From positions 310,001-374,000 of the forward strand of contig NZ_CP045920.1 in assembly GCF_009660225.1 (NCBI RefSeq): 64,000 nt of DNA, in the 5' to 3' direction. A program made the translations under genes and the position numbers. The notes under the pieces were generated by a model, which had not been told where the DNA came from, did not search any database, and worked only from the letters and a program-made list of their open reading frames with translations. This DNA is from Pseudactinotalea sp. HY158 (GTDB lineage Bacteria > Actinomycetota > Actinomycetes > Actinomycetales > Beutenbergiaceae). Shown piece by piece: positions 1-64,000 of the stretch. How positions within the stretch are numbered: the first letter of the stretch is position 1; the number at the start of each line of letters is the position of its first letter.

Positions 1-226
1 GTCCCATGGGCGGGAGGGGGCCCCGCGGCACGGTTCCGCGACCCCTGCCTCACCCCTAGGGGTGGCGAAAGACGCGCCCGAGCGGCCTAAGGTCGGTGCC
101 ATCGATCACGACCGGCCGGTGCCCGCGCCGTCGACCAGAGTCGACCATGGAGCCGCGGGGAACCGGTGAGGAAGCGGTGGGGAGGCCGCGCGGTCGACAC
201 AGCGGAAGACAAGGGCGGGACGAGTC

Positions 227-826
227 ATGACCGAAGCATGGAACCAGACCCCGAGGATTTTTCACGGCGACCTCGCGAAGGCAACGATCCGGGAGCTGCT
301 CACCGAGCTCGCACGGATCGAGGAGGCGGCGCGCAGACGCAACAACGGCGTCCCGCGGCCCGCCTCGGTCCAGCCGTCCGAGCGGGAACAGGCGATCCTC
401 ACGGCGCTGCGGGCGCGCCGACGAGGCCTCGGGTCCGAGTCGAGCATTCCGTCTCCCGAGATCGAGCATGAGCCGCCGATCGTGCTCGAGACGAGGCGGC
501 GACGCGGCCCGCGCGGCCCGATGTCCGGACGGCTCCGGTTCGACACGTTCCGGGTACCCGAGAAGCGGGTCCACCTGGCCGGGTGCGTCGATGCCTCGAC
601 CGGCAACGACGTGTTGCACACGCTGTTCCGCGCCGCCCGCGCGGGACGGACCCTCGTGGTCGATCTCGCGGGCGTCGACGTGCTCGACGAGGCCGGGGTC
701 GCCGTGCTCGACACCGTGCGCAAGCAGCTGCGGATGAGCAACGGCGACGTGCGGGTCGCGAACGCGCCCGCCGAGTTCCGGCTGCTGCTCCAGGACTTCG
801 CCACGGACAGTCGGCACGCGGGCTGA
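227..826 (+). CDS. STAS-domain protein (anti-sigma-factor antagonist-like)
   Basis: 199 aa. Residues about 105-190 have the layout of a STAS domain: a beta strand (VHLAGCVDAS), a central strand (TLVVDLAGVDVLDEAG) where the Asp/Ser-type phosphorylation loop of SpoIIAA-like proteins sits, then alternating helices and strands. The position usually occupied by the phosphorylated Ser/Thr reads LDEAG, so regulation by phosphorylation is doubtful. The N-terminal 100 residues are charged and helical (ELARIEEAARRR), matching no family I recognise. The gene stands alone, about 155 bp before the oxidoreductase operon. Its partner (an anti-sigma factor or kinase) is not in the window. Domain fairly sure; role inferred. 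Confidence 0.7.
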   Translation: MTEAWNQTPRIFHGDLAKATIRELLTELARIEEAARRRNNGVPRPASVQPSEREQAILTALRARRRGLGSESSIPSPEIEHEPPIVLETRRRRGPRGPMSGRLRFDTFRVPEKRVHLAGCVDASTGNDVLHTLFRAARAGRTLVVDLAGVDVLDEAGVAVLDTVRKQLRMSNGDVRVANAPAEFRLLLQDFATDSRHAG

Positions 827-982
827 GCCGGCCGCGCCGGGGACCGGAGGCCGGAACGCTCCTCCCCCTTCCCAACCGCGCGCGCCGGTGCCTACGGTGA
901 AAAGCATTCGAGGAGCCGGCGGATCCACGCGCTCGGTGTGCGCCGTCCGGTCCCTCATCCACACGCGATGGGCGAGGTTGAG

Positions 983-2791
983 ATGTCACAGACCGCTGCG
1001 GACTTCCTGTGTGACCGGCTGATCGAGTGGGGCGTGACCCGCATCTACGGGTATCCCGGCGACGGCATCAACGGGATCATGGGCGCGCTGGGCCGCCATA
1101 CCGACAAGCTCCGATTCATCCAGGTCCGGCACGAGGAGCAGGCGGCGTTCATGGCCTGCGCGCACGCGAAGTACACCGGCGAGGTCGGGGTCTGCATGGC
1201 CACCTCCGGCCCGGGCGCGATCCATCTGCTCAACGGCCTCTACGACGCCAAGCTCGACCATCAGCCGGTCGTGGCGATCATGGGGCAGACGTTCGCCCGC
1301 GCCATGGGCGGCAGCTTCCAGCAGGAGGTCAAGCTGCTCCAGCTCTACTCCGACGTCGCCTCCGCGTACTGCGAGCAGGTACCGGTGCCGTCCAGCGTCC
1401 GGCACATCCTCGACCGGGCGATGCGGACCGCGCAGTCGGAGCGGAGCGTGACGGCGATGATCGTCCCCGCCGACGTGCAGGACATGGACGCCGTCGAGGA
1501 GCAGCCGCAGGCGACCCACACGGTGCACACGGGCATCGGGTTCTGGCCGGGCCGCCGGATTCCGCGGCAACAGGACCTGCAGGCGGCCGCGGACATCCTC
1601 AACTCCGGCAGCAGGGTGGCCATGCTCGTCGGCGCCGGGGCCCTCGACGCAACCGAGGAGGTCATGCAGGTCGCCGACACCCTCGGCGCGGGGGTGGCCA
1701 AGGCGCTGCTCGGCAAGGCGGTCGTGCCCGATGACGTCCCCTACGTCACCGGCTCGATCGGGCTGCTCGGCACGAAGCCGAGTTGGGATCTCATGCAGGG
1801 TGCGGACACGCTCCTCATGGTCGGCTCCGGCTTCCCGTACTCGGAGTTCCTCCCGCCGATCGGCCAGGCGCGCGGCATCCAGATCGACGTCTCCGGGCGC
1901 ATGCTCTCCATCCGCTACCCGATGGAGCTGGCCCTCCTCGGCGATTCGAAGCAGACCCTCGCCGAGCTCCTTCCCCTGCTCGAACGCAAGGAGGATCGGT
2001 CCTGGCAGGAGAAGATCGTCGCCGCCGTCGAGGACTGGTGGAAGGTGATGGACTCCCGCGCGGAGCCCGCCGACGTCGACCGCGACGGGGACCGCCCCCG
2101 AGTGCGCCCGCAGGCGGTCTTCGCGGAACTGTCGCGGCAGCTGCCCGACCGGGCCGTGCTCTCCTCCGACTCCGGCTCGGCCGCGAACTGGTACGCCCGC
2201 CACATCCGGATGCGGACCGGGATGAAGGGCACCCTGTCCGGCAGCCTGGCCACGATGGTGCCCGGCATGGCCTACACGATCGCCGCCAAGTTCGCCTATC
2301 CGGACCGGGTCGCCGTGGGCACGATCGGCGACGGCGCCATGCAGATGGGCGGCATGGCCGAGCTCATCACGGCCGCGAAGTACTACCGCGACTGGGACGA
2401 TCCGCGGATGGTCGTCGTGGTGCTCAACAACGAGGATCTCAACCAGGTCACGTGGGAGCAGCGCGCGATGGCCGGGGACCCGAAGTTCGACGCCTCCCAG
2501 GACCTGCCGTACGTGCCCTACGCCGCATTCGCCGAGCTCATCGGGCTGCGGGGGATCACGGTCGACCGCTCCGCCCAGCTCGCGGGCGCGTTCGAGGAGG
2601 CCTTCGCCGCCGACCGGCCGGTGATCGTCGACGTCATGACCGATCCGGAGGAGCCGCCGATCCCGCCGCACATCACCTTCGCGCAGTTCGAGGCGCTCAC
2701 CACGTCGGTGCTCGCCGACCCGAAGGAGGGCGTGGCCGGCGCGGTCAACGCCGCCCGGGAGTTCGCCGAGGGCATCCTGCCGAGGCGATGA
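983..2791 (+). CDS. Thiamine-pyrophosphate-dependent enzyme, pyruvate oxidase/acetolactate synthase-like
   Basis: 602 aa, the usual length for the family. An N-terminal pyrimidine-binding domain carries the conserved Glu (RHEEQAAFMA) and the GPGAIHLLNGLYDA motif. A central FAD/nucleotide-type domain follows, then a C-terminal diphosphate-binding domain with GDGAMQMGG...NNEDLNQV, the GDG(X)nNN thiamine diphosphate signature. It should decarboxylate a 2-keto acid such as pyruvate; closest in style to PoxB-like 'TPP-requiring' actinobacterial proteins. ATG 983 (MSQTAADF) is chosen because GGCGAGG precedes it and the family begins there; ATG 968 and 938 are in frame upstream. First gene of a coupled operon running to 7944. 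Substrate uncertain. Confidence 0.85.
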   Translation: MSQTAADFLCDRLIEWGVTRIYGYPGDGINGIMGALGRHTDKLRFIQVRHEEQAAFMACAHAKYTGEVGVCMATSGPGAIHLLNGLYDAKLDHQPVVAIMGQTFARAMGGSFQQEVKLLQLYSDVASAYCEQVPVPSSVRHILDRAMRTAQSERSVTAMIVPADVQDMDAVEEQPQATHTVHTGIGFWPGRRIPRQQDLQAAADILNSGSRVAMLVGAGALDATEEVMQVADTLGAGVAKALLGKAVVPDDVPYVTGSIGLLGTKPSWDLMQGADTLLMVGSGFPYSEFLPPIGQARGIQIDVSGRMLSIRYPMELALLGDSKQTLAELLPLLERKEDRSWQEKIVAAVEDWWKVMDSRAEPADVDRDGDRPRVRPQAVFAELSRQLPDRAVLSSDSGSAANWYARHIRMRTGMKGTLSGSLATMVPGMAYTIAAKFAYPDRVAVGTIGDGAMQMGGMAELITAAKYYRDWDDPRMVVVVLNNEDLNQVTWEQRAMAGDPKFDASQDLPYVPYAAFAELIGLRGITVDRSAQLAGAFEEAFAADRPVIVDVMTDPEEPPIPPHITFAQFEALTTSVLADPKEGVAGAVNAAREFAEGILPRR

Positions 2792-2792
2792 G

Positions 2793-3332
2793 GTGAGTCG
2801 GATGAGCGTATGGACGACGCGGCCCGCCCGGGCGGGCGCGGGTGGGAGCGGCGTAGGGCGCAGCGCCGTCGGGCGCCGCGCCGAGGCCGCGGTGCCCGAG
2901 GTGGAACACCTCCTCGACCGGATGGTCGTCAACATCGAACACGGCCGGTTCGAACGCTCGCTCGCGGGCCTCACGGCCGCGGCCGCCGTGGTCACGGCCG
3001 TGGAGATCTACCTCGAGCACTACAAGGCGAGCTTCGGCAACAAGTGGATGTGGAGCCCGATCCTCGTGACCCCGCCCGTGGTGATCGCCGGGATCGCCGG
3101 GGTGTTCAGCCGCCGCTGGGCCAAGACCGCCCTGCCCGTGGCGTCCGCGGTCTTCGCGATCGACGGGCTCCTCGGGGAGTACTTCCACGCCCGCGGTGTC
3201 GCCCGCAAACCCGGGGGGTGGCGGCTCGCCTCCTTCAACGTGCCCACGGGGCCGCCCATCTCCGCGCCGGGCCTCATGGCCATGGTCGGGGGACTCGGCG
3301 TGCTCGCGGCCCTGCTCCGGCGGGAACGCTGA
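2793..3332 (+). CDS. Small multi-pass membrane protein of the oxidoreductase operon
   Basis: 179 aa with about three or four hydrophobic segments (AGLTAAAAVVTAVEIYL, WSPILVTPPVVIAGIAGVF, TALPVASAVFAIDGLL, ISAPGLMAMVGGLGVLAALL), preceded by a basic Gly/Ala/Arg N-terminus. GTG 2793 lies one base after the stop of the TPP enzyme; ATG 2802 is the alternative. No family recognised. Its position between the TPP enzyme and the gluconate-dehydrogenase-type pair suggests a membrane anchor or electron-transfer partner, since no cytochrome subunit is present. That role is inference. Confidence 0.7.
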   Translation: MSRMSVWTTRPARAGAGGSGVGRSAVGRRAEAAVPEVEHLLDRMVVNIEHGRFERSLAGLTAAAAVVTAVEIYLEHYKASFGNKWMWSPILVTPPVVIAGIAGVFSRRWAKTALPVASAVFAIDGLLGEYFHARGVARKPGGWRLASFNVPTGPPISAPGLMAMVGGLGVLAALLRRER

Positions 3333-3333
3333 G

Positions 3334-4080
3334 ATGCTCGACTTCTCCGATCCGGGCCACCTTCCGAATCTGCGCCCGCGCCGCCAGCCGCCGCACCCGG
3401 ACTGGTTGCCCAGGCAGCGCCGCGGCACCACTCCGCAGATGATCGGGCGCTACCCGGACTACGACGTGCTCGAGTCGGCCGACACGTGGGATGCGGCCAC
3501 GCGCGCGGTCGTGCTCGCGCGGCTCGCCGACCCGGGTCCGCTGCGGGTGTTCAACGAGGCGGAGGAGCGCACGCTCCGCCGGTTCTGCGACGACGTGCTC
3601 GCGCAGGACACCGAGCCCCGCGTGCCGGTGGCCGAGGGGATCGACGCCCGCCTCGCCGCGGGCACGACCGAGGGCTACCGCTACGCCGGCATGCCGGGCG
3701 ACCGGCTCGCGTGGCGGCTCCTGCTCGGCGGCCTCGACCACACCGCCCGGCAGCGGTTCGGCGTGAGCGAGTACGCCCGCGCCGACTGGCCCTCCCGGCG
3801 AGAGCTGCTCGACGCGCTCGCGGCCGGCGACCCGGACGAGATCCTCACGGGCGGCCCCTGGGGCAGGCTCGACGTGCCGCACGTGTGGACCCTGTGCATG
3901 AGCGCCGTGCTCGGCCTCTTCTACGGGCACCCCTGGGCGTGGAACGAGATCGGCTTCGGCGGGCCGGCCTACCCGCGCGGCTACATGCGGCTCGGGCCGA
4001 TGAGCGTGCGCGAGCCCGACGAGGCGGTGGCCGCCACCGCCGAGGACCCGGTGCGCACGAGTGAGGAGGAGGGGCTGTGA
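3334..4080 (+). CDS. Gluconate 2-dehydrogenase subunit 3 family protein
   Basis: 248 aa. The middle (FNEAEERTLRRFCDDVLAQ ... GTTEGYRYAGMPGDRLAWRLLLGGLDHTARQRFG) and the end (VWTLCMSAVLGLFYGHPWAWNEIGFGGPAYPRGY) match the small-subunit family that partners GMC flavoproteins in membrane-bound sugar and alcohol dehydrogenases. Many family members have a Tat signal peptide; this one begins with a Pro/Arg-rich stretch without a hydrophobic core, suggesting a cytoplasmic enzyme. ATG 3334 is one base past the previous stop and its own stop overlaps the next start (GTGA), so it is translationally coupled to the flavoprotein, as expected for a complex. Confidence 0.85.
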   Translation: MLDFSDPGHLPNLRPRRQPPHPDWLPRQRRGTTPQMIGRYPDYDVLESADTWDAATRAVVLARLADPGPLRVFNEAEERTLRRFCDDVLAQDTEPRVPVAEGIDARLAAGTTEGYRYAGMPGDRLAWRLLLGGLDHTARQRFGVSEYARADWPSRRELLDALAAGDPDEILTGGPWGRLDVPHVWTLCMSAVLGLFYGHPWAWNEIGFGGPAYPRGYMRLGPMSVREPDEAVAATAEDPVRTSEEEGL

Positions 4081-5786
4081 CGCTGCTCAAGGGGTCGGTC
4101 GGACCCGCGGAGAACGACTCGCGCTTCCTGCTCGACGTGCACTCCCGCAGGCTTCCGGGCGAGGACACGATGGCCCGCTACCGCGACGAGGACGAGGTCG
4201 ACCTCGTGGTCGTCGGCGCCGGGGCGGGCGGCTCCGTGCTTGCCCAGCGGCTCGCGCGGGCGGGCTGGCGCGTGGTCGTCCTCGAGGCCGGGCCGTTCTG
4301 GCATCCGGACGAGGACTGGGTCTCCGACGAGGCCGGCTCCCACCACCTGTACTGGAACGAGCCGCGCGTGATCGGCGGCACCGATCCCGTCGCGCTCGGC
4401 AAGAACAACTCCGGGCGCGGGGTCGGCGGCTCGATGGTGCACTACGCCGGCTACACCCCCCGGTTCCACCCCTCCGACTTCCGCACCCACTCGACCGACG
4501 GTGTGGGCGCCGACTGGCCGCTCGGCTACGGCGACCTGCGGGCCCACTACGAGCTGCTCGAACGGGAGCTGCCCGTCGCCGGCCAGAACTGGCCCTGGGG
4601 CGAGCCGCACACCTACCCCTCCTCCCCGCACCCGATCTCCGAGCAGGCCGCCGTGCTCTGGCGCGGCGCGGAGAAGCTCGGGATCGAGATGCGGGTCGGC
4701 CCCGTCGGGATCGTCAACGGCACGTTCGGCAACCGGCCCCACTGCATCTACCGCGGCTATTGCCTGCAGGGCTGCAAGGTGAACGCCAAGGCCAGCCCGT
4801 ACGTCACCCACCTGCCGGACGCGCTCGACCACGGCGTGGAGATCCGCGCCGACTCGATGGCCGCCCGGGTGGAGATCGACGATTCGACCGGCGCCGCGAT
4901 CGGGGTCGCCTACTTCTCGGGCGACGACGACACCGTGCACCTGCAGCGCGCGGCCACGGTCGCCGTGGCCGGCTACTCGATCGAGACCCCGCGGCTGCTG
5001 CTCGCCTCGACGTCCCGCCGTCATCCGAACGGGCTCGGCAACAACGAGGACCAGGTGGGCCGCTACGTCATGGTCCAGGGGGCGGCCCAGACCGCGGGCC
5101 GATTCGACCACGAGATCCGCCAGTACAAGGCGCCGCCGCCGGAGGTCTCCTCCGAGCAGTTCTACGAGACCGACCCGGCCCGGGACTTCGCCCGCGGCTT
5201 CTCCATCCAGACCGTGGGCCCGCTGCCGATCGGCTGGGCCGAGCACGTGCTCGCCGACGGGCACTGGGGCCGGGCGCTGCGGGAGTACATGCGCGACTAC
5301 AACCACTGGGCGACCATCGGGGTGTTGAACGAGCTGCTGCCGCATCCGGACAACCGGGTCACCCTGGCCGAGGAGGTGGATCGGCGCGGCCTGCCCGTGG
5401 CCCGATTCGACCACTCCCTCGGTGAGAACGACCGGCGCAACAACGCCTACTCCACCCGGGTCATCACCGAGATCCTCCAGGCCGCCGGCGCCCAGGACGT
5501 GCTCACGGTGCACCGCTTCGCCCACCTCGTCGGCGGGGCGCGCATGGGCGCGGCGCCGGCGGCGAGCGTCATCGATTCCGACCACCGGATCTGGGGGGTG
5601 CCGAACGTGTTCGTCTGCGACGGGTCGGTCATGCCGACCCAGGGCGCCGCCAACCCGGCGCTGACCATCATGGCGCTCGCCTCCCGGCTCGCCGAGCGGC
5701 TCACGGGCACCCGGCCCGGCGCGAGCGGGCGGCGAGGCGCTCGCCGGGGCGAGCTGCGTCGTCCACACGCCGGGGTCGGATCGTGA
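4077..5786 (+). CDS. GMC-family FAD oxidoreductase, gluconate dehydrogenase large-subunit type
   Basis: 569 aa. The FAD-binding Rossmann fold is at about residues 42-72 (VVVGAGAGGSVLAQRLARAG...VVLEAG). The second FAD motif is GRGVGGSMVHYAG. A cysteine-rich loop, CIYRGYCLQGCKV, is typical of the gluconate/2-keto-sugar dehydrogenase branch. The C-terminal GMC motif is DGSVMPTQGAANPALTIMALA. It should oxidise a sugar, sugar acid or alcohol and pass electrons via the subunit 3 protein. GTG 4077 overlaps the preceding stop by four bases, and its stop overlaps the next start in the same way. Substrate not readable from sequence. Confidence 0.9.
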   Translation: MTLLKGSVGPAENDSRFLLDVHSRRLPGEDTMARYRDEDEVDLVVVGAGAGGSVLAQRLARAGWRVVVLEAGPFWHPDEDWVSDEAGSHHLYWNEPRVIGGTDPVALGKNNSGRGVGGSMVHYAGYTPRFHPSDFRTHSTDGVGADWPLGYGDLRAHYELLERELPVAGQNWPWGEPHTYPSSPHPISEQAAVLWRGAEKLGIEMRVGPVGIVNGTFGNRPHCIYRGYCLQGCKVNAKASPYVTHLPDALDHGVEIRADSMAARVEIDDSTGAAIGVAYFSGDDDTVHLQRAATVAVAGYSIETPRLLLASTSRRHPNGLGNNEDQVGRYVMVQGAAQTAGRFDHEIRQYKAPPPEVSSEQFYETDPARDFARGFSIQTVGPLPIGWAEHVLADGHWGRALREYMRDYNHWATIGVLNELLPHPDNRVTLAEEVDRRGLPVARFDHSLGENDRRNNAYSTRVITEILQAAGAQDVLTVHRFAHLVGGARMGAAPAASVIDSDHRIWGVPNVFVCDGSVMPTQGAANPALTIMALASRLAERLTGTRPGASGRRGARRGELRRPHAGVGS

Positions 5787-6889
5787 CCGGCCGCGCCGCG
5801 CCGCGGATCGGGCAGGTCGCGACCTCGGTCTACGAGATCCCCACCGACGGGCCCGAGGCCGACGGCACGCTCGCGTGGTCCTCGACGACCCTCGTGCTCG
5901 TGCAGGTGAGCGCCGGCGGGCAGGTCGGCACCGGCTACACCTACGCCGCCGGGGCGTGCGCGGGAATCGTCGACGGCCCGCTCGCCGCCGCGCTGGCGGG
6001 GCGGGACGCGTTCGACGTGCCGGGAAGCTGGGAGGCGATGGTGCGGGCGATCCGCAACCTCGGCCGGCCGGGCCTGGCCTCGTGTGCGATCAGCGCCGTG
6101 GACACCGCCCTGTGGGACCTCAAGGCCCGGCTCCTCGGGGTCTCGCTCAGCCGGTTGCTCGGGCGCGCGCACGAGGCGGTGCCGATCTACGGCAGCGGCG
6201 GCTTCACCACCTACGACGATCACCGCACGCGTGCCCAGCTCGACCACTGGGTGCACGCCCTGGGCATCCCGCGGGTGAAGATCAAGATCGGCGAGTCGCG
6301 CGGGGAGCGCGTGGCGCGGGACCTGCACCGGGTGGCTCTCGCGCGCGCGGCGATCGGGGAGACGGCGGAGTTGTACGTCGACGCGAACGGCGCCTACGGG
6401 CGTAAGCAGGCGATCCGGGTCGGCCGGGCCCTCGCGGGTGAGCGCGCGACCTGGTTCGAGGAGCCCGTCTCCTCCGACGACCACGCGGGCCTGGCGCTCG
6501 TGCGCGACCGGGTCGACGTGGACGTCGCCGCCGGGGAGTACGGGTACGACCTGGCGTATTTCCGCCCCCTGGTGGACGTGGTCGACTGCGTGCAGATCGA
6601 CGTCACCCGGTGCGGCGGGATCACCGAATGGCTGCGGATCGCGGCGCTCGCGGCGGCGCACAACCTGCAGGTGTCCGGCCACTGCGCACCGCAGTTGCAC
6701 GCGCACGTGGCGGCGGCCGCGGTGAACCTGCGACACCTCGAGTATTTCCACGACCACGTGCGCATCGAGGCCCTGCTCTTCGACGGCGTGCTCGAGCCCC
6801 GGGGAGGCGCGTTGGTGCCCGACCAGGGGCGGGCGGGCAACGGGCTGGAGCTGCGATCCGCCGACGCCGAACGGTTCCGGACCGGGTGA
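5783..6889 (+). CDS. Enolase-superfamily enzyme (mandelate racemase / muconate lactonizing type)
   Basis: 368 aa. It has the N-terminal capping domain and a barrel with the superfamily residues in order: the KxK motif (VKIKIGES), metal ligands in YVDANGAYG, WFEEP and AAGEYGYD, and a catalytic-type His in SGHCAPQLHAH. The KxK Lys plus His pair fits sugar-acid dehydratases and the MR subgroup. A sugar-acid dehydratase would fit directly downstream of a sugar-oxidising flavoprotein, so the operon may oxidise a sugar to an acid and then dehydrate it (inference). GTG start overlaps the previous stop (GTGA). Substrate unknown. Confidence 0.85.
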   Translation: MTGRAAPRIGQVATSVYEIPTDGPEADGTLAWSSTTLVLVQVSAGGQVGTGYTYAAGACAGIVDGPLAAALAGRDAFDVPGSWEAMVRAIRNLGRPGLASCAISAVDTALWDLKARLLGVSLSRLLGRAHEAVPIYGSGGFTTYDDHRTRAQLDHWVHALGIPRVKIKIGESRGERVARDLHRVALARAAIGETAELYVDANGAYGRKQAIRVGRALAGERATWFEEPVSSDDHAGLALVRDRVDVDVAAGEYGYDLAYFRPLVDVVDCVQIDVTRCGGITEWLRIAALAAAHNLQVSGHCAPQLHAHVAAAAVNLRHLEYFHDHVRIEALLFDGVLEPRGGALVPDQGRAGNGLELRSADAERFRTG

Positions 6890-6945
6890 GCGACCCTCAG
6901 GGCACGGGAGACCGAACCGGTAGAGCAGCAGAGCAGGAGGATGAC

Positions 6946-7944
6946 ATGGACGCACGAAGGATCGCGGTGGTGACCGGCGGGACCGCGGGGGTCGGGCGGG
7001 CCGCCGTCCGGGAGTTCGCGGCGGCGGGCTACGACGTCGCCGTGCTCGCCCGCGGTCGGGCGGGGCTGGCGGGGGCGGTCGCCGACGTCGAGGCCCGGGG
7101 CGGGCGGGCGCTCGGCCTGCCCACCGACGTGTCCGACCACGGGGCGGTCGAGTCCGCGGCCCGCCGGGTCGAGGACGAGCTCGGGGAGATCGACGTGTGG
7201 GTCAACGTCGCGTTCGCCGGGTCGCTCGCACGCTCGTGGGACACCTCCCCCGAGGAGTTCCGGCGGATGACCGAGGTGAGCTACTTCGGCCAGGTGTACG
7301 GCACCCAGGCGGCGCTCGAGCACATGCGGCCGCGGGACCGCGGGGTCGTCATCAACGTGGGCTCGGCCCTCGCCTACCGCTCGATCCCGCTGCAATCGGC
7401 CTACTGCGGGGCGAAGCACGCCGTGGTGGGCTACACGCAGTCCGTGCGCACCGAGCTCCTCGCCGAGGGCAGCGGCGTGCAGCTGTGCATGGTGCAGTTG
7501 CCGGGGCTCAACACGTCGCAGTTCAACTGGAACCTCAACCGGATGGCCGGCCACCCGATGCCCGTGGCGCCGGTGTTCCAACCCGAGCTCGCCGGCCGGG
7601 GAATCGTGTTCCTGGCCGGGCATCCGCGCCGCAACCTGTGGGTGGGGTTCTCCACCGCCTACACGATCCTCGCCGAGCGGCTCATCCCCGGCCTGCTCGA
7701 CCGCTACCTCGGCCGGACCGGGATCGCCTCCCAGCAGGCCGATGAGGAGTTGCCGCGGTGGGGATCGAACGTGTTCGAGCCCGAGGACGACGAGGTCGAC
7801 CGCGGCTCCCACGGCGCATTCGATGCCACCGCGCATGCCCGCGACCCGTGGCTGTGGCTGACGATGAACCGCCGCGCGGTCGCAGCGGGGGCCGGGGCGG
7901 TCGCGGTCGCCGGCCTGCTGGCGCGGCGCGCGCGCCGCCGGTAG
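6946..7944 (+). CDS. SDR-family oxidoreductase with C-terminal hydrophobic tail
   Basis: 332 aa. Classical short-chain dehydrogenase: nucleotide motif VTGGTAGVGRAAV near residue 10, an active-site Ser (INVGSALAYRSI) and the YCGAKHA motif (YxxxK) at about residue 150. The C-terminal third is longer than usual and ends with a single hydrophobic helix followed by an Arg cluster (RRAVAAGAGAVAVAGLLARRARRR), which may anchor the enzyme to the membrane facing the cytoplasm. A strong AGGAGG ends six bases before ATG 6946. Last gene of the operon; a hairpin follows at once. Substrate unknown. Confidence 0.85.
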   Translation: MDARRIAVVTGGTAGVGRAAVREFAAAGYDVAVLARGRAGLAGAVADVEARGGRALGLPTDVSDHGAVESAARRVEDELGEIDVWVNVAFAGSLARSWDTSPEEFRRMTEVSYFGQVYGTQAALEHMRPRDRGVVINVGSALAYRSIPLQSAYCGAKHAVVGYTQSVRTELLAEGSGVQLCMVQLPGLNTSQFNWNLNRMAGHPMPVAPVFQPELAGRGIVFLAGHPRRNLWVGFSTAYTILAERLIPGLLDRYLGRTGIASQQADEELPRWGSNVFEPEDDEVDRGSHGAFDATAHARDPWLWLTMNRRAVAAGAGAVAVAGLLARRARRR

Positions 7945-7971
7945 CGGCTGCCCACTCGAGCGGGCAGCCGC
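7944..7971. terminator. Bidirectional hairpin between convergent genes
   Basis: A perfect 10-bp stem (GCGGCTGCCC paired with GGGCAGCCGC) closes an 8-base loop containing CTCGAG. It begins at the SDR stop codon and ends 13 bases before the stop of the convergent symporter gene. There is no U-tract on either side, which is common in GC-rich actinobacteria. The position fits a shared terminator. Confidence 0.6.
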
Positions 7972-7984
7972 CACCGGCGCGGGG

Positions 7985-9409
7985 TCAGACCTGCTGCAGT
8001 TCCCGCTCGTCGGCCGCGTCGGCCTCGGCGGCCTCGAGCTCGGCCTCCTCCTCGGCGGTGACGTCGGCCAGGAGGATCGCCTGGGATGGGCTGTCGTAGA
8101 CCGCCTGGTCGAGGATGCCCTCGCGCTTGGCCACGACGGCGGGTACGAGCGCCTGCCCGGCCACGTTCACGGCCGTGCGGCCCATGTCGAGGATCGGGTC
8201 GATCGCGAGCAGCAGCCCGACGCCGGCGAGCGGCAGCCCGAGGGTCGAGAGCGTCAGGGTGAGCATGACGAGCGCGCCGGTCAGGCCCGCGGTCGCGGCC
8301 GAACCGACGACCGAGACGAACGCGATGAGCACGAAGTCGGTCACGCCGAGGTCGATCCCGTAGAACTGCGCCACGAAGATCGCCGCGATCGCCGGGTAGA
8401 TGGCGGCGCAGCCGTCCATCTTGGTCGTGGCGCCGAACGGGGAGGCGAAGGAGGCGTAGGCGCGCGGCACGCCGAAGTTCCGCTCGATCACCCGCTGGGT
8501 CACGGGCATGGTGCCGAGCGAGGAGCGCGAGACGAACCCGAGCTGGATCGCGGGCCAGGCGCCCTTGAAGTACTGACGGATCGAGAGGCCGTTGGCCCGC
8601 AGCACGATCGGGTAGACCACGAACACCACGAGCGCGAGGCCGACGTAGATCGCGATGGCGAACGTGCCCAGCTGCGGCAGCAGCTCCCAGCCGTAGCGGG
8701 CGATCGCGTTGCCGATGAGGCCGAGCGTGCCGAGCGGGGCGAGCCGGATGATCCACCACAGCACGGTCTGCACGACGGCCAGCGCGGAGGCGTTGAAGTC
8801 GAGGAACGGCTTGGCCTTCTTCCCCGTGCGCAGGGCGGCGATGCCCACGACGAGCGCGATGACCACGATCTGCAGCGCCGCGAAGTTCACCCGGTCGCCG
8901 TTGACGCTCAGGCCGAGGAAGTTCGAGGGGACGAGCCCGTTCAGGAAGTCGAGCCACGAGCCGGAGCGGCCCGGGTCCTCGGCCGCGGCCTCGGTCACCG
9001 ACGTGTGATGACCCGGCTGGAACACGAGGCCGAGCCCGATGCCGATCGCCACCGACGCCGCCGCCGTGATCCCGAACCACAGCAGGGTCTGCCCCGCGAG
9101 TCGGGCGGCGTTCGTGAGCTTGCCCAGGTTCGCGATCGAGGCCACGATCGCCGTGAAGATCAGCGGCGGCACGAGGGCCTTGAGCAGCGTCACGAACGTC
9201 GAACCGATGGTGCTGAGCGCAACGAGGAGCCAGTTGTCGGCCGCCTCGCCCGCCGCGTCGACCGTCGGGCCGATCGCCAGGGCCGCCCAGCCGAGCAGCA
9301 GCCCGAACGCCAGGCCGAGGAGGATCTGCGTGCCGAAGGAGGGCAGTCTGAGGCGCCGCTTGGGTGGGACCGTATTGGTCGGGCTGGCGGTGCTGGCCGG
9401 GGTGGGCAT
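7985..9409 (-). CDS. Dicarboxylate/amino acid:cation symporter (DAACS family)
   Basis: 474 aa. About eight membrane helices with the family signatures: a Ser-rich re-entrant loop (SRSSLGTMPVTQRVI), the GATTKMDGCAAIYPAIAAIFVAQF segment carrying the substrate/cation site (typical form NMDG, here KMDG), and LADVTAEEEAELEAAEAD as an acidic cytoplasmic tail. It imports C4-dicarboxylates or acidic amino acids with Na+ or H+. ATG 9409 (MPTPASTAS) is chosen because it starts just before the first helix; the ORF is open further upstream. No SD of note. The 253 bp between it and the upstream MFS gene hold nothing I recognise. Confidence 0.88.
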   Translation of the reverse strand: MPTPASTASPTNTVPPKRRLRLPSFGTQILLGLAFGLLLGWAALAIGPTVDAAGEAADNWLLVALSTIGSTFVTLLKALVPPLIFTAIVASIANLGKLTNAARLAGQTLLWFGITAAASVAIGIGLGLVFQPGHHTSVTEAAAEDPGRSGSWLDFLNGLVPSNFLGLSVNGDRVNFAALQIVVIALVVGIAALRTGKKAKPFLDFNASALAVVQTVLWWIIRLAPLGTLGLIGNAIARYGWELLPQLGTFAIAIYVGLALVVFVVYPIVLRANGLSIRQYFKGAWPAIQLGFVSRSSLGTMPVTQRVIERNFGVPRAYASFASPFGATTKMDGCAAIYPAIAAIFVAQFYGIDLGVTDFVLIAFVSVVGSAATAGLTGALVMLTLTLSTLGLPLAGVGLLLAIDPILDMGRTAVNVAGQALVPAVVAKREGILDQAVYDSPSQAILLADVTAEEEAELEAAEADAADERELQQV

Positions 9410-9662
9410 GGCGAGAGGCCTTTCGTGGTCGGGGGGAACAAGCGTGCGGACGGCGCAGCTCGCGTCGCCGAGGTCCTCCCGTTGGTCATCGGCGGGGGCC
9501 CGGCTCGTCGCGGATTCGACGCTACGGCCGGCCACCGCGGCCGTCGACGGGGCGATCGGGAACGATCACGGGGTGAGACGACGGCCTGCCCGTGAGACGA
9601 ATCGGCCCGCGCGCGTCCGTGACTCCGGGATCTGCTATGACGCGCCCCGTGAGCTTCGGCGA

Positions 9663-10964
9663 TCAGCTACCGCGGAGGACCCCACGGTCGGCCGGCTCCC
9701 GGCGCACCTCGAGTCGGTGGCGCGAGGCCACGATCGGCGAGAGCAGCGTGATCGCGGTGCCCATGCCGAGGAAGAGCACGAGCGAGGCGGTCCAGCCGCC
9801 GGTGAGCTCGACGAGCGACCCGGCGACCGTGGGCGCGAGGGCCGAGATGAGGTAGCCCACGGTCTGGGTCATCCCGGAGACCTCCCGCACGGTGTTCACG
9901 TCGGGGGAACGGAGCGTGATGAGCGCGAGCAGCATCGCCATGACTCCGCCCTGACCGAAGCCGCCGATGATCATCCACGCGATGTACGCGCCGGGCGCGA
10001 GCAGCAGCCCGAGCGTGAACACGACCCAGGTGAGCGTGCACCCGAGTGCGAGGAATCGTCGACCTCCCGTGAGCCGAGCGGTGAGCACCGGCAGACTCAG
10101 TGCGCCGCCGATGCCCACGAGTTGGAAGATCGAGGCCGCCACCCCGGCCTGGGCCTCGCTCAGGCCGGCGAGGGCCGGAAGATAGGTGGGCATCCAGGCG
10201 GTATTCGCATAGAACAGCCCCGAGTGCAGGCCGAAGAACACCGCGAGCACCCAGGCCGCGGGCATGCGCCATGCATGTGCTCGCGGCGGTGGGCCATCGG
10301 GCAGTACCTCCTCCGGGCCGGCCTTGAGGAGGTAGAAGCAGGCGGCGGCGAGGATGGGCAGGGCCCAGACGGCCAGCGCCCACCGCCAGCCGATCCACAT
10401 CGCCAGCGGCACGGTGAGCGCCGCCGCCACGGCCGCGCTCGCCGTGAGGGCCGCCGTGGACACGGCGATCATCGGTCCCTGCCGCCTCGGGAAGTCCCGC
10501 CGCACCACGGTGGGGTTGAGCACGTTCCCGGCGGTGATCGCGACCCCGATGCCGGCGGAGGTCGCGAGCACCCACCAGGCCGGACCGAACGGCCGCACGG
10601 CCACGAGCACCGCCAACAGCAGCAGGCTCGTCACGAGCACCCGGTTGATCCCGAACCGGCGCGCCGCCCCGGCCGCGAATGTCGCCGCCAGGCCGAAGCA
10701 GACGACCGGCAGCGAGGCCAGCAGGCCGGCCATCGTGGCCGTCAACTGGATATCGGCCCGCAACTCCGGCAGCACCGCGGCGATCGAGGTGATCGGCGAG
10801 CGCAGCGACATGCCCACCGCGACGATCGCCACGGCCGTCGCGATCCCGGGCCCCATCGCGTGCGTCACACCACGCGTCCGCGACTCGCCGCCGGGCCTCG
10901 GCCCCGTCGCCCCCGTCGACCCTGTGCTCGTCGCTCCCGTACCGGGACCGGATCGAACCGTCAC
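9663..10964 (-). CDS. MFS transporter, CynX/NimT type
   Basis: About 433 aa with twelve predicted membrane helices. The early segment AVGMSLRSPITSIAAVLPEL and RRDFPRRQGPMIAVSTAALT resemble the CynX (cyanate permease)/NimT (2-nitroimidazole transporter) branch of the major facilitator superfamily. The start is uncertain: GTG 10964, GTG 10868 and ATG 10856 are all possible, and the extra N-terminal residues are Gly/Thr-rich and unlikely to be conserved, so a start near 10868 is attractive. Substrate cannot be deduced; it stands alone on this strand. Confidence 0.8.
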   Translation of the reverse strand: MTVRSGPGTGATSTGSTGATGPRPGGESRTRGVTHAMGPGIATAVAIVAVGMSLRSPITSIAAVLPELRADIQLTATMAGLLASLPVVCFGLAATFAAGAARRFGINRVLVTSLLLLAVLVAVRPFGPAWWVLATSAGIGVAITAGNVLNPTVVRRDFPRRQGPMIAVSTAALTASAAVAAALTVPLAMWIGWRWALAVWALPILAAACFYLLKAGPEEVLPDGPPPRAHAWRMPAAWVLAVFFGLHSGLFYANTAWMPTYLPALAGLSEAQAGVAASIFQLVGIGGALSLPVLTARLTGGRRFLALGCTLTWVVFTLGLLLAPGAYIAWMIIGGFGQGGVMAMLLALITLRSPDVNTVREVSGMTQTVGYLISALAPTVAGSLVELTGGWTASLVLFLGMGTAITLLSPIVASRHRLEVRREPADRGVLRGS

Positions 10965-11121
10965 CGCTGCTCCCTCGAACTCGTGAAGCCCGGCCGCGCC
11001 GCCCGGGATCGGGCCCGGACCTGGGCGCGGTCATCCTCCCCCGAGGCCGCGCCCGGAAGCGAACGGTTGCGGTTCGTTGCCAGGCTCAGCTTGTTCGACC
11101 CACTCGGCCCACTCGTCCCAC

Positions 11122-11853
11122 TCAGCCTGCTCGACCGGCGAGGAGGCCCGCGAGCAGCTCGGGGCGATTCGTGATGATCGCGTCCACCCCGGCCGCGAGC
11201 GCGCGTCGCCACTGCTCGGGCTCGTCGAGGGTCCACACGCTCACCCGCAGCCCCGCCGCGTGCGCCCGCGCCACGAAGGCCGGGTCGCCCGCGAGCGCCG
11301 AGCCGCGTGGGTTGATCCCACCGGCCGCGAGCTCCCGGGCCGTGCCCAGGTCCGCCGGCAGCTCGTGCACGAGCAGCTCGCGCCGCAGGTCCGGGGCGAG
11401 CTCGCGGCACCGCGTGAGGGTAGGCACCGAGAAGCTCTGCACCCGCACCCGGCCCGCCAGGCCCGCCTCCCGTATCCCCGTGAGGACGACGCTCAGCGCC
11501 TCCGCCTCCCAGTCGCCCTTGATCTCGAGCAGCAGGCCGATGCCGGGCCGCGCGGTGAGGAAGTCGAGCACGTCGGTGAACAGCGGCACGCGTTGCCCGG
11601 CGAACGCCGGGGCGAACCAGGAACCTGCGTCGAGGGCGGCCAGGCCCGCGACATCGAATGCGGCGAGGGGACCGGTGCCGTCGGTCGTCGCGTCGACGGT
11701 CTCGTCGTGCATGACCACCGCGGTGCCGTCGGCGAGCTGCTGGAGGTCGATCTCGACGGCGTCGGCGCCGACCCGCCAGGCGGCCTCGAGCGCCGCGAGC
11801 GTGTTCGGCGGCGCCACCTGCGAATTGCCGCGATGGGCGATGATCTCGGTCAT
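11122..11853 (-). CDS. Glycerophosphodiester phosphodiesterase
   Basis: 243 aa. GDPD-domain TIM barrel with the catalytic elements: IAHRGN at residues 4-9 (first catalytic His with Arg), EIDLQQLADGTAVVMHDE (metal-binding Glu/Asp and second catalytic His), EIKG (metal Glu) and VSVWTLDEPE near the end. No signal peptide, so a cytoplasmic form that hydrolyses glycerophosphodiesters to glycerol-3-phosphate and an alcohol. ATG 11853 gives the standard family length. Divergent from the next gene with about 160 bp between. Confidence 0.92.
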   Translation of the reverse strand: MTEIIAHRGNSQVAPPNTLAALEAAWRVGADAVEIDLQQLADGTAVVMHDETVDATTDGTGPLAAFDVAGLAALDAGSWFAPAFAGQRVPLFTDVLDFLTARPGIGLLLEIKGDWEAEALSVVLTGIREAGLAGRVRVQSFSVPTLTRCRELAPDLRRELLVHELPADLGTARELAAGGINPRGSALAGDPAFVARAHAAGLRVSVWTLDEPEQWRRALAAGVDAIITNRPELLAGLLAGRAG

Positions 11854-12017
11854 GGTCTCCGGCCGTTCCCCCGCGGGCGCTCGGGTGTCGATGGGTAGTT
11901 CTGCCTCTGGTCGCCCCGCCTCACCCAGCCTAGGGTGCTCGTCACAGCGAAGGAGTGCCACGTGGGTGATGTTCAGGCGCCGCGGCCGGCTGTGCCGCTG
12001 GGAATGTGAGGGCAACC

Positions 12018-12440
12018 ATGGACCCGTCGACGCCCACCCTGCCCGAGGCGCTCGCGCACTGCCGGCGGATGCGCGCGGAGATGATCGCCGCGCTCGACCG
12101 GCAGTTCGGCCCGCAGGAATGGCACGACTGCGCCGACTCCCGCGAGACCTGCAGCTACGACGCATCGGGCCGCGAGGCCGTCGGGCTCGTGAGTCGGCAG
12201 TTCGAGGGCACGTATCCGCCGCCTGCGTGGCGCAGCGTGGGGGACCTGGTGGCCCAGATCGGGCGCCGGTACGGCTTCACCGACGTGCGCGTGCTCACGG
12301 AGCAGCCGGGCCGATTCGATCTGGCGGGCGGGGACAACGCCGGCGGGATCTGGCGGCTGAGCATGGCCGTGAACACGGTGCTCATGGTGCGCACCCCGAT
12401 GGCCGCACCCGCCCGGGAGCACGTACCCAGCGGTTCCTGA
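12018..12440 (+). CDS. Hypothetical protein with LppA-like pattern
   Basis: 140 aa, no membrane segment. Two Cys (HDCADSRETCSY) in the first half. The second half (FDLAGGDNAGGIWRLSMAVNTVLMVRTPM) resembles the C-terminal pattern of actinobacterial LppA-type lipoproteins, but there is no lipobox, so it would be cytoplasmic. ATG 12018 is preceded by GAGGG; GTG 12006 is in frame upstream. Function unknown. Confidence 0.55.
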   Translation: MDPSTPTLPEALAHCRRMRAEMIAALDRQFGPQEWHDCADSRETCSYDASGREAVGLVSRQFEGTYPPPAWRSVGDLVAQIGRRYGFTDVRVLTEQPGRFDLAGGDNAGGIWRLSMAVNTVLMVRTPMAAPAREHVPSGS

Positions 12441-12477
12441 GGCGGCGCGTCGGCGCGGGGCCCGGTGGAGCCCGCCC

Positions 12478-12511
12478 GGATGTCGGCTCGGATGTCGGCT
12501 CGGATGTCGGC
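12478..12511. repeat. 12-bp tandem repeat upstream of recC
   Basis: A 12-base unit (GGATGTCGGCTC) is repeated 2.8 times with no mismatch in the full copies. It lies between the small hypothetical gene and recC, 55 bases before the recC start. No obvious function; it could be replication slippage or part of the recC leader. Confidence 0.75.
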
Positions 12512-12565
12512 CTGTCGGCCCGGGTGGAGGCTCGGGTGTCGGCCCCGGCAGATACATTCGTGGAC

Positions 12566-15500
12566 GTGAGTATCTCCGTTCATCGCGCCGACCGCCTCGA
12601 CGCCCTCGCCGACGGCCTCGGCGAGCTGCTCGCGGCCGATCCCGGCGACGTGTTCGAACTCGAACCGGTCGTGGTGCCCAGCCCCGCCCTGGGTCGATGG
12701 CTGGCGCAGCGGCTCTCGCACCGGCTGGGGGCGGGCGCCCCGGGCCCGTCACGGCGTGGGGACGGCGTCTGCGCGGGTCTCGAGTTCACCTCGCCCCGGT
12801 CGCTCACCCGGCTGGTCACCGGCCGCGACGACGAGGACCCGTGGCGGCCCGACCGGCTCGCCTGGCACGTGCTCGCGGAGATCGACGCCGCCGCCGAGGA
12901 GGACTGGGCCGCGCCCGTCGCCTGGCACATCGGTGCCCGGGCGGAACCACCCACACCGTGGACCGCCACGGGGCGGCCCGATCCCGGCGACGAGGCTGGG
13001 CTCGATGGGATTGCTGGGCTGGGTGGGCTGGGAGTTCCCGTGCTCACGCCCGCGGCGCGGCGCGACCGGCGCTATTCGGTGGCCCGGCGCGTGGCCGGGC
13101 TCCTGTGGTCGTACGCGGACGAGCGCCCCGAACTCGTCCGGGGGTGGCTCGCGGGCCACGCCGGCGGCGGCGCGGGGCGCGGGGCCCGCACACCGAGGCC
13201 ACGAACGCTGGCAGGCCGAGCTGTACCGCCGCCTCACCGCTCGCCTCGGTGCGGATCCGCGCACCGGCGGCCGAGCGGACCTCCTCGAGGGCGCGGGCGT
13301 CGCGATTCCGCGCCGCCTGAATATCGTCGGGCCCGCCCGGCTGAGCCCCGCCGACGTCGAGGTCCTGGCCGCCGTCGCCGACGTGAGCGAGGTGCACCTG
13401 TGGCTGTGCCACCCCTCGCCGCGGCTGTGGAACGAGCTCGCGGCCGCTCCCGCCGACCCCGCCGCCGACCCGGCCCTGCGCCCCGCCCGAGCAGACGACG
13501 ACTCCGACACGATCGCCCGGCACCCGCTGCTCGTGAGCCTGGGTCGCGAACTGCGCGAGCTCCAACTCACCCTCGCCCCCCTCCTCGAGCCCGCGGCGAC
13601 CGACGTGGCCCCACCGGTGGCCCGCCCGGCGAACCTGCTCGGCCGGCTCCAGGCCGACCTGGCCGCCGACCGCCCGCCCGCGCCCACCGGCCGCAGGCTC
13701 GAGCCCGGCGACCGGTCCGTGCAGGTGCACGCCTGCCACGGTCCGACCCGGCAGGTCGAGGCACTGCGCGAGATCCTCACGGGCCTGTTCGCCGACGACC
13801 CCACCCTGGAACCGCGGGACGTGGTGATCATGTGCCCCGACCTCGACACCTACGGCCCGGCCATCCAGGCGGCGTTCGGGATGACCGAGGCGACCGGCCC
13901 GGTCCATCCGGCCCACGGCTTCCGGGTCGGCATCGCCACCCGCGGGCGGGTCAACCCGCTCGTGCAGCTCGCGCTGACCCTCGTGGAGCTCACCGCCGGG
14001 CGCATCCGCGCGAGCGACCTGCTCGACCTGCTCGGCCGGGATGTGGTGCGCCGCCGCTTCCGCCTCACCGACGACGACCTGGCCACCCTCACCACGTGGG
14101 TGGGCGAGGCCGGCATCCGCTGGGGACTCGATCGCGCCGACCGCGCCGACTTCGGCGTCGACCTGCCTCACAACACCCTGACGATGGGCCTGCGCTCGCT
14201 CCTCCTCGGTGCCGCCATGGCCGAGGACGGCCGGTCCCTGGGCAACGTGCTCCCGGTCGACAACGTGCCCAGCGGCGCCATCGACCTCGCGGGCCGGTTC
14301 GCCGAGGCGACCCATCGACTCCGGTCCGCGGTCGCGGCCCTCCGCGCGGCCACGACCCTGGCGGACTGGTCGGCGGCGCTGCTCGAGGCCACGCACGGCC
14401 TCGGTTCGGTCGGCCCCGACGAGGAATGGCTCGCGGCCCAGGCCGACGCCGACCTGACCCGGCTGGCCGGGAGCGACGGGCTCGCCGATGCCCCGGCCGG
14501 AATCGCGGACGTCCGCGGCATCCTGCGCGGCCTGACGGATCCGCAGCGCAGCCGCGGTGGCCCGGGCGGGGTCCGCACCGGATCCCTCACGGTCGCCCCC
14601 CTCGGCCCCCTGCGCGGCGTACCCCACCGCGTCGTCTGCCTCCTGGGCATGGACGACGGCACCTTCCCGCGCGCCGGCCGCCTCGACGGCGACGACCTGC
14701 TCGCCCCGCGTCCCCGCATCGGCGAACGCGACGTCCGCGCCGAGGACCGCCAACTCTTCCTCGACGCCATCATGGCCGCCACCGACACCCTCGTGATCAC
14801 CTACTCGGGGGCCGACCAGTACCGCGGTGCGCGGCTGCAACCGGCGGTACCCGTCGCCGAACTCCTCGACGTGCTCGAGGCGACGGCGCCGGGAGAGGGC
14901 CGCCGGCGCGTCCACGTCGAGGAGCCGTTGCAACCCTTCGATGCCCGCTATTTCACGCCGGGGACCGCCCTGGTCAGCTTCGACCGGGCGGCCGCCGCTG
15001 CCGCCGCCGCCCGCTCGGGCGACCTCATCACCGCCGAGTCCTTCCTCGCTCATCCGCTCCCGCCGCCGCCACCGGCCGACGTCCTCCTCGCCGACCTCCA
15101 GGGCTACTTCGTGCACCCGGTGCGCGGCTTCGTGCGCGACCGGCTCGACGTGGGCGTCTCGGCCGACCACGAGCCGATCGCCGACGACATCCCCCTGGAC
15201 GCGCGGGGCCTCGTGGGCTGGCAGATCGGGGACCGGCTCCTGCAGCGGGCGCTCGCCGGCGCCGACCCGGACGTGCTGCTCGCGGCCGAGCGGTCCGCGG
15301 GGAGCTGCCCCCGGCGGAGCTCGGCCGCCGTGAGCTCGAGGTGATCGCCGCCCGCGTCGGCCGCCTGCTCGGCGTGAGTGAGCAGCTGCGCGCCGCGGGT
15401 GCCGAGCCCGTCGACTGCGACGTTCCCCTCGACCCGGCCACCCCGGGCGCGCGCCGCCTCATCGGCCAGGTGCAGGGCGTGCGTGGCAGCGACCTGGTGC

Positions 15501-16027
15501 GCATCCACTACTCGTCCCTCGGGCCGAAGCACCGGCTCGCGGCCTGGATCGACCTCCTCGCGGTGCAGGTCTCCCACCCGGAGCGCGCCTGGCGCGCGCA
15601 CGTCATCGCGCGCTACGGGCGCGGCGCCCGCCACGTCGTCCTCGGCCCCCTGCCCGCGCGGGACGCGGCCCGGGAACTCGCCGTCCTCGTCGACATCCGC
15701 GACCGCGGCCTGACCGAGCCGCTCCCGCTGCCGATCAGGACGAGCCACGCCTGGGCCCTCGCGCACGCCGATCCCGGGGGCAACGGCCACCGGCAACGCG
15801 AGGCGGCCAAGAAGCAGTGGGAACGCGGCTTCAAGTCCCCGGTCCCAGGCGAGAACGAGGACCCCTATCACCGGCTCGTCTGGGGCGAGCTGTCCACCGG
15901 CGCGCTCCTCGAGCAGCAGGTGCGAACCGACCTGGGCGAGACCTGGTTCTCGGGTGTGCCCAGCCGGCTGGGCCAATACGCGCTGCGGCTGTGGCAGGCG
16001 CTCCTGCTGGCCGAGAGGAGAGGCTGA
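12566..16027 (+). CDS. recC: Exodeoxyribonuclease V subunit gamma (RecC), two apparent frameshifts
   Basis: Reads as a ~1153-residue RecC only if two single-base shifts are allowed. Segment 1 (12566 to about 13180) has VHRADRLDALADGLGELL and ALGRWLAQRLSHRLG. Segment 2, another frame (about 13185-15300), has GHERWQAELYRRL, LVSLGRELRELQ, VQVHACHGPTRQVEALREIL, VIMCPD, FRVGIATRGRVNPL and CLLGMDDGTFPR. Segment 3, back in the first frame, runs from GELPPAELGRRELEVI to the stop. One base too many near 13170-13187 (runs of G4) and one too few near 15294-15302 explain it. RecC recognises Chi and forms RecBCD with the next two genes. GTG 12566 or GTG 12560 starts. Likely functional if these are sequence errors. 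Confidence 0.85.
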   Translation: MSISVHRADRLDALADGLGELLAADPGDVFELEPVVVPSPALGRWLAQRLSHRLGAGAPGPSRRGDGVCAGLEFTSPRSLTRLVTGRDDEDPWRPDRLAWHVLAEIDAAAEEDWAAPVAWHIGARAEPPTPWTATGRPDPGDEAGLDGIAGLGGLGVPVLTPAARRDRRYSVARRVAGLLWSYADERPELVRGWLAGHAGGGAGRGARTPRPRTLAGRAVPPPHRSPRCGSAHRRPSGPPRGRGRRDSAPPEYRRARPAEPRRRRGPGRRRRRERGAPVAVPPLAAAVERARGRSRRPRRRPGPAPRPSRRRLRHDRPAPAAREPGSRTARAPTHPRPPPRARGDRRGPTGGPPGEPARPAPGRPGRRPPARAHRPQARARRPVRAGARLPRSDPAGRGTARDPHGPVRRRPHPGTAGRGDHVPRPRHLRPGHPGGVRDDRGDRPGPSGPRLPGRHRHPRAGQPARAARADPRGAHRRAHPRERPARPARPGCGAPPLPPHRRRPGHPHHVGGRGRHPLGTRSRRPRRLRRRPASQHPDDGPALAPPRCRHGRGRPVPGQRAPGRQRAQRRHRPRGPVRRGDPSTPVRGRGPPRGHDPGGLVGGAARGHARPRFGRPRRGMARGPGRRRPDPAGRERRARRCPGRNRGRPRHPARPDGSAAQPRWPGRGPHRIPHGRPPRPPARRTPPRRLPPGHGRRHLPARRPPRRRRPARPASPHRRTRRPRRGPPTLPRRHHGRHRHPRDHLLGGRPVPRCAAATGGTRRRTPRRARGDGAGRGPPARPRRGAVATLRCPLFHAGDRPGQLRPGGRRCRRRPLGRPHHRRVLPRSSAPAAATGRRPPRRPPGLLRAPGARLRARPARRGRLGRPRADRRRHPPGRAGPRGLADRGPAPAAGARRRRPGRAARGRAVRGELPPAELGRRELEVIAARVGRLLGVSEQLRAAGAEPVDCDVPLDPATPGARRLIGQVQGVRGSDLVRIHYSSLGPKHRLAAWIDLLAVQVSHPERAWRAHVIARYGRGARHVVLGPLPARDAARELAVLVDIRDRGLTEPLPLPIRTSHAWALAHADPGGNGHRQREAAKKQWERGFKSPVPGENEDPYHRLVWGELSTGALLEQQVRTDLGETWFSGVPSRLGQYALRLWQALLLAERRG

Positions 16028-16028
16028 C

Positions 16029-19000
16029 ATGCCTGAGCGATTCGAGATCACCGCCCCGATCCCGCGCGGGACTACCGTGCTCGAGGCGAGCGCGGGGACT
16101 GGGAAGACCTGGACGATCGCCGCCCTCGTCGCCCGGTTCGTGACGGAGGGGACCCACCGGCTCGCCGACCTGCTCGTGGTCACCTTCGGCCGCGCGGCCA
16201 GCCAGGAACTCCGCTCCCGGGTGCGCGAGCGGCTCGTGCGCACCGAACGGCTCCTCGCCGCCGCGGTCGCCGGCACGGCGGGTGACGCGGGCGCGGCGGC
16301 CAGTGCGCCCGGCGCGGAGGGGCCGTGGGACGAGGTCGACCACCTCCTGGCCGGTCCGGGACTCCCCGGAGCCGAGCTCCGCCTCCGGCACCGGCGGCTG
16401 CGTCACGCCCTGTCGGAGATCGACGCGGCCACGATCGCCACGATCCACCAGTTCTCCCTCGTCGTGCGCGACGGCCTCGGCGTCGCCGGCGACGCCACCG
16501 CGGGACTCACGGCGGTCGAATCGGTCGACGACCTGCTGGCCGAGACCGTCAGCGACCTGTACGTCTCGGCCTACGCGCACTTCCCGCATCCACCCCAGCT
16601 CACCCTCTCCGAGGCCCAGGAGATCGCCCGAGCCGTGGTGAGGGACCCCATCGCCCACCTCGAGCCGCAGGATTGCGACCCGCGCTCCGCCGCGGGGCAA
16701 CGGGTGCGGTTCGCCGAGCACGTGCGAACCGAACTCGCCCGCCGCAAGGAACGTACGGGCGTGCTCACCTACGACGACATGCTCGCCCACGCCGCCCGAT
16801 CGCTCGCCTCACCCGCGGCGCGGGCGAGGCTCTCGGACCGGTGGAAGGTCGTGCTCGTCGACGAGTTCCAGGACACCGACCCGCTGCAGTGGCACATCCT
16901 GCGCGAGGCGTTCCACGGCTCCTCCGACATGATCCTCATCGGCGACCCGAAGCAGGCGATCTACGCCTTCCGCGGCGGCGACGTGGCCACCTACCTCGAG
17001 GCCGCCGGTCACGCCGACCGCCGCCTCACCCTCTCCCGGAACCACCGCGGCGACCAGCACCTGCACGAGGCCCTCCAGGGCCTCTTCGGGGGCGCCGAGC
17101 TGGGCGATCCCCGGATCCGGGTCACCCCCGTCGACGCCGGCCGCACGGGTGGGCGCACCTCGGGCGTGCCCGCGCCCGCGCCCGTGCGGCTGCGTATAGT
17201 CGACCCGAGCGGCCTGCCCGGCAGCGCCCGGCGCGGAGTCTACCTCTCCGGGCTGCGCGCCCGGATCTACCAGGACCTCACCGCGGACATCGCGCGGCTG
17301 CTCACCTCCTCCGCCCAGGTGCGGGAGCGTGATCCGGATCGGGACCGGGAGATCGAGCGGCCCGTGCGCGCCGGCGACGTCGCGGTGCTGTGCACCACGA
17401 ACTTCCAGGCCGAGCGGGTGCAGGAGGCGCTCGCGGCCGGCGGGGTGCATTCGGTCATCGCCTCCGCCGGCTCCGTCTTCGCCACCGCCGCCGCCCGCGA
17501 CTGGCTCACCCTCCTCGAGTCGATCGAGCTGCCCTCGAGTTCGCGGCGGGTCCGGGCCGTGGCCCTCACCCCCTTCTTCGGCCACACGGCCGCCGAGCTC
17601 GACCGGCGGGGCGAGGACCTGACCGACGAGGTCGCCGAACGGCTGCGGGACTGGGGCGACCTCCTCCGACGCCACGGCGTCGCCGCCGTGTTCGAGACCG
17701 CCCAGGGATGGGGTCGCGGCGGGGTGAGCGACCGGGTGCTGCGCCGCAGCGGAGGGCAGCGGCTCCTGACCGACCTGCGGCACCTGGCCGAACTGCTGCA
17801 CGATCGCACCCGCCGGGTGCCCGAGGCCGGGGTGATCGCGCTCGTGCACTGGCTGCGCGAGCGCATGGCGGCCCCGGAGGGGGAGGACCTGCGCCGCCTC
17901 GACACCGACGACAGTGCGGTGCACATCCTCACCGTCCACGGTTCCAAGGGCCTGGAGTTCCCGTTCGTCTACCTGCCCACGCTCGCGGAGACGTTCGGGG
18001 CGGAGAACGACCTCCTCCTCTTCCACGACGCGACCGGCCGGCGCTGCCTCGACGTCGGCGGCACCCCGAGCCCGGAGCACCGCGACCTCGCCCGGGCCGA
18101 GGACGCCGGGCAGGCGCTCCGGCTGCTCTATGTGGCCGCCACCCGCGCCCGCTCACACCTCGTGGCCTGGTGGATGCCCTCGCTCGAACGCACCCCGGCC
18201 TCGCCCCTGCACCGGCTCCTCTTCGCCCGGGGGAGCGGCGACGGCCCGATCGCGGCGACCGCGCCGCTGCCCGCCGACCCGCTCGCCGAGGCCGCCGAGC
18301 GCTGGGGCGCCCAGGTGCACCTCGAGGAGGCCCGGATCGCGGACCTGCCGAGACCGGGAACCCCGAGCGAGCAGGCACTCACCGGCGCCCGCTCGTGGAA
18401 CCGCCGGATCGACCTGCAATGGCGACGCACCTCCTACACGGCACTGAGCGCCGCCGCCGAGGACCGCGACTGGTCGGAGCCGGGCGGTGAACCGGGGTAC
18501 GACCTGCGCGCCGACGAGCAGGAGATCCAGATCGAGCCGGGAACCGGCGGCCACGGCCCCGACGGCCCCGACGGCATGGACGGCACAGCGGTCGCGGATC
18601 CGGCCGGACCGGGCGACGTCCTCCCCTCGCCCATGGCGTCCCTGCCCCGTGGTGCCCGCTTCGGGTCGCTCGTGCACGGGGTGCTCGAACACCTCGATCC
18701 GGTCGCCGCCGGCGACGATCTGCGCGGCCGGATCGGCGAACTCGTGGGCGAACAGCTCACGTACTGGCCCGAGCAGGTCGACCGGGAGGTGCTCGTCACG
18801 GCTCTCGAGGCGGTCGTGCGCACGCCGCTCGGCCCGCTCGTGGATCCGGCGGCCACGCTCGCCGATGTGCCCCGGTCGGAGCGGCTCCACGAGCTCGACT
18901 TCGAGCTCCCCCTCGACGGCGGCGACCGGGCACGCGCGCGCACCGGTGACACCGCGGGGGCGGCCGGCCCCGTGACGCTGGGCGACCTCGCGCCGGCGCT

Positions 19001-19475
19001 GCGCCGCCACCTCGGCGCCGAGGACCCGCTGGCCGCCTACGCCGGCGAACTCGACGGACCTGGCTACCGGGCGACGTCCCTGCGCGGTTATCTCACCGGC
19101 TCGATCGACGTCGTGTTCCGGCGCGGCGGGCGGTTCTTCGTGGCCGACTACAAGACCAACTGGCTCGGCCCGCTCGACGAGCCGCTCACGAGCGCGCACT
19201 ACGGCCCCGCCCAGCTCGACGCGGCGATGCGCGGTTCGTCCTACCCGCTGCAGGCCCTGCTGTACTCGGTCGCACTGCACCGGTACCTGCGGTGGCGGCT
19301 GCCGGGCTACGATCCCGCGGAGCACCTCGGCGGTGTCCTCTACCTGTACGTGCGGGGCATGGCCGGCCCGGCCACCCCGATCACGTCCGGGCATCCGGCC
19401 GGGGTGTTCTCGTGGGCGCCGCCCGCCGGGCTCGTGACCGACCTGTCGAACGTGCTGGACGGAGGAGCCGCATGA
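16029..19475 (+). CDS. recB: Exodeoxyribonuclease V subunit beta (RecB helicase-nuclease)
   Basis: 1148 aa. UvrD-like helicase motifs in order: Walker A AGTGKT at residues 22-27, motif II VDEFQDTDPLQW, motif III ILIGDPKQAIYAFRGGD, HGSKGLEFPFVYLP (motif V region) and LYVAATRARSH (motif VI). The C-terminal nuclease domain carries SIDVVF and VADYKTNWLG, the D...DYK active site. It is the 3'-5' motor and nuclease of RecBCD, acting on double-strand DNA ends. ATG 16029 is one base past the recC stop and its stop overlaps recD (ATGA), so the three subunits are translationally coupled. Confidence 0.95.
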   Translation: MPERFEITAPIPRGTTVLEASAGTGKTWTIAALVARFVTEGTHRLADLLVVTFGRAASQELRSRVRERLVRTERLLAAAVAGTAGDAGAAASAPGAEGPWDEVDHLLAGPGLPGAELRLRHRRLRHALSEIDAATIATIHQFSLVVRDGLGVAGDATAGLTAVESVDDLLAETVSDLYVSAYAHFPHPPQLTLSEAQEIARAVVRDPIAHLEPQDCDPRSAAGQRVRFAEHVRTELARRKERTGVLTYDDMLAHAARSLASPAARARLSDRWKVVLVDEFQDTDPLQWHILREAFHGSSDMILIGDPKQAIYAFRGGDVATYLEAAGHADRRLTLSRNHRGDQHLHEALQGLFGGAELGDPRIRVTPVDAGRTGGRTSGVPAPAPVRLRIVDPSGLPGSARRGVYLSGLRARIYQDLTADIARLLTSSAQVRERDPDRDREIERPVRAGDVAVLCTTNFQAERVQEALAAGGVHSVIASAGSVFATAAARDWLTLLESIELPSSSRRVRAVALTPFFGHTAAELDRRGEDLTDEVAERLRDWGDLLRRHGVAAVFETAQGWGRGGVSDRVLRRSGGQRLLTDLRHLAELLHDRTRRVPEAGVIALVHWLRERMAAPEGEDLRRLDTDDSAVHILTVHGSKGLEFPFVYLPTLAETFGAENDLLLFHDATGRRCLDVGGTPSPEHRDLARAEDAGQALRLLYVAATRARSHLVAWWMPSLERTPASPLHRLLFARGSGDGPIAATAPLPADPLAEAAERWGAQVHLEEARIADLPRPGTPSEQALTGARSWNRRIDLQWRRTSYTALSAAAEDRDWSEPGGEPGYDLRADEQEIQIEPGTGGHGPDGPDGMDGTAVADPAGPGDVLPSPMASLPRGARFGSLVHGVLEHLDPVAAGDDLRGRIGELVGEQLTYWPEQVDREVLVTALEAVVRTPLGPLVDPAATLADVPRSERLHELDFELPLDGGDRARARTGDTAGAAGPVTLGDLAPALRRHLGAEDPLAAYAGELDGPGYRATSLRGYLTGSIDVVFRRGGRFFVADYKTNWLGPLDEPLTSAHYGPAQLDAAMRGSSYPLQALLYSVALHRYLRWRLPGYDPAEHLGGVLYLYVRGMAGPATPITSGHPAGVFSWAPPAGLVTDLSNVLDGGAA

Positions 19476-21364
19476 GCAGCGCGCTTGCACTCGAGGCGAC
19501 CGGCGTCGACCGGCTGGGGGAGTGGGACCCGGCACGGGTCCGAGGCCTGAGCGGGCTGCTCGCCGCCTTGAACGAGACGGGCGAGATCACCGCCGCCGAC
19601 GTCCACATCGCCCGCGGACTGACCCGGCTGACCGGGGAGGAGCGGGAGACCCACGCGCTCGCGGTGGCACTGACCGTGCGGGCCGTGCGGGGCGGATCGG
19701 TGTGCCTCGACCTCGGTGGGGTGCCGGTGGGACCCGACGACGAGCGCACGCAGCTGTGGCCCGCGGTGCCGCCGGAAGACTGGCCCCGTGTGCACGAGGA
19801 CGGGTGGGTCGCGGAATTGGCCGGCTCCGCCCTGATCGGCGGGTCGGGTGAGGCCGGCGTGCACCCCCTGCGGCTCGACGGCGACCGCCTCTACCTCGAC
19901 CGCTACTGGCAGGAGGAGACCGCGGTGCTCACGCACCTGGAGACCCGCGGGGCGAGGAGCGTGCCGGTCGACGAGGCGGCGCTCGCGGCCTCCCTCGCCG
20001 AGTACTTCCCGGGCGAGGGCTTCGCCGACCAGCGCGCGGCGGCGGAGGTGGCGGCCCGCTCCCTCACGAGCGTCATCACCGGCGGTCCCGGCACCGGCAA
20101 GACCACGACCGTCGCGCGGCTCCTGGGCAGCCTCCTCGACCAGGACCCGTACGCCCGGATCGCCCTCGCGGCGCCGACCGGGAAGGCGGCCGCGCGGATG
20201 GCCGAGGCGATCCGCGCCGCGGCCGCCGATCCCACCTTCCCGACCCGGCACGCCGACCGGATCGCGGCCCTGCCCGCCACCACGATCCACCGGCTGCTCG
20301 GGACCATCCCCGATCAGGGCACACGGTTCCGGCACCATCGCGGGAACCGGCTCCCGGTCGACATGGTCGTCCTGGACGAGACCTCGATGGTCTCCCTCAC
20401 GATGATGGCCCGCATCCTCGAGGCGCTGCGGCCGGGGGCACGGCTCGTGCTCGTGGGCGATGCCGACCAGCTGGCCTCGGTCGAGGCGGGTGCGGTGCTG
20501 GGCGACCTCGTCGCGGGCCTGCGGAGCCGGCCCGGGGCGCCCGTGGCGGAACTGACCCGCAACCGGCGCTTCGGAGAGGGGATCGGCGCCCTCGCGGGGG
20601 CCGTGCGGGACGGGGATTCTGACGCGGCGCTCGCCGCCCTCACGAGCGGGAACCCGAGCCGGCGGTTCATCGGAATCGACGACCTGGAGGGCATCGTCAC
20701 GCCCGCGGCCCTGCGACTGCACGAGCTCGCCGCCGCGGGGGACCGGGCCGGGGCGCTCACGGTGCTCGAGGAGCACCGGATGCTATGCGCCCACCGGGAC
20801 GGGCCGACCGGCGCGGCCCATTGGAACCGACGGCTCGAGGAATGGCTCGCGGCCTCGCTCGGGCACCGGCTCGGGCGCTGGTACCCCGGCCAGCCGCTGC
20901 TCGTCACCTCGAACGACTACGGCCTGCGGCTGTACAACGGCGACATCGGCGTGGTGGTCGACACCGGCGCGGGCGGGCTCGCGGCCGTCATCGCCGACGG
21001 CAGCCACCCGCAGGGGCGGCTCGTCGCCCTCGCCCGGCTCAACGACGTCGTCACCGCCCACGCCATGACCGTGCACCGCTCCCAGGGTTCGCAGTTCCAG
21101 GACGTGAGCGTGCTCCTACCCGCGATCGACTCGGCGATCCTCACCCGGGAACTGCTCTACACCGCCCTCACCCGGGCGCGCCGCTCGGTCGCGATCGTCG
21201 GCGAGCAGGAGGTGCTCGTGCGGGCCATCACCCACCACACGAGCCGGGCGTCCGGGCTGGCGCAGCGGCTGGCACGGTCGGCGGGGTCAGTTGCCCGCGG
21301 CCACGAACTGGTCGATCACGCTGCGCGGCAGCCGCCTACCCTCCGGGACGGCGATGCCGTGTGA
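19472..21364 (+). CDS. recD: Exodeoxyribonuclease V subunit alpha (RecD helicase)
   Basis: 630 aa. An N-terminal RecD domain is followed by a superfamily 1B helicase: Walker A GGPGTGKTTTVARLL near residue 205, LAAPTGKAAARM (motif Ia), VLDETSMVSLTMMARIL (Walker B), VLVGDADQLASVEAG (motif III) and VTAHAMTVHRSQGSQF and LYTALTRARRSV near the end. It is the 5'-3' motor of RecBCD. ATG 19472 overlaps the recB stop and has GGAGGAG upstream. The last 78 bases overlap the convergent lsr2-like gene. Confidence 0.95.
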   Translation: MSSALALEATGVDRLGEWDPARVRGLSGLLAALNETGEITAADVHIARGLTRLTGEERETHALAVALTVRAVRGGSVCLDLGGVPVGPDDERTQLWPAVPPEDWPRVHEDGWVAELAGSALIGGSGEAGVHPLRLDGDRLYLDRYWQEETAVLTHLETRGARSVPVDEAALAASLAEYFPGEGFADQRAAAEVAARSLTSVITGGPGTGKTTTVARLLGSLLDQDPYARIALAAPTGKAAARMAEAIRAAAADPTFPTRHADRIAALPATTIHRLLGTIPDQGTRFRHHRGNRLPVDMVVLDETSMVSLTMMARILEALRPGARLVLVGDADQLASVEAGAVLGDLVAGLRSRPGAPVAELTRNRRFGEGIGALAGAVRDGDSDAALAALTSGNPSRRFIGIDDLEGIVTPAALRLHELAAAGDRAGALTVLEEHRMLCAHRDGPTGAAHWNRRLEEWLAASLGHRLGRWYPGQPLLVTSNDYGLRLYNGDIGVVVDTGAGGLAAVIADGSHPQGRLVALARLNDVVTAHAMTVHRSQGSQFQDVSVLLPAIDSAILTRELLYTALTRARRSVAIVGEQEVLVRAITHHTSRASGLAQRLARSAGSVARGHELVDHAARQPPTLRDGDAV

Positions 21365-21607
21365 GCGGGCCCATTCACGCACGGCGCGCGGGTCGGCGTC
21401 GGTCTCGGCCACCCGCAGCTGCGGGCCCGCTCCGTCCACGCGCCTGGCGACCGTGATGAACCGTGCCAGGTCCCGCACGAGCGCATTGCGATTCGCGCGC
21501 GAGAGATCGATGGCGTATTCCATGCCGTCGAGGGCGAAGTGGACCGTACGCTCGGCGGCACTGCCGTCGATATCGTCGATCAGGGTGATGGATTCTACGG
21601 TCGCCAA
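21287..21607 (-). CDS. lsr2: Lsr2-family nucleoid-associated protein
   Basis: 106 aa. The N-terminal dimerisation domain (VESITLIDDIDGSAAERTVHFALDGMEYAIDLSRAN) and C-terminal DNA-binding helices (VREWARSHGIAVPEG) match Lsr2, an H-NS-like silencer of AT-rich DNA. The AT-hook-like Arg-Gly-Arg of canonical Lsr2 is read here as GRR (PEGRRLPRSV), a shifted arrangement. The start is TTG at 21607 with GGAG about seven bases upstream; no ATG or GTG gives the full N-terminus. Its 3' end lies inside the end of recD on the other strand. A chromosome often encodes more than one copy, so this may be a paralog. Confidence 0.88.
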   Translation of the reverse strand: MATVESITLIDDIDGSAAERTVHFALDGMEYAIDLSRANRNALVRDLARFITVARRVDGAGPQLRVAETDADPRAVREWARSHGIAVPEGRRLPRSVIDQFVAAGN

Positions 21608-21640
21608 GAAGAGCTCCGATAACGCTGAGACGGGGAGGCC

Positions 21641-22654
21641 CTATTCTGGCACGAATGGCGGGCGACCGTGCGCGATCGCGAATCGACCGGCGAGCCAGCC
21701 CGTGAGTTGCCGATCGAACCTGTTCCGGGCGCGGGGTCTCGACAGGGTCAGATCGTGCCGGCCGCCCGCGATCCGAACGACGGTCACGTCCCGTCCCAGC
21801 CCGCGGGCGCGCCGCCACATCTGCGGCGGCGAGAGCACGGTGTCGGTGCCGTCGAGGTCGGCCGGGGTCGGATCGGTGTTGCTGCCCCGCGCACCCGAGG
21901 TGGCCACGAGCACCGGCACGTCGATCGACAGACCCCGCCGGATTCGGGCGTGCCCGCGCCGGATCGCCCGGAACCAGCCGGCCGCCACCCCGAAACCCTC
22001 GAGGGGTTTCCAATTCAGGTTGTAATCCCATTCGCCGCCGGTCGAGATATGGAGTGATTCCCCATAGGCCCGGCCGAGCGGGCGCAGCGGCAGGAGCGGT
22101 GCGACCGGGGCGATCGCACAGATGAGCGGACTGGCCACGTGCCGAACCGGCCACGGCTCGTTCAGGTCGAGCCACGGGCTGTTGAGGACCAGGCCGTCGA
22201 CCCCGCGGGGATGATCGTGGGCGTACAGGCTCGCGACGAGGCCACCGGTGGAATGCCCCGCGAGGAGCACGTGGGCGTAGCCGGCGCTCCGGATCCACCC
22301 GAGCGCGGCGTCGAGCTCCTCGTCGTAGGCGCCCAGGTCGGTGATCCAATTCGGTCGCCGCCCGGGCCGGATCGAGCGGCCGTAGTCACGCAGGTCGAGC
22401 GCGAAGAAGTCATAGCCCGCCCGCTCCCACGTGCGGGCGTGATGAACCTGGAAGAAGTAGTCGACGAACCCGTGCACGTACAGCACCGCGCACGATGCCC
22501 GCGGCCGACCGGCCCGGTCGCCCGCCCGGTGTTCGGCCCGGTGCACGAGGGTGGCGACCGGCGGCTCGTCGGCGCCGTCGGGCGCGAGCCGGATCGTGCG
22601 CCTCGCCCAGTCCTCGCCCAGGACGTCCGGCCGGGCCTCCTGCACAGCTGCCAT
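21641..22654 (-). CDS. Alpha/beta hydrolase (lysophospholipase-like)
   Basis: 337 aa. Serine-hydrolase fold: oxyanion region LYVHGFVDYF, nucleophile elbow GHSTGG at about residue 150, an acidic residue after VPVLVATSGARGSNTDPTPAD and the catalytic His in GGRHDLTLSR. The layout (RDYGRSIRPG, WLDLNEPW) resembles monoacylglycerol lipase/lysophospholipase-type hydrolases. No signal peptide, so cytoplasmic. It shares a short intergenic region with the Lsr2 gene (34 bases), so the two may be co-transcribed. Substrate unknown. Confidence 0.85.
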   Translation of the reverse strand: MAAVQEARPDVLGEDWARRTIRLAPDGADEPPVATLVHRAEHRAGDRAGRPRASCAVLYVHGFVDYFFQVHHARTWERAGYDFFALDLRDYGRSIRPGRRPNWITDLGAYDEELDAALGWIRSAGYAHVLLAGHSTGGLVASLYAHDHPRGVDGLVLNSPWLDLNEPWPVRHVASPLICAIAPVAPLLPLRPLGRAYGESLHISTGGEWDYNLNWKPLEGFGVAAGWFRAIRRGHARIRRGLSIDVPVLVATSGARGSNTDPTPADLDGTDTVLSPPQMWRRARGLGRDVTVVRIAGGRHDLTLSRPRARNRFDRQLTGWLAGRFAIAHGRPPFVPE

Positions 22655-22787
22655 GCCTCATCCTGGCACGCGCACCGCGCTCGCCCGGGCATTCGCCCCC
22701 ATTGCCCGCGTCTCAGATGGCGGAATGCCGCCGCCGGGTGGCGGGCGCGGGCGCGGGAGTCCGTACGCTTCGGAGAACCATCCAGAG

Positions 22788-22871
22788 CAGCCGAGAGATC
22801 TGGCTCGTCGACGCTGCAGCAACCGCGCCACCGACCCGAGTGCGCGAAGGTGCTACCGCCAGGACCGATGG
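22788..22871 (+). promoter_or_regulatory. SAM riboswitch (S-box, SAM-I class)
   Basis: The segment before the sulfhydrylase gene carries the S-box core in order: CCGAGAGATCTGGCTCG, GACG, GCAGCAACC, then AAGGTGCTACCGCCAGGACC. The ends pair as CCATC (22788-22792) and GATGG (22867-22871) to form P1. These are the conserved SAM-I elements of actinobacterial methionine genes. The P1 3' strand overlaps the Shine-Dalgarno of the gene (GGAGGAG from 22870; ATG at 22879), so SAM binding should block ribosome access directly with little room for a separate expression platform. Confidence 0.88.
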
Positions 22872-22878
22872 AGGAGAG

Positions 22879-24117
22879 ATGAGCGAACCACGCCCCCGAT
22901 GTTCCCTGCCAGGCGGGCTCGACCCGGCCACCTACGCCGCCCGGGGCGGCCTCGAGCGCACCGGATTCGCCGAGATGTCCGAGCCCATCTTCCTGACCCA
23001 GGGCTTCGTGTACGACCGTGCGGCCGACGCGGCCGCGGCCTTCGCCGGTGACCTGCCGCGCTATATCTACTCCCGCGATGCGAACCCCACGGTCGCCGCC
23101 TTCGAGGAACGGCTGCGCCTCATCGAGGGGGCCGGCGCGTGCACCGCCACCGCGAGCGGGATGAGCGCGATCCACGCCTGCCTCAACGCGCTCCTGCGGC
23201 CCGGATCCCGCGTGGTCGCCGCCCAGGAGCTCTTCGGCACCACCTTCGCGATGCTCGAGGGACTCTTCGCGGACTGGGGCGTGCGCACCGACTACGTCAC
23301 CGGCGCCGACCTCGACGAATGGCGGACCGCACTCGCCGAGCCGGCGGACGTCGTCATCCTCGAGACCCCCTCGAATCCGATGAACACGATCGTCGACCTG
23401 CCGGCCGTGGCGGAACTCGCCCACGCGGCCGGGGCGACGGTCGTGGTCGACAACGTCATGGCCACGCCGATCCTGCAGCGCCCCCTCGAGCTCGGCGCCG
23501 ACGTCGTGGTCTACTCCACCACCAAGCACATCGACGGGCAGGGCCGGGTCATCGGCGGCGCGATCCTCGGCACCGCGGACTTCATCAACGGCCCGGTCGA
23601 GGACTTCATCCACACGACCGGCCCGACCCTGAGCGCGTTCAACGGCTGGGTGCTCCTCAAGGGGCTGGAGACGCTGCCGCTGCGCGTGCGCGCGATGGCC
23701 GATGCGGCGCTCGAACTCGCCGAGTGGCTCGAGGGCCGGCCGGGGGTGCGGGCCGTGCACTACCCGTTCCTGCCCTCCCATCCACAGCACGACCTCGCGC
23801 GCCGGCTCATGAGCGGCGGGGGCACGGTCGTCACCTTCGACCTGGGTATCGACGACGACGACCCCGCCGTGGCCACGGAACGCACCTTCGCCTTCATGGA
23901 CGCACTGCAGGTGATCGACATCTCCAACAACCTCGGCGACGTCAAGTCGATCGTCACCCACCCGAGTACGACGACCCACCGCAAGCTCGGGCCCGAGGTC
24001 CGCGCCGCGAACGGCATCGGGGCGACGACGATCCGATTCTCGGTCGGACTCGAGGCGCCGGCCGACCTGATCGCCGACCTGGACCAGGCGCTCACCGCCG
24101 CCGGCCTGCAGGACTGA
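22879..24117 (+). CDS. metZ: O-succinylhomoserine sulfhydrylase (Cys/Met metabolism PLP enzyme)
   Basis: 412 aa. Trans-sulfuration-family fold-type I PLP enzyme: SRDANPTVAAFEERL, TASGMSAIHACL, ETPSNPMNTIVDL, VVDNVMATPILQRP, and the PLP lysine near residue 216 in YSTTKHIDGQGRV. The HIDGQGRV segment and THPSTTTHRKL are typical of MetZ, which makes homocysteine directly from O-succinyl- (or O-acetyl-)homoserine and sulfide. The upstream SAM riboswitch supports a role in methionine synthesis and shows how it is controlled. Strong GGAGGAG before the ATG. MetB or MetY activities cannot be fully excluded. Confidence 0.9.
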   Translation: MSEPRPRCSLPGGLDPATYAARGGLERTGFAEMSEPIFLTQGFVYDRAADAAAAFAGDLPRYIYSRDANPTVAAFEERLRLIEGAGACTATASGMSAIHACLNALLRPGSRVVAAQELFGTTFAMLEGLFADWGVRTDYVTGADLDEWRTALAEPADVVILETPSNPMNTIVDLPAVAELAHAAGATVVVDNVMATPILQRPLELGADVVVYSTTKHIDGQGRVIGGAILGTADFINGPVEDFIHTTGPTLSAFNGWVLLKGLETLPLRVRAMADAALELAEWLEGRPGVRAVHYPFLPSHPQHDLARRLMSGGGTVVTFDLGIDDDDPAVATERTFAFMDALQVIDISNNLGDVKSIVTHPSTTTHRKLGPEVRAANGIGATTIRFSVGLEAPADLIADLDQALTAAGLQD

Positions 24118-24157
24118 GGCCGCCCCGAACGGGGGTCGCTGCGGCTACGGTGGGGCC

Positions 24158-24871
24158 ATGTCGAGCGAGCGACCCACGGCCGTCATCACCGGAGGCAGCC
24201 GCGGCATCGGCCGGGCCACGGGTGAGCGACTCGCGCATGCCGGGTACGACCTCGTGCTGCTCTCCCGCGACGAGGCCCGGCTCGCCGAGTCCGCCGCATA
24301 CCTGGCCACGAGCGGCGTCACGGTGCGCCACGCGGCGGTCGACCTGGCCGACGACCGGGCGCTCGTGGCGGCCGTGGCGGGCCTCGGCCTCGACCGCGTC
24401 GACGCCCTCGTGCACGCCGCCGGGATCGTTCACACCGGCCAACTGCCCCGGACCACCACCGAGGAGTTCCGGCTGGCCTTCGACGTGAACGTCACCGCCG
24501 TCGCCTCGCTCACCCGCGAACTCCTGCCCGCGCTCAAGGCGGCCCGCGGGCGGGTGGTCATGCTCAACTCCGGTTCGGGCAAGCGCGCCAACGGGCCGAA
24601 CACCCCGATCTACGTGGCCACGAAATTCGCGCTCAACGGCCTGGCCGAGTCATTGCGGCACGAGTTCCGCCCGCATGGGATCATCGTCTCCACCGTCGCG
24701 CCCGGCCGGGTCGACACCGACATGCAGCACGAGCTCGTCGCCGGTCTCGGGGAGACCTACGACGCCGCGAGCTACCTCTCCGCGAGCGACGTGGCCGCCG
24801 CGATCGTCCACGTGCTCACCCAGCCGGGCGAGATCGACTACCTCTCGATCCGCCCGCCCGCGCGCGGCTGA
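24158..24871 (+). CDS. SDR-family oxidoreductase
   Basis: 237 aa. Classical short-chain dehydrogenase: VITGGSRGIGRATG at residues 9-22, LVHAAG (the NNAG-equivalent), a catalytic Ser in VVMLNSGSGKRA, and YVATKFALNG (YxxxK). R in LLSRDEAR after the second strand favours NADP(H). It starts 40 bases after metZ on the same strand, so it could be co-transcribed, but nothing links it to methionine. Substrate unknown. Confidence 0.85.
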   Translation: MSSERPTAVITGGSRGIGRATGERLAHAGYDLVLLSRDEARLAESAAYLATSGVTVRHAAVDLADDRALVAAVAGLGLDRVDALVHAAGIVHTGQLPRTTTEEFRLAFDVNVTAVASLTRELLPALKAARGRVVMLNSGSGKRANGPNTPIYVATKFALNGLAESLRHEFRPHGIIVSTVAPGRVDTDMQHELVAGLGETYDAASYLSASDVAAAIVHVLTQPGEIDYLSIRPPARG

Positions 24872-24883
24872 GCCCGGGCAAGC

Positions 24884-24902
24884 CGCCCGCCCGAGGCGGG
24901 CG
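24884..24902. terminator. Hairpin between convergent SDR and upp
   Basis: A perfect 7-bp stem (CGCCCGC / GCGGGCG) with a five-base loop lies 13 bases after the SDR stop and 28 bases before the upp stop. No U-tract. A candidate bidirectional terminator. Confidence 0.4.
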
Positions 24903-24930
24903 TGCAGGCCCGAGGCGAGCTGCGCCGTCC

Positions 24931-25569
24931 CTAATCGACGATGCCGTACAGCCGGTCGCCCGCGTCCCCCAGGCCCGGCACGATGTACGCGTTCTCGTCG
25001 AGACCCTCGTCGACCGAGGCGGTGACGATCGTGACGTCGGCGTCGGCGGTCACGGCGGACTCGAGCGCGGCCAGCCCCTCGGGCGCGCACAGCAGGGTGA
25101 CGCACGTGACGTCGCGGGCGCCGCGCTCGAGCAGGTAGGCGATCGCGGCGGCGAGCGTTCCGCCGGTGGCGAGCATCGGGTCGAGCACGAAGCACTGCCG
25201 GCCCGCGAGATCGTCGGGGAGCCGGTTGGCGTAGGTGATCGCCTCGAGCGTGTCCTCGTCGCGCTGCAGCCCGAGGAAGCCGACCTCGGCCGTGGGCAGG
25301 AGGCGGGTCATGCCGTCGAGCATCCCGAGGCCGGCGCGCAGGATCGGCACGACGATCGGGCGCGGCTCGGCGAGCTTCGTGCCGGTGGTCATGGTCACGG
25401 GGGTGCGCACGTCGATCGTCTCGGTGCGGATTCCGCGGGTGGCCTCGTAGGCGAGCAGGGTCACGAGCTCGTCGGTGAGGTTGCGGAACACGGGCGAGGG
25501 GGTGGTCTCGTCCCGGAGCACGGAGAGCTTGTGGGCGATGAGCGGGTGGTCGGCGACGTGCAGGCGCAT
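24931..25569 (-). CDS. upp: Uracil phosphoribosyltransferase
   Basis: 212 aa, the standard length. It salvages uracil to UMP with PRPP. Signatures: an N-terminus like [32 protein letters not shown], the PRPP-binding loop [14 protein letters not shown], and the C-terminal uracil-binding [14 protein letters not shown]. Divergent from tadA with 53 bases between starts, which must hold both promoters. Confidence 0.97.
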
Positions 25570-25622
25570 GTGCTCAACCTATCGTGGACTCGCTCCGGGG
25601 CGAGAGGCGGCACACTGGGCGT

Positions 25623-26096
25623 ATGGACGACGACGCGGCCATGGTTCTGGCCATCTCCCAGGCGCGACTCGCCGCCGCCGGGGGAGACGTGCCGATCGGC
25701 GCGGTCGTGCTCGACGAGGCCGGGCAGGTGATCGCCACCGGGCACAACCGGCGCGAGCTCGACGGCGACCCGACGGCGCACGCCGAACTGCTCGCGCTGC
25801 GGGCGGCCGGGATGCGGCGCGGCCGGTGGCACCTGGGCGGGTGCACGCTCGTGGTCACCCTCGAGCCGTGCACGATGTGCGCCGGGGCGATGGTGCTCGC
25901 CCGGCTCGACCGGGTGGTCTTCGGCGCATGGGATCCGAAGACGGGCGCGGCCGGATCGATGCGGGACGTGACCGGCGACGGGCTGCTCAACCACCGGGTG
26001 GCCGTGACCGGCGGGGTGCGGGGGGAGGAGACCGGGGCGATGCTGCGGGAGTTCTTCGCCGCCCGGCGCCGCTCGCGCAGCAGCGCCGGCGCCTGA
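25623..26096 (+). CDS. tadA: tRNA adenosine(34) deaminase
   Basis: 157 aa. Cytidine/deoxycytidylate-deaminase fold with the zinc site: HAE in TAHAELLAL and PCTMC in LEPCTMCAGAM, plus a C-terminal region (HRVAVTGGV...LREFFAARR) as in TadA. It converts A34 to inosine in tRNA-Arg(ACG). ATG 25623 (MDDDAAMVLAI) fits the family; the in-frame ATG at 25584 would start inside the upp-tadA promoter region. Confidence 0.9.
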   Translation: MDDDAAMVLAISQARLAAAGGDVPIGAVVLDEAGQVIATGHNRRELDGDPTAHAELLALRAAGMRRGRWHLGGCTLVVTLEPCTMCAGAMVLARLDRVVFGAWDPKTGAAGSMRDVTGDGLLNHRVAVTGGVRGEETGAMLREFFAARRRSRSSAGA

Positions 26097-26116
26097 GGCG
26101 CGCCGGGGCCGGCGGC

Positions 26117-26932
26117 TCAGCCGGCCAGGGCGGCCTCGAGTTCGAGCAGGGTGGGCGTCGTGCCGGCCTCGAGCTTGACCGTGGCGAGCTCGTCGCCCCG
26201 GGTCTCACCCCGGTTGACGATGGCCACCGCAATCCCGTGCCGGACGGCGTGGCGCACGAACCGCAGGCCGCTCATCACCGCCAGCGACGTGCCGAGCGCC
26301 AGGAACGCGCCGCCCCGGTCGACGAGCGCATACGCGTCCGCCACCCGCTGCTTGGGCACGTTCTCGCCGAAGTAGACGACGTCGGGCTTGAGCATGCCGC
26401 CGCACACCGCGCACGGCGGCACCACGAAGTCCTCGGTCTGGGTGAGCACGGCGTCGGCGTCGGGGGCGATCTCGACATCGGACACGGCGACGTCGAAGCC
26501 CGGGTTGGCGAGGTCGAGGCGCACCTGCATGTGCGCGCGGGAGATGCGGGTGCCGCAGTCGAGGCAGATGACCGTGTCGGACCGGCCGTGCAGGTCGATC
26601 ACGCGGTTCGACCCGGCCCGCTCGTGCAGCAGGTCGACGTTCTGCGTGATGACCCCGGTCGCCAGGCCGCGGGCCTCGAGCCGGGCGAGCACGCGATGGC
26701 CCTCGTTCGGTTCGACGGACCGCATGTGCCGGTAGCCCACGTGGTTGCGCGCCCAGTAGTGCCGCCGGAACGCCTCGTCGGAGACGAACTGTTGATAGGT
26801 CATGGGGGTTCGCGGGCGCGCGGACGGCCCGCGGTAGTCCGGGATCCCGGAGTCCGTCGAGAGCCCGGCACCCGTGAGCACCGTGAAGGGGGTGCCGCGG
26901 AGCAGGTCGATGACGGCGGTCGAGGAGGTCAC
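26117..26932 (-). CDS. SIR2-family NAD-dependent protein deacylase
   Basis: 271 aa. Sirtuin motifs: GAGLSTDSGIPDYRGP, TQNVDLLHERAG, catalytic His in DLHGRSD, the zinc Cys pairs CLDC and CAVC, KPDVVYFGENVP, and LGTSLAVMSG. It removes acyl groups from lysines using NAD+. GTG 26932 is chosen; the frame is open further upstream to 27085 but that would run into the tRNA-Ser gene. Convergent with tadA, stops 20 bases apart. Confidence 0.9.
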   Translation of the reverse strand: MTSSTAVIDLLRGTPFTVLTGAGLSTDSGIPDYRGPSARPRTPMTYQQFVSDEAFRRHYWARNHVGYRHMRSVEPNEGHRVLARLEARGLATGVITQNVDLLHERAGSNRVIDLHGRSDTVICLDCGTRISRAHMQVRLDLANPGFDVAVSDVEIAPDADAVLTQTEDFVVPPCAVCGGMLKPDVVYFGENVPKQRVADAYALVDRGGAFLALGTSLAVMSGLRFVRHAVRHGIAVAIVNRGETRGDELATVKLEAGTTPTLLELEAALAG

Positions 26933-27031
26933 TGAATCAATGTAGGTCGGTGCCGGGCGTGGCGGAGGCCACTCCGCCCGGTTTGGTTCCACGGGCCAGG
27001 TCTCGGTACGCTGTCCCGGCCGGAAGGCGAA

Positions 27032-27116
27032 GGTAGCGTGTCCGAGCGGCCGAAGGTGCGGCACTCGAAATGCCGTGTGGTGCAAGCCACCGTGGGTTCA
27101 AATCCCACCGCTACCG
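27032..27116 (+). tRNA. tRNA-Ser (anticodon CGA)
   Basis: An 85-base class II tRNA: acceptor GGTAGCG pairs with CGCTACC, T-arm GTGGG TTCAAAT CCCAC, a long variable arm, and an anticodon loop CTCGAAA with CGA at 27066-27068, decoding UCG. CCA is not encoded. A strong terminator hairpin follows five bases later. Confidence 0.95.
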
Positions 27117-27123
27117 CCGGCGA

Positions 27124-27167
27124 AGGGCCTCGGTGCCGTCGAGAGATCGACGGCACCGAGGCCTTCG
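27124..27167 (+). terminator. Intrinsic terminator of tRNA-Ser(CGA)
   Basis: A perfect 17-bp stem (27126-27142 with 27147-27163) capped by a GAGA tetraloop, extended by a G-T and an A-T pair and followed by TTCGTCGT. Very stable; placed directly after the tRNA. Confidence 0.85.
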
Positions 27168-27221
27168 TCGTCCGGAGGGGAGTCTCGGGCGTGGTGCGCG
27201 GGACGAGGCGGTGAGCAGTGC

Positions 27222-27243
27222 TAGTGTTCCTGACAACGTTGTC
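27222..27243 (+). promoter_or_regulatory. LacI-type operator with putative -10 before the GH92 gene
   Basis: GACAACGTTGTC at 27232-27243 is a perfect 12-base palindrome centred on CG, the classic half-site arrangement of LacI-family sugar repressors. It lies 55 bases before the mannosidase ATG. TAGTGT (27222-27227) just upstream could be a -10 box; no clear -35. A repressor bound here would block initiation. No LacI-family gene is in the window. Confidence 0.7.
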
Positions 27244-27298
27244 GATTCGATGGTGTGAACGACGAGCAGGCAGAGCCGCCGAGGAGAGAAGAGAACGC

Positions 27299-30200
27299 AT
27301 GAGACGCCGAACCACTGCCGGTCCGCGTGGAGTCTGGGCCGGGCTGATCGCCGCCGCCATGGTGGCCGTCCCGATCGGCGCGGCGAGCGCCGCGCCGGCC
27401 GCGGATCCCGCGGCCGGGGACTACGTGGCCGATCCCGCCTCGCTCGTCAACACGTTCATCGGGAGCAAGGACGACGGGAACACGTTCCCGGGAGCGTCCC
27501 TGCCCCATGGGATGGTGCAGCTCTCCCCCGACACGGGTCACTACGTCGGATACAACTGGGACCAGAGCGAGATCCGCGGCTTCTCGCTCACCCACCCGCA
27601 GGGGGTGGGCTGCGGACTCGGAGGTGATCTGCCGATCCTCGGCACCACGGGCGCGCTGGACTCGACGGACAATCGGGACTACGCCTCGTCCTTCAGCCAC
27701 GACTCCGAGTCGGCCGAGCCCGGCTATTACAGCGTGCGCCTCGACGACTACGACGTCACCGCGGAGGTGACGGCGACGGTTCGCACCGGCACGCAGCGCT
27801 ACACCTACGACGGCGACGAGGGCCATGTGCTCGTCAACGCGGGCCAGGCGCTCCACCAGGTCCTCTCCTCCGAGGTGAGGATCGTCGACGACTCCACCAT
27901 CGAGGCGACCATCGTGGGTCAGGGGTTCTGCCAGGACACCGAGCCGTACACCCTCTACACCGTGACCTCCTTCGACCGCCCCGCCCAGGCGAGCGGCACG
28001 TGGGCGGGCGACTCGTTCAGCGACGGGAGCACGGAGTCCGTGACCGAGGGCAGGAACGGGGCGTTCTTCACCTTCGACACGAGCGCGGACGACACGGTCG
28101 AGGTGACGACCGCCATCTCCTGGGTCGACATGGACGGCGCCCGAGCCAACCTCGCCGCGGAGGGCGGGCCGACCTTCGACGAGACCCGCGCGGCCGCCTT
28201 CGAGACGTGGAACGAACGACTCTCGCAGGTCGCGATCCGCGGCGGCTCCGACGAGGACCAGCGCACGTTCTACTCCTCGCTCTACCGGGCCCTCATGTCG
28301 CCCAACACGGGCTCGGACGTCGACGGCCGCTACACCGGCTGGGATCAGCAGATCCACACCGCCGAGGCCTTCACCTACTACCAGACCTGGTCGCTGTGGG
28401 ACACCTACCGCACCCAGCAGCAGCTGCTCGCGCTCCTCGAGCCCGAGGAGTCCGCCGACATGGCGCTGTCGATCCTTCGCGTGGCCGAGCAGGGCGGCTG
28501 GCTGCCGCGATGGGGCTACGCGACCGTCGAGACGAACATCATGACGGGCGACCCGGTCACCCCGTTCCTCGTGAGCGCCTTCCACCAGGGCCTGCTCGCC
28601 GGGCACGAGGAGGAGGCCTACGCGGCGCTGGTGAACAACGCCGACAACGTTCCGCCCGCGGACTCGCCCTTCAACGGCCGCGCCGCGAACGAGTTCTACC
28701 TCGAGCACGGGTACGTCCCGCACGACCCGACCGCGGCGAAGAAGCCCGGCGACTTCGACCTGCACCACGGCGGCTCCGCCTCGCTCGAATACGCCCTCGC
28801 GGATGCGATGCTCGCGACGATGGCGACCGACCTCGGTCACGACGCCGACGCCGCGCGGTATGCCGCGCGCGGCCAGAACTACCGCAACATCTTCGATCCG
28901 CGCACCGGCTCCTTCCGGGCCCGCGGCACCGACGGGATGTTCATCGGCGACCCCGACCCGGCGAAGTCGCCCGGGTTCCACGAGGGCACCGCCTCCCAGT
29001 ACACCTGGCTCGTGCAGCAGGACGTGCCGGGCCTGATCGACCTGCTCGGAGGGGCGGCGGCGACCAACGAGCGTCTCGACGGCTTCTTCGCGTACGACCA
29101 GGTGCTCGAGGATCCGGCGACGACCGCCCGCGACGTGTGGGTCAACGGGCCGTACGACTACTACAACCAGGACAAGTACAACCCGCAGAACGAGCCCAAC
29201 TTCCACGCCCCCTACATCTACCTGTGGAGCGGCCAGCCGTGGAAGACGACCGATGTCGTGCACGCCGCGCTCACCCTCTACACCGACGCGCCCAACGGCG
29301 TCACCGGGAACGACGACATGGGCACGATGTCGTCCTGGCACGTGCTCTCGGCCATGGGGCTCTTCCCGATCATGCCCGGAACCGACTACTGGGGGCTCAC
29401 CTCGCCGGTGTTCGAGGAGGTGAGCATCGATCTGGACGAGACGTACTACCCGGGCGGGGACCTGCGGATCACGGCCGATGGCACCGATCCGGCGAATCGC
29501 TACATCCAGGACGTCGACCTGTCCGGCTCGACCTTGGACCGCGCCTACATCACGGGCGAGGACATCCGCGCCGGCGCCACGATCGACTTCACGGTCGGCT
29601 CCGAGCCGTCCGACTGGGCGGTGACCAACCCGCCGCCCGCCGTCGATGAGGCGGCCCCGGTGGGCGATCACCTCACCGCGGGGGTCTCACCCGCGAGCAG
29701 CGCCGTCGCTCAGAACGAGGAGACGACGATCGACCTGACCGTCTCGGTGGTCGCCACCGGAGCGGGCACGATCGAGGGCACGGTCGAGGTCGAACTCGAC
29801 GAGGCGCTCACCGGTCCGGCGGAGCCCGTGGCCTGGTCCGCGGTCTCGAATCACCTGCCCATGACCAGCGAGGTCACGGTGCCCATCACGGTTCCCGCCG
29901 ACGCGGCCCCGGGCCGGTATCCCGTCGCGGTCACGGTGACCGACGGTCGCGGCCTGGTCGCGACCGGTGAGGTACGGATCGACGTCGTGGCCCCGACGGG
30001 GTTGGAGCCCTACTTCAACCACGTGGGCATCGGTGACGACGGCGAGGCGAACGCGGACTTCGACGGTTCGGGCTGGTACTACTCCCGCCAGGCCCTCGCG
30101 GACGCCGGCATCGTCCAGGGCGCGACACACGAGCTCCCGGGCACCGGGCTGTCGTACGCCCTCGGGCTCGCGGCCGCCGGGGAGCCCGACAACATCGCCG

Positions 30201-31153
30201 CGACGGGCCAGACGCTCGACGTCGCAGGCATCCTCGAGGGCGCCTCCCGGCTCTCGTTCGTGGGCGCCGGTGCGCACGGGGATCAGCAGGGCTCGGCGGT
30301 CCTCGGCTTCGACGACGGCAGCACCCGGACGGTCGACCTGCTGCTGACCGACTGGTGCTCGGGTGAGCCCGCCGGCGACAACACGCTCGCCGTGCGGACC
30401 GCCTACCGGGGCGCCGGCGACGGCACCGACACCGTCTCCTGCGGTCTCTGGGCCACCGCCCCGATCGACCTTCCCACGGAGTCGGAACTCACCTCGATCA
30501 CCCTTCCGGACGCGGATCGGTTGCACATCTTCGCGCTCGCGCACGATGGGCGGCCGGTGGTGGAGCTCATCGAGGTGACCCCCGCCGACGTGGTCTTCAC
30601 CGACGAACCGGGCAGTGGCGAGGACACGATGACCGTCCCCGACACCGAGGGCGTGGCCTACCTCGTCGACGGCGAGGTGCTCACCCCCGGCACGCATCCG
30701 GCATCGGGCGCCGTCACGGTGACCGCCCGGGCCCTGGACGGGTACGTGCTCGCGGACGGGGCCACGAGCACGTGGACCCACGAGTTCAGCGACGCCGAGG
30801 AGCCGACCGACGAACCGACGGACGAGCCCACGGACGAACCGACGGAGGAGCCCACCGACGAGCCGACCGACGAACCGACGGAGGAGCCCACCGACGAACC
30901 GACCGACGAACCGACCGGCGAACCGACCGGCGAACCGACCGACGAACCGACCGGCGAGCCGACCGGCGAGCCGACGGGCGAACCGACCGGTGAGCCCACG
31001 GGAGTGCCGACCGGTGATCCCGCGCCGACGGATGGCGACGTTCCCGCCGAGACGCTCCCCAGCACCGGCGCGCCGATCGGCATCGCGACTGCGATCGCCG
31101 TGCTGCTCGCGTGCTGCGGCGCGGTGCTGATCGGGCGGCGCCGGCGGGCGTAG
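27299..31153 (+). CDS. Cell-wall-anchored GH92 alpha-mannosidase
   Basis: 1284 aa. Signal peptide (LIAAAMVAVPIGAASAAPA), then a GH92 exo-alpha-mannosidase domain from about residue 45 to 780, with NTFIGSKDDGNTFPGAS, NEFYLEHGYVP, the EPNFHAPYIYLWSGQPW segment and GNDDMGTMSSWHVLSAMG, the Ca2+/catalytic core of the family. Then a NEW3/Ig-like segment (about 790-900), an NPCBM-like galactose-binding module (about 905-1060), an EPT(D/E/G) repeat stalk, and a sortase signal LPSTG, hydrophobic helix and RRRRA tail. It should trim alpha-linked mannose from glycans outside the cell while fixed to the wall. A LacI operator lies upstream. Confidence 0.93.
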   Translation: MRRRTTAGPRGVWAGLIAAAMVAVPIGAASAAPAADPAAGDYVADPASLVNTFIGSKDDGNTFPGASLPHGMVQLSPDTGHYVGYNWDQSEIRGFSLTHPQGVGCGLGGDLPILGTTGALDSTDNRDYASSFSHDSESAEPGYYSVRLDDYDVTAEVTATVRTGTQRYTYDGDEGHVLVNAGQALHQVLSSEVRIVDDSTIEATIVGQGFCQDTEPYTLYTVTSFDRPAQASGTWAGDSFSDGSTESVTEGRNGAFFTFDTSADDTVEVTTAISWVDMDGARANLAAEGGPTFDETRAAAFETWNERLSQVAIRGGSDEDQRTFYSSLYRALMSPNTGSDVDGRYTGWDQQIHTAEAFTYYQTWSLWDTYRTQQQLLALLEPEESADMALSILRVAEQGGWLPRWGYATVETNIMTGDPVTPFLVSAFHQGLLAGHEEEAYAALVNNADNVPPADSPFNGRAANEFYLEHGYVPHDPTAAKKPGDFDLHHGGSASLEYALADAMLATMATDLGHDADAARYAARGQNYRNIFDPRTGSFRARGTDGMFIGDPDPAKSPGFHEGTASQYTWLVQQDVPGLIDLLGGAAATNERLDGFFAYDQVLEDPATTARDVWVNGPYDYYNQDKYNPQNEPNFHAPYIYLWSGQPWKTTDVVHAALTLYTDAPNGVTGNDDMGTMSSWHVLSAMGLFPIMPGTDYWGLTSPVFEEVSIDLDETYYPGGDLRITADGTDPANRYIQDVDLSGSTLDRAYITGEDIRAGATIDFTVGSEPSDWAVTNPPPAVDEAAPVGDHLTAGVSPASSAVAQNEETTIDLTVSVVATGAGTIEGTVEVELDEALTGPAEPVAWSAVSNHLPMTSEVTVPITVPADAAPGRYPVAVTVTDGRGLVATGEVRIDVVAPTGLEPYFNHVGIGDDGEANADFDGSGWYYSRQALADAGIVQGATHELPGTGLSYALGLAAAGEPDNIAATGQTLDVAGILEGASRLSFVGAGAHGDQQGSAVLGFDDGSTRTVDLLLTDWCSGEPAGDNTLAVRTAYRGAGDGTDTVSCGLWATAPIDLPTESELTSITLPDADRLHIFALAHDGRPVVELIEVTPADVVFTDEPGSGEDTMTVPDTEGVAYLVDGEVLTPGTHPASGAVTVTARALDGYVLADGATSTWTHEFSDAEEPTDEPTDEPTDEPTEEPTDEPTDEPTEEPTDEPTDEPTGEPTGEPTDEPTGEPTGEPTGEPTGEPTGVPTGDPAPTDGDVPAETLPSTGAPIGIATAIAVLLACCGAVLIGRRRRA
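30797..31015 (+). repeat. 12-bp coding repeat (EPTD/EPTE/EPTG stalk)
   Basis: About eighteen copies of a four-residue unit (Glu-Pro-Thr plus Asp, Glu or Gly) are encoded by a 12-base repeat within the GH92 gene. The units are imperfect at DNA level and fall into D/E-rich then G-rich blocks. Such stalks carry surface enzymes through the cell wall; copy number probably varies between strains. Confidence 0.85.
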
Positions 31154-31375
31154 CGAGCCTCGGGGCCCGAACCGCCCCGCCGCTCCGACCACCCGGTGCG
31201 CACCCTGGGCACGGGTGCGGTCGTGACCTCACCGCGACCGCACCCGTACGCTCACCGGGCCATCCAGGGCCGTCCAGGGCCGCCCGGCACGCGCAGTGGC
31301 GCATCCGGCCTGTGCGGCGAGGGCAGCGGTGCCGGAGGCCTGTGCGCATCCGGGGCGGAGGACTAGGCTGAGGCG

Positions 31376-31900
31376 ATGAAGATGTCAGCGGAGTTGGAAA
31401 CACTGTTCAACGCGCAGATCACGCTGGAGTTCGAGGCATCGATGGTGTACCGCCAGCTCGCGATCCGGGTGTCCGAGATGGACCTGAGCGGTGCATCCGC
31501 CTGGCTCCGCCACCAGGCGGACGAGGAGATCGTGCACGCGAACAAGTTCATCGATCACCTCGACGACCGCGGGAACTACCCCCGGATCGGCGACATCGCC
31601 CAGCCGCCCGACGTGCGCGGGGCCTCCATGCTCGAGATCTTCCAGGCCGCGCTCGCGCACGAGGAGAAGGTCTCGGCGGCGATCCGCAAGCTCGCGCTCT
31701 CGGCGGAGGACGCGGGCGATCTGGACTCCCGACCGATCCTCAACTGGTTCTTCTCCGAGCAGATCGAGGAGGAGTCCACGGTGCGCGAGATCATCAGCCG
31801 CATCGAGCTCGCCGGCGACGACGGCGCCGGGCTGCTCAAGATCGACGAGCAACTCGGTCGGCGCCCGAGCGAGAGCACCGAGAACACCGAGCCCCTCTGA
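31376..31900 (+). CDS. Ferritin
   Basis: 174 aa four-helix ferritin: LEFEASMVYRQLA with the first ferroxidase Glu, the helix-B site DEEIVHANKF (E..H), an ALAHEEKVSAAI helix, and EQIEEESTVREII with the third-helix glutamates. It stores iron as a 24-mer shell and is non-haem (no bacterioferritin Met site seen). The start may be ATG 31376 or ATG 31382. Stands alone. Confidence 0.9.
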   Translation: MKMSAELETLFNAQITLEFEASMVYRQLAIRVSEMDLSGASAWLRHQADEEIVHANKFIDHLDDRGNYPRIGDIAQPPDVRGASMLEIFQAALAHEEKVSAAIRKLALSAEDAGDLDSRPILNWFFSEQIEEESTVREIISRIELAGDDGAGLLKIDEQLGRRPSESTENTEPL

Positions 31901-31969
31901 GCGTCGCGCATCGTCCGCCGGTGGTCGGGATCGGCGAGTCGGCGCGCGCGGACCGGTAGCCTCCACGGC

Positions 31970-33931
31970 ATGGGTACCGCCGCCGCACCGCTCCTTGCCA
32001 CCCGGGCCGATCTGGCGGGCTACGCCGACGGCCTCCTCACCGCGGTGCGGCCGCACGCCTCCGACGGGCACGGGCTCATCACGCTGCCGGGCCGCCCGGG
32101 CGGGTCCGGCACGTGGGTCGACGGCCTCGAGGGCTTCGCGCGCACCTTCCTGCTCGCGGGCTTCCGGCTCGCGGGCGAGTCCGGCGCGGATCCGCACGGG
32201 TTCGCCGAGTGGTACGCCCGCGGGCTCGCGGCCGGGGTCGACCCCTCGGCGGCCGACCGCTGGCCCCGTCCGAGCGAGGCGCCGCAGGCGAAGGTCGAGG
32301 CGGCCTCGATCGCCCTCGTGCTCGACCTGACCCGCCCGTGGATCTGGGACGCGCTCGACGCGGTGACCCGGGAGCGGCTCGTGGACTATCTCGGGGAGGT
32401 CGTCGGCGACGACGGCTTCCCGCGGAACAACTGGCTGTGGTTCCGGGTCGTCACCGAGACGTTCCTGCGCGGCGTCGGCGGACCGCACGACCTTGCCGAC
32501 ATCGAGGCCGACCTCGCCCGCCACGACTCCTACTACGAGGCCGGCGGCTGGTACCGCGACGGCGAGATGCGCGCCTACGACCACTACGCCGGGTGGGCGA
32601 TGCACCTGTACCCCGCGCTCTGGGCGCGCATGGCCGGGGCGGGCGACCTGGCGCCGTCCCGACGCGCGCGCGACCGCTCTCGGCTGGAGGAGTACCTGAC
32701 CGACGCGGTCGGGCTCGTCGGCGCCGACGGCTCCCCGCTCGTGCAGGGGCGCAGCCTCGTGTACCGGTTCGGTGCCGCCGCCCCGTTCTGGGCGGGCGCG
32801 ATCGCCGGCGCAGAGTCCGTCTCGCTCGGCCGGCTCCGGCGCGCGGCCTTCGGAATCGTCAACCACTTCCGCGCCCACGGCGTACCGAATGCGCGCGGCC
32901 TGCTCGACCTCGGGTGGTATCGGCAGTGGCGGCCGATGGCGCAGTGGTACTCCGGCCCGGGCTCGCCGTACTGGGCGAGCAAGGGCCTGGCCGGGCTCCT
33001 GCTCCCCGCCGATCACGCGCTCTGGTCGAGCCCGGCCGAGCCGCTTCCGCACGAGGACGGCGACACGGTGCGCGCGATCGTCGCGCCCGGGTGGGCCGTC
33101 TCCGCGACGGGCGCCGACGGCATCGTGCGCATCGCGAATCACGGCACCGACTACGCCGCCGAGGGCCTGGCGGAGGGGGACGACCCGCTCTACGCCCGAC
33201 TCGGCTATTCGACCGCGACCGCCCCGCTGGGCCACCCCGAGGCGCGGATCGCCCCGCTCGACCAGGCCGTCGCGATCGTCGATGGGGCGGGGGCGCGCAG
33301 CCACCGCTGCGGCATGCGGCTCCTGCGCCGCGAGATCGCGGACGACGCCGCCGGCCCGGGCGGATGCGTCGCCCTGGCGGCCTCCCGTGCGCGGGACCAC
33401 TGGATGGAGGCGCCCGCCGACCAGTTCCGCGGCAGCAACGGCGGGGTCCAGGGACCGGCGAGCCGGGCCGGCACCACGACGGTGATCTCGGTGCTGCGCG
33501 GAGCGTGGGAGGTGCGGCTCATCCACCTGCACGAGGCTGCGGCGGAGACGACGATCGAGGCCGGCGGGTGGCCGCTGGCCGACGATGCCGGCGTGACCGT
33601 GGCCGAGGGGTCCGGACGGATCGACCTCGAGACGAGCGCGGGCCTGCGGGCCCGGCTCCTCACCCTGAGCGGCTTCACGGAGCAACGAACCGAACACCCC
33701 GACGAGGCCTCTCCGCTCGGCGCCCATGCCGCCGTCGGCGTGCTCGGCGCGCCGGCCCGGCCCGGCTGGTACGCCCTCGCCCTCGCGCTCACCCGGGCGT
33801 CACTGGCCGCGGACCCCCGCCTCGACCTCGGCGACGCCGAGGCGCGCATCGCGTGGCCCGACGGCGCCACCACCACCCTCGACCTCGCCGAGTTCACCGG
33901 CCCCACCGGCCCCACCGGAGCCGCCCGCTGA
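31970..33931 (+). CDS. DUF2264 domain protein
   Basis: 653 aa. The first ~380 residues fit DUF2264, an alpha-toroid fold related to glycoside hydrolases and polysaccharide lyases: TWVDGLEGFARTFLLAG, NNWLWFRVVTETFLRGVGG, EMRAYDHYAGWAMH, QGRSLVYRFGAAAPFWAG, GPGSPYWASKGLAGLLLP. The rest is a beta-rich domain. No signal peptide, so it would act on imported oligosaccharides. Its neighbourhood (GH92, NamZ) agrees with a glycan theme but no operon link is visible. Catalytic role not established. Confidence 0.82.
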   Translation: MGTAAAPLLATRADLAGYADGLLTAVRPHASDGHGLITLPGRPGGSGTWVDGLEGFARTFLLAGFRLAGESGADPHGFAEWYARGLAAGVDPSAADRWPRPSEAPQAKVEAASIALVLDLTRPWIWDALDAVTRERLVDYLGEVVGDDGFPRNNWLWFRVVTETFLRGVGGPHDLADIEADLARHDSYYEAGGWYRDGEMRAYDHYAGWAMHLYPALWARMAGAGDLAPSRRARDRSRLEEYLTDAVGLVGADGSPLVQGRSLVYRFGAAAPFWAGAIAGAESVSLGRLRRAAFGIVNHFRAHGVPNARGLLDLGWYRQWRPMAQWYSGPGSPYWASKGLAGLLLPADHALWSSPAEPLPHEDGDTVRAIVAPGWAVSATGADGIVRIANHGTDYAAEGLAEGDDPLYARLGYSTATAPLGHPEARIAPLDQAVAIVDGAGARSHRCGMRLLRREIADDAAGPGGCVALAASRARDHWMEAPADQFRGSNGGVQGPASRAGTTTVISVLRGAWEVRLIHLHEAAAETTIEAGGWPLADDAGVTVAEGSGRIDLETSAGLRARLLTLSGFTEQRTEHPDEASPLGAHAAVGVLGAPARPGWYALALALTRASLAADPRLDLGDAEARIAWPDGATTTLDLAEFTGPTGPTGAAR

Positions 33932-34023
33932 CCGTCCCGGGGTGCTGCCGCGGGTGGGGACATCTGCCCACCCGCGGGGTGGCCGATCCTGCCCGGACGG
34001 TGGTGCGGCTAGCGTGGGGAGCG

Positions 34024-34860
34024 ATGACTACGCTCCCTCCTCCCGGCTCCGAGCCGGCGCGCCCGCCGTACCCCGGTGGGCTACCGTTCCCACCCGGCCC
34101 GCCCCCGGCCCTCCACCTGGCCGGGCTCGCCAAGGCCTTCGGGCCGAAGGTCGCGGTCTACGGCCTCACCCTCGCGATCCCCGCCGGGGCCTGCTACGGG
34201 ATCGTCGGCCCGAACGGCGCCGGCAAGACCACCTCGCTGTCGATGGCCACCGGGCTCCTCCAGCCCGACTACGGCGCCGCGTACGTCCACGGCGTCGACC
34301 TGTGGGCCGAGCCGGAGCGCGCCAAGGCCATGCTCGGGGTGCTCCCCGACGGCATGCGACTGTTCGACCGGCTCACCGGACGTGAACTCATCACCTATGC
34401 GGGCCTGCTGCGCGGGATGGCGGGCGACGTCGCCCGTGAGCGCACCGAGCAGCTCCTGGAGGTGCTCGACCTGACCGAGTCCGCGAGCGTCCTCGTGGCC
34501 GACTACTCGGCCGGGATGCGCAAGAAGGCCGCACTCGGGTGCGCGCTCGTGCACGCCCCACGGGTCGTCGTGCTGGACGAGCCCTTCGAGTCGGTCGACC
34601 CGGTCTCAGCCGCGGCGATCCGCGCCCTGCTCGAGGACTTCGTGGCCGGCGGCGGCACGGTCGTGCTCTCCAGCCACGTGATGGACCTCGTGCAGCGCAT
34701 GTGCAGCCACGTCGCCGTGATCGCCCAGGGGCAGCTCGTCGCGGCCGGAACGCTCGATGAGGTCCGCGCCGGCGGCGACCTGGAGACCCGGTTCGTGCAA
34801 CTCGTGGGCGGGCCCGCGCAGCAGGGAGGGCTCGAATGGTTGCGACCCTCCTCCAGCTGA
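34024..34860 (+). CDS. ABC transporter ATP-binding protein
   Basis: 278 aa. A Pro-rich N-terminal extension of about 30 residues, then a standard ABC domain: Walker A GPNGAGKTT, signature YSAGMRKK (the LSGGQ position, as in ABC-2 exporters), Walker B VVVLDEPFESVD and switch His in VLSSHVMD. The Asp after Walker B is replaced by Glu-Ser-Val-Asp spacing typical of the family. It overlaps the permease gene by 25 bases, so the two form one transporter. ATG 34024 begins just after GGGGAGCG. Confidence 0.9.
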   Translation: MTTLPPPGSEPARPPYPGGLPFPPGPPPALHLAGLAKAFGPKVAVYGLTLAIPAGACYGIVGPNGAGKTTSLSMATGLLQPDYGAAYVHGVDLWAEPERAKAMLGVLPDGMRLFDRLTGRELITYAGLLRGMAGDVARERTEQLLEVLDLTESASVLVADYSAGMRKKAALGCALVHAPRVVVLDEPFESVDPVSAAAIRALLEDFVAGGGTVVLSSHVMDLVQRMCSHVAVIAQGQLVAAGTLDEVRAGGDLETRFVQLVGGPAQQGGLEWLRPSSS

Positions 34861-36437
34861 GGGCCCGGATGCTCGTCAACTCCCTCAAGCGGGAGACGTG
34901 GCGACTCGTGCTCACCCTCCTCGGGGTCGCGTACGGTCTCGGGGTCGTGGCCCTGCTGGCCGTCGCGGCGTTCCTCCTGCGCGATGCCGCCCCGGAGGCG
35001 AAGGCCCTCGGCGTGCTGGCCGGCGGGATCGTGCTCACCGCCGGTTCGGCGATCGTGCCGCTCCTCGCGTTCGGCGTCGACGACTCCCTCGACCCGGCCC
35101 GCTTCGCCCTGTTCACCACGGCGAGCACCCGCCTCGCGGTCGGGCTCGCGCTCGCCGGCGCGATCTCGCTGCCGGCGATCTTCATCGGCCTCGGCTCGCT
35201 CGTCGTGACCATTCTGTGGAGCACGAGCATCCTCACCGCGGTCGCCTGGCTCGTGTCCGGCGCGATCGGCCTGGCCACCTGCCTGCTGCTCGCGCGGGTG
35301 ACCACGACCGCGGCCGCGACCTGGCTGCGCAGCCGGCGTGGCCGCGACGCCTTGGCGGTGATCTCGCTCGTCGTGTTCTTCACCGTGGTGCTCGTGCCGA
35401 CGCTCGGTGACCGCCTCGACTGGGGCGGTGCCGTCCGGGCGCTCGAACCGGCCGCGGGGATCCTCGCGTGGAGCCCGTTCGGTGCCGCCTGGGCCGTGGC
35501 CGGCGCGATCGCCACCGGCAGCGTGGGGACGGCGCTCGCCCACCTGGTCGTGGCCCTCGCCTGGGCCGGGCTGCTGCTGTGGGCGTGGCGGCGGCTGCTC
35601 GGTCCGGCCATGGTCGCCCGGGCCGAGGCCGCGGCCCACCGGCGGCGCTCCATGACCGGCGGCTACACCCTCCCGGAACGGTTGAGTGACGCGTTCCGCC
35701 TGCCGCCGCCCGCCGCGGCGGTGGCGGCCCGGTGCCTGCGCTACTGGCGCTCGGACCCGCGCTACGTGAGCATCGCGGTGGGGAGCATGTTCATCCCCGT
35801 CATGATCGTGTTCCTCGCCGAAGTCGGCCAGGCGGGTGACGTGGCGGTCATGGCCCCGATCCTCTTCGCGCTGTTCGCCGCCTGGAGTGTGCACGACGAC
35901 ACCGCCCACGACTCCACGGCCCTGTGGATGCACGTCTCGGCCGGGATCTCCGGCGTGCACGACCGGATGGGGCGGGCGATCGCGGCGCTGGCCTGGCTCG
36001 TGCCGGCCGGAATCGCGCTGACCGTCACCGCCTGCGCGCTCACGGGCCGGTGGGAGTCCCTCCCCGCCGTGCTCGGTGCGACGCTCGGCATCCTCCTCGC
36101 GGGGCTGGCGGTGTCGATGTGCGCCTCCGGATTGCTCGTCTACCCCGCCCAGCCCCCGGGGGCGAGCCCGTTCTCCACGAACGGGATGGGTTCGGTCGGG
36201 CTCACGCTGCTCGCCCAGACGGTCACGGGAATCGCGACGCTGGCCCTCTCCCTGCCGGTCATCGTGACCACGCTCCTCGGCTTCTTCGTCGCGCCCGGCT
36301 GGGGGTGGGTCACGCTTGCGCTCGGAATCGGCGGCGGGATCGGGACCCTCGCCGCCGGGGTGCGCCTCGGTGGCCGGTTCCTCGATGCCCGCGGCGCGCG
36401 CCATCTGCAGGTGATCCGGGGCTGGGCGGGCCACTGA
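34836..36437 (+). CDS. ABC transporter permease, large ABC-2-like
   Basis: 533 aa with about twelve hydrophobic segments (for example LVLTLLGVAYGLGVVALLAVAAFLL split over the first helix pair, and a C-terminal WGWVTLALGIGGGIGTLAAG). It resembles actinobacterial ABC-2-type permeases that pair with one ATPase. ATG 34836 is inside the ATPase gene with GGGAGGG six bases upstream. The substrate is not evident. Confidence 0.82.
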   Translation: MVATLLQLRARMLVNSLKRETWRLVLTLLGVAYGLGVVALLAVAAFLLRDAAPEAKALGVLAGGIVLTAGSAIVPLLAFGVDDSLDPARFALFTTASTRLAVGLALAGAISLPAIFIGLGSLVVTILWSTSILTAVAWLVSGAIGLATCLLLARVTTTAAATWLRSRRGRDALAVISLVVFFTVVLVPTLGDRLDWGGAVRALEPAAGILAWSPFGAAWAVAGAIATGSVGTALAHLVVALAWAGLLLWAWRRLLGPAMVARAEAAAHRRRSMTGGYTLPERLSDAFRLPPPAAAVAARCLRYWRSDPRYVSIAVGSMFIPVMIVFLAEVGQAGDVAVMAPILFALFAAWSVHDDTAHDSTALWMHVSAGISGVHDRMGRAIAALAWLVPAGIALTVTACALTGRWESLPAVLGATLGILLAGLAVSMCASGLLVYPAQPPGASPFSTNGMGSVGLTLLAQTVTGIATLALSLPVIVTTLLGFFVAPGWGWVTLALGIGGGIGTLAAGVRLGGRFLDARGARHLQVIRGWAGH

Positions 36438-36488
36438 TCGGATCGGCCGTGCCGGCCGGGGACGGCGGCCCGGGACGGCCGGGGACGA

Positions 36489-37217
36489 TCAGGTGCGGGC
36501 GTAGCGGCGCGTGAACGCCGCGAGGATCCGATGCACCGGGGAGACGTCGACCCGGGAGACCTCGGCGATGAGGTCCTCCGCACCGCCGGGTGGGAAGTAG
36601 CCGTGCCCGTCGTAGCGGCGGATGCGCTGGGCGAAGGCCGCCAGGTCGAGCTCGGGGTGGAACTGGGTGGCGTAGGCGTGCTCGCCGATCCGGAACATCT
36701 GCACCGGGCAGCCCGCGGAGGAGGCGAGGATCGTGGCCGTGGGCGGCGCCACGGTGAGCGCCTCCTTGTGGCCGACGAACGCGGGAAAGCGCTCGGGCAG
36801 CTCGGCCAGCAGCGGATCGGCCCTGCCCGCCTCCGTCAGGGTGATCTCCACGGCCTGGGCCGCCTCCCCGTACTCGCGACCGATGACCCCGCCCTGGTGC
36901 ACCCCGAGCGTGCCGATGCCGTAGCACGCGCCGAAGAAGGGCACGCCGGTGGCCAGGACCAGGTCGATCAGGCTGCTGAGCCGGGCCTCGATGGCGCGCT
37001 GGGTCGCATCCTTGTGCGGCTCGCTGAAGTCGTAGGGGCTGCCGCCGAGCATGACCCCGGAATAGTCGGACAGGTCCCAGTCGGGGAGCGGGTCGTAGTG
37101 GGGCAGCACCTGCACGATCTGCCCCGGCGCCAGCCGGCCGTGCCGGTGGAAGGAGGCGAGCTCGGCCGCGGCCAACTCCCGCTCCGGGCGGGTGGTGATG
37201 AGCAGGAAGGGCTTCAT
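36489..37217 (-). CDS. Class I glutamine amidotransferase (GMP-synthase-like, stand-alone)
   Basis: 242 aa. Triad type GATase: nucleophile Cys in FFGACYGIGTLG, and His/Glu in ATQFHPELD near residue 195, with LGGSPYDFSEPH upstream. Stand-alone proteins of this kind are annotated 'GMP synthase-like' but lack the synthase domain. Many act in gamma-glutamyl hydrolysis or amide transfer for unknown partners. Seven bases downstream of the DUF4190 gene on the same strand, so likely co-transcribed with it. Confidence 0.87.
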   Translation of the reverse strand: MKPFLLITTRPERELAAAELASFHRHGRLAPGQIVQVLPHYDPLPDWDLSDYSGVMLGGSPYDFSEPHKDATQRAIEARLSSLIDLVLATGVPFFGACYGIGTLGVHQGGVIGREYGEAAQAVEITLTEAGRADPLLAELPERFPAFVGHKEALTVAPPTATILASSAGCPVQMFRIGEHAYATQFHPELDLAAFAQRIRRYDGHGYFPPGGAEDLIAEVSRVDVSPVHRILAAFTRRYART

Positions 37218-37224
37218 GCGTGCC

Positions 37225-37605
37225 TCACAGGGCGAGGGCTGCGATCATCGCGAAGAAGGTGAGCCAGACCCCGGCGGCCGCCACCCCCAGGACCAGGCCG
37301 CCGCGCGCGTATCCGCGGCCGGGGGCCCCGTGCCGGGTGGCGCCGAGGGCCACGATCCCGCACACGATCGCCACGATCGCAAGCGGCGCGATCGGGAAGG
37401 AGAGCAGGCCGAACACGAAGGCCGTCATGGCCACGGGGCCGACCCGGACCTTCGGACCGGTATAGCCCGGGCCGGCGAACACCTGCCGCGGATCGGCCGC
37501 GGGCGCCGTCCACGGCGATTGATACGTGCGGGGGTCGACCGGCTGCCACACGCCGCGCCGTCCGTACGCGTTCGGATCGCGACCCGCCGCGGCCGGGGCG
37601 GTCAC
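37225..37605 (-). CDS. DUF4190 membrane protein
   Basis: 126 aa: a Pro/Gly-rich cytoplasmic N-terminus, then two membrane segments (FVFGLLSFPIAPLAIVAIVCGIVAL and GGLVLGVAAAGVWLTFFAMIAALAL) separated by the GRGYARGG hinge of DUF4190 proteins. GTG 37605 overlaps the preceding stop (GTGA), so it is coupled to the LytR_C protein. Function unknown. Confidence 0.75.
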   Translation of the reverse strand: MTAPAAAGRDPNAYGRRGVWQPVDPRTYQSPWTAPAADPRQVFAGPGYTGPKVRVGPVAMTAFVFGLLSFPIAPLAIVAIVCGIVALGATRHGAPGRGYARGGLVLGVAAAGVWLTFFAMIAALAL

Positions 37606-38243
37606 GACTCCTCCGAGCCCTCGGCCGGGGCGTCGGGCGGGAGCTGCCCGACCGCCACGGCGCTGCACCCGTCGGGCGCCGGGATCGGCAGGTCGGGGTC
37701 GAGCGTGATGTCCTCCGGCTTGGCCAGGCCCTGATAGGCGGCGCCGATCGTGATGTCCGCGACGGCACTCTCCCGGTCGACCACCTTGACCTGGGCCTCG
37801 GGGATGAGCGCGGCGAGCGCATACGCCGCGGGAATCCCGGACGGTCCGACCGTGATGAGCGCGGACCCGTAGTAGAGGTCGGGCGCGTTGCCGATCTCCT
37901 CGACGGTGAGCCCCACGCCGGTGAGGGACTTGCCGGTCTGGGCGCCGAGGCCCGCGGTCGTGGTCGAGTTGTACACGTCGACCGTGATGTCGGCGTAGGC
38001 CGGCGGGGGAGTCTCGGGCGGTGGGCACGGCATCGGCAACGCGGTCGGGGCGGTCGGCGACGGATCGTGGATCGGCACGGAGACGGGGTTGGGGATGATC
38101 TCGGCCCACATGGCCCCCGCGAGGAGCCCGATGGCCAGCAGCGCGGCGATGATCGTGCCGAAGATGACGGTCTGGCGCTGCTGCAGGTGCTTGCGGCGAA
38201 GCGCGCGAGCGCGTGCGGCGGGCTTGGCGGGCGGTGGCGTCAC
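37602..38243 (-). CDS. LytR C-terminal domain protein
   Basis: 213 aa. A basic cytoplasmic N-terminus, one membrane helix (VIFGTIIAALLAIGLLAGAMWA, residues ~26-47), a Pro-rich linker, then a LytR_C domain (ITVDVYNSTTTAGLGAQTGKSL...). LytR_C is found with LytR-CpsA-Psr wall-polymer ligases, but no catalytic LCP domain is present here, so a cell-envelope accessory role is inferred. First gene of a coupled trio with DUF4190 and the amidotransferase. Confidence 0.82.
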   Translation of the reverse strand: MTPPPAKPAARARALRRKHLQQRQTVIFGTIIAALLAIGLLAGAMWAEIIPNPVSVPIHDPSPTAPTALPMPCPPPETPPPAYADITVDVYNSTTTAGLGAQTGKSLTGVGLTVEEIGNAPDLYYGSALITVGPSGIPAAYALAALIPEAQVKVVDRESAVADITIGAAYQGLAKPEDITLDPDLPIPAPDGCSAVAVGQLPPDAPAEGSEES

Positions 38244-38275
38244 GGGGCAAACCTAGCCGATATCGGGGCGATTGC

Positions 38276-38581
38276 TCACGTGTCCACTCCTGCTTCCACG
38301 ACCCGGGCGTGGATCACGCCCCGCTGGGCGAGCGCCGCGCGCAGGGCACGGTGGAGCCCGTCCTCGAGGTAGAGGTCACCCCGGTAGGAGACGACGTGGG
38401 CGAACAGGTCCCCGTAGAAGGTCGAGTCCTCGGCGAGCAGGGTGCGCAGGTCGAGGGTGGACCGGGTGGTGATGAGCTCGTCGAGTCGGACCATGCGCGG
38501 CGGGATCTGTGACCAGGCGCGCGGGGTGTCGTAGCCATGGTCGGGGTACGGCCGGTCGGTGCCGACTGCCTTGAAGATCAC
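38276..38581 (-). CDS. VapB-family-like small protein
   Basis: 101 aa. MIFKAVGTDRPYPDHGY, PRMVRLDELITTRSTLDL, EDSTFYGDLFAHVV and YLEDGLHRALRAAL are typical of an actinobacterial family often annotated as type II VapB antitoxin. No VapC toxin lies next to it, and the sequence looks more like a ParB/sulfiredoxin-type domain than a DNA-binding antitoxin, so the toxin-antitoxin label is doubtful. Divergently placed from the NamZ gene; 33 bases from the LytR_C gene on the same strand. Confidence 0.75.
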   Translation of the reverse strand: MIFKAVGTDRPYPDHGYDTPRAWSQIPPRMVRLDELITTRSTLDLRTLLAEDSTFYGDLFAHVVSYRGDLYLEDGLHRALRAALAQRGVIHARVVEAGVDT

Positions 38582-38678
38582 GCCCCGATCCTAATGAAAC
38601 CCGCCGACACCGGGCGTCCACCCCGGGGTGGGTGCGGAGCGCGGGCACTCATCCATTGGGTGCAGGTCCATCGGGTGC

Positions 38679-38730
38679 GGGATCGGCCGGGCGGGATCGG
38701 CCGGGCGGGGTTGACCGGGCGGGGTTGACC
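38679..38730. repeat. 14-bp tandem repeat in the namZ-type promoter region
   Basis: A 14-base unit repeats about 3.7 times; the first two copies are identical (GGGATCGGCCGGGC) and the next two have changed to GGGGTTGACC(GGGC). The changed copies contain TTGACC, which resembles a -35 hexamer. Confidence 0.8.
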
Positions 38731-38755
38731 TGACACCGTGGAAATCAAGTACAGT
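38725..38755 (+). promoter_or_regulatory. Putative sigma-70-type promoter of the NamZ-type gene
   Basis: TTGACC (38725-38730), a 19-base spacer and TACAGT (38750-38755) precede the start by about 58 bases. The spacer is long by two bases, so this is only a candidate. The -35 lies in the last unit of the 14-bp tandem repeat, in the only locally AT-rich stretch. Confidence 0.4.
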
Positions 38756-38813
38756 ATCCGCGATCGTAATGAAGCGATGTTTCACGCACGGTAGCGTCGA
38801 CGAAAGGATGACC

Positions 38814-40664
38814 ATGCCCAGACGGGTCTTGACACGCGCGGGGGGAATCGTCGGCATCGGTGCCGCCGCCGCGCTGGTTCTCAGCACGGCGGCCGGAGCC
38901 ATGCCGGCCGGCCCCACGCCCCAGGCGCTCGCCCCGATGGCGGCCCAGGCCCCGACCCTCGAGCTCGGTATCGAGGCGCTCTTCGACGACCCGGCCGAGC
39001 TCGCGCTGCTCGAGGGCAAGAAGGTCGGGCTCATCACCAACCCGACCGGGGTCGATCACGACCTCACGCACTCGATGGACCTGCTCATTGCGGGCGAGGA
39101 CGAGGGAGGCTACGAACTCACGGCGCTCTACGCGCCCGAGCACGGCATCCTCGGGGGTGCCCCGGCGGGCGCCGGCGTGGAGAGCTACGTCGACGAACGC
39201 ACCGGGCTGACCGTGTGGTCGCTCTACGGCGCCACGCAGCGGCCGACCGCGGAGATGCTCGCCGACGTCGACGTGCTGCTCTTCGACATCCAGGACATCG
39301 GCGCCCGCTTCTACACCTATATCTGGACGATGTACTACGCGATGGACGCCGCCGCCGAGTTCGACAAGGGCTTCATCGTGCTCGACCGGCCCAACCCGCT
39401 CGGCGACCGGATGGACGGCCCGATCCTCGACGAGGCGCTCTCCTCGTTCGTCGGGCTCAAGGCGATCCCGATGCAGCACGGCCTCACCGTCGGCGAGCTC
39501 GCCTCCTACTTCAACGGCGAATTCCTCGACGATCCGGTCGAGGACTTCCACGTCGTGACCATGGACGGGTACGACCCCGACGACTTCACGAGCGGCTACG
39601 GCCTGCCCTGGGTGCTCCCCTCCCCGAACATCCCCACGATCGAGACGGCGTGGGCGTACGCGGGCATGGGCCTGATCGAGTCCCTCAACGCCTCCGAGGG
39701 GCGCGGGACCACGACCCCGTTCCTGTGGACGGGACACCCCTCGATCGACGAGGTGGGCGCGTACGACCTGGCCGCGGACCTCAACTCCCGCGGGCTCGAG
39801 GGCGTGACCTTCCGGCCGATGTTCGCCAACCCGACCACCTCCAAGCAGGCCGGCAAGCTGAGCGGCGGCGTCAACCTGCACATCACCGACCCCGAGGCCT
39901 ACAGTCCCGTGCGCACGGGACTGCACGTGGTCTCGGCGATGTACCACCTCGACGGCATCGACTGGCGCGAGGGCACGATCTACCCGAGCCAGTCGTGTGA
40001 GACGGAGGCCGACACCTGCTGGATCGACCGCCTCACCGGCGACAAGAGCGTGCGGATGCAGATCGAGGCCGGGATCGACCCGGACGTGATCATCGCCGGC
40101 TGGCAGGACGACCTGGCCGCATTCGACGCGAGCGCCGAGCCCTACCGCCTCTATGCAGCCGACGAGCCGGAGCCGACCGAGGAGCCCACGGACGACGCAG
40201 CGGGCGCCGGCGACGACGGGGCAGCCGACGGGGCAGCCGACGGGGCCGAAGCAGACGGATCCTCCGATGGCGCGGGCGCGGGCGCGGGCGCGGACGGTTC
40301 GGACGCCCAGGGTGCTGCCGGTGCCGATGGTGCCGACGGGACCGACGGGACCGACGCAGGCGCGGACGGAGATGCCGACGGGGCGCAGGCCGGCGCCGAC
40401 GCGGGCGCCTCGGACGGTGCCGACGGGGCCGACGGGGCCGATGGAGCAGATGGAGCAGATGGAGCAGACGGGGCCGACGCAGCCGATGGTGCACAGGCCG
40501 CGGCCGGGGCGGGGACCGATGGAGCGGACGACGCGGGTGCCGGGGCCGCCGCCGCCGGCGACCGGCTCCCGGTCACCGGCGCCACGGTGACCGTCGGGGT
40601 CGTGCTCGCGCTGCTGCTGAGCGCCGGTGGCGTGCTGCTGGTCCGGCGCCGTCAGCACTCCTGA
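38814..40664 (+). CDS. Cell-wall-anchored DUF1343 protein, NamZ-type exo-beta-N-acetylmuramidase
   Basis: 616 aa. Signal peptide (GIVGIGAAAALVLSTAAGA), then a DUF1343/NamZ domain: GKKVGLITNPTGVD, LTALYAPEHGILGG, VWSLYGATQRPT, LLFDIQDIGARFYTYIW, FIVLDRPNPLG, GLPWVLPSPNIPT and GVTFRPMFANPTTSKQAGKLSGG. NamZ removes terminal MurNAc from peptidoglycan fragments. After it comes an Ala/Asp/Gly-rich stalk of about 130 residues, then LPVTG, a hydrophobic helix and an RRR tail: a sortase substrate. ATG 38814 is best spaced from GAAAGG; ATG 38808 and 38769 are alternatives. Followed by a strong terminator. Confidence 0.9.
   Translation: MPRRVLTRAGGIVGIGAAAALVLSTAAGAMPAGPTPQALAPMAAQAPTLELGIEALFDDPAELALLEGKKVGLITNPTGVDHDLTHSMDLLIAGEDEGGYELTALYAPEHGILGGAPAGAGVESYVDERTGLTVWSLYGATQRPTAEMLADVDVLLFDIQDIGARFYTYIWTMYYAMDAAAEFDKGFIVLDRPNPLGDRMDGPILDEALSSFVGLKAIPMQHGLTVGELASYFNGEFLDDPVEDFHVVTMDGYDPDDFTSGYGLPWVLPSPNIPTIETAWAYAGMGLIESLNASEGRGTTTPFLWTGHPSIDEVGAYDLAADLNSRGLEGVTFRPMFANPTTSKQAGKLSGGVNLHITDPEAYSPVRTGLHVVSAMYHLDGIDWREGTIYPSQSCETEADTCWIDRLTGDKSVRMQIEAGIDPDVIIAGWQDDLAAFDASAEPYRLYAADEPEPTEEPTDDAAGAGDDGAADGAADGAEADGSSDGAGAGAGADGSDAQGAAGADGADGTDGTDAGADGDADGAQAGADAGASDGADGADGADGADGADGADGADAADGAQAAAGAGTDGADDAGAGAAAAGDRLPVTGATVTVGVVLALLLSAGGVLLVRRRQHS
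40195..40560 (+). repeat. Ala-Asp-Gly-rich coding repeat of the NamZ-type stalk
   Basis: Imperfect 6- and 9-base units encode strings such as DGADGADGADG. The tract is the spacer between the catalytic domain and the LPVTG anchor. Slippage could change its length in frame. Confidence 0.8.
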
Positions 40665-40685
40665 CATGCGGTGACCGGCTACGGG

Positions 40686-40719
40686 CGGCGCCCGGGAACG
40701 ATCGGGTTCCCGGGCGCCG
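40686..40719 (+). terminator. Terminator hairpin after the NamZ-type gene
   Basis: A perfect 14-bp stem (40686-40699 with 40706-40719) with a 6-base loop starts 21 bases after the stop codon. No U-tract. Very stable. Confidence 0.75.
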
Positions 40720-40808
40720 TCCGTACGCTTGTGATCGAGCGAGAGCCGCCATTGCCCCCACGCCCGGCGGTCGTTACCGTGACAGGGAGGGACCGCGAAG
40801 GAGGAGTG

Positions 40809-40988
40809 ATGAGCGAATCGAAGGAGTCCGAGCGTTCGGCCCAGCACGAGTTGGGCAAGGCGGCGGAGGAGGAGGGGGCCGCGATCGGGCACGCGGGAAT
40901 GGAGAACGAGGGGCGCGTCGCCCAGTCGGAGGCGAAGGCCGGCAAGACCGGCCAGCCCTCCGATGCGCAGAAGGACGGTCGCGGCTGA
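40809..40988 (+). CDS. Small hydrophilic protein of unknown function
   Basis: 59 aa, almost only charged and small residues (SESKESERSAQHELGKAAEEEGAAIGHAG...), predicted disordered, no Cys and no aromatic residue. AAGGAGGAG ends two to three bases before ATG 40809, a strong start signal that argues for a real gene. It resembles general stress or hydrophilin-type small proteins in composition only. It is between the NamZ-type terminator and the SLC13 gene. Confidence 0.6.
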   Translation: MSESKESERSAQHELGKAAEEEGAAIGHAGMENEGRVAQSEAKAGKTGQPSDAQKDGRG

Positions 40989-41034
40989 CCCCCTGATCCG
41001 CACCTGACCGGCCGTTTCGGAGCAGAGTGAGCCG

Positions 41035-42194
41035 GTGCGCACAGCGATCGTCGGCGGGGTACTCCTGCTCCTGGCCGGAGTGGCCGTGGCCGTCGGCCTC
41101 GTGCCTCTCGATGCCGCCCGCGTTCAGGTCGACCGGATCTGGCCGGTGCTGCTGTTCGTGCTCGCGATCACGATCGTGGCGGAACTGGCGAGCGTGGCCG
41201 GGGTCTTCGACGCAGCCGCCCGGTGGGCCGTGCCGCTCTCGGGTGGGCGCACCTGGCTGCTCTGCCTGACGGTCGTGGTGCCGGCGGCCGCCAGCACGAT
41301 CTTCCCCTCGCTCGACACGACCGCGGTGCTGCTCACGCCCGTCGTCGTGCTTGCGGCCCGTGGCGCCGGCGCGCCGCCCGTGCCGTTCGCCCTGGTGACC
41401 GTGTGGCTGGCGAACACCGGCTCGATGCTGTTGCCCGTCTCGAACCTGACGAATCTGCTCGCGAGCGGCCCGCCCGAGGAGCTCGCCGTGGGCGAGTTCG
41501 TGGCGCTCACGTCGGTGCCCGCCATGGTCGCGATCGTCCTGCTGACGGCGATCATCGCCGTGGTGTTCCGCCGGGAGCTGCGAGGCGGGTTCGGGGCGGT
41601 CGGCGGCCCCGGCGCGAGCACGACCGCGTGCTGCTCGTCGGGGCCTCCGTGGTGGTCGCGGCCCTGCTCCCGGTGCTCGCCAGCGGAGTGCCGGTGTGGC
41701 TCAGCTCGTCCATCGCGGCGGTGGCGCTGCTCGGGCTGACCGGCTTGCGTCATCTGTCGGTGCTCGGGCCGAGGCTCGTGCCGTGGTCGGTGCTCCTCTT
41801 CGCCGCCGGCCTGCTCGTCGCTGCGCGGGTCGGCCACGAGCTCGGGCTGTGGGAGCGCCTGGCCGGCGTCGTGGGGCAGGGGGAGGGCTTCGGCGACCTG
41901 CTCCGGGTGGCCGGCGCGGGTGCCCTCGGCGCGGACCTCGTGAACAACCTGCCGGCCTATCTCGCGTTCGAGCCGGTCGCCGGCAGCCCGGTGCGGCTCG
42001 TGGCGCTGCTCATCGGCGTGAACGCCGGGGCGCTCATCACGCCGTGGGTGTCGCTGGCGACGATGCTGTGGCCCGCCCGGCTCGGGGTGCTCGGGGCGCC
42101 GATTCCGTGGCGGCGCTACATCCTGCTGGGCGCGGTCGCCGCTCCGCTCACCGTGGTCGCGGCGACGGCGGCGCTCACGCTCCTGGCCGGATAG
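41035..42194 (+). CDS. SLC13/ArsB-type anion permease (apparent frameshift)
   Basis: About 386 aa if one base is restored. The first part (41035 to about 41610) has AITIVAELASVAGVFDAAARWAV, TIFPSLDTTAVLLTPVVV and WLANTGSMLLPVSNLTNLLASG, the ArsB/citrate-transporter superfamily pattern. The second part continues in another frame from EHDRVLLVGASVV to GAGALGADLVNNLPAYLAFEPV and the stop at 42194. One C missing from the CCCC at 41607-41610 would join them exactly. Ten to twelve helices in total. Likely exports or imports an oxyanion or dicarboxylate; no ars genes adjoin it. GTG start. Confidence 0.8.
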
Positions 42195-42317
42195 AGGGTG
42201 GCCGCGGTGTGTCGCCGGTCGGGCCGCCGTGCTGGAGTCGACACGTCTTTCCCGGGAGGACACCCCCTATCCTGAGGAACGCAATCGTGTCGAACCGGCG
42301 GTGGGGTGACGTAGTAC

Positions 42318-43196
42318 ATGAGAGCAGGCGAACGAGCCTCCTGGAACGCGCTGGTGCGGCGGGTGCCGGGCATCGGGGAGATCCCGCGGGCGGAGAGCCC
42401 CGCCGTCGGGGAACTCGTCGCAACGATGCAGCCCCAGGGCTGGAGTCGCGAGCAGGTGCTCAGCGAGCTCGAAACGGTCGCCGCCGGCCCCGCGAAGCGC
42501 GCGATCGAACGCGCACGCACCGCGGATCAGCAGAGGCGGGTGCGGGCGGCCAAGGATCACATTCCGCGGCGCGCGCTCGCCCGGGCGGTCGTCGGGCTCT
42601 TCCTCATCGTCGTCGGTATCGTCTTGATCCTCCCGGACCTGCCGGCCCTGTTCGTGAACCGTGGAGCAGACCTGACGAGTCCCGCGTACTACGAATTCGA
42701 TCTGGATGAGGTCGCCTTCATCGCCGGCGCCCTGATGCTGGCCGGGGCGGTCCTGCACTATGCGCTCGAGCGGCACCGGCCGAGGGCGCTGCCCTACCCG
42801 GCCCGCATCTACATCCCCTACACGCTCTTCGGCGTGATCGTGTCCGGGCTGTCCATCGCCCGGCTCCTCAGGTGGGGGGCGCCCGGCGCATCGGTCGTGC
42901 TCGGTGTCGTCATGTGCGTCGCGGCGACGGTGGGGTTCATCGGGCTGCTCTGGTACTCGATGCGCTCCCCGTCGGTCGCGCACGTGTTCGCGCCGGGAAC
43001 CGACACCTCACGCGCCTTCGACCGGAGGTTCCGCGAGGACGTGCGCGCGGCGATCCACGGCAGCGAACACGTGCACCTGGACTCCTACCGGGCTCAGGCC
43101 CTCGACGGCATCCGGCGCCTCTACGAGCGCCGGCTCGTCACCGAGGACGACGCCGTGTGGATGCTCCGGGAGATCGCGCCGGAGGCGACCGGGTAA
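42318..43196 (+). CDS. Four-helix membrane protein of unknown function
   Basis: 292 aa. A soluble N-terminus (~85 aa, with a QGWSREQVLSELETV helix pair), then helices at about 92-112 (AVVGLFLIVVGIVLILPDLPAL), 130-150, 172-190 and 195-215, and a soluble C-terminal domain rich in Arg/Asp (RRFREDVRAAIHG...). No family recognised. ATG 42318 lacks an obvious SD. Its stop is 21 bases from that of the convergent broken acetyltransferase. Confidence 0.65.
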   Translation: MRAGERASWNALVRRVPGIGEIPRAESPAVGELVATMQPQGWSREQVLSELETVAAGPAKRAIERARTADQQRRVRAAKDHIPRRALARAVVGLFLIVVGIVLILPDLPALFVNRGADLTSPAYYEFDLDEVAFIAGALMLAGAVLHYALERHRPRALPYPARIYIPYTLFGVIVSGLSIARLLRWGAPGASVVLGVVMCVAATVGFIGLLWYSMRSPSVAHVFAPGTDTSRAFDRRFREDVRAAIHGSEHVHLDSYRAQALDGIRRLYERRLVTEDDAVWMLREIAPEATG

Positions 43197-43217
43197 CCAG
43201 AGGCGCCCGGCGGCGCG

Positions 43218-43627
43218 TCAGTCGGTGACCGAGCGCGGGCCGGGGAGCCGACGACGAGGGCGTCGGCGGGCACGTCCCTGGGGACGACGGACGCCGCCGC
43301 GACGACGGCGTTGTCGCCGATCGTGATGCCGCCCGGATCCTGGAACCGGCAGCCGGAGTTGACGAAGACCCGCTCGCCGATGGTGAGGTTCTTGCCGAAG
43401 CCGGTGGTTGGCGGCGGGAACGCGGTGACGGCCTCGGCGATCGGGCGGCCGGTCAACTCGGTGAGAAGCTCGCAGACTCGCGAGGGTTCGTGATAGCCGC
43501 CGTTGAGCTCGACGGTGAGGCGCAGGGCCTCCTGGCTGACACGGTGCATCGTCTCGTGCAGCGGCGAGCCGCCGGGGAAGGTCCCGCCGCCATCGAGCGC
43601 CACGAGAAGCTCCGCAAGTGGCGTCAT
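43218..43627 (-). pseudogene. Maltose/galactoside O-acetyltransferase remnant
   Basis: The N-terminal cap (TPLAELLVALDGG, LHETMHRVSQEALRLTVELNGGYHEPSRVCELL) and INSGCKFQ-like FVNSGCRFQDPGGITIGD are those of hexapeptide sugar O-acetyltransferases (LacA/Maa family, ~190 aa). The left-handed helix jumps from GGITIGD straight to NAVVAAASVVPRDVPADALVVGSPAR, losing about 45 residues, including the segment with the catalytic His. The end also needs a one-base shift to reach RSVTD and the stop at 43218; unshifted, it reads on into the antisense of the upstream gene to 43121. Start ATG 43627 (or 43639). Probably dead. Confidence 0.75.
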
Positions 43628-43705
43628 GGTTCCATTCATCGTCGAGGGGCTTGGCAGCGCGCGCTCAGCAACGAATCCGCGTGTCGCCGGCGCTCGCCCC
43701 TCAAG

Positions 43706-43744
43706 ATTGGTTACATTGCAACCAATGGTTCCGGTGTAACCAAT
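43706..43744. promoter_or_regulatory. PadR-type operator (nested inverted repeats)
   Basis: ATTGGTTACA (43706-43715) and TGTAACCAAT (43735-43744) are a perfect 10-bp inverted repeat. Between them AACCAATGGTT (43720-43730) forms a second near-palindrome with the left arm (ATTGGTT...AACCAAT). It is one base from the SD (GGAGGA) of the padR gene, in the 126 bp shared with the divergent broken acetyltransferase. PadR proteins bind such repeats and autoregulate. Confidence 0.75.
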
Positions 43745-43753
43745 GGAGGAGTG

Positions 43754-44359
43754 ATGTCCGTTCGTGATGGCCTGCTGGCGACTCTGAGTGCACGACCGAT
43801 GCATGCCTATGAACTACGGGGCGAGTTCGAGCGACGCACCACCTCGGCCTGGCCGCTCAACATGGGTCAGGTCACCGTCACCCTGGGCAGCCTGGTGAAG
43901 ACGGGTCTCGCCGAGCCGGAGCCCGAGAGCGATGCCCCGGTGCGCTACCGCATCACCGAGGCCGGCAGTGCGCACGTGCGGTCGTGGTGGCTCGAGGCCG
44001 CCGACCGCGCCACGCCCGCCCGGGAGGAGGTGGGCATCAAGCTCGCGCTCGCCGTCGGTGATCCGAGCGTCGACGTTGCGGAGGTGGTCGCGAACCAGCG
44101 CGCTGCCACTTTGGGCGCGATGCACGATCTCACGAGGCTCAAGCGCGCTGCGACCGAACCCGAGGACCTGGGCTGGCGGATCACTCTCGACCGGATGATC
44201 TTCGCGGCGGACGCCGAAGTCCGGTGGCTCGACCACGTGCGCGAACAGGTTGCGCGCACAGGGATTCGCGCTGGCGCGACGGGTGCGACGACAGCCGGCG
44301 AACCTGGCCCCGCCCTCGCCGTCGATGCCCACCCCGAGACCGAGGAGAGCCTCCGATGA
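43754..44359 (+). CDS. PadR-family transcriptional regulator
   Basis: 201 aa. An N-terminal winged helix of the PadR type (SVRDGLLATLSARPMHAYELRGEFERRT...WPLNMGQVTVTLGSLVKTGLAEPE...RYRITEAGSAHVRSWW) and a long C-terminal helical domain for dimerisation. It would repress its own operon, which encodes a MacB-type ABC exporter, until a ligand (often a peptide or drug) binds. ATG 43754; GTG 43751 is in frame. The stop overlaps the ATPase start (ATGA). Confidence 0.9.
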   Translation: MSVRDGLLATLSARPMHAYELRGEFERRTTSAWPLNMGQVTVTLGSLVKTGLAEPEPESDAPVRYRITEAGSAHVRSWWLEAADRATPAREEVGIKLALAVGDPSVDVAEVVANQRAATLGAMHDLTRLKRAATEPEDLGWRITLDRMIFAADAEVRWLDHVREQVARTGIRAGATGATTAGEPGPALAVDAHPETEESLR

Positions 44360-45081
44360 CGGCGGAAGGCGCCGTCGTCGAGGCACGGGACCTGGTGCGA
44401 CACTACCCGGGCCCCGGGGACGAGGAGGTGACGGCGCTGGACGGTGTCTCGCTCACCGTTCGCCTGGGCGAACTGGTTGCCGTGATGGGACCGTCGGGGT
44501 CCGGCAAATCGACTCTGCTGCATATGCTCGGGGGGCTGGACACGCCGACGTCGGGCACGGTCACTGTGACGGGAACCGAGTTGAGCGGCGCGAGCCGCGC
44601 CCAACGCTCCCGAGCGCGGCGACGGCGAATCGGGTACGTCTTTCAGGATCTCAACCTCATCCCGTCGTTGCGAGCGATCGAGAACGTCTCCCTGCCTCTG
44701 GATCTCGATGGCGTCGACCCTCGCGAAACGCGCAAGGCAGCCTTGGATGCGCTGCGAGCGGTGAACGTCGGTGACCTGGCCGAGCGGTTCCCGGACGCGC
44801 TGTCGGGCGGACAGCAGCAGCGCGTGGCGATCGCCCGAGCGCTCGTGGGCCCACGTCGGCTGCTGCTGGCCGACGAGCCGACCGGGGCCCTCGACTCGGT
44901 GACCGGCGAGGAGGTTATGAACCTCGTCCGCGACCGCGTCGACGCGGGGGCCGCGGGAGTGATCGTCACCCACGACGCCCGGCTCGCGGCCTGGGCCGAC
45001 CGGACGCTCTACCTCGAGGATGGCGGCGTCGTCACGACCAGCGCGCCCGGTGAGCCCGAGTCGCTGCTGGAGGGCGTGTGA
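44356..45081 (+). CDS. ABC transporter ATP-binding protein, MacB/LolD/BceA type
   Basis: 241 aa. Walker A GPSGSGKSTLL, the Q-loop region RRIGYVFQDLNLIPSL, signature ALSGGQQQRVAIARALV, Walker B LLLADEPTGALD, and switch His in VIVTHDAR. The TGALDS and QDLNLIPSLRAIENV sequences mark the MacB/LolD/BceA group, which works with FtsX-like permeases as mechanotransducers for peptide export or resistance. It overlaps padR (ATGA) and the permease (TGATG). Confidence 0.95.
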   Translation: MTAEGAVVEARDLVRHYPGPGDEEVTALDGVSLTVRLGELVAVMGPSGSGKSTLLHMLGGLDTPTSGTVTVTGTELSGASRAQRSRARRRRIGYVFQDLNLIPSLRAIENVSLPLDLDGVDPRETRKAALDALRAVNVGDLAERFPDALSGGQQQRVAIARALVGPRRLLLADEPTGALDSVTGEEVMNLVRDRVDAGAAGVIVTHDARLAAWADRTLYLEDGGVVTTSAPGEPESLLEGV

Positions 45082-47000
45082 TGTGGCGCCGCGCCCGCCC
45101 AGTGCTGCTCATGACCGTCCGCGACCTGCGACGGAGACCGCTGCGCACCGTGCTGGTAGCAGTGCTGATTGCGCTGGTGACGGCTGTCGCGTCGGCGACC
45201 GTGGGCATCGCGATCGCCAACCGGGACGAGGCGTCCGGGGTGGCGATGGACCCATGGGCCGCGGCCACCACGGTGCTCGTCTGTGTGCTGGTGCTCGGGA
45301 TGATCTGCCTCGTCACGGCGCCGGTCCATCTGGCAGCTGCCCACCGCAACATGCGCCGGTTCGGGCTCCTCGAGGCAGCGGGTGGCCGTGCCACCGACAC
45401 CACCCTCGCCCTGACCGCCCCGGCCGGACTCACGGCGGCTCTCGGCGCGGGTGTAGGCGCGCCCGTCGGGCTCGTGCTCGCCCAGCTGGCGGGGCAGGTC
45501 GGTGATGATACGGCGTGGGTGCTGTCGACCGCAGCCGCAGTGGTCGGCGCCGTCGTGATCATCGTCGTCGTGGTGGCCGTCAATGTGGCCGCCTCACTGC
45601 TGACAGCGTGGCGGGTTCGGGACGCGCCCGTCGTCGAAATGCTCCGGGCACGCCCGCCGCAGGGGGCGCTCACGCACGGGCCGCGTCGCGTCGGGCTAGC
45701 CGTCTCCGGCGCGGCGCTGGGTGCCACGACGGCGATGCTCGGGCTGCATCGCGTCGACCTGCTGCTCGTCGGCATCGGCGCCATCGTCACGTGGGCGGGT
45801 CTCGGAGCGCTGTTGGCGCTCGGCGTCGGCTCGATCCTCGGCAGTGCCCGAAGGGGTCCCTATTCGCTCCGGTTCGCGCTGCGAGAGGGGGCGCGGCATC
45901 CGATGCGGGTGGTGCCGACGACCATCGCCAGCGCCACCCTCGTCGCTCTTCTGGTCGTGGCGATGGCGTTTCTGGGCAGCACGCGTCAGGCCGCCCTCGA
46001 CAGGTACATCCCGACCGGCCCGCCGGGCTCGGGGCTGCTGATGCTCTCAGGCGGCGACGCGACATCGGTGCCTCCGACTGCTGCAGACCTCGAACGCATC
46101 TCATCGCTGATCGCGGCGGCCGGCACTGACGGCCGCGCGGTACCGCTCGTCACTCCGGACGGTCCGCTCCAACTGTCACGGGAGCAGCAGCTCGTGGCAC
46201 TCGTTCCCGCCGACGTCGACAGCCTGCTGGGCGGCTCGGGTGCGCCGACCGCACTCGTGGCAACCGACGGCCTGGTTGATGCGTGGAACTACGACACCGC
46301 CATCCGGGATGTGATCGCCGCAGGCAACGTCGCCGTGGCGCTGGGGACACTCGACGATGGCGATGGCCCTGCGGTGCTGGCTGGACCGGGCGGCCAGCAC
46401 GAGGTCGAGGTCGAGGAGATCCTCCCTCGCAGCCCGATGGCGGTCCTCCTGCCCCCGACCGTCGCCACCGAACTGGGCCACGACACCCATGTCTTCGCGG
46501 CGATGGCGATGGGTCTCGATGGCGGCGAGCTCGAGGAACTCGGGCAAAGGGCACTCAAGGACGGCTGGATGCTCGCGATCGAGCAGGGCCCGCCCGAGCT
46601 GGAGCGGGCGCGAACGCAGTACACGCTCCTCGCGGCCGCCGCGGTGGCGGTCGCACTCATCCTGTGGATCATGGGCGCGCTCGCTCGGGAGGAGGCACGC
46701 GCAGACATCGTCACGCTCGCGGCCGTCGGGGCGCGTCCGAGATTCATGCGCTCGGTCGCGGCGTGGCAGGCCGGCGGCGTGGCGATCATCGCGGTGATCG
46801 GGGGTGTGCCGGTGGGACTGCTCGCCACCAGGCTGCTCATGACGCTCCGCGACGCCAGCCTGGCCCACGAGCACACGCCACTCGTGATCCCGTGGCTTCC
46901 GGTGCTCGCCATGCTCGTCGTGGTTCCGCTCGTCGCGGGAGTCGGCGTGGCCCTACTCCAGCCCCGCCGATCACCGTTGGTGCGCCGACCAGCGGAGTGA
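45081..47000 (+). CDS. FtsX-like ABC transporter permease
   Basis: 639 aa. An N-terminal helix (TVLVAVLIALVTAVASATVGIAIAN), a three-helix FtsX module at about 75-185 with HRNMRRFGLLEAAGGRATDTTL, a second single helix near 290 followed by a large extracytoplasmic domain of about 220 residues, then a last FtsX module (LILWIMGALAREEARADIVTLAAVGARPRFMRSVAAWQAG...). MacB/BceB-like exporters look like this. ATG 45081 shares its A with the stop of the ATPase; GTG 45078 is the alternative. Last gene of the padR operon. Confidence 0.88.
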   Translation: MWRRARPVLLMTVRDLRRRPLRTVLVAVLIALVTAVASATVGIAIANRDEASGVAMDPWAAATTVLVCVLVLGMICLVTAPVHLAAAHRNMRRFGLLEAAGGRATDTTLALTAPAGLTAALGAGVGAPVGLVLAQLAGQVGDDTAWVLSTAAAVVGAVVIIVVVVAVNVAASLLTAWRVRDAPVVEMLRARPPQGALTHGPRRVGLAVSGAALGATTAMLGLHRVDLLLVGIGAIVTWAGLGALLALGVGSILGSARRGPYSLRFALREGARHPMRVVPTTIASATLVALLVVAMAFLGSTRQAALDRYIPTGPPGSGLLMLSGGDATSVPPTAADLERISSLIAAAGTDGRAVPLVTPDGPLQLSREQQLVALVPADVDSLLGGSGAPTALVATDGLVDAWNYDTAIRDVIAAGNVAVALGTLDDGDGPAVLAGPGGQHEVEVEEILPRSPMAVLLPPTVATELGHDTHVFAAMAMGLDGGELEELGQRALKDGWMLAIEQGPPELERARTQYTLLAAAAVAVALILWIMGALAREEARADIVTLAAVGARPRFMRSVAAWQAGGVAIIAVIGGVPVGLLATRLLMTLRDASLAHEHTPLVIPWLPVLAMLVVVPLVAGVGVALLQPRRSPLVRRPAE

Positions 47001-47040
47001 AGTGCGCGGGGAGGCGATCCGGCGCGGGTTGGCTGAGTTT

Positions 47041-47080
47041 GCCGCGTGAGGGTGCTCGAAGCCGCGTGAGGGTGCTCGAA
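47041..47080. repeat. 20-bp perfect tandem duplication
   Basis: GCCGCGTGAGGGTGCTCGAA occurs twice head to tail just after the exporter operon. No gene is recognisable here; it starts the repeat-rich stretch 47.0-47.7 kb. Confidence 0.85.
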
Positions 47081-47121
47081 ACCGTGGTGCTGATATTTCA
47101 GAGTGGCGAGGAGATGGTGAT

Positions 47122-47158
47122 CCATGCCATGCCATGCCATGCCATGCCATGCCATGCC
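47122..47158. repeat. CCATG pentanucleotide microsatellite (7.4 copies)
   Basis: Seven perfect CCATG units plus CC. Each unit contains ATG, and because five is not a multiple of three the ATGs fall in all three frames. Units like this are rare in GC-rich genomes and are prone to slippage. No convincing gene starts from it, although ORFs of about 100-180 codons are open to the right. Confidence 0.9.
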
Positions 47159-47208
47159 GGCGAGGAAGAGGTACTTGGACCTGCTGCCCGGACTACACAG
47201 CTTGGTGG

Positions 47209-47655
47209 TCACGGCGGAGGGTGCTTGGGAGTGTCGCGCCACCGCCGTCGCGAGATGCCGAAGGCGGGCGTTACTGCGGCCGCGCTACATCTTCCCGGGT
47301 CCCAGACGGGCGCCCGGGGACGCTGTCGCACCTTGTCTATGGACGAGTCGCGGTGTCGTTGAGGGTGAGTATCTCCGCAACCACGGGTTGCCACTGGGAC
47401 TCGGCTGGTTTGCCGGACGACGACCTTGCGTGTGATCGCCCCGTTGCCTGCTGCCCGACACTCCTCGTGTACTTCGCGCCTGCATCGTTGGGAGCACCAC
47501 CCGCGGGGTCGGCCGGGTGCGCTCGTGTTCTTCTTCGGAATCTCGTCGCCACGCCGCGGGCACGTATTGGGCGTTCGCGCCACCTCGTTCTCGGGATCGC
47601 GTCGCCCGTCGGCACTCACCGGGGCACTCTTCTCGCGAATGATGTCCTGAGACAC
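47209..47655 (-). CDS. Small Cys-containing protein, probably degenerate
   Basis: 148 aa in one frame. The N-terminal half contains NTCPRRGDEIPKK and APGRPRGWCSQRCRREVHEE, similar to short actinobacterial proteins with a CxxC...GRPRxWCSxxCR zinc-ribbon pattern. The first pair is CPRR, so one zinc Cys appears lost (a single base change from Cys). After about residue 95 the sequence looks like non-coding translation. GTG 47655 lies within the first copy of a 21-bp direct repeat. Possibly a dying gene; function unknown. Confidence 0.4.
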   Translation of the reverse strand: MSQDIIREKSAPVSADGRRDPENEVARTPNTCPRRGDEIPKKNTSAPGRPRGWCSQRCRREVHEECRAAGNGAITRKVVVRQTSRVPVATRGCGDTHPQRHRDSSIDKVRQRPRAPVWDPGRCSAAAVTPAFGISRRRWRDTPKHPPP

Positions 47656-47677
47656 CCGCGAACGATGTCCTGAGACA
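47634..47677. repeat. 21-bp direct repeats with internal palindrome
   Basis: Two copies (47634-47654 and 47657-47677), 23 bases apart, differ at one base (T or C). The second copy continues to GATGTCCTGAGACATC, a palindrome with 6-bp arms. This could be a regulatory site of the small gene reading left or the edge of a lost mobile element. Confidence 0.75.
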
Positions 47678-47684
47678 TCACACA

Positions 47685-47697
47685 GCGGAGGATGGGG
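47685..47697. repeat. 13-bp copy of the tRNA-Ser(GGA) 3' end (possible att site)
   Basis: GCGGAGGATGGGG here is identical to 49278-49290 in the 3' end of tRNA-Ser(GGA). The pair brackets 1.6 kb that holds the HTH/nucleotidyltransferase cassette. A short tRNA-end duplication is what tRNA-targeted integration leaves, but 13 bases is close to chance and no integrase is present. Confidence 0.4.
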
Positions 47698-47771
47698 TAG
47701 TAAAACCAGAAGCGCTGTGACCTGCTCATTGAGAACCTGATGTTGCCGTGTGTCAGCGGTGTGTCAGCTTC

Positions 47772-48385
47772 TCAGGTGATCGCGCGTGTCCGTAGCGCGA
47801 GCTCAACTCGTTGCAGCCCGGCTGCCGAGCTCTCGACGACGGCCCAGACGAGCCGATGGGCCTTCATGCCACCGACCATCGAGACCAGCCTGGAGCGTTC
47901 CAGGCGGTCCAGAGGCGAGTCGTTGCGCACGTCGGCGGGCTCCAGCAGTGCGGCGAGGACGGCGAAGTCGATGAGGTGCCGGTCCCGGGCCCGGTCAAGC
48001 ATCACGGTGCGGGCGGCTGCCTTCGCCCCGAGTGCGCCGAGCAGCGAGGGGCGCGGGACGGTGCCGTGTCGCCCGGCTACTGTGACCGGCTGCGGCGAGG
48101 TGCGATTGAGTGCTTTCCGTGCTCCTGGTGTCTCGAGCGTGGTGCCCCCGCCGATGCCGACTCGGTTCGCGGCAGCCTCACCGATCCTCGGACGTCCAGG
48201 ACGGCGTCCGCGTCGTCGGTGGGCCGTGTGGGCCAGGACTGCCGGGTGGCGCACCAGAGGTGGACCATCTGCCCGCCTACGAGCGTCCACCCGGTGGGGT
48301 GGGCTTGGTAGAGGTCGAGCAGTGCATGCCAGCTGGCGGTCTGCTTGTCGTTCAGCATCGGCACGTCGACGAGGGAGTCGGTCAT
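47772..48385 (-). pseudogene. AbiEii-like nucleotidyltransferase, internally deleted
   Basis: The N-terminal part, MTDSLVDVPMLNDKQTASWH to GWTLVGGQMVHLWC...RPTDDADAVLDVRG, has the GG and DxD of a DNA-polymerase-beta-type nucleotidyltransferase. At about 48181-48195 the reading frame breaks; the other frame continues with RIGEAAANRVGIGGGTTLETPGA to RPSLLGALGAKAAA, RDRHLIDFAVLAALL and the stop at 47772. A frame-changing deletion of perhaps 130-150 bases, with the third catalytic residue region, best explains it. Its start overlaps the stop of the HTH gene (ATGA). In AbiE-type toxin-antitoxin modules the nucleotidyltransferase is the toxin. Confidence 0.75.
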
Positions 48386-49056
48386 GCTTGAGGCTCCGGC
48401 TGGTTGGCTGAGTGTTCACGGATGAGAATGCGCGCCTGTTGCGCCTCGCGCGGTCCGAGGTCGGCCAGGTCCGCCGCTATCAACAGCCACGGCACGGGGT
48501 TGCCCGATGGTTCGGGGGCGGCGTAGAGGACCACGTTCGGCATGTCGCCGAGAGCCGGTTCCGTCAGCAAGTGGTCCCACACCACGCCCTGCAGGTCGGC
48601 GACGGCTACATAGCCCTCGGCCAATCGTGCGTCGGCCATGCCCGAGCGCGGATCGGATCTGCCCGAGGGGGCAACGCGTGGGTCGGCCAGCAGTGCGGGT
48701 GCATCCGGTCCGACGAACTGTGATCGCTGTGCTCGGCGGGAGAGGAGTGAGCGCAAGGAGGGCAGCGGGTCCGGCTCGAGCAGTAACGCTCGCCATCTGC
48801 GGCGCAGGCGTGACACCTCCGAGGGGCTCAGCTCGTCCGATGGGCGACCGTCGGCGATTGCCACGAGGGCTCGCGCTGACCGGGGGCTGAGGGGTTGACC
48901 GCGTCGCACGGGCACTGCGGCCAAGGAGGCAAGGTCGATCAACCAGCGACCGCCGATCTTCTGTCCACGAAGCTGGCCGCGAGCGAGCATGTTTCGCACC
49001 CGCTGAGGGGTCACCCCAAGATGTCGGGCGACATCGTTCACGCCGGCCTGCGTCAT
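48382..49056 (-). CDS. HTH protein, probable antitoxin/regulator of a nucleotidyltransferase module
   Basis: 224 aa. The N-terminus (VNDVARHLGVTPQRVRNMLARGQLRGQKIGGRWLIDLASL) is an excisionase/MerR-type helix-turn-helix. RRGQPLSPRSARALVAIADG and SEVSRLRRRWRALL follow, and a C-terminal domain (GMADARLAEGYVAVADLQGVVWDHLL...VPWLLIAADLADLG) that I do not recognise. It overlaps the broken nucleotidyltransferase by ATGA, the layout of AbiEi/AbiEii-like toxin-antitoxin pairs. No SD is visible; the promoter is placed for a leaderless message. A perfect inverted repeat over the promoter suggests autorepression. Confidence 0.75.
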   Translation of the reverse strand: MTQAGVNDVARHLGVTPQRVRNMLARGQLRGQKIGGRWLIDLASLAAVPVRRGQPLSPRSARALVAIADGRPSDELSPSEVSRLRRRWRALLLEPDPLPSLRSLLSRRAQRSQFVGPDAPALLADPRVAPSGRSDPRSGMADARLAEGYVAVADLQGVVWDHLLTEPALGDMPNVVLYAAPEPSGNPVPWLLIAADLADLGPREAQQARILIREHSANQPEPQA

Positions 49057-49057
49057 A

Positions 49058-49093
49058 GACAGTATTGTTGCGTTGACGAAACAATACTGTCAA
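49058..49093 (-). promoter_or_regulatory. Leaderless promoter within a perfect 12-bp inverted repeat
   Basis: GACAGTATTGTT (49058-49069) and AACAATACTGTC (49080-49091) are perfect inverted arms separated by 10 bases. Read on the minus strand, TTGACA (49093-49088), an 18-base spacer and AACAAT (49069-49064) form a promoter whose start would fall at the ATG seven bases on. The arms cover both promoter boxes, so a dimer bound here would block it. It is far more AT-rich than its surroundings. Confidence 0.7.
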
Positions 49094-49215
49094 TAAGTGG
49101 GCCGGGGTTCGGTCTCCGATCGCGCCGCTGTCGCGCGCTGCACGCGCGCCGCGCACGGGGTCGAAGAGGCCCACACTGTTCGTGCCGCCGCAGGCGTCGA
49201 TATGCGGGCCGAGCA

Positions 49216-49271
49216 CCAAAAAGACCCCGGAACCCGAGCCGAGAACTGCTGTTCCTGTCGAGGTTCCGGGG
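49216..49271 (-). terminator. Intrinsic terminator of tRNA-Ser(GGA)
   Basis: Read on the minus strand, CCCCGGAACC pairs with GGTTCCGGGG (49262-49271 and 49225-49234) around a loop with a small inner stem, followed by TCTTTTTGG, a true U-tract. It starts four bases after the tRNA. Confidence 0.85.
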
Positions 49272-49275
49272 CACA

Positions 49276-49363
49276 TGGCGGAGGATGGGGGATTCGAACC
49301 CCCGAGAGCTTTCACTCAACACGCTTTCCAAGCGTGCGCACTAGGCCACTATGCGAATCCTCC
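49276..49363 (-). tRNA. tRNA-Ser (anticodon GGA)
   Basis: An 88-base class II tRNA including encoded CCA. Acceptor GGAGGAT pairs with ATCCTCC; the anticodon loop TTGGAAA gives GGA, reading UCC and UCU; long variable arm; T-arm GGGGG TTCGAAT CCCCC. Its 3' end faces the accessory stretch 47.0-49.3 kb. Confidence 0.95.
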
Positions 49364-49475
49364 CGGCGCCAACGAGGATAGCGGTTCGGGAGGTGAACTA
49401 GCGAACCGGGCCGCCGTGACGTCGTTCACCCGCCCGGGTTCGTCTCCCGCCCGCCCGCCGGGTACAGTGGAGCCC

Positions 49476-49563
49476 GACCCCTCGTGCGGCGTCATCTCAC
49501 TGAATCCCCCCAGGGCCGGAAGGCAGCAAGGGCAGGTGGGCTCTGGCGGGTGTGCGAGGGGTC
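49476..49563 (+). ncRNA. ffs: Signal recognition particle RNA, small bacterial (4.5S) type
   Basis: An 88-base RNA whose ends pair perfectly (GACCCCTCG with CGAGGGGTC). The apex has the SRP motif: CCAGGGCCGGAAGGCAGCAAGGG with the GGAA tetraloop and the asymmetric internal loop that binds Ffh. It is upstream of dnaX, a common arrangement in actinobacteria. Role: guides ribosomes translating membrane proteins to FtsY. Confidence 0.92.
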
Positions 49564-49702
49564 CTTCGATTCCCAGGTGCGTTCGTCCGGCCCGCGTGGC
49601 CCGTGCGACCTGACCATGGCTCGGCGATCGAGCGTTCGGCGAGTGGTCCACACCCCCGCGGGCGGACTGCCGATGTCGGCGCTTCCGCCTAGAGTGGCGT
49701 GG

Positions 49703-52548
49703 GTGAGCACAGCCCTGTACCGCCGCTACCGCCCGGACACGTTCGCCGACGTCATCGGCCAGGAACACGTGACCGGTCCGCTCATGGCGGCGATCGACTC
49801 CGGGCGCATCAATCACGCCTACCTCTTCTCGGGCCCGCGCGGGTGCGGGAAGACCACCTCGGCGCGGATCCTCGCCCGCTGCCTCAACTGCGAGCAGGGC
49901 CCCACCTCCACTCCGTGCGGGCAGTGCCCCTCGTGCGTGGAGCTGGCCCGCGGCGGCAGCGGCTCGATCGACGTGATCGAGATGGACGCAGCCTCCCACG
50001 GTGGTGTCGATGACGCCCGTGACCTGCGTGAACGCGCACTGTTCGCCCCGGTGCGCGACCGCTACAAGGTGTTCATCATCGATGAGGCCCACATGGTCAC
50101 GACCCAGGGCTTCAACGCGCTGCTCAAGCTCGTGGAGGAGCCGCCCGCGCACGTGAAGTTCGTGTTCGCCACGACCGAGCCCGAGAAGGTCATCGGCACG
50201 ATCCGCTCACGCACGCACCACTATCCGTTCCGGCTCGTGCCGCCCGATCAGCTGCTCGCGTACCTGGCCCACCTCGCCGAGGTCGAGCAGGTCCGGATCG
50301 AGGACGGCGTGCTCCCGCTCGTCGTGCGCGCCGGCACCGGCTCCGTACGTGATTCCCTCTCGGTGCTCGATCAGCTCGTCGCGGGCGCCGAGAACGCCGT
50401 CGTCTCCTACGACCGGGCCGTCGCCCTGCTCGGGTTCACGCCGGGCACGCTGCTGGACGACGCAGCCGAGGCCCTCGCGGCCCGTGACGGTGCGGGGCTG
50501 TTCGCCGTCGTGGAGCGGGTGGTCGACTCGGGCCACGATCCGCGCCGATTCGCCGAGGACCTGCTCGAGCGGCTCCGTGACCTCATCGTCGTGCTCGCCG
50601 CGGGCGATTCGGCCGCATCGGTGCTGCCGACCGTGCCGGCCGATCAGCTGACGCGCATGCACACCCAGGCCCGCAACCTGGGGGCCGCCACCTGCTCGCG
50701 TGCCGCCGATCTCGTGCACGCCGCGCTCGCGGAGATGGCCGGGGCGACGTCGCCACGCCTCCAGCTCGAGTTGCTGTGTGCGCGGCTGCTCCTGCCCACG
50801 GCCGAGGACGGCGCCGCCGCCCTGGGCGCGCGGGTGGAGTACCTCGAGCGGGTCGCCGGCGACGGCGGGTTGCGATCGAGCGCCCCGCAGCCGGCGCCCG
50901 TCACGTCACGTCCGCAGGCTCCCACGCCCATGCCTGCTCCCGCGCCAGTGCCTGCGCCCGCGCCCGTGCCCGCGTCCGGCGCGGCGGCGCCCGCTGCGCC
51001 CGCACCCACGTCGGCTGCGCCTACACCGTCGCCCGCACCCACCGCGGCCGGGGCCGGCCCCGACGGGTGGAGTCCGCGCGGAGCGGATCACCCGCAGGCG
51101 GCGCCCGCTGCGGCGGGCGCCGGCACCGAGCCTCCGGCGGCCACCGGCCCCGTGCCACCGGGCGGGATGCCACCGGGTGGGGGCGAATCGGCTCACGAAG
51201 CGCAGGTCGCGCGGCCCGCGCCGCCGCCCCGGCCACCACCCCCGCGCCCGAGGCCCGCCCGGCCGCACCCGCCCCGGAGGCGCGCCCCGCAGCCCCCGCG
51301 CAGTCGGGGACGAGCGGGATCAACGTCGCGGCCGTGCGTCAGCGCTGGGACGAGGTGCTCCAGACCCTTGCCCAGATCAAGCGGGTCACCTGGGCGCTCG
51401 TGTCCCAGAACGCCCAGGTGGTCGACCTGAGCGACGACTCGCTCACGCTCGGCTTCGCAACCGGCGGCCTGGCCACGGCCTTCCGCTCGGGCACGCACAG
51501 TGAGCCGGTGGCCCAGGCCCTGGCCGAGACCCTCGGCCTCCGGGTGCGCATCGAGGTCTCGATCCTCGGCGAGGACGGTGGCTCCGGCGGCGGCCCGCGC
51601 GGCGGCCAGGGCGGCCCCGGGCGCGGTGGCGGCCCGGGTCGACAGGGTGGCCAAGGTGGCCAGGGCGGCCAAGGCAGTCAGGGGGGCCAGGGCGGAACCG
51701 GTGGCGCAGGCGGTCAGGGCGGCGCCCACTCCGGAGCTCGCGGCCCCGGGGGAGTCTCGGCGTCACAGCGTGGCGGATCCGATGCAGTGAGCCGGGCCAG
51801 TGCCGACTGGGGGCTGGACGACGCCCCGGTCGAGACCGCGGAGTTCGCCACCGAGCGCGCTCCCGCCCCGGACACCGGAACGCCGGGAACCGCCGCCCCG
51901 GACACCGGAACGCCGGACACCGGCGCGCCGGCTGCCGCTGTCGGACCCGTGGCAGCGCCGGTGCCCGGCGGTGCCGAGACCGGGCCGAACCACGTGACCG
52001 TGACTCCACCGGCGGACACGTACGCGTCGCCGGCGCCCGGTGCGCAGGCTCAGGCGAGCCCGACGGATTCTGCGACCCCGACTTACCCGACTAACCCGAC
52101 TAACTCTGCGGGACCTGCGGGGCCTGCGGACCCCGCAGGCCAGTCGACCACCGCGGGCGAGTCGAGCTCTGCCGGCCCGTCGACTTCGGCGAGCCCCCCG
52201 TGGGCGCCGGGCGGCGCGGGCAGCGTAGTGAGCCCGCCGAGTCCCGTGAGCCCGATGAGCCCGCCGAGTCCGCCGAGTCCGGCGAGCGTTCCCGGACCGG
52301 CGAGTGCCGCGGAACCGCCGGAGCGGGCTGCGGCGCGTGCGCGCCCGCCCGCGGAGCGCCGGCAGCCGGTCCAGTCTGCTCCGGCCGATGACATGTGGGA
52401 TGCGGCCCCGCCGTGGGACGACGACGCCTATGACACCCGCCCCGGTTCGAACGGTCACGGCGGCGACCAGCTCGTCGGTGCGCCGCTCGTGGCCAAGCTC
52501 CTCGGCGGCACGGTGATCGACGAGGTCACGCTGGATTCGGAGGGCTGA
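49703..52548 (+). CDS. dnaX: DNA polymerase III subunit gamma/tau (apparent -1 frameshift)
   Basis: Segment 1 (from GTG 49703) has the clamp-loader AAA+ domain: [19 protein letters not shown], Walker [10 protein letters not shown], zinc Cys ([19 protein letters not shown]), [17 protein letters not shown], and the [13 protein letters not shown] sensor 2. After a Pro/Ala linker the frame would stop at 51430. The -1 frame carries on with [15 protein letters not shown], the conserved tau domain ([17 protein letters not shown]...[10 protein letters not shown]), a Gly/Gln-rich tract, and stop at 52548, giving about 948 aa. One C missing from CCCC at 51227-51230 repairs it. Start has no SD; ATG 49673 is upstream. 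Confidence 0.9.
51593..51725 (+). repeat. Gly/Gln-rich coding repeat in tau
   Basis: Short GGCCAGGG-type units encode [11 protein letters not shown]...[14 protein letters not shown] after the tau domain of dnaX. A low-complexity linker; other dnaX genes have Pro/Ala linkers, so this Gly/Gln block is unusual but probably unstructured. Confidence 0.75.
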
Positions 52549-52552
52549 GCAG

Positions 52553-53152
52553 ATGTACGAAGGTGCCGTTCAGGATCTCATCGACAACCTCGGGCGCCTG
52601 CCCGGGATCGGCCCGAAGAGTGCCCAGCGGATCGCGTTCCATGTGCTGGCCGCGGATCCGCAGGACATCCGCTCCCTCGTGGCCGCGCTCACCGTGGTCA
52701 AGGAGAAGGTCCGATTCTGCTCGGTCTGCGGCAACATCGCCGAGGCCGAGACCTGCCGGATCTGCCTCGACCCGCGCCGCAACCCCGCGGTCATCTGCGT
52801 GGTGGAGGAGGCCAAGGACGTCGTCGCGATCGAGCGCACCCGCGAGTACCGCGGCAAGTACCACGTGCTCGGCGGGGCCATCAACCCGATCGACGGCGTC
52901 GGCCCGGACGACCTGCGGATCCGGGAACTGCTCACCCGCCTCGGCGGTGAGGAGGTGACCGAGGTCATCATCGCCACCGACCCGAACGTCGAGGGCGAGG
53001 CGACCGCCACCTACCTCGTACGGATGCTCCGCCCGCTCGGGATCACCGTCTCCCGGCTCGCCTCGGGACTACCCGTCGGGGGAGACTTGGAATACGCGGA
53101 CGAGGTCACCCTCGGACGCGCCTTCGAAGGGAGACGATCCGTCGATGCCTGA
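52553..53152 (+). CDS. recR: Recombination mediator RecR
   Basis: 199 aa, standard length. N-terminal HhH ([24 protein letters not shown]), a C4 zinc finger ([16 protein letters not shown]), a Toprim domain ([36 protein letters not shown]) and a C-terminal Walker-B-like segment ([36 protein letters not shown]). It loads RecA with RecF/RecO. ATG 52553 is five bases from the dnaX stop, the usual dnaX-recR order. Confidence 0.97.
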
Positions 53153-53723
53153 CACCCCCGCCCCGCTCGGTGAGGACCTCGTCGAGATGGCCCACACCAC
53201 GGCGGCCCTCAGTTCCCACTACCTCGACAGCCTGACCGAGGTGGCCTCCGGCGCCAACCCCGATGCCGCCATCCCCGTGCTCCTCCTGGCCGCCACCGAC
53301 CTGAGCGCGGCGGGCGCGCGGCTCGGAGCCATCGAGGACGTCGTGCCCGCGCACCGATTCGAACCGGACGACGGCCCCGACCTCGACGTCGAGCCGCTGC
53401 GCACCTCCCTCGTGAACGTCCTCGGCGACCTCGACGGCTACACCGACGTGACCGATCCGCTCATCGCCCCCGAACTCACCGACGCCTCCCTCGTGAACGA
53501 CCTGGCCGAGACCGCGGCGGCCCTCGCGCTCGGGCTGCGCCACTACCGGGCCGGTCACCTCTCCGAGGCGCTGTGGTGGTGGCAGCTGACGTATCTGTCG
53601 ACCTGGGGCGACCGTGCCCTGGCCGTCTCCCGCGCCCTGCTCGCGCTCATCTCCCACCTGCGTCTCGACGTCGACGACGACACGGCCCTCGCCGCGCAGA
53701 TCGACGCCCTCAACGCCGACTGA
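53145..53723 (+). CDS. DUF5063 protein
   Basis: 192 aa, soluble and helical. [54 protein letters not shown] fits DUF5063, a family that follows recR in many actinobacteria. The start is eight bases inside recR, so it is coupled. Function unknown, possibly tied to RecR. Confidence 0.85.
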
Positions 53724-53755
53724 ACCGACCGAACCGGCTGAACCGGCTGAACCGA
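53722..53755. repeat. Short 10-bp tandem repeat after the DUF5063 gene
   Basis: Imperfect units of TGAACCGGC(T/C) from the stop codon of the DUF5063 gene to just before the SD of the next gene. No function seen. Confidence 0.6.
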
Positions 53756-53771
53756 GGGGACGGGGCAGGGC

Positions 53772-54551
53772 GTGGGCATCGAACTGAGCGTCGCCACCCT
53801 GCTGCTGCTCGCCGTCGCGGCCTTCGCCGCCGGCTGGGTGGACGCAGTCGTCGGCGGCGGCGGACTCATCCAGCTGCCGGCCCTCCTGCTCGTGCCGGGG
53901 ATGACCCCGCTGCAGGCGATCGCCACGAACAAGATCGGCTCGATCATGGGCACCTCGGTCAGTGCCCTGACCTACTACCGGAGGATCCGACCGGACCTGC
54001 GCACGGCCCTGCCGATGGCCGCGGCCGCGTTCGCGGCCGCGCTCGCCGGTGCCCGCCTCGCCTCGCTCATCCCGGGGCCGGCGCTGCGGATCGTCATCCT
54101 CGCCGCACTGCTCGCGGTCGGCATCTACACCGCCGCTCGGCCGCGGCTCGGGCAGGACACGAGGCTGCGTTGGGAGGGGAACCGCCACGTCGGTGCCGCG
54201 ATGATCCTCGGTGTGGCCATCGGCCTCTACGACGGCATGCTCGGGCCTGGGACCGGCACCTTCCTGGTCATCGGGCTCGTGAGCCTCGTGGGCTACGCCT
54301 TCCTGCCGGCCACCGCGATAGCGAAGATCGTCAATCTCGCCACGAATCTCGGCGCGTTGCTCTTCTTCGTGCCGAACGGCTCGGTCGTGTGGGCGGCCGG
54401 GCTGACGATCGCGGCCGCGAACATGGTCGGCGGCTACACCGGCGCCCGGATGGCGATCGCCCAGGGGGCGCGCTTCATCCGGGTGGTGTTCCTCGTCGTC
54501 GTCGCCGCGCTCATCCTCCGCCTCGGCTGGGACGTCGTCGCCGGCGGCTGA
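53772..54551 (+). CDS. TauE/SafE-family sulfite exporter / anion transporter
   Basis: 259 aa, seven or eight helices. The two half-repeats carry the family motifs AGWVDAVVGGGGLIQLPALLL and GLYDGMLGPGTGTFLVIGLV. TSUP proteins move small organic or sulfur-containing anions. GTG 53772 follows GAGGGGACGGGG. The IS982 element begins 85 bases after its stop. Confidence 0.88.
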   Translation: MGIELSVATLLLLAVAAFAAGWVDAVVGGGGLIQLPALLLVPGMTPLQAIATNKIGSIMGTSVSALTYYRRIRPDLRTALPMAAAAFAAALAGARLASLIPGPALRIVILAALLAVGIYTAARPRLGQDTRLRWEGNRHVGAAMILGVAIGLYDGMLGPGTGTFLVIGLVSLVGYAFLPATAIAKIVNLATNLGALLFFVPNGSVVWAAGLTIAAANMVGGYTGARMAIAQGARFIRVVFLVVVAALILRLGWDVVAGG

Positions 54552-54636
54552 GCGCCCATCCACCCGGAAGGACGGGGGTCCGAGAGGTCCACGGCGCACG
54601 ATCCGCGCCTGGACGGCCGTCGCTCGGGAGCACTAG

Positions 54637-55670
54637 ATGAGTAATTCCAAGGGGTCAGTGGTCGTAGGCGGTCAGTGAGCGGCGGATGGGCTGGCCGGTA
54701 CGGTCGTTGTGCCAGATGGCGGCGGTCAGGGCCAGGATGCGTTGCAGGATGCGGATCAGGACACCGGCGGGGGTGCGGCCTTGGTGGCGTTCGAGGTCGA
54801 GTTGGCCCTTGAAGGTATCGAAGATCGATTCGATGGTCTGGCGCAGTGGTTTGAAGAACCGTGCACCCGGGCGCGGTTTCTCGCCCTTGCGTGCTGGGCG
54901 CAGCAGTTCGATGTCGTGGTCGGCGAGGTCGGTCTCGAACTGGTGGCCGAAGTAGTTCTTGTCACCGATCAGGATCGATCGGGCGCGTCCGGCCAGGGAC
55001 TGGTCGGTCTGCAGGAGTTCCAGGACCACGGTGCGTTCATCGGCCTTGGCGCCGGTGATCGCGAACGCAATGGGCAGTCCATGGACGGTGGCGATCATGT
55101 GCAGGCGTAGTCCCCAGAAGTAGCGGGAGTGGCTGGCGCAGTAGCCGTACTGGGCCCAGCCGGCCAGGTCCGAGCGGTGCACGGTCTCCCTGGAGCGGGC
55201 GCATTCGATGGGGGTGGAGTCGACCAGGAGGACGTCGTCGTCGTACACGGAGGTCTGGGATGCCAGCGCCCGGATCAGCCATGCCACGGTCCCGACCAGG
55301 GCACGCAGGCGCTTGTTGTAGCCCGATTGACGCGGAATGTAGGGGAACATGGCGTGCAGGTGCGTGTGGGCGTACCGGAGCCAGCGGGTCTCGTTGGTAT
55401 GGCCCAGCAGTGCCTGCATCACCGCCAACGTGATCAGCTCGGCGTCGCTGATCTGCGGTGCCAGGCCCACCAACGGCCGCAACGGGCATTCTTCGGGATG
55501 GGCCTTCAGTAGGTCATCGGTCGTGACGTACAGTTCAGTTGCGAGGGTGTCCAGGTCGGCGTCCACGGCGAACCTCCACGTTCGGCGATTGGGGTAACAA
55601 CGCCGATCCTGGACACTTTCTCGCTCACCGCGCAGCCGCCGCGCCGCCCACACCCCTTGGAATTACTCAT
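54637..55670. mobile_element. IS982-family insertion sequence, complete
   Basis: A 1034-bp element with perfect 19-bp terminal inverted repeats (ATGAGTAATTCCAAGGGGT at 54637-54655 and its complement at 55652-55670). CTAG flanks both ends, either a target duplication or part of the termini. It carries one transposase. It lies between TauE/SafE and the nucleoside hydrolase; outside it the recR-to-lysC order looks like the ancestral cluster with extra genes. Confidence 0.92.
54655..55566 (-). CDS. IS982 transposase
   Basis: 303 aa. Begins VDADLDTLATELYVTTDDLL, as IS982 transposases do; GTG 55566 is chosen for that reason over the upstream ATG inside the terminal repeat. Catalytic acids: LLVDSTPIE, ILIGDKNY, and the Glu in RQTIESIFDTFKGQ. 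The stop lies at the edge of the inner end of the left inverted repeat. It appears intact, so the element may still be active. Confidence 0.92.
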   Translation of the reverse strand: MDADLDTLATELYVTTDDLLKAHPEECPLRPLVGLAPQISDAELITLAVMQALLGHTNETRWLRYAHTHLHAMFPYIPRQSGYNKRLRALVGTVAWLIRALASQTSVYDDDVLLVDSTPIECARSRETVHRSDLAGWAQYGYCASHSRYFWGLRLHMIATVHGLPIAFAITGAKADERTVVLELLQTDQSLAGRARSILIGDKNYFGHQFETDLADHDIELLRPARKGEKPRPGARFFKPLRQTIESIFDTFKGQLDLERHQGRTPAGVLIRILQRILALTAAIWHNDRTGQPIRRSLTAYDH

Positions 55671-55705
55671 CTAGCCTCGGACCGACCGGCAGACAGGAGA
55701 CCCCC

Positions 55706-56731
55706 ATGGCGGCCGTGCCACTGCTCGTCGACGTCGACACCGGCATCGACGACTCGCTCGCGCTCCTCTACCTCCTGGCCGGTCCCGAGGCGGAGCTCGT
55801 GGCGATCACCTGCACCGCCGGGAACGTGCCCGCCCGACAGGTCGCCACGAACAATCTCGCCTGGCTCGAACTGTGCAGCCACCCACCCGTCGAGGTCGCG
55901 CTCGGAGCCGAGGTGCCGATCGTCCAGGCGCTCATGACCACCGAGGAGACCCACGGCCCCCAGGGGATCGGCTACGCGGAGCTGCCCGCGCCCACGCGCT
56001 CGATCTCCGAACGCCACGCCGCCCAGGTCTGGATCGAGGAGGCCCGGCGCCGGCCGGGCGAGTTGACCGGCCTGGTCACGGGACCGCTGACGAACCTCGC
56101 GCTCGCGGTCACGCTCGAACCGGACCTGCCCCACCTCCTGCGCCGGGTCGTCCTCATGGGCGGGGCGTTCAACCACCCGGGCAACACCGCCCCGACCACC
56201 GAGTGGAACATCGCGGTCGATCCCGAGGCCGCCAAGATCGTCTTCGACCGCTTCGCCGTCGCGGTGAACCGGCCCATCGTCTGCGGCCTCGACGTGACCG
56301 AACGCATCGCGTTGACCCCCGAGCACCTGCGCCGCCTCGCCGAGGCGGCCGGCTCGACCCCCGTCGAGCTCCTGCGCCCCGACGACGGCGACGACGACCG
56401 CTCCAGGGCGAGCAACGTCGTCATCAAGCAGGTCTCGGACGCCGTGCGCTTCTACCTGCAGTTCCACCGCGACAGTGGGCGGGGCTTCATCGCGCACATG
56501 CACGACCCGTTCGCCGCGGCCGTCGCGCTCGACCCGACGATCGCCGTGCTGCGGCCCGCGACGGTCGATGTCGAACTCGCGGGTACGCTCACCCGCGGCC
56601 AGACCGTGGCGGACTGGGATGGGCTGTGGGGCCGGCAACCGAACGCCGAGGTCGTGGTCGATGCCGACCCGGCGGCCTTCCTCGACGCCTTCATCGAACG
56701 CGTCGGCGCGCTCGCCCGGCGCGTCGGCTGA
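55706..56731 (+). CDS. Nucleoside hydrolase (IUNH family)
   Basis: 341 aa. Ca2+-binding motif DVDTGIDDSLALL at residues 9-21, NPLTN-equivalent VTGPLTNLALA, VVLMGGAFNHPGN, EWNIAVDPEAA, and the C-terminal HMHDPFAAAVALDP. It hydrolyses ribonucleosides to ribose and base for salvage. CAGGAG lies nine bases before the ATG. The IS982 right end is 35 bases upstream, so the native promoter may have been moved or replaced. Confidence 0.92.
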   Translation: MAAVPLLVDVDTGIDDSLALLYLLAGPEAELVAITCTAGNVPARQVATNNLAWLELCSHPPVEVALGAEVPIVQALMTTEETHGPQGIGYAELPAPTRSISERHAAQVWIEEARRRPGELTGLVTGPLTNLALAVTLEPDLPHLLRRVVLMGGAFNHPGNTAPTTEWNIAVDPEAAKIVFDRFAVAVNRPIVCGLDVTERIALTPEHLRRLAEAAGSTPVELLRPDDGDDDRSRASNVVIKQVSDAVRFYLQFHRDSGRGFIAHMHDPFAAAVALDPTIAVLRPATVDVELAGTLTRGQTVADWDGLWGRQPNAEVVVDADPAAFLDAFIERVGALARRVG

Positions 56732-56827
56732 CGCCCCGGGTCCAGGTCGTGGACCCGCCAGAGGGAGAATCGGGCTGGGGTTTAGACTGGTGCGGTCCTT
56801 GATACACCCGTGGTGCGGAGCAAGTGC

Positions 56828-59130
<2,303 letters not shown>

Positions 59131-59178
59131 GCCCGGCGCATCTGGTAGACGGGTGACGCTCGTGCCCCGAGGCCGCCC

Positions 59179-61536
59179 TCAGAAGGGTGGCTCGTCGGGG
59201 AAGCGGCGGGCGTCCTCCGCCGCCTCGGCGTGTCGGGCGGCGCGGGTGGCGCCGGCTCGGTCGCTGATCCGGGTGTCGGTGGCGACGGCGACGCCGAAGG
59301 TCTCGAAGGTGAGCCGGGACCAGTGTGCCCGGTTCTCCCGCTCCCGCTGCGGGGAGAGCCCGGACGCGGCGACGTCGCCCGTGCCACCGTCGTCGTGTCC
59401 GTCATGCCCGGGATTCGCGTCGCCCGTGGCGTGCCCGTCGGCGCGGGCCCCGGGCGCCTGGGTGTCGTAGCTTCCCCACGGAGTGCGGAGGAGCCGGATG
59501 CCGTGGGGGCCGATCCACAGGTAGGTGCCCGCGTCGAGCTTGATATAGGTCCAGGCGGCGTGCCGGCCGCGGGTGGGCGTACCGGTGCGGGCGTGGGTCT
59601 TGAGCCGGTGGTGGGCTCTGCACAGCGGAGCGATGTTGCAGGGGCAGGTCGCGCCCCCGGTCACCACCTCGCCGGTACCGCCCTGCGCGCATCCGCCGGC
59701 GTGACTGTGCCAGGGATCGATGTGGTCCAGGTCGCAGGAGCGGGCCGTGCGGGTGCACCACGGGAACGCGCACGCGTCGGAGGCGAGGATGGCTTGCGCC
59801 CGCATCCGCTCGGTCGGGGTATAGGAGTCGGTGGCGAGCGGCTCCTCCAGGTCCAGGACCGGGCGGATGACGATCTCCGGCACGAAGCACGCCCCGCGAG
59901 TCCGCGGGCCGGCCTACCGACCGGCTGCGCCGGTGGTCGCGGGCAGGCCTGTGCCCTCGCCACGGGCTGCTCCGGGCACAGCTGTCCCCTCGCCACGGCC
60001 ACCGGGTTGTGCGGGCAGACCCGTGCTGTGGCCATCGGCTGTCGCGGGCAGACCTGCGCCCTCGTGACCGGGTGCCCCGGGCGCAGTCGCACCGTCGCCG
60101 CCGGCCGAGCCGGTGCCTGCGAGGGCGGTCGCGGGCGCGGTGACCGGAAGGAGCGTGCTGGGCCGGTGGAACATCGATGCGAGCTCCTCGGCGGACACGA
60201 CCGCCCCTCGGGCCGGGCCGCTCCCCTCGACCCGCACCGGTACCCGGCGCAGCCGGCTCTGGCCGAGGTCGTTGCCCGAGCCATGCCCCGCGAGCCAGAG
60301 GTCGGTGGCTTGGAGGTGGAGGTACATAAGGATCCGCCCGCGTGGCACGCTCGTGCCGTCGGTGCTCGCCGATCCGGCTCGCTCGCCGGGCCCGGCTGCT
60401 GCGCCGGGCCCGACTGCTGCGCCGGGTCCGGCTGCGGCACCGGGCGGCGAGCTGGTGGGGACGAACGCCCCCGGCTGCCCGCCCGGCTGCCCGCCCAGCT
60501 GCTTGCCGTCCGGGACGTCCGCCTTCCCGTGCAACTGCACGTCCGGCGGGGCAGAGCCGGGCCCGGGGACGAGGGGCGGTTGGCCGGAGCGCGCGCGGGC
60601 GAGGTCACCCAGGGCATACGCGCGGCGTTCCCCGGCCGGAAGGAGGCGGCCCTGGTCCGTGATGTTCTGGGCGAGGTGGTCGATCACGTCCTGCAGGATC
60701 CGCGCATCGACCGCAGGCAGGACCGCGCTCATACGCGTGTCTCCGGCGGCGGTGTCGGCGTGACGGAAGACGACATCACGTGGCTCGCCGGCGGCCGCGG
60801 CCTGCTGGAGCGACTCGTACTCGCTCGGCATATGCCGGATGAGGGCCTCCTTGATCAAGCCATCGAGTTGCGTGCCGCCGAAGACGACCGGAACGAGCTC
60901 GAGCTCGGAATCGACGAACGAGCAGGCCTCGACCGAGAGGTACAGGGTCGAGGCGGCGATCCGGCGGGCCCGCCACACCCGCACCCGCCCCGCCAGCACC
61001 CGCGCGAACAGGCGCGGGAGCCGGGAGCGGAGCTGTTCGGCTTCGAGCAGGAGCCGTTCGGCGGCCTCCAGGCCCATCCCGACCGCGGCGGCGAACGCCG
61101 AGATCGAGAACTCCTCCACGGTCCACAACCCCCGCCGGCCGGAACCCGCCCCTGGATCCACGGCTGGATCCACGGCTGGAGCCACGGCCGAATCGACGGC
61201 GGCCTCGACGGCCGGATCGGTGGCCGCGTGGATCGCGTCGGCCTCACGGCGGCGGGCGTCGTGCTCGACCTGTTCCCATGCGGCCTTCAACCCGAGCGTG
61301 GCGTCGACCACGAGCAGCGGCTCGTGGTCGAGGGCCTCCTCGGTGTCCTCGTCGGCGGCGAGGACGAACGGGTGCCGCTCGACCCACATCGCCGCCAGCG
61401 CGAACCGCTCGATCGTCCACCGATCCACGGCTTCACGGCCCTCGCGCAGCCGGGCGACCATGGCCGAATCGTCGACCACCTCACCCGCGAGCTGCTCCAT
61501 CTCCATAGCAGACATCGTCTCAGCGGCCACCGACAT
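59179..61536 (-). pseudogene. DUF222/HNH endonuclease gene split by an in-frame stop
   Basis: N-terminal DUF222 part (59914-61536): LLVVDATLGLKAAWEQVEHD, LWTVEEFSISAFAAAVGMGLEAAERLL, LARVLAGRVRVWRARRIA and a long Gly/Ala/Pro repeat linker. It ends with TAG at 59914-59916. The same frame continues AGPRTRGACFVPEIVIRPVLDLEEPLATDSYTP and an HNH zinc nuclease (ACAFPWCTRTARSCDLDHIDPWH, CPCNIAPLCRAHHRLKTHA) to 59179. GTG 59883 could allow separate translation of the HNH part. These genes come in many near-identical copies in actinobacteria and are often decaying. Start uncertain (ATG 61536, 61515 or 61626). Confidence 0.8.
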
Positions 61537-61680
61537 TCCCGCGGGGGAGCGGTCCGAGCGGCCGGAGGCCCGAGCGGCCCGAGCGGCCCGAGCGCGAGGC
61601 TCCGCGGCGGAAGGGCCGGCAGCCATGCCCCGACGGACGCGCAGCGAGCCCGGGCGCGGCGGCGCTGCGAACGATTCGGG

Positions 61681-62274
61681 CTACTGCCCCAGGTCGCGGC
61701 GCCGCTTCTGAATGACGACGGCGACGATAGCGGCGAAGGCCGCGGCACCGCCGAGCACGATCGCCCACTTGAGCACCGGGGAGTCGGTCGTCTCGTGGCC
61801 GACCTCCACCGCGGGCGTCGTCTCCTCGGGCGCTTCGGTCTCGGTCTCGGCCGCGTCGCCCGTCGGCGTGGCGCCGCCGACGTCCTCGGACGAGGTGAAC
61901 GTGTACTCGCCCGAGATCGGGTGCCCGTCGGCGGAGACCGCCCGCCAGGTCACGGTGTAGGCGCCCGCCGGCCGGGAGCTCACGAGCCGCTGGGTGATCG
62001 TGGGGCCCTCCACCTCGACCTTCCCGGCCGAGAGGATGTCGCCGTTCGGGCCGGTCACGATGACCTCGGTGCCCAGGTCGGTGATGTCCTCGTTGAACGT
62101 GAGCGTCACCTCCCCCGGGGTGCTCGCCAGCTGATCCCCCTCGCCGGGGACGGCGCCGGTGAGCGCGCTGTGTGCGAGAGCGGGGGCGCCGAGGAGGGGA
62201 AGCAGCAGCAGCGCGGCCGCGAATGCCGACGCGAGGAGGACGATCGTGCGAGCGGGGACCCGAATGAGACGCAT
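61681..62274 (-). CDS. CopC-type copper-binding protein with C-terminal anchor
   Basis: 197 aa. Signal peptide ending ALAHSA, so mature residue 1 is His as in CopC; then TLTFNEDITDLGTEV, TQRLVSSRPAGAYTVTWRAVSADGHPISG (second Cu His), an acidic linker (ETETEAPEETTP) and a C-terminal helix with a KRRR tail. It binds Cu(II) outside the membrane and may deliver it to a CopD importer, not present here. ATG 62274. Confidence 0.9.
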   Translation of the reverse strand: MRLIRVPARTIVLLASAFAAALLLLPLLGAPALAHSALTGAVPGEGDQLASTPGEVTLTFNEDITDLGTEVIVTGPNGDILSAGKVEVEGPTITQRLVSSRPAGAYTVTWRAVSADGHPISGEYTFTSSEDVGGATPTGDAAETETEAPEETTPAVEVGHETTDSPVLKWAIVLGGAAAFAAIVAVVIQKRRRDLGQ

Positions 62275-62365
62275 GCCGCCAGTGTAGGCGGCGCCCGAAC
62301 GCCTCCCCGGGCCCCGCCCGGACGTGACCCTTGCCACATCCGGCCCGGGCGCATAGGAAGGAGGC

Positions 62366-63877
62366 ATGGCCCTCGTCCACGACCTCCACGTCCACCCCAG
62401 CGCCGACGACCTGCCCCGCACCGGCCAGCTGGCGTGGCGGCTCGCCGAACTGGCCACCGACCAGGTCGCCGTCGACGAGGACGTCGCGGAGATGATCGTC
62501 AACCGGGTCATCGACAACGCCGCCGTGGCCACCGCCTCCCTCGCCCGCGCCCCGGTCGTGGCCGCCCGCGCCCAGGCCCGCGCCCATCCGTACCGCCCGG
62601 GCGCCGCCGTGTTCGGGGTCGAGGGCAGCTACGGACCGGAGTGGGCGGCCTGGGCCAACGGCGTGGCCGTGCGCGAACTCGACTTCCACGACACGTTCCT
62701 CGCCGCCGACTACTCGCACCCGGCCGACAACATCCCCCCGCTCGTCGCGACCGCCCAGCACGTCGGGGCCACGGGGGCCGACCTCGTGCGCGGCATCGCC
62801 ACGGCCTATGAGATCCAGGTCTCCCTCGTCAAGGCGATCAGCCTCCACGCCCACAAGATCGACCACGTCGCGCACCTCGCGCCGGCGGCGGCGGCCGGGA
62901 TCGGCACCATGCTCGGGCTGGAGGAGACCACGATCTTCCAGGCCATCGGCCAGGCCCTCCACACGAGCACCGCCACGCGGCAGTCCCGCAAGGGCCACAT
63001 CTCCACCTGGAAGGCCTACGCCCCCGCCCTCGCCGGGAAGATCGCGATCGAGTCGGTCGACCGGGCGATGCGCGGCCAGAGCTCGCCGGAACCGATCTAC
63101 GAGGGGGAGGACGGCGTCGTGGCCCGACTCCTCGACGGCCCCGACGCCCACTACACGGTGCCGCTGCCCGCCCCCGGCGAGCCCAAGCGCGCGATCCTCG
63201 AGACGTACACGAAGGAGCATTCGGCCGAGTACCAGTCGCAGGCGCCCATCGACCTCGCCCGCCGCGTCCGCGCGGAGCATCCCGAGGTGACCGACCCGGA
63301 CAACGTCGCCGCGATCGTGTTCCACACGAGCCACCACACCCACCACGTCATCGGCTCGGGTGCGAGGGACCCGCAGAAATACGACCCCACGGCCTCCCGC
63401 GAGACCCTCGACCACTCCCTTCCCTATATCCTCGCGGTCGCCCTCCAGGACGGCGCCTGGCACCACGTCGACTCCTACCGGCCGGAGCGCGCGGCCCGCC
63501 CCGACACGGTCGAGCTCTGGCGGAAGATCAGCACGGCCGAGGATCCCGACTGGACCCGCCGCTACCACGCGGCCGATCCCGCCGAGCGGGCGTTCGGCGG
63601 ACGCCTCGAGATCACCCTGACGAACGGCCGCACCCTCACCGCCGAGATCGACGTCGCCGACGCCCACCCCCGCGGCGCCCGGCCGTTCGCGCGCGCCCAG
63701 TACCTCGACAAGTTCCACGACCTCGCCGGCCCCGTGCTCGAGCCCGCCGAAATCGACCGGTTCCTCGATCTGGCCACGGCCCTGCCCGTCCTCGACCCGG
63801 AGGCGGTCCGCCGCCTCAACGTCGTGGCCCCGCCGGGCCTCATCGCCGCGGCCACCTCGCCGAGGGGGTTGTTCTGA
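62366..63877 (+). CDS. prpD: 2-Methylcitrate dehydratase (MmgE/PrpD family)
   Basis: 503 aa. PrpD fold: [10 protein letters not shown]-like [71 protein letters not shown], and [20 protein letters not shown]. It dehydrates 2-methylcitrate in propionate breakdown. The overlapping prpB start supports prpD rather than a generic MmgE. AGGAAGGAGG gives a strong start at ATG 62366. Confidence 0.93.
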
Positions 63878-64000
63878 TGCTCCACGCCCGCACCTCCGCC
63901 GCCGAGCGGCGGCGTCTGCTGCGCGAGGCCCTGAACGAGGCACGGCGTATGGACGACGTCCTCCAGTTCCCGGGTGCGTTCAACCCGCTGTCGGCTCGCC
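63877..64000 (+). CDS. prpB: Methylisocitrate lyase, 5' end only
   Basis: The first 41 residues ([19 protein letters not shown]...VLQFPGAFNPLSAR) match the start of PrpB, which splits methylisocitrate to pyruvate and succinate. ATG 63877 shares a base with the prpD stop (TGATG). The gene runs off the window; prpC is expected next. Confidence 0.85.
   Translation, partial: MLHARTSAAERRRLLREALNEARRMDDVLQFPGAFNPLSAR

Follow-up and report, generated by a model that had tools for sequence, protein, structure and literature searches.

The window, that is, the whole stretch of 64,000 nucleotides that was analysed, contains a cluster of six open reading frames, encoding a TPP-dependent enzyme (TPP), an unnamed membrane protein (MP), a subunit 3-like protein (S3), a GMC flavoprotein (GMC), an enolase-type enzyme and an SDR (Table 1). 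These six had been called by an earlier, sequence-only reading of the DNA; all were found, and all are co-directional on the plus strand. Four junctions had been described as 1-base gaps or GTGA overlaps, which was correct when read from the sequence. Specifically, TPP and MP are separated by a 1-base gap if MP starts at the GTG at 2793 (an ATG is also present at 2802), MP and S3 by a further 1-base gap, while the S3/GMC and GMC/enolase junctions are GTGA overlaps. The spacer between the enolase-type gene and the SDR gene measures 56 bp, and GGAGG precedes the ATG of the latter. No account of this six-gene set turned up in searches of the published literature, and we know of no biochemistry for MP, S3 and GMC proteins of this kind.

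Table 1. Coordinates and assignment of the six genes (positions within the window)
Gene product	Position	Strand	Basis
TPP-dependent enzyme, pyruvate-oxidase-like	983-2791	+	NCBIfam PRK08273
MP, unnamed membrane protein, proposed electron-accepting subunit	2793-3332	+	Conservation, predicted structure, linkage
S3, gluconate 2-dehydrogenase subunit 3 family	3334-4080	+	PF13618; signal peptide not seen
GMC flavoprotein, FAD glucose dehydrogenase alpha-like	4077-5786	+	PF00732/PF05199; C223/C229/C233; H483/N526
Enolase superfamily, mandelate-racemase-type, near PDB 3cyj (function unknown)	5783-6889	+	MR_MLE N and C domains
SDR, PRK07109 subfamily, C-terminal hydrophobic tail	6946-7944	+	NCBIfam model, tail

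GMC carries a conserved [3Fe-4S] ligand motif, and neither S3 nor GMC a detectable export signal

S3 matched PF13618 with 49.7 bits (cut-off 23.4), and the window GMC matched the models of both its N- and C-domains. The three cysteines C223, C229 and C233 of GMC (C-x5-C-x3-C) aligned with Cys212, Cys218 and Cys222 of the alpha subunit of the Burkholderia cepacia FAD glucose dehydrogenase (BcGDH), which are [3Fe-4S] ligands, and H483 and N526 aligned with its catalytic His476 and Asn519. The window genes and the B. cepacia enzyme (alpha-gamma-beta; PDB 6a2u, 8grj) thus have in common a GMC alpha subunit, the spacing of the [3Fe-4S] ligands, the His/Asn pair and a small partner subunit. They differ in that the window genes include neither a detected Tat signal nor a gene for a tri-heme cytochrome c, MP being present instead, and in that Ile224 of the window GMC stands where Cys213 of BcGDH forms the gamma-alpha disulfide. 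The cysteine motif was present in GMC at 94 of 95 MP loci, the sole miss being a fragment of 315 residues. It was also present in some GMC proteins without MP, which counts against the reading favoured below. In two loci (L019 and L118), S3 and GMC were fused as a single open reading frame.

FAD glucose dehydrogenases of the BcGDH kind are described as exported via the Tat pathway and coupled to a cytochrome c subunit (PMC6719666); enzymes of this kind have been studied for glucose sensors. For the window proteins, a Tat signal had been noted as missing. Indeed, inspection by eye revealed no hydrophobic stretch at the N-termini of S3 and GMC, and among the relatives an N-terminal 19-residue segment above 1.6 on the Kyte-Doolittle scale was found in 0 of 87 S3 and 0 of 91 GMC loci. 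Four S3 rows did contain an RR-like string, each lacking an N-terminal hydrophobic segment. Export of S3-GMC was rejected on the basis of these counts.

A cytochrome c had been reported absent as well. The CxxCH motif occurred in none of the six genes, nor in the STAS gene upstream, and at 95 MP loci, where genes were called with a home-made program that overlooks short ones, none of the called genes within 5 kb of GMC contained it. A cytochrome c acceptor encoded by adjoining genes was rejected for these reasons. Beyond the 5-kb zone, a cytochrome b/c gene is located ~6 kb upstream in L019; likewise farther off, L024 has oxidase genes, and L144 and L146 have genes of the cytochrome c3 family.

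MP is linked to S3-GMC

In 77 of 80 loci anchored on GMC, MP directly preceded S3-GMC and shared its strand, as counted in stop-to-stop frames, which were chosen since the home-made gene caller had overlooked MP and S3 at several loci. The three exceptions comprise L039 and L093, which are cut by a contig end, and L028, with only a short tblastn match. MP was present in 13 of 296 Actinomycetota genomes, and when these were anchored on MP a GMC match was located 0.65-1.03 kb away in all 13, a distance that approximates the length of S3. Furthermore, in each of the 25 plasmid records that carry MP, the coordinates place GMC downstream on the same strand. Against the reading favoured below, S3-GMC also occurs in other settings: a Cys-rich DUF2769 protein takes the place of MP in two genomes, neither MP nor an annotated cytochrome adjoins S3-GMC in the plasmid loci L142 and L143, and MP was not found in 17 of 43 plasmid records with GMC at E 1e-80. 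On a quick tree, from which 34 Mycobacterium-group loci were excluded, the MP label changed 4 times, compared with 21.9 times in shuffles.

Conceivably, MP could be a half-transporter for the substrate or product, its single-repeat forms acting as dimers and its doubled forms as fusions. MP is a small repeat with a doubled form, and transporters are often found in catabolic operons, but MP keeps an almost constant place immediately ahead of S3-GMC, unlike the other enzymes, whose positions shift, and we regard this explanation as highly improbable.

Two invariant histidines in MP

With the Ser codon at 2805 taken as residue 1, the invariant histidines of MP are H72 (codon 3018-3020) and H128 (codon 3186-3188). 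In ungapped alignment rows, H72 was conserved in 83 of 83 and H128 in 84 of 85, both were kept in 41 of 41 in a further count, and all four histidines were invariant in the tandem-duplicated relatives (4 of 4 doubled forms). As to the rows used, L022 is not part of A2, and L003 was trimmed; A4 excludes rows with stops, such as L100, and A5 excludes plasmid rows. The structural model of MP (mean pLDDT 83) comprises helices at residues 21-45, 50-72, 80-101, 103-134, 138-148 and 153-170, with H72 at the end of predicted helix 50-72 and H128 inside predicted helix 103-134. Gly121, Gly124 and Gly131 are invariant and lie within 80 degrees of a conserved face that also bears H128. In addition, E67, E71, H72, R130, N145 and a GPPxxAP stretch are highly conserved. 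Two invariant histidines near the conserved face of their helices, and four in tandem forms, would fit a classical heme b pattern. As judged from its sequence, MP is probably a small b-type cytochrome, in which the two histidines would most likely hold one heme b, and those of the tandem-duplicated versions two.

No known family could be recognised for MP, the searches having given weak or generic matches. Pfam assigned no family to the window MP at E 0.001, and at E up to 1 it returned stray weak matches for 48 MP members (best DUF1206, E 0.0047, in one member). A PDB profile search gave a single match at E 0.73, Foldseek gave nothing at E <0.001, and the rows listed by Foldseek and VIA-align were generic helical bundles, with copper-storage proteins on top at a Z of ~11, which is under the tool's informative level for bundles. 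Cytochrome b families were absent from the Foldseek and VIA-align rows listed for MP.

That no known heme fold was recognised by Foldseek or VIA-align counts against the reading favoured below and would suit a heme-free MP that anchors S3-GMC and binds quinone directly, its histidines and nearby polar residues forming a quinone or metal site. The near-fixed linkage of MP and GMC fits this idea too, as does the high conservation of the residues listed above, from E67 to the GPPxxAP stretch, but the two invariant histidines near conserved helix faces (moments small), and their number of four in the tandem forms, argue for the b-type cytochrome. We consider the heme-free alternative unlikely. Heme supply was inspected in 15 genomes, 13 with MP and two with DUF2769 in its place. 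Each of the 13 MP genomes had a ferrochelatase or a heme oxidase; ferrochelatase was found in 12 of the 15, and heme oxidase in G115, G164 and G260, so that absence of heme supply was of no use as a test against heme. The AhbD model gave matches over its cut-off in 6 of the 15 genomes, all in family f41.

TPP, enolase-type enzyme and SDR as frequent neighbours

The TPP enzyme exceeded the cut-off of the NCBIfam equivalog PRK08273 (944.6 versus 724 bits) and carries a GDG...NN motif and an N-terminal Glu. Its closest PDB relative was the pyruvate oxidase PoxB (3ey9, 288 bits), whose architecture it shares, but with 383.6 bits it remained far under the cut-off of 792 of the PoxB model PRK09124 and is assigned to PRK08273, whose model names no reaction. 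In the enolase-type enzyme, K166/K168, D200, E226, E252, D273/H300 and E320 match the mandelate racemase subgroup pattern, which consists of KxK, three acidic metal ligands, an Asp-His dyad and a final Glu. This enzyme stayed below the NCBIfam cut-offs for gluconate/galactonate dehydratase (103 of 750 bits) and talarate/galactarate dehydratase (188.3 of 500 bits), and for its relative 3CYJ one paper was found, which deals with a matching algorithm. The SDR exceeded the NCBIfam cut-off of the PRK07109 subfamily (408.3 versus 264 bits), and its hydrophobic C-terminal tail ends in Arg. None of the named dehydratase and pyruvate-oxidase models reached its cut-off in the window genes, which counts against the reading favoured below; the succession of oxidation, dehydration and cleavage suggested earlier is a putative one.

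In the relatives, TPP, enolase, SDR and GH15 were frequent neighbours of MP-S3-GMC in shuffled order. That the six families belong together had been proposed for the window, and they proved to be co-conserved across several phyla, the opposite of the outcome that was to speak against their grouping. GH15 was located near many relatives and was trehalase-like in the one tested. The input to the pathway had been thought to be a sugar acid; on this point the GH15 neighbours hint instead at a free aldose.

These neighbours could also be members of a co-regulated stress island, in which case MP-S3-GMC would be one enzyme, and TPP, enolase, SDR and GH15 would catalyse separate reactions. In line with this idea, TPP, enolase and SDR vary in order and strand between loci, none of the three is present in 17 of 80 loci (9 of the 49 loci of at least 19 kb), and sensory rhodopsin transducers, ferritin-like proteins, Mn catalase and PRC-barrel proteins appear in single loci. 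Against it, at least two of the three are present in 38 of the 49 loci of at least 19 kb, and one arrangement, TPP-enolase-MP-S3-GMC, is found again in Bradyrhizobium, Deinococcus peraridilitoris, Nitrobacter, Komagataeibacter and Rhizobium. The stress island, which is compatible with MP, S3 and GMC forming one enzyme, seems to us rather unlikely, though somewhat less so than a heme-free MP.

A putative cytoplasmic sugar dehydrogenase linked to quinone

By a narrow margin, we favour the view that MP-S3-GMC is a cytoplasmic FAD/[3Fe-4S] sugar dehydrogenase that passes electrons via heme b in MP to quinone, with the enolase-type enzyme, TPP and SDR acting downstream. MP, S3 and GMC would be the three subunits of a membrane-bound enzyme with its catalytic part in the cytoplasm. 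GMC would act on a sugar, the most likely reaction being the oxidation of glucose at C1, as in its structural relative, and electrons would run from FAD over the putative [3Fe-4S] cluster to MP and on to quinone. MP would stand where FAD glucose, gluconate and fructose dehydrogenases have a multi-heme cytochrome c. Such a replacement had been suggested before, and the near-fixed linkage, the retained [3Fe-4S] motif and the two invariant histidines, placed inside a predicted helix or where one ends, lend it support at the level of sequence. The enolase-type enzyme could remove water from the aldonic acid and so yield a 2-keto-3-deoxy acid; this acid, or pyruvate derived from it, could be the substrate of the PoxB-like TPP enzyme, and the SDR could handle a carbonyl product. 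With GH15 supplying glucose in many relatives, the module as a whole may belong to an oxidative route for glucose or trehalose. With respect to the membrane side, the mean net charge of MP was 5.95 for the N-terminus, loop 2 and the C-terminus together and 4.34 for the conserved loops 1 and 3 together. Under the positive-inside rule, this difference weakly places the histidine end outside and speaks against a cytoplasmic enzyme.

The gluconate, 2-ketogluconate, sorbitol and fructose dehydrogenases of acetic acid bacteria have an FAD-containing large subunit in a ubiquinone-linked, multi-subunit membrane complex (PMC9171043). This layout resembles the proposed MP-S3-GMC complex, and the fructose dehydrogenase large subunit was the next best PDB match to the window GMC. 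The acetic acid bacterial enzymes differ in having a cytochrome c medium subunit and in facing the periplasm. BcGDH was previously likened to quinol:fumarate reductase (PMC6719666). With its FAD, Fe-S and membrane b-type cytochrome, this reductase resembles the proposed complex; it differs in substrate and flavoprotein family, and its membrane subunit was not among the MP matches listed.

The MP clade appears to break both rules, Tat export and the link to cytochrome c, and yet retains the iron-sulfur wire. If the proposal is true, a type of sugar dehydrogenase moves from the outer to the inner side of the cell membrane. More tentatively, and with the balance tilting slightly against it, MP might be the founder of a new family of minimal b-type cytochromes in the membrane, with a single heme in each repeat and with mono-heme and tandem di-heme forms. 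Through this family, a sugar dehydrogenase of the exported, cytochrome c-linked FAD/[3Fe-4S] type would become a quinone reductase of the cytoplasm with a fumarate reductase-like layout, and would form the core of a module that is mobile, spans phyla and burns trehalose or glucose by a non-phosphorylating, quinone-linked route. MP, annotated as 'hypothetical', gains a partner and a cofactor prediction, and the unassigned families PRK08273, the 3cyj-type enolase and PRK07109 are tied to one module.

The six-gene cluster and its neighbours

The host genome is a single contig of 3.65 Mb, of which the window covers positions 310001-374000. The six genes at 983-7944 run in one direction, and their successive junctions are 1 base, 1 base, a GTGA overlap, a second GTGA overlap and 56 bp. 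The families, co-direction and junctions described in the sequence-only reading were thus confirmed from open reading frames and family matches. PF13618 had a single match at E 0.001 in the host genome. The enolase-type enzyme is close to PDB 3cyj and carries residues of the mandelate-racemase type; the TPP enzyme is PoxB-like, yet falls outside the PoxB model. The STAS-domain gene upstream might suggest that the operon is under stress control.

Coordinates of the cluster and of features noted at other loci
Location	Feature	Coordinates	Strand	Remark
Window	STAS-domain gene	227-826	+	anti-sigma-antagonist-like C-terminal part; 156 bp 5′ of the TPP start (983)
Window	TPP enzyme	983-2791	+	gene 1; family match, PRK08273
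Window	MP	2793-3332	+	gene 2; unnamed membrane protein, no Pfam family
Window	S3 (subunit 3)	3334-4080	+	gene 3; family match, PF13618
Window	GMC flavoprotein	4077-5786	+	gene 4; family match
Window	Enolase-superfamily enzyme	5783-6889	+	gene 5; family match, mandelate-racemase type
Window	SDR	6946-7944	+	gene 6; family match, PRK07109
Window	Sodium:dicarboxylate symporter family gene	7988-9535	-	SDF, 329 bits; convergent with SDR
L019 (Deinococcus)	Small VKOR-like membrane protein	7250-7648		below Pfam cut-off; between SDR and MP
L019	S3-GMC single ORF	8095-10692
L022 (Granulicella plasmid)	GMC	8905-10582		split into two CDS in the annotation; reading frame apparently broken
L026 (Sphingomonas plasmid)	Alpha/beta hydrolase	7577-8923		weak PF13618-like C-terminal half (E 0.009); beside GMC, without MP
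L121	Cys-rich DUF2769 protein	9387-9875	-	directly before S3-GMC, in MP's place
L122	Cys-rich DUF2769 protein	5895-6227	+	directly before S3-GMC, in MP's place
L142	S3-GMC	5472-7530		adjoined by neither MP nor annotated cytochrome
L143	S3-GMC	5432-7608		adjoined by neither MP nor annotated cytochrome
L019	Sensory rhodopsin transducer or bacteriorhodopsin gene	10755-11141		plasmid; near module
L020	Same	10792-11178		plasmid; near module
L021	Same	32-907		plasmid; near module
L144	Same	4157-4534		plasmid; near module

Conservation around the GMC flavoprotein

Among 59 genomes (the host and 58 relatives), a close GMC was present in only one other, G045 (64% identity), which indicates that the module is patchy; the G045 neighbourhood held all six families. 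A GMC profile scan of genome contigs gave at least 594 pattern matches and at least 576 confirmed relatives. The best 80 were taken, of which 36 were Mycobacterium, Mycolicibacter or Mycolicibacillus by title, and the set is therefore uneven. In these 80 loci, S3 was present in 79 and MP in 77. Two of the three lacking an MP profile match are truncated at the end of the contig (L039, L093), and the third (L028) has a short tblastn match only. With bit thresholds that we set ourselves, TPP was found nearby in 37 of the loci; enolase was a neighbour in 53, GH15 in 50 and SDR in 47. The 49 loci of at least 19 kb contained MP in 48, S3 in 49, TPP in 23, enolase in 36, SDR in 34 and GH15 in 33; two or more of TPP, enolase and SDR occurred in 38, and all three together with MP and S3 in 15. 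TPP, enolase and SDR were all absent from 17 of the 80 loci (9 of the 49). Among the matches listed, the names of triplet-bearing records pointed to Actinomycetota, Dormiibacterota, Chloroflexota, Gemmatimonadota (MAGs in part), Deinococcota, Acidobacteriota and Pseudomonadota. A search of open-licence papers found no description of the gene set.

Linkage of MP to GMC

To avoid selection by GMC, 296 Actinomycetota genomes were searched with an MP profile. MP was present in 13, and in all 13 a GMC match lay 0.65-1.03 kb away, a spacing of about the length of S3. On plasmids, a query of doubled MP matched 25 records, and in every one the coordinates placed GMC on the same strand and downstream of MP. 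The converse linkage was weaker. Of 43 plasmid records with GMC at E 1e-80, MP was found in 25 by the doubled query and in one more (Frondihabitans, L021) by neighbourhood profile, and was not found in 17, among them L142 and L143. GMC exceeded 400 bits in 16 of the 296 genomes, 13 of them with MP; in the remaining three, GMC lay at a contig end (G322) or a Cys-rich DUF2769 protein preceded S3 (G105, G192). In L121 and L122, from two genomes of family f41, such a protein stands directly before S3-GMC and is possibly an alternative electron acceptor. Of 19 loci whose GMCs are more distant (L108-L110, L123-L138), none has MP, and the clade-specific S3 profile matched weakly in three. In a quickly built GMC tree (85 rows), whose forks are partly open and some of whose branches are long, the MP label required 4 changes, versus 21.9 in shuffles. 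The suggestion that MP stands in for a cytochrome c is well supported by linkage.

Predicted structure of MP

AlphaFold2 with 41 MP rows gave a helical model (mean pLDDT 83, pTM 0.71) with predicted helices at 50-72, 80-101, 103-134 and 153-170, besides two that are shorter or N-terminal; structure searches gave no standout fold relative. Two histidines are invariant: H72 closes one predicted helix, and H128 lies in another, 25 residues from its start. Both occurred in 41/41 rows of this set, and in ungapped rows H72 was present in 83/83 and H128 in 84/85. Two short f41 forms (L111, L114), read by eye, keep both. Each lies less than 30 degrees from the conserved face of its own helix, the conservation moments being small, and in an up-down bundle they would share one end and lie about equally deep. 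Tandem-duplicated MPs, with four invariant histidines (4/4), occur in Granulicella, Bradyrhizobium, Burkholderia multivorans and Deinococcus peraridilitoris. This pattern fits one bis-His heme b per repeat. Heme synthesis capacity or a heme oxidase was found in 13/13 MP genomes, which is compatible with, but no proof of, heme in MP. Net loop charge was 5.95 for the N-terminus, loop 2 and C-terminus versus 4.34 for loops 1 and 3; this weakly favours the histidine end outside, which counts against that end directly touching a GMC in the cytoplasm.

Comparison with glucose dehydrogenase and proposed electron path

As described in PMC6719666, the alpha subunit of the FAD glucose dehydrogenase of Burkholderia cepacia (BcGDH) binds a [3Fe-4S] cluster through Cys212, Cys218 and Cys222, forms a disulfide to the small subunit through Cys213 and has His476/Asn519 as its likely catalytic pair; the small subunit bears a Tat signal, and a membrane subunit containing three heme c accepts the electrons. 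The window GMC reproduces the cluster spacing (C223/C229/C233) and the catalytic pair (H483/N526), but has Ile in place of Cys213. The Cys spacing occurred in 94 of 95 MP loci, the exception being a 315-aa fragment, but it extends beyond the MP clade, as 107 of all 120 GMC loci have it. Unlike in BcGDH, none of 87 S3 and 91 GMC loci showed an N-terminal hydrophobic segment, and in 95 MP loci no called gene with CxxCH lay less than 5 kb from GMC. S3 and GMC form a single ORF in L019 and L118, suggesting that they act together.

Electrons would probably pass from sugar via FAD, [3Fe-4S] and MP to quinone, with the catalytic part probably in the cytoplasm. BcGDH was earlier likened to fumarate reductase, in which a di-heme cytochrome b forms the membrane part (PMC6719666); MP would be a membrane part of that kind. 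Heme, quinone, membrane side, substrate and pathway are all predictions for this module. The one GH15 example tested had a trehalase-like N-terminal domain; an aldose 1-epimerase is annotated adjoining GMC in L021, and a gene cluster resembling this enzyme, labelled by eye, occurs in 10 loci. These neighbours suggest that the input is a free aldose, probably glucose. The window cluster lacks GH15, and three GH15 matches lie elsewhere in the host genome. On four plasmids, genes for a sensory rhodopsin transducer or bacteriorhodopsin are found close to the module.
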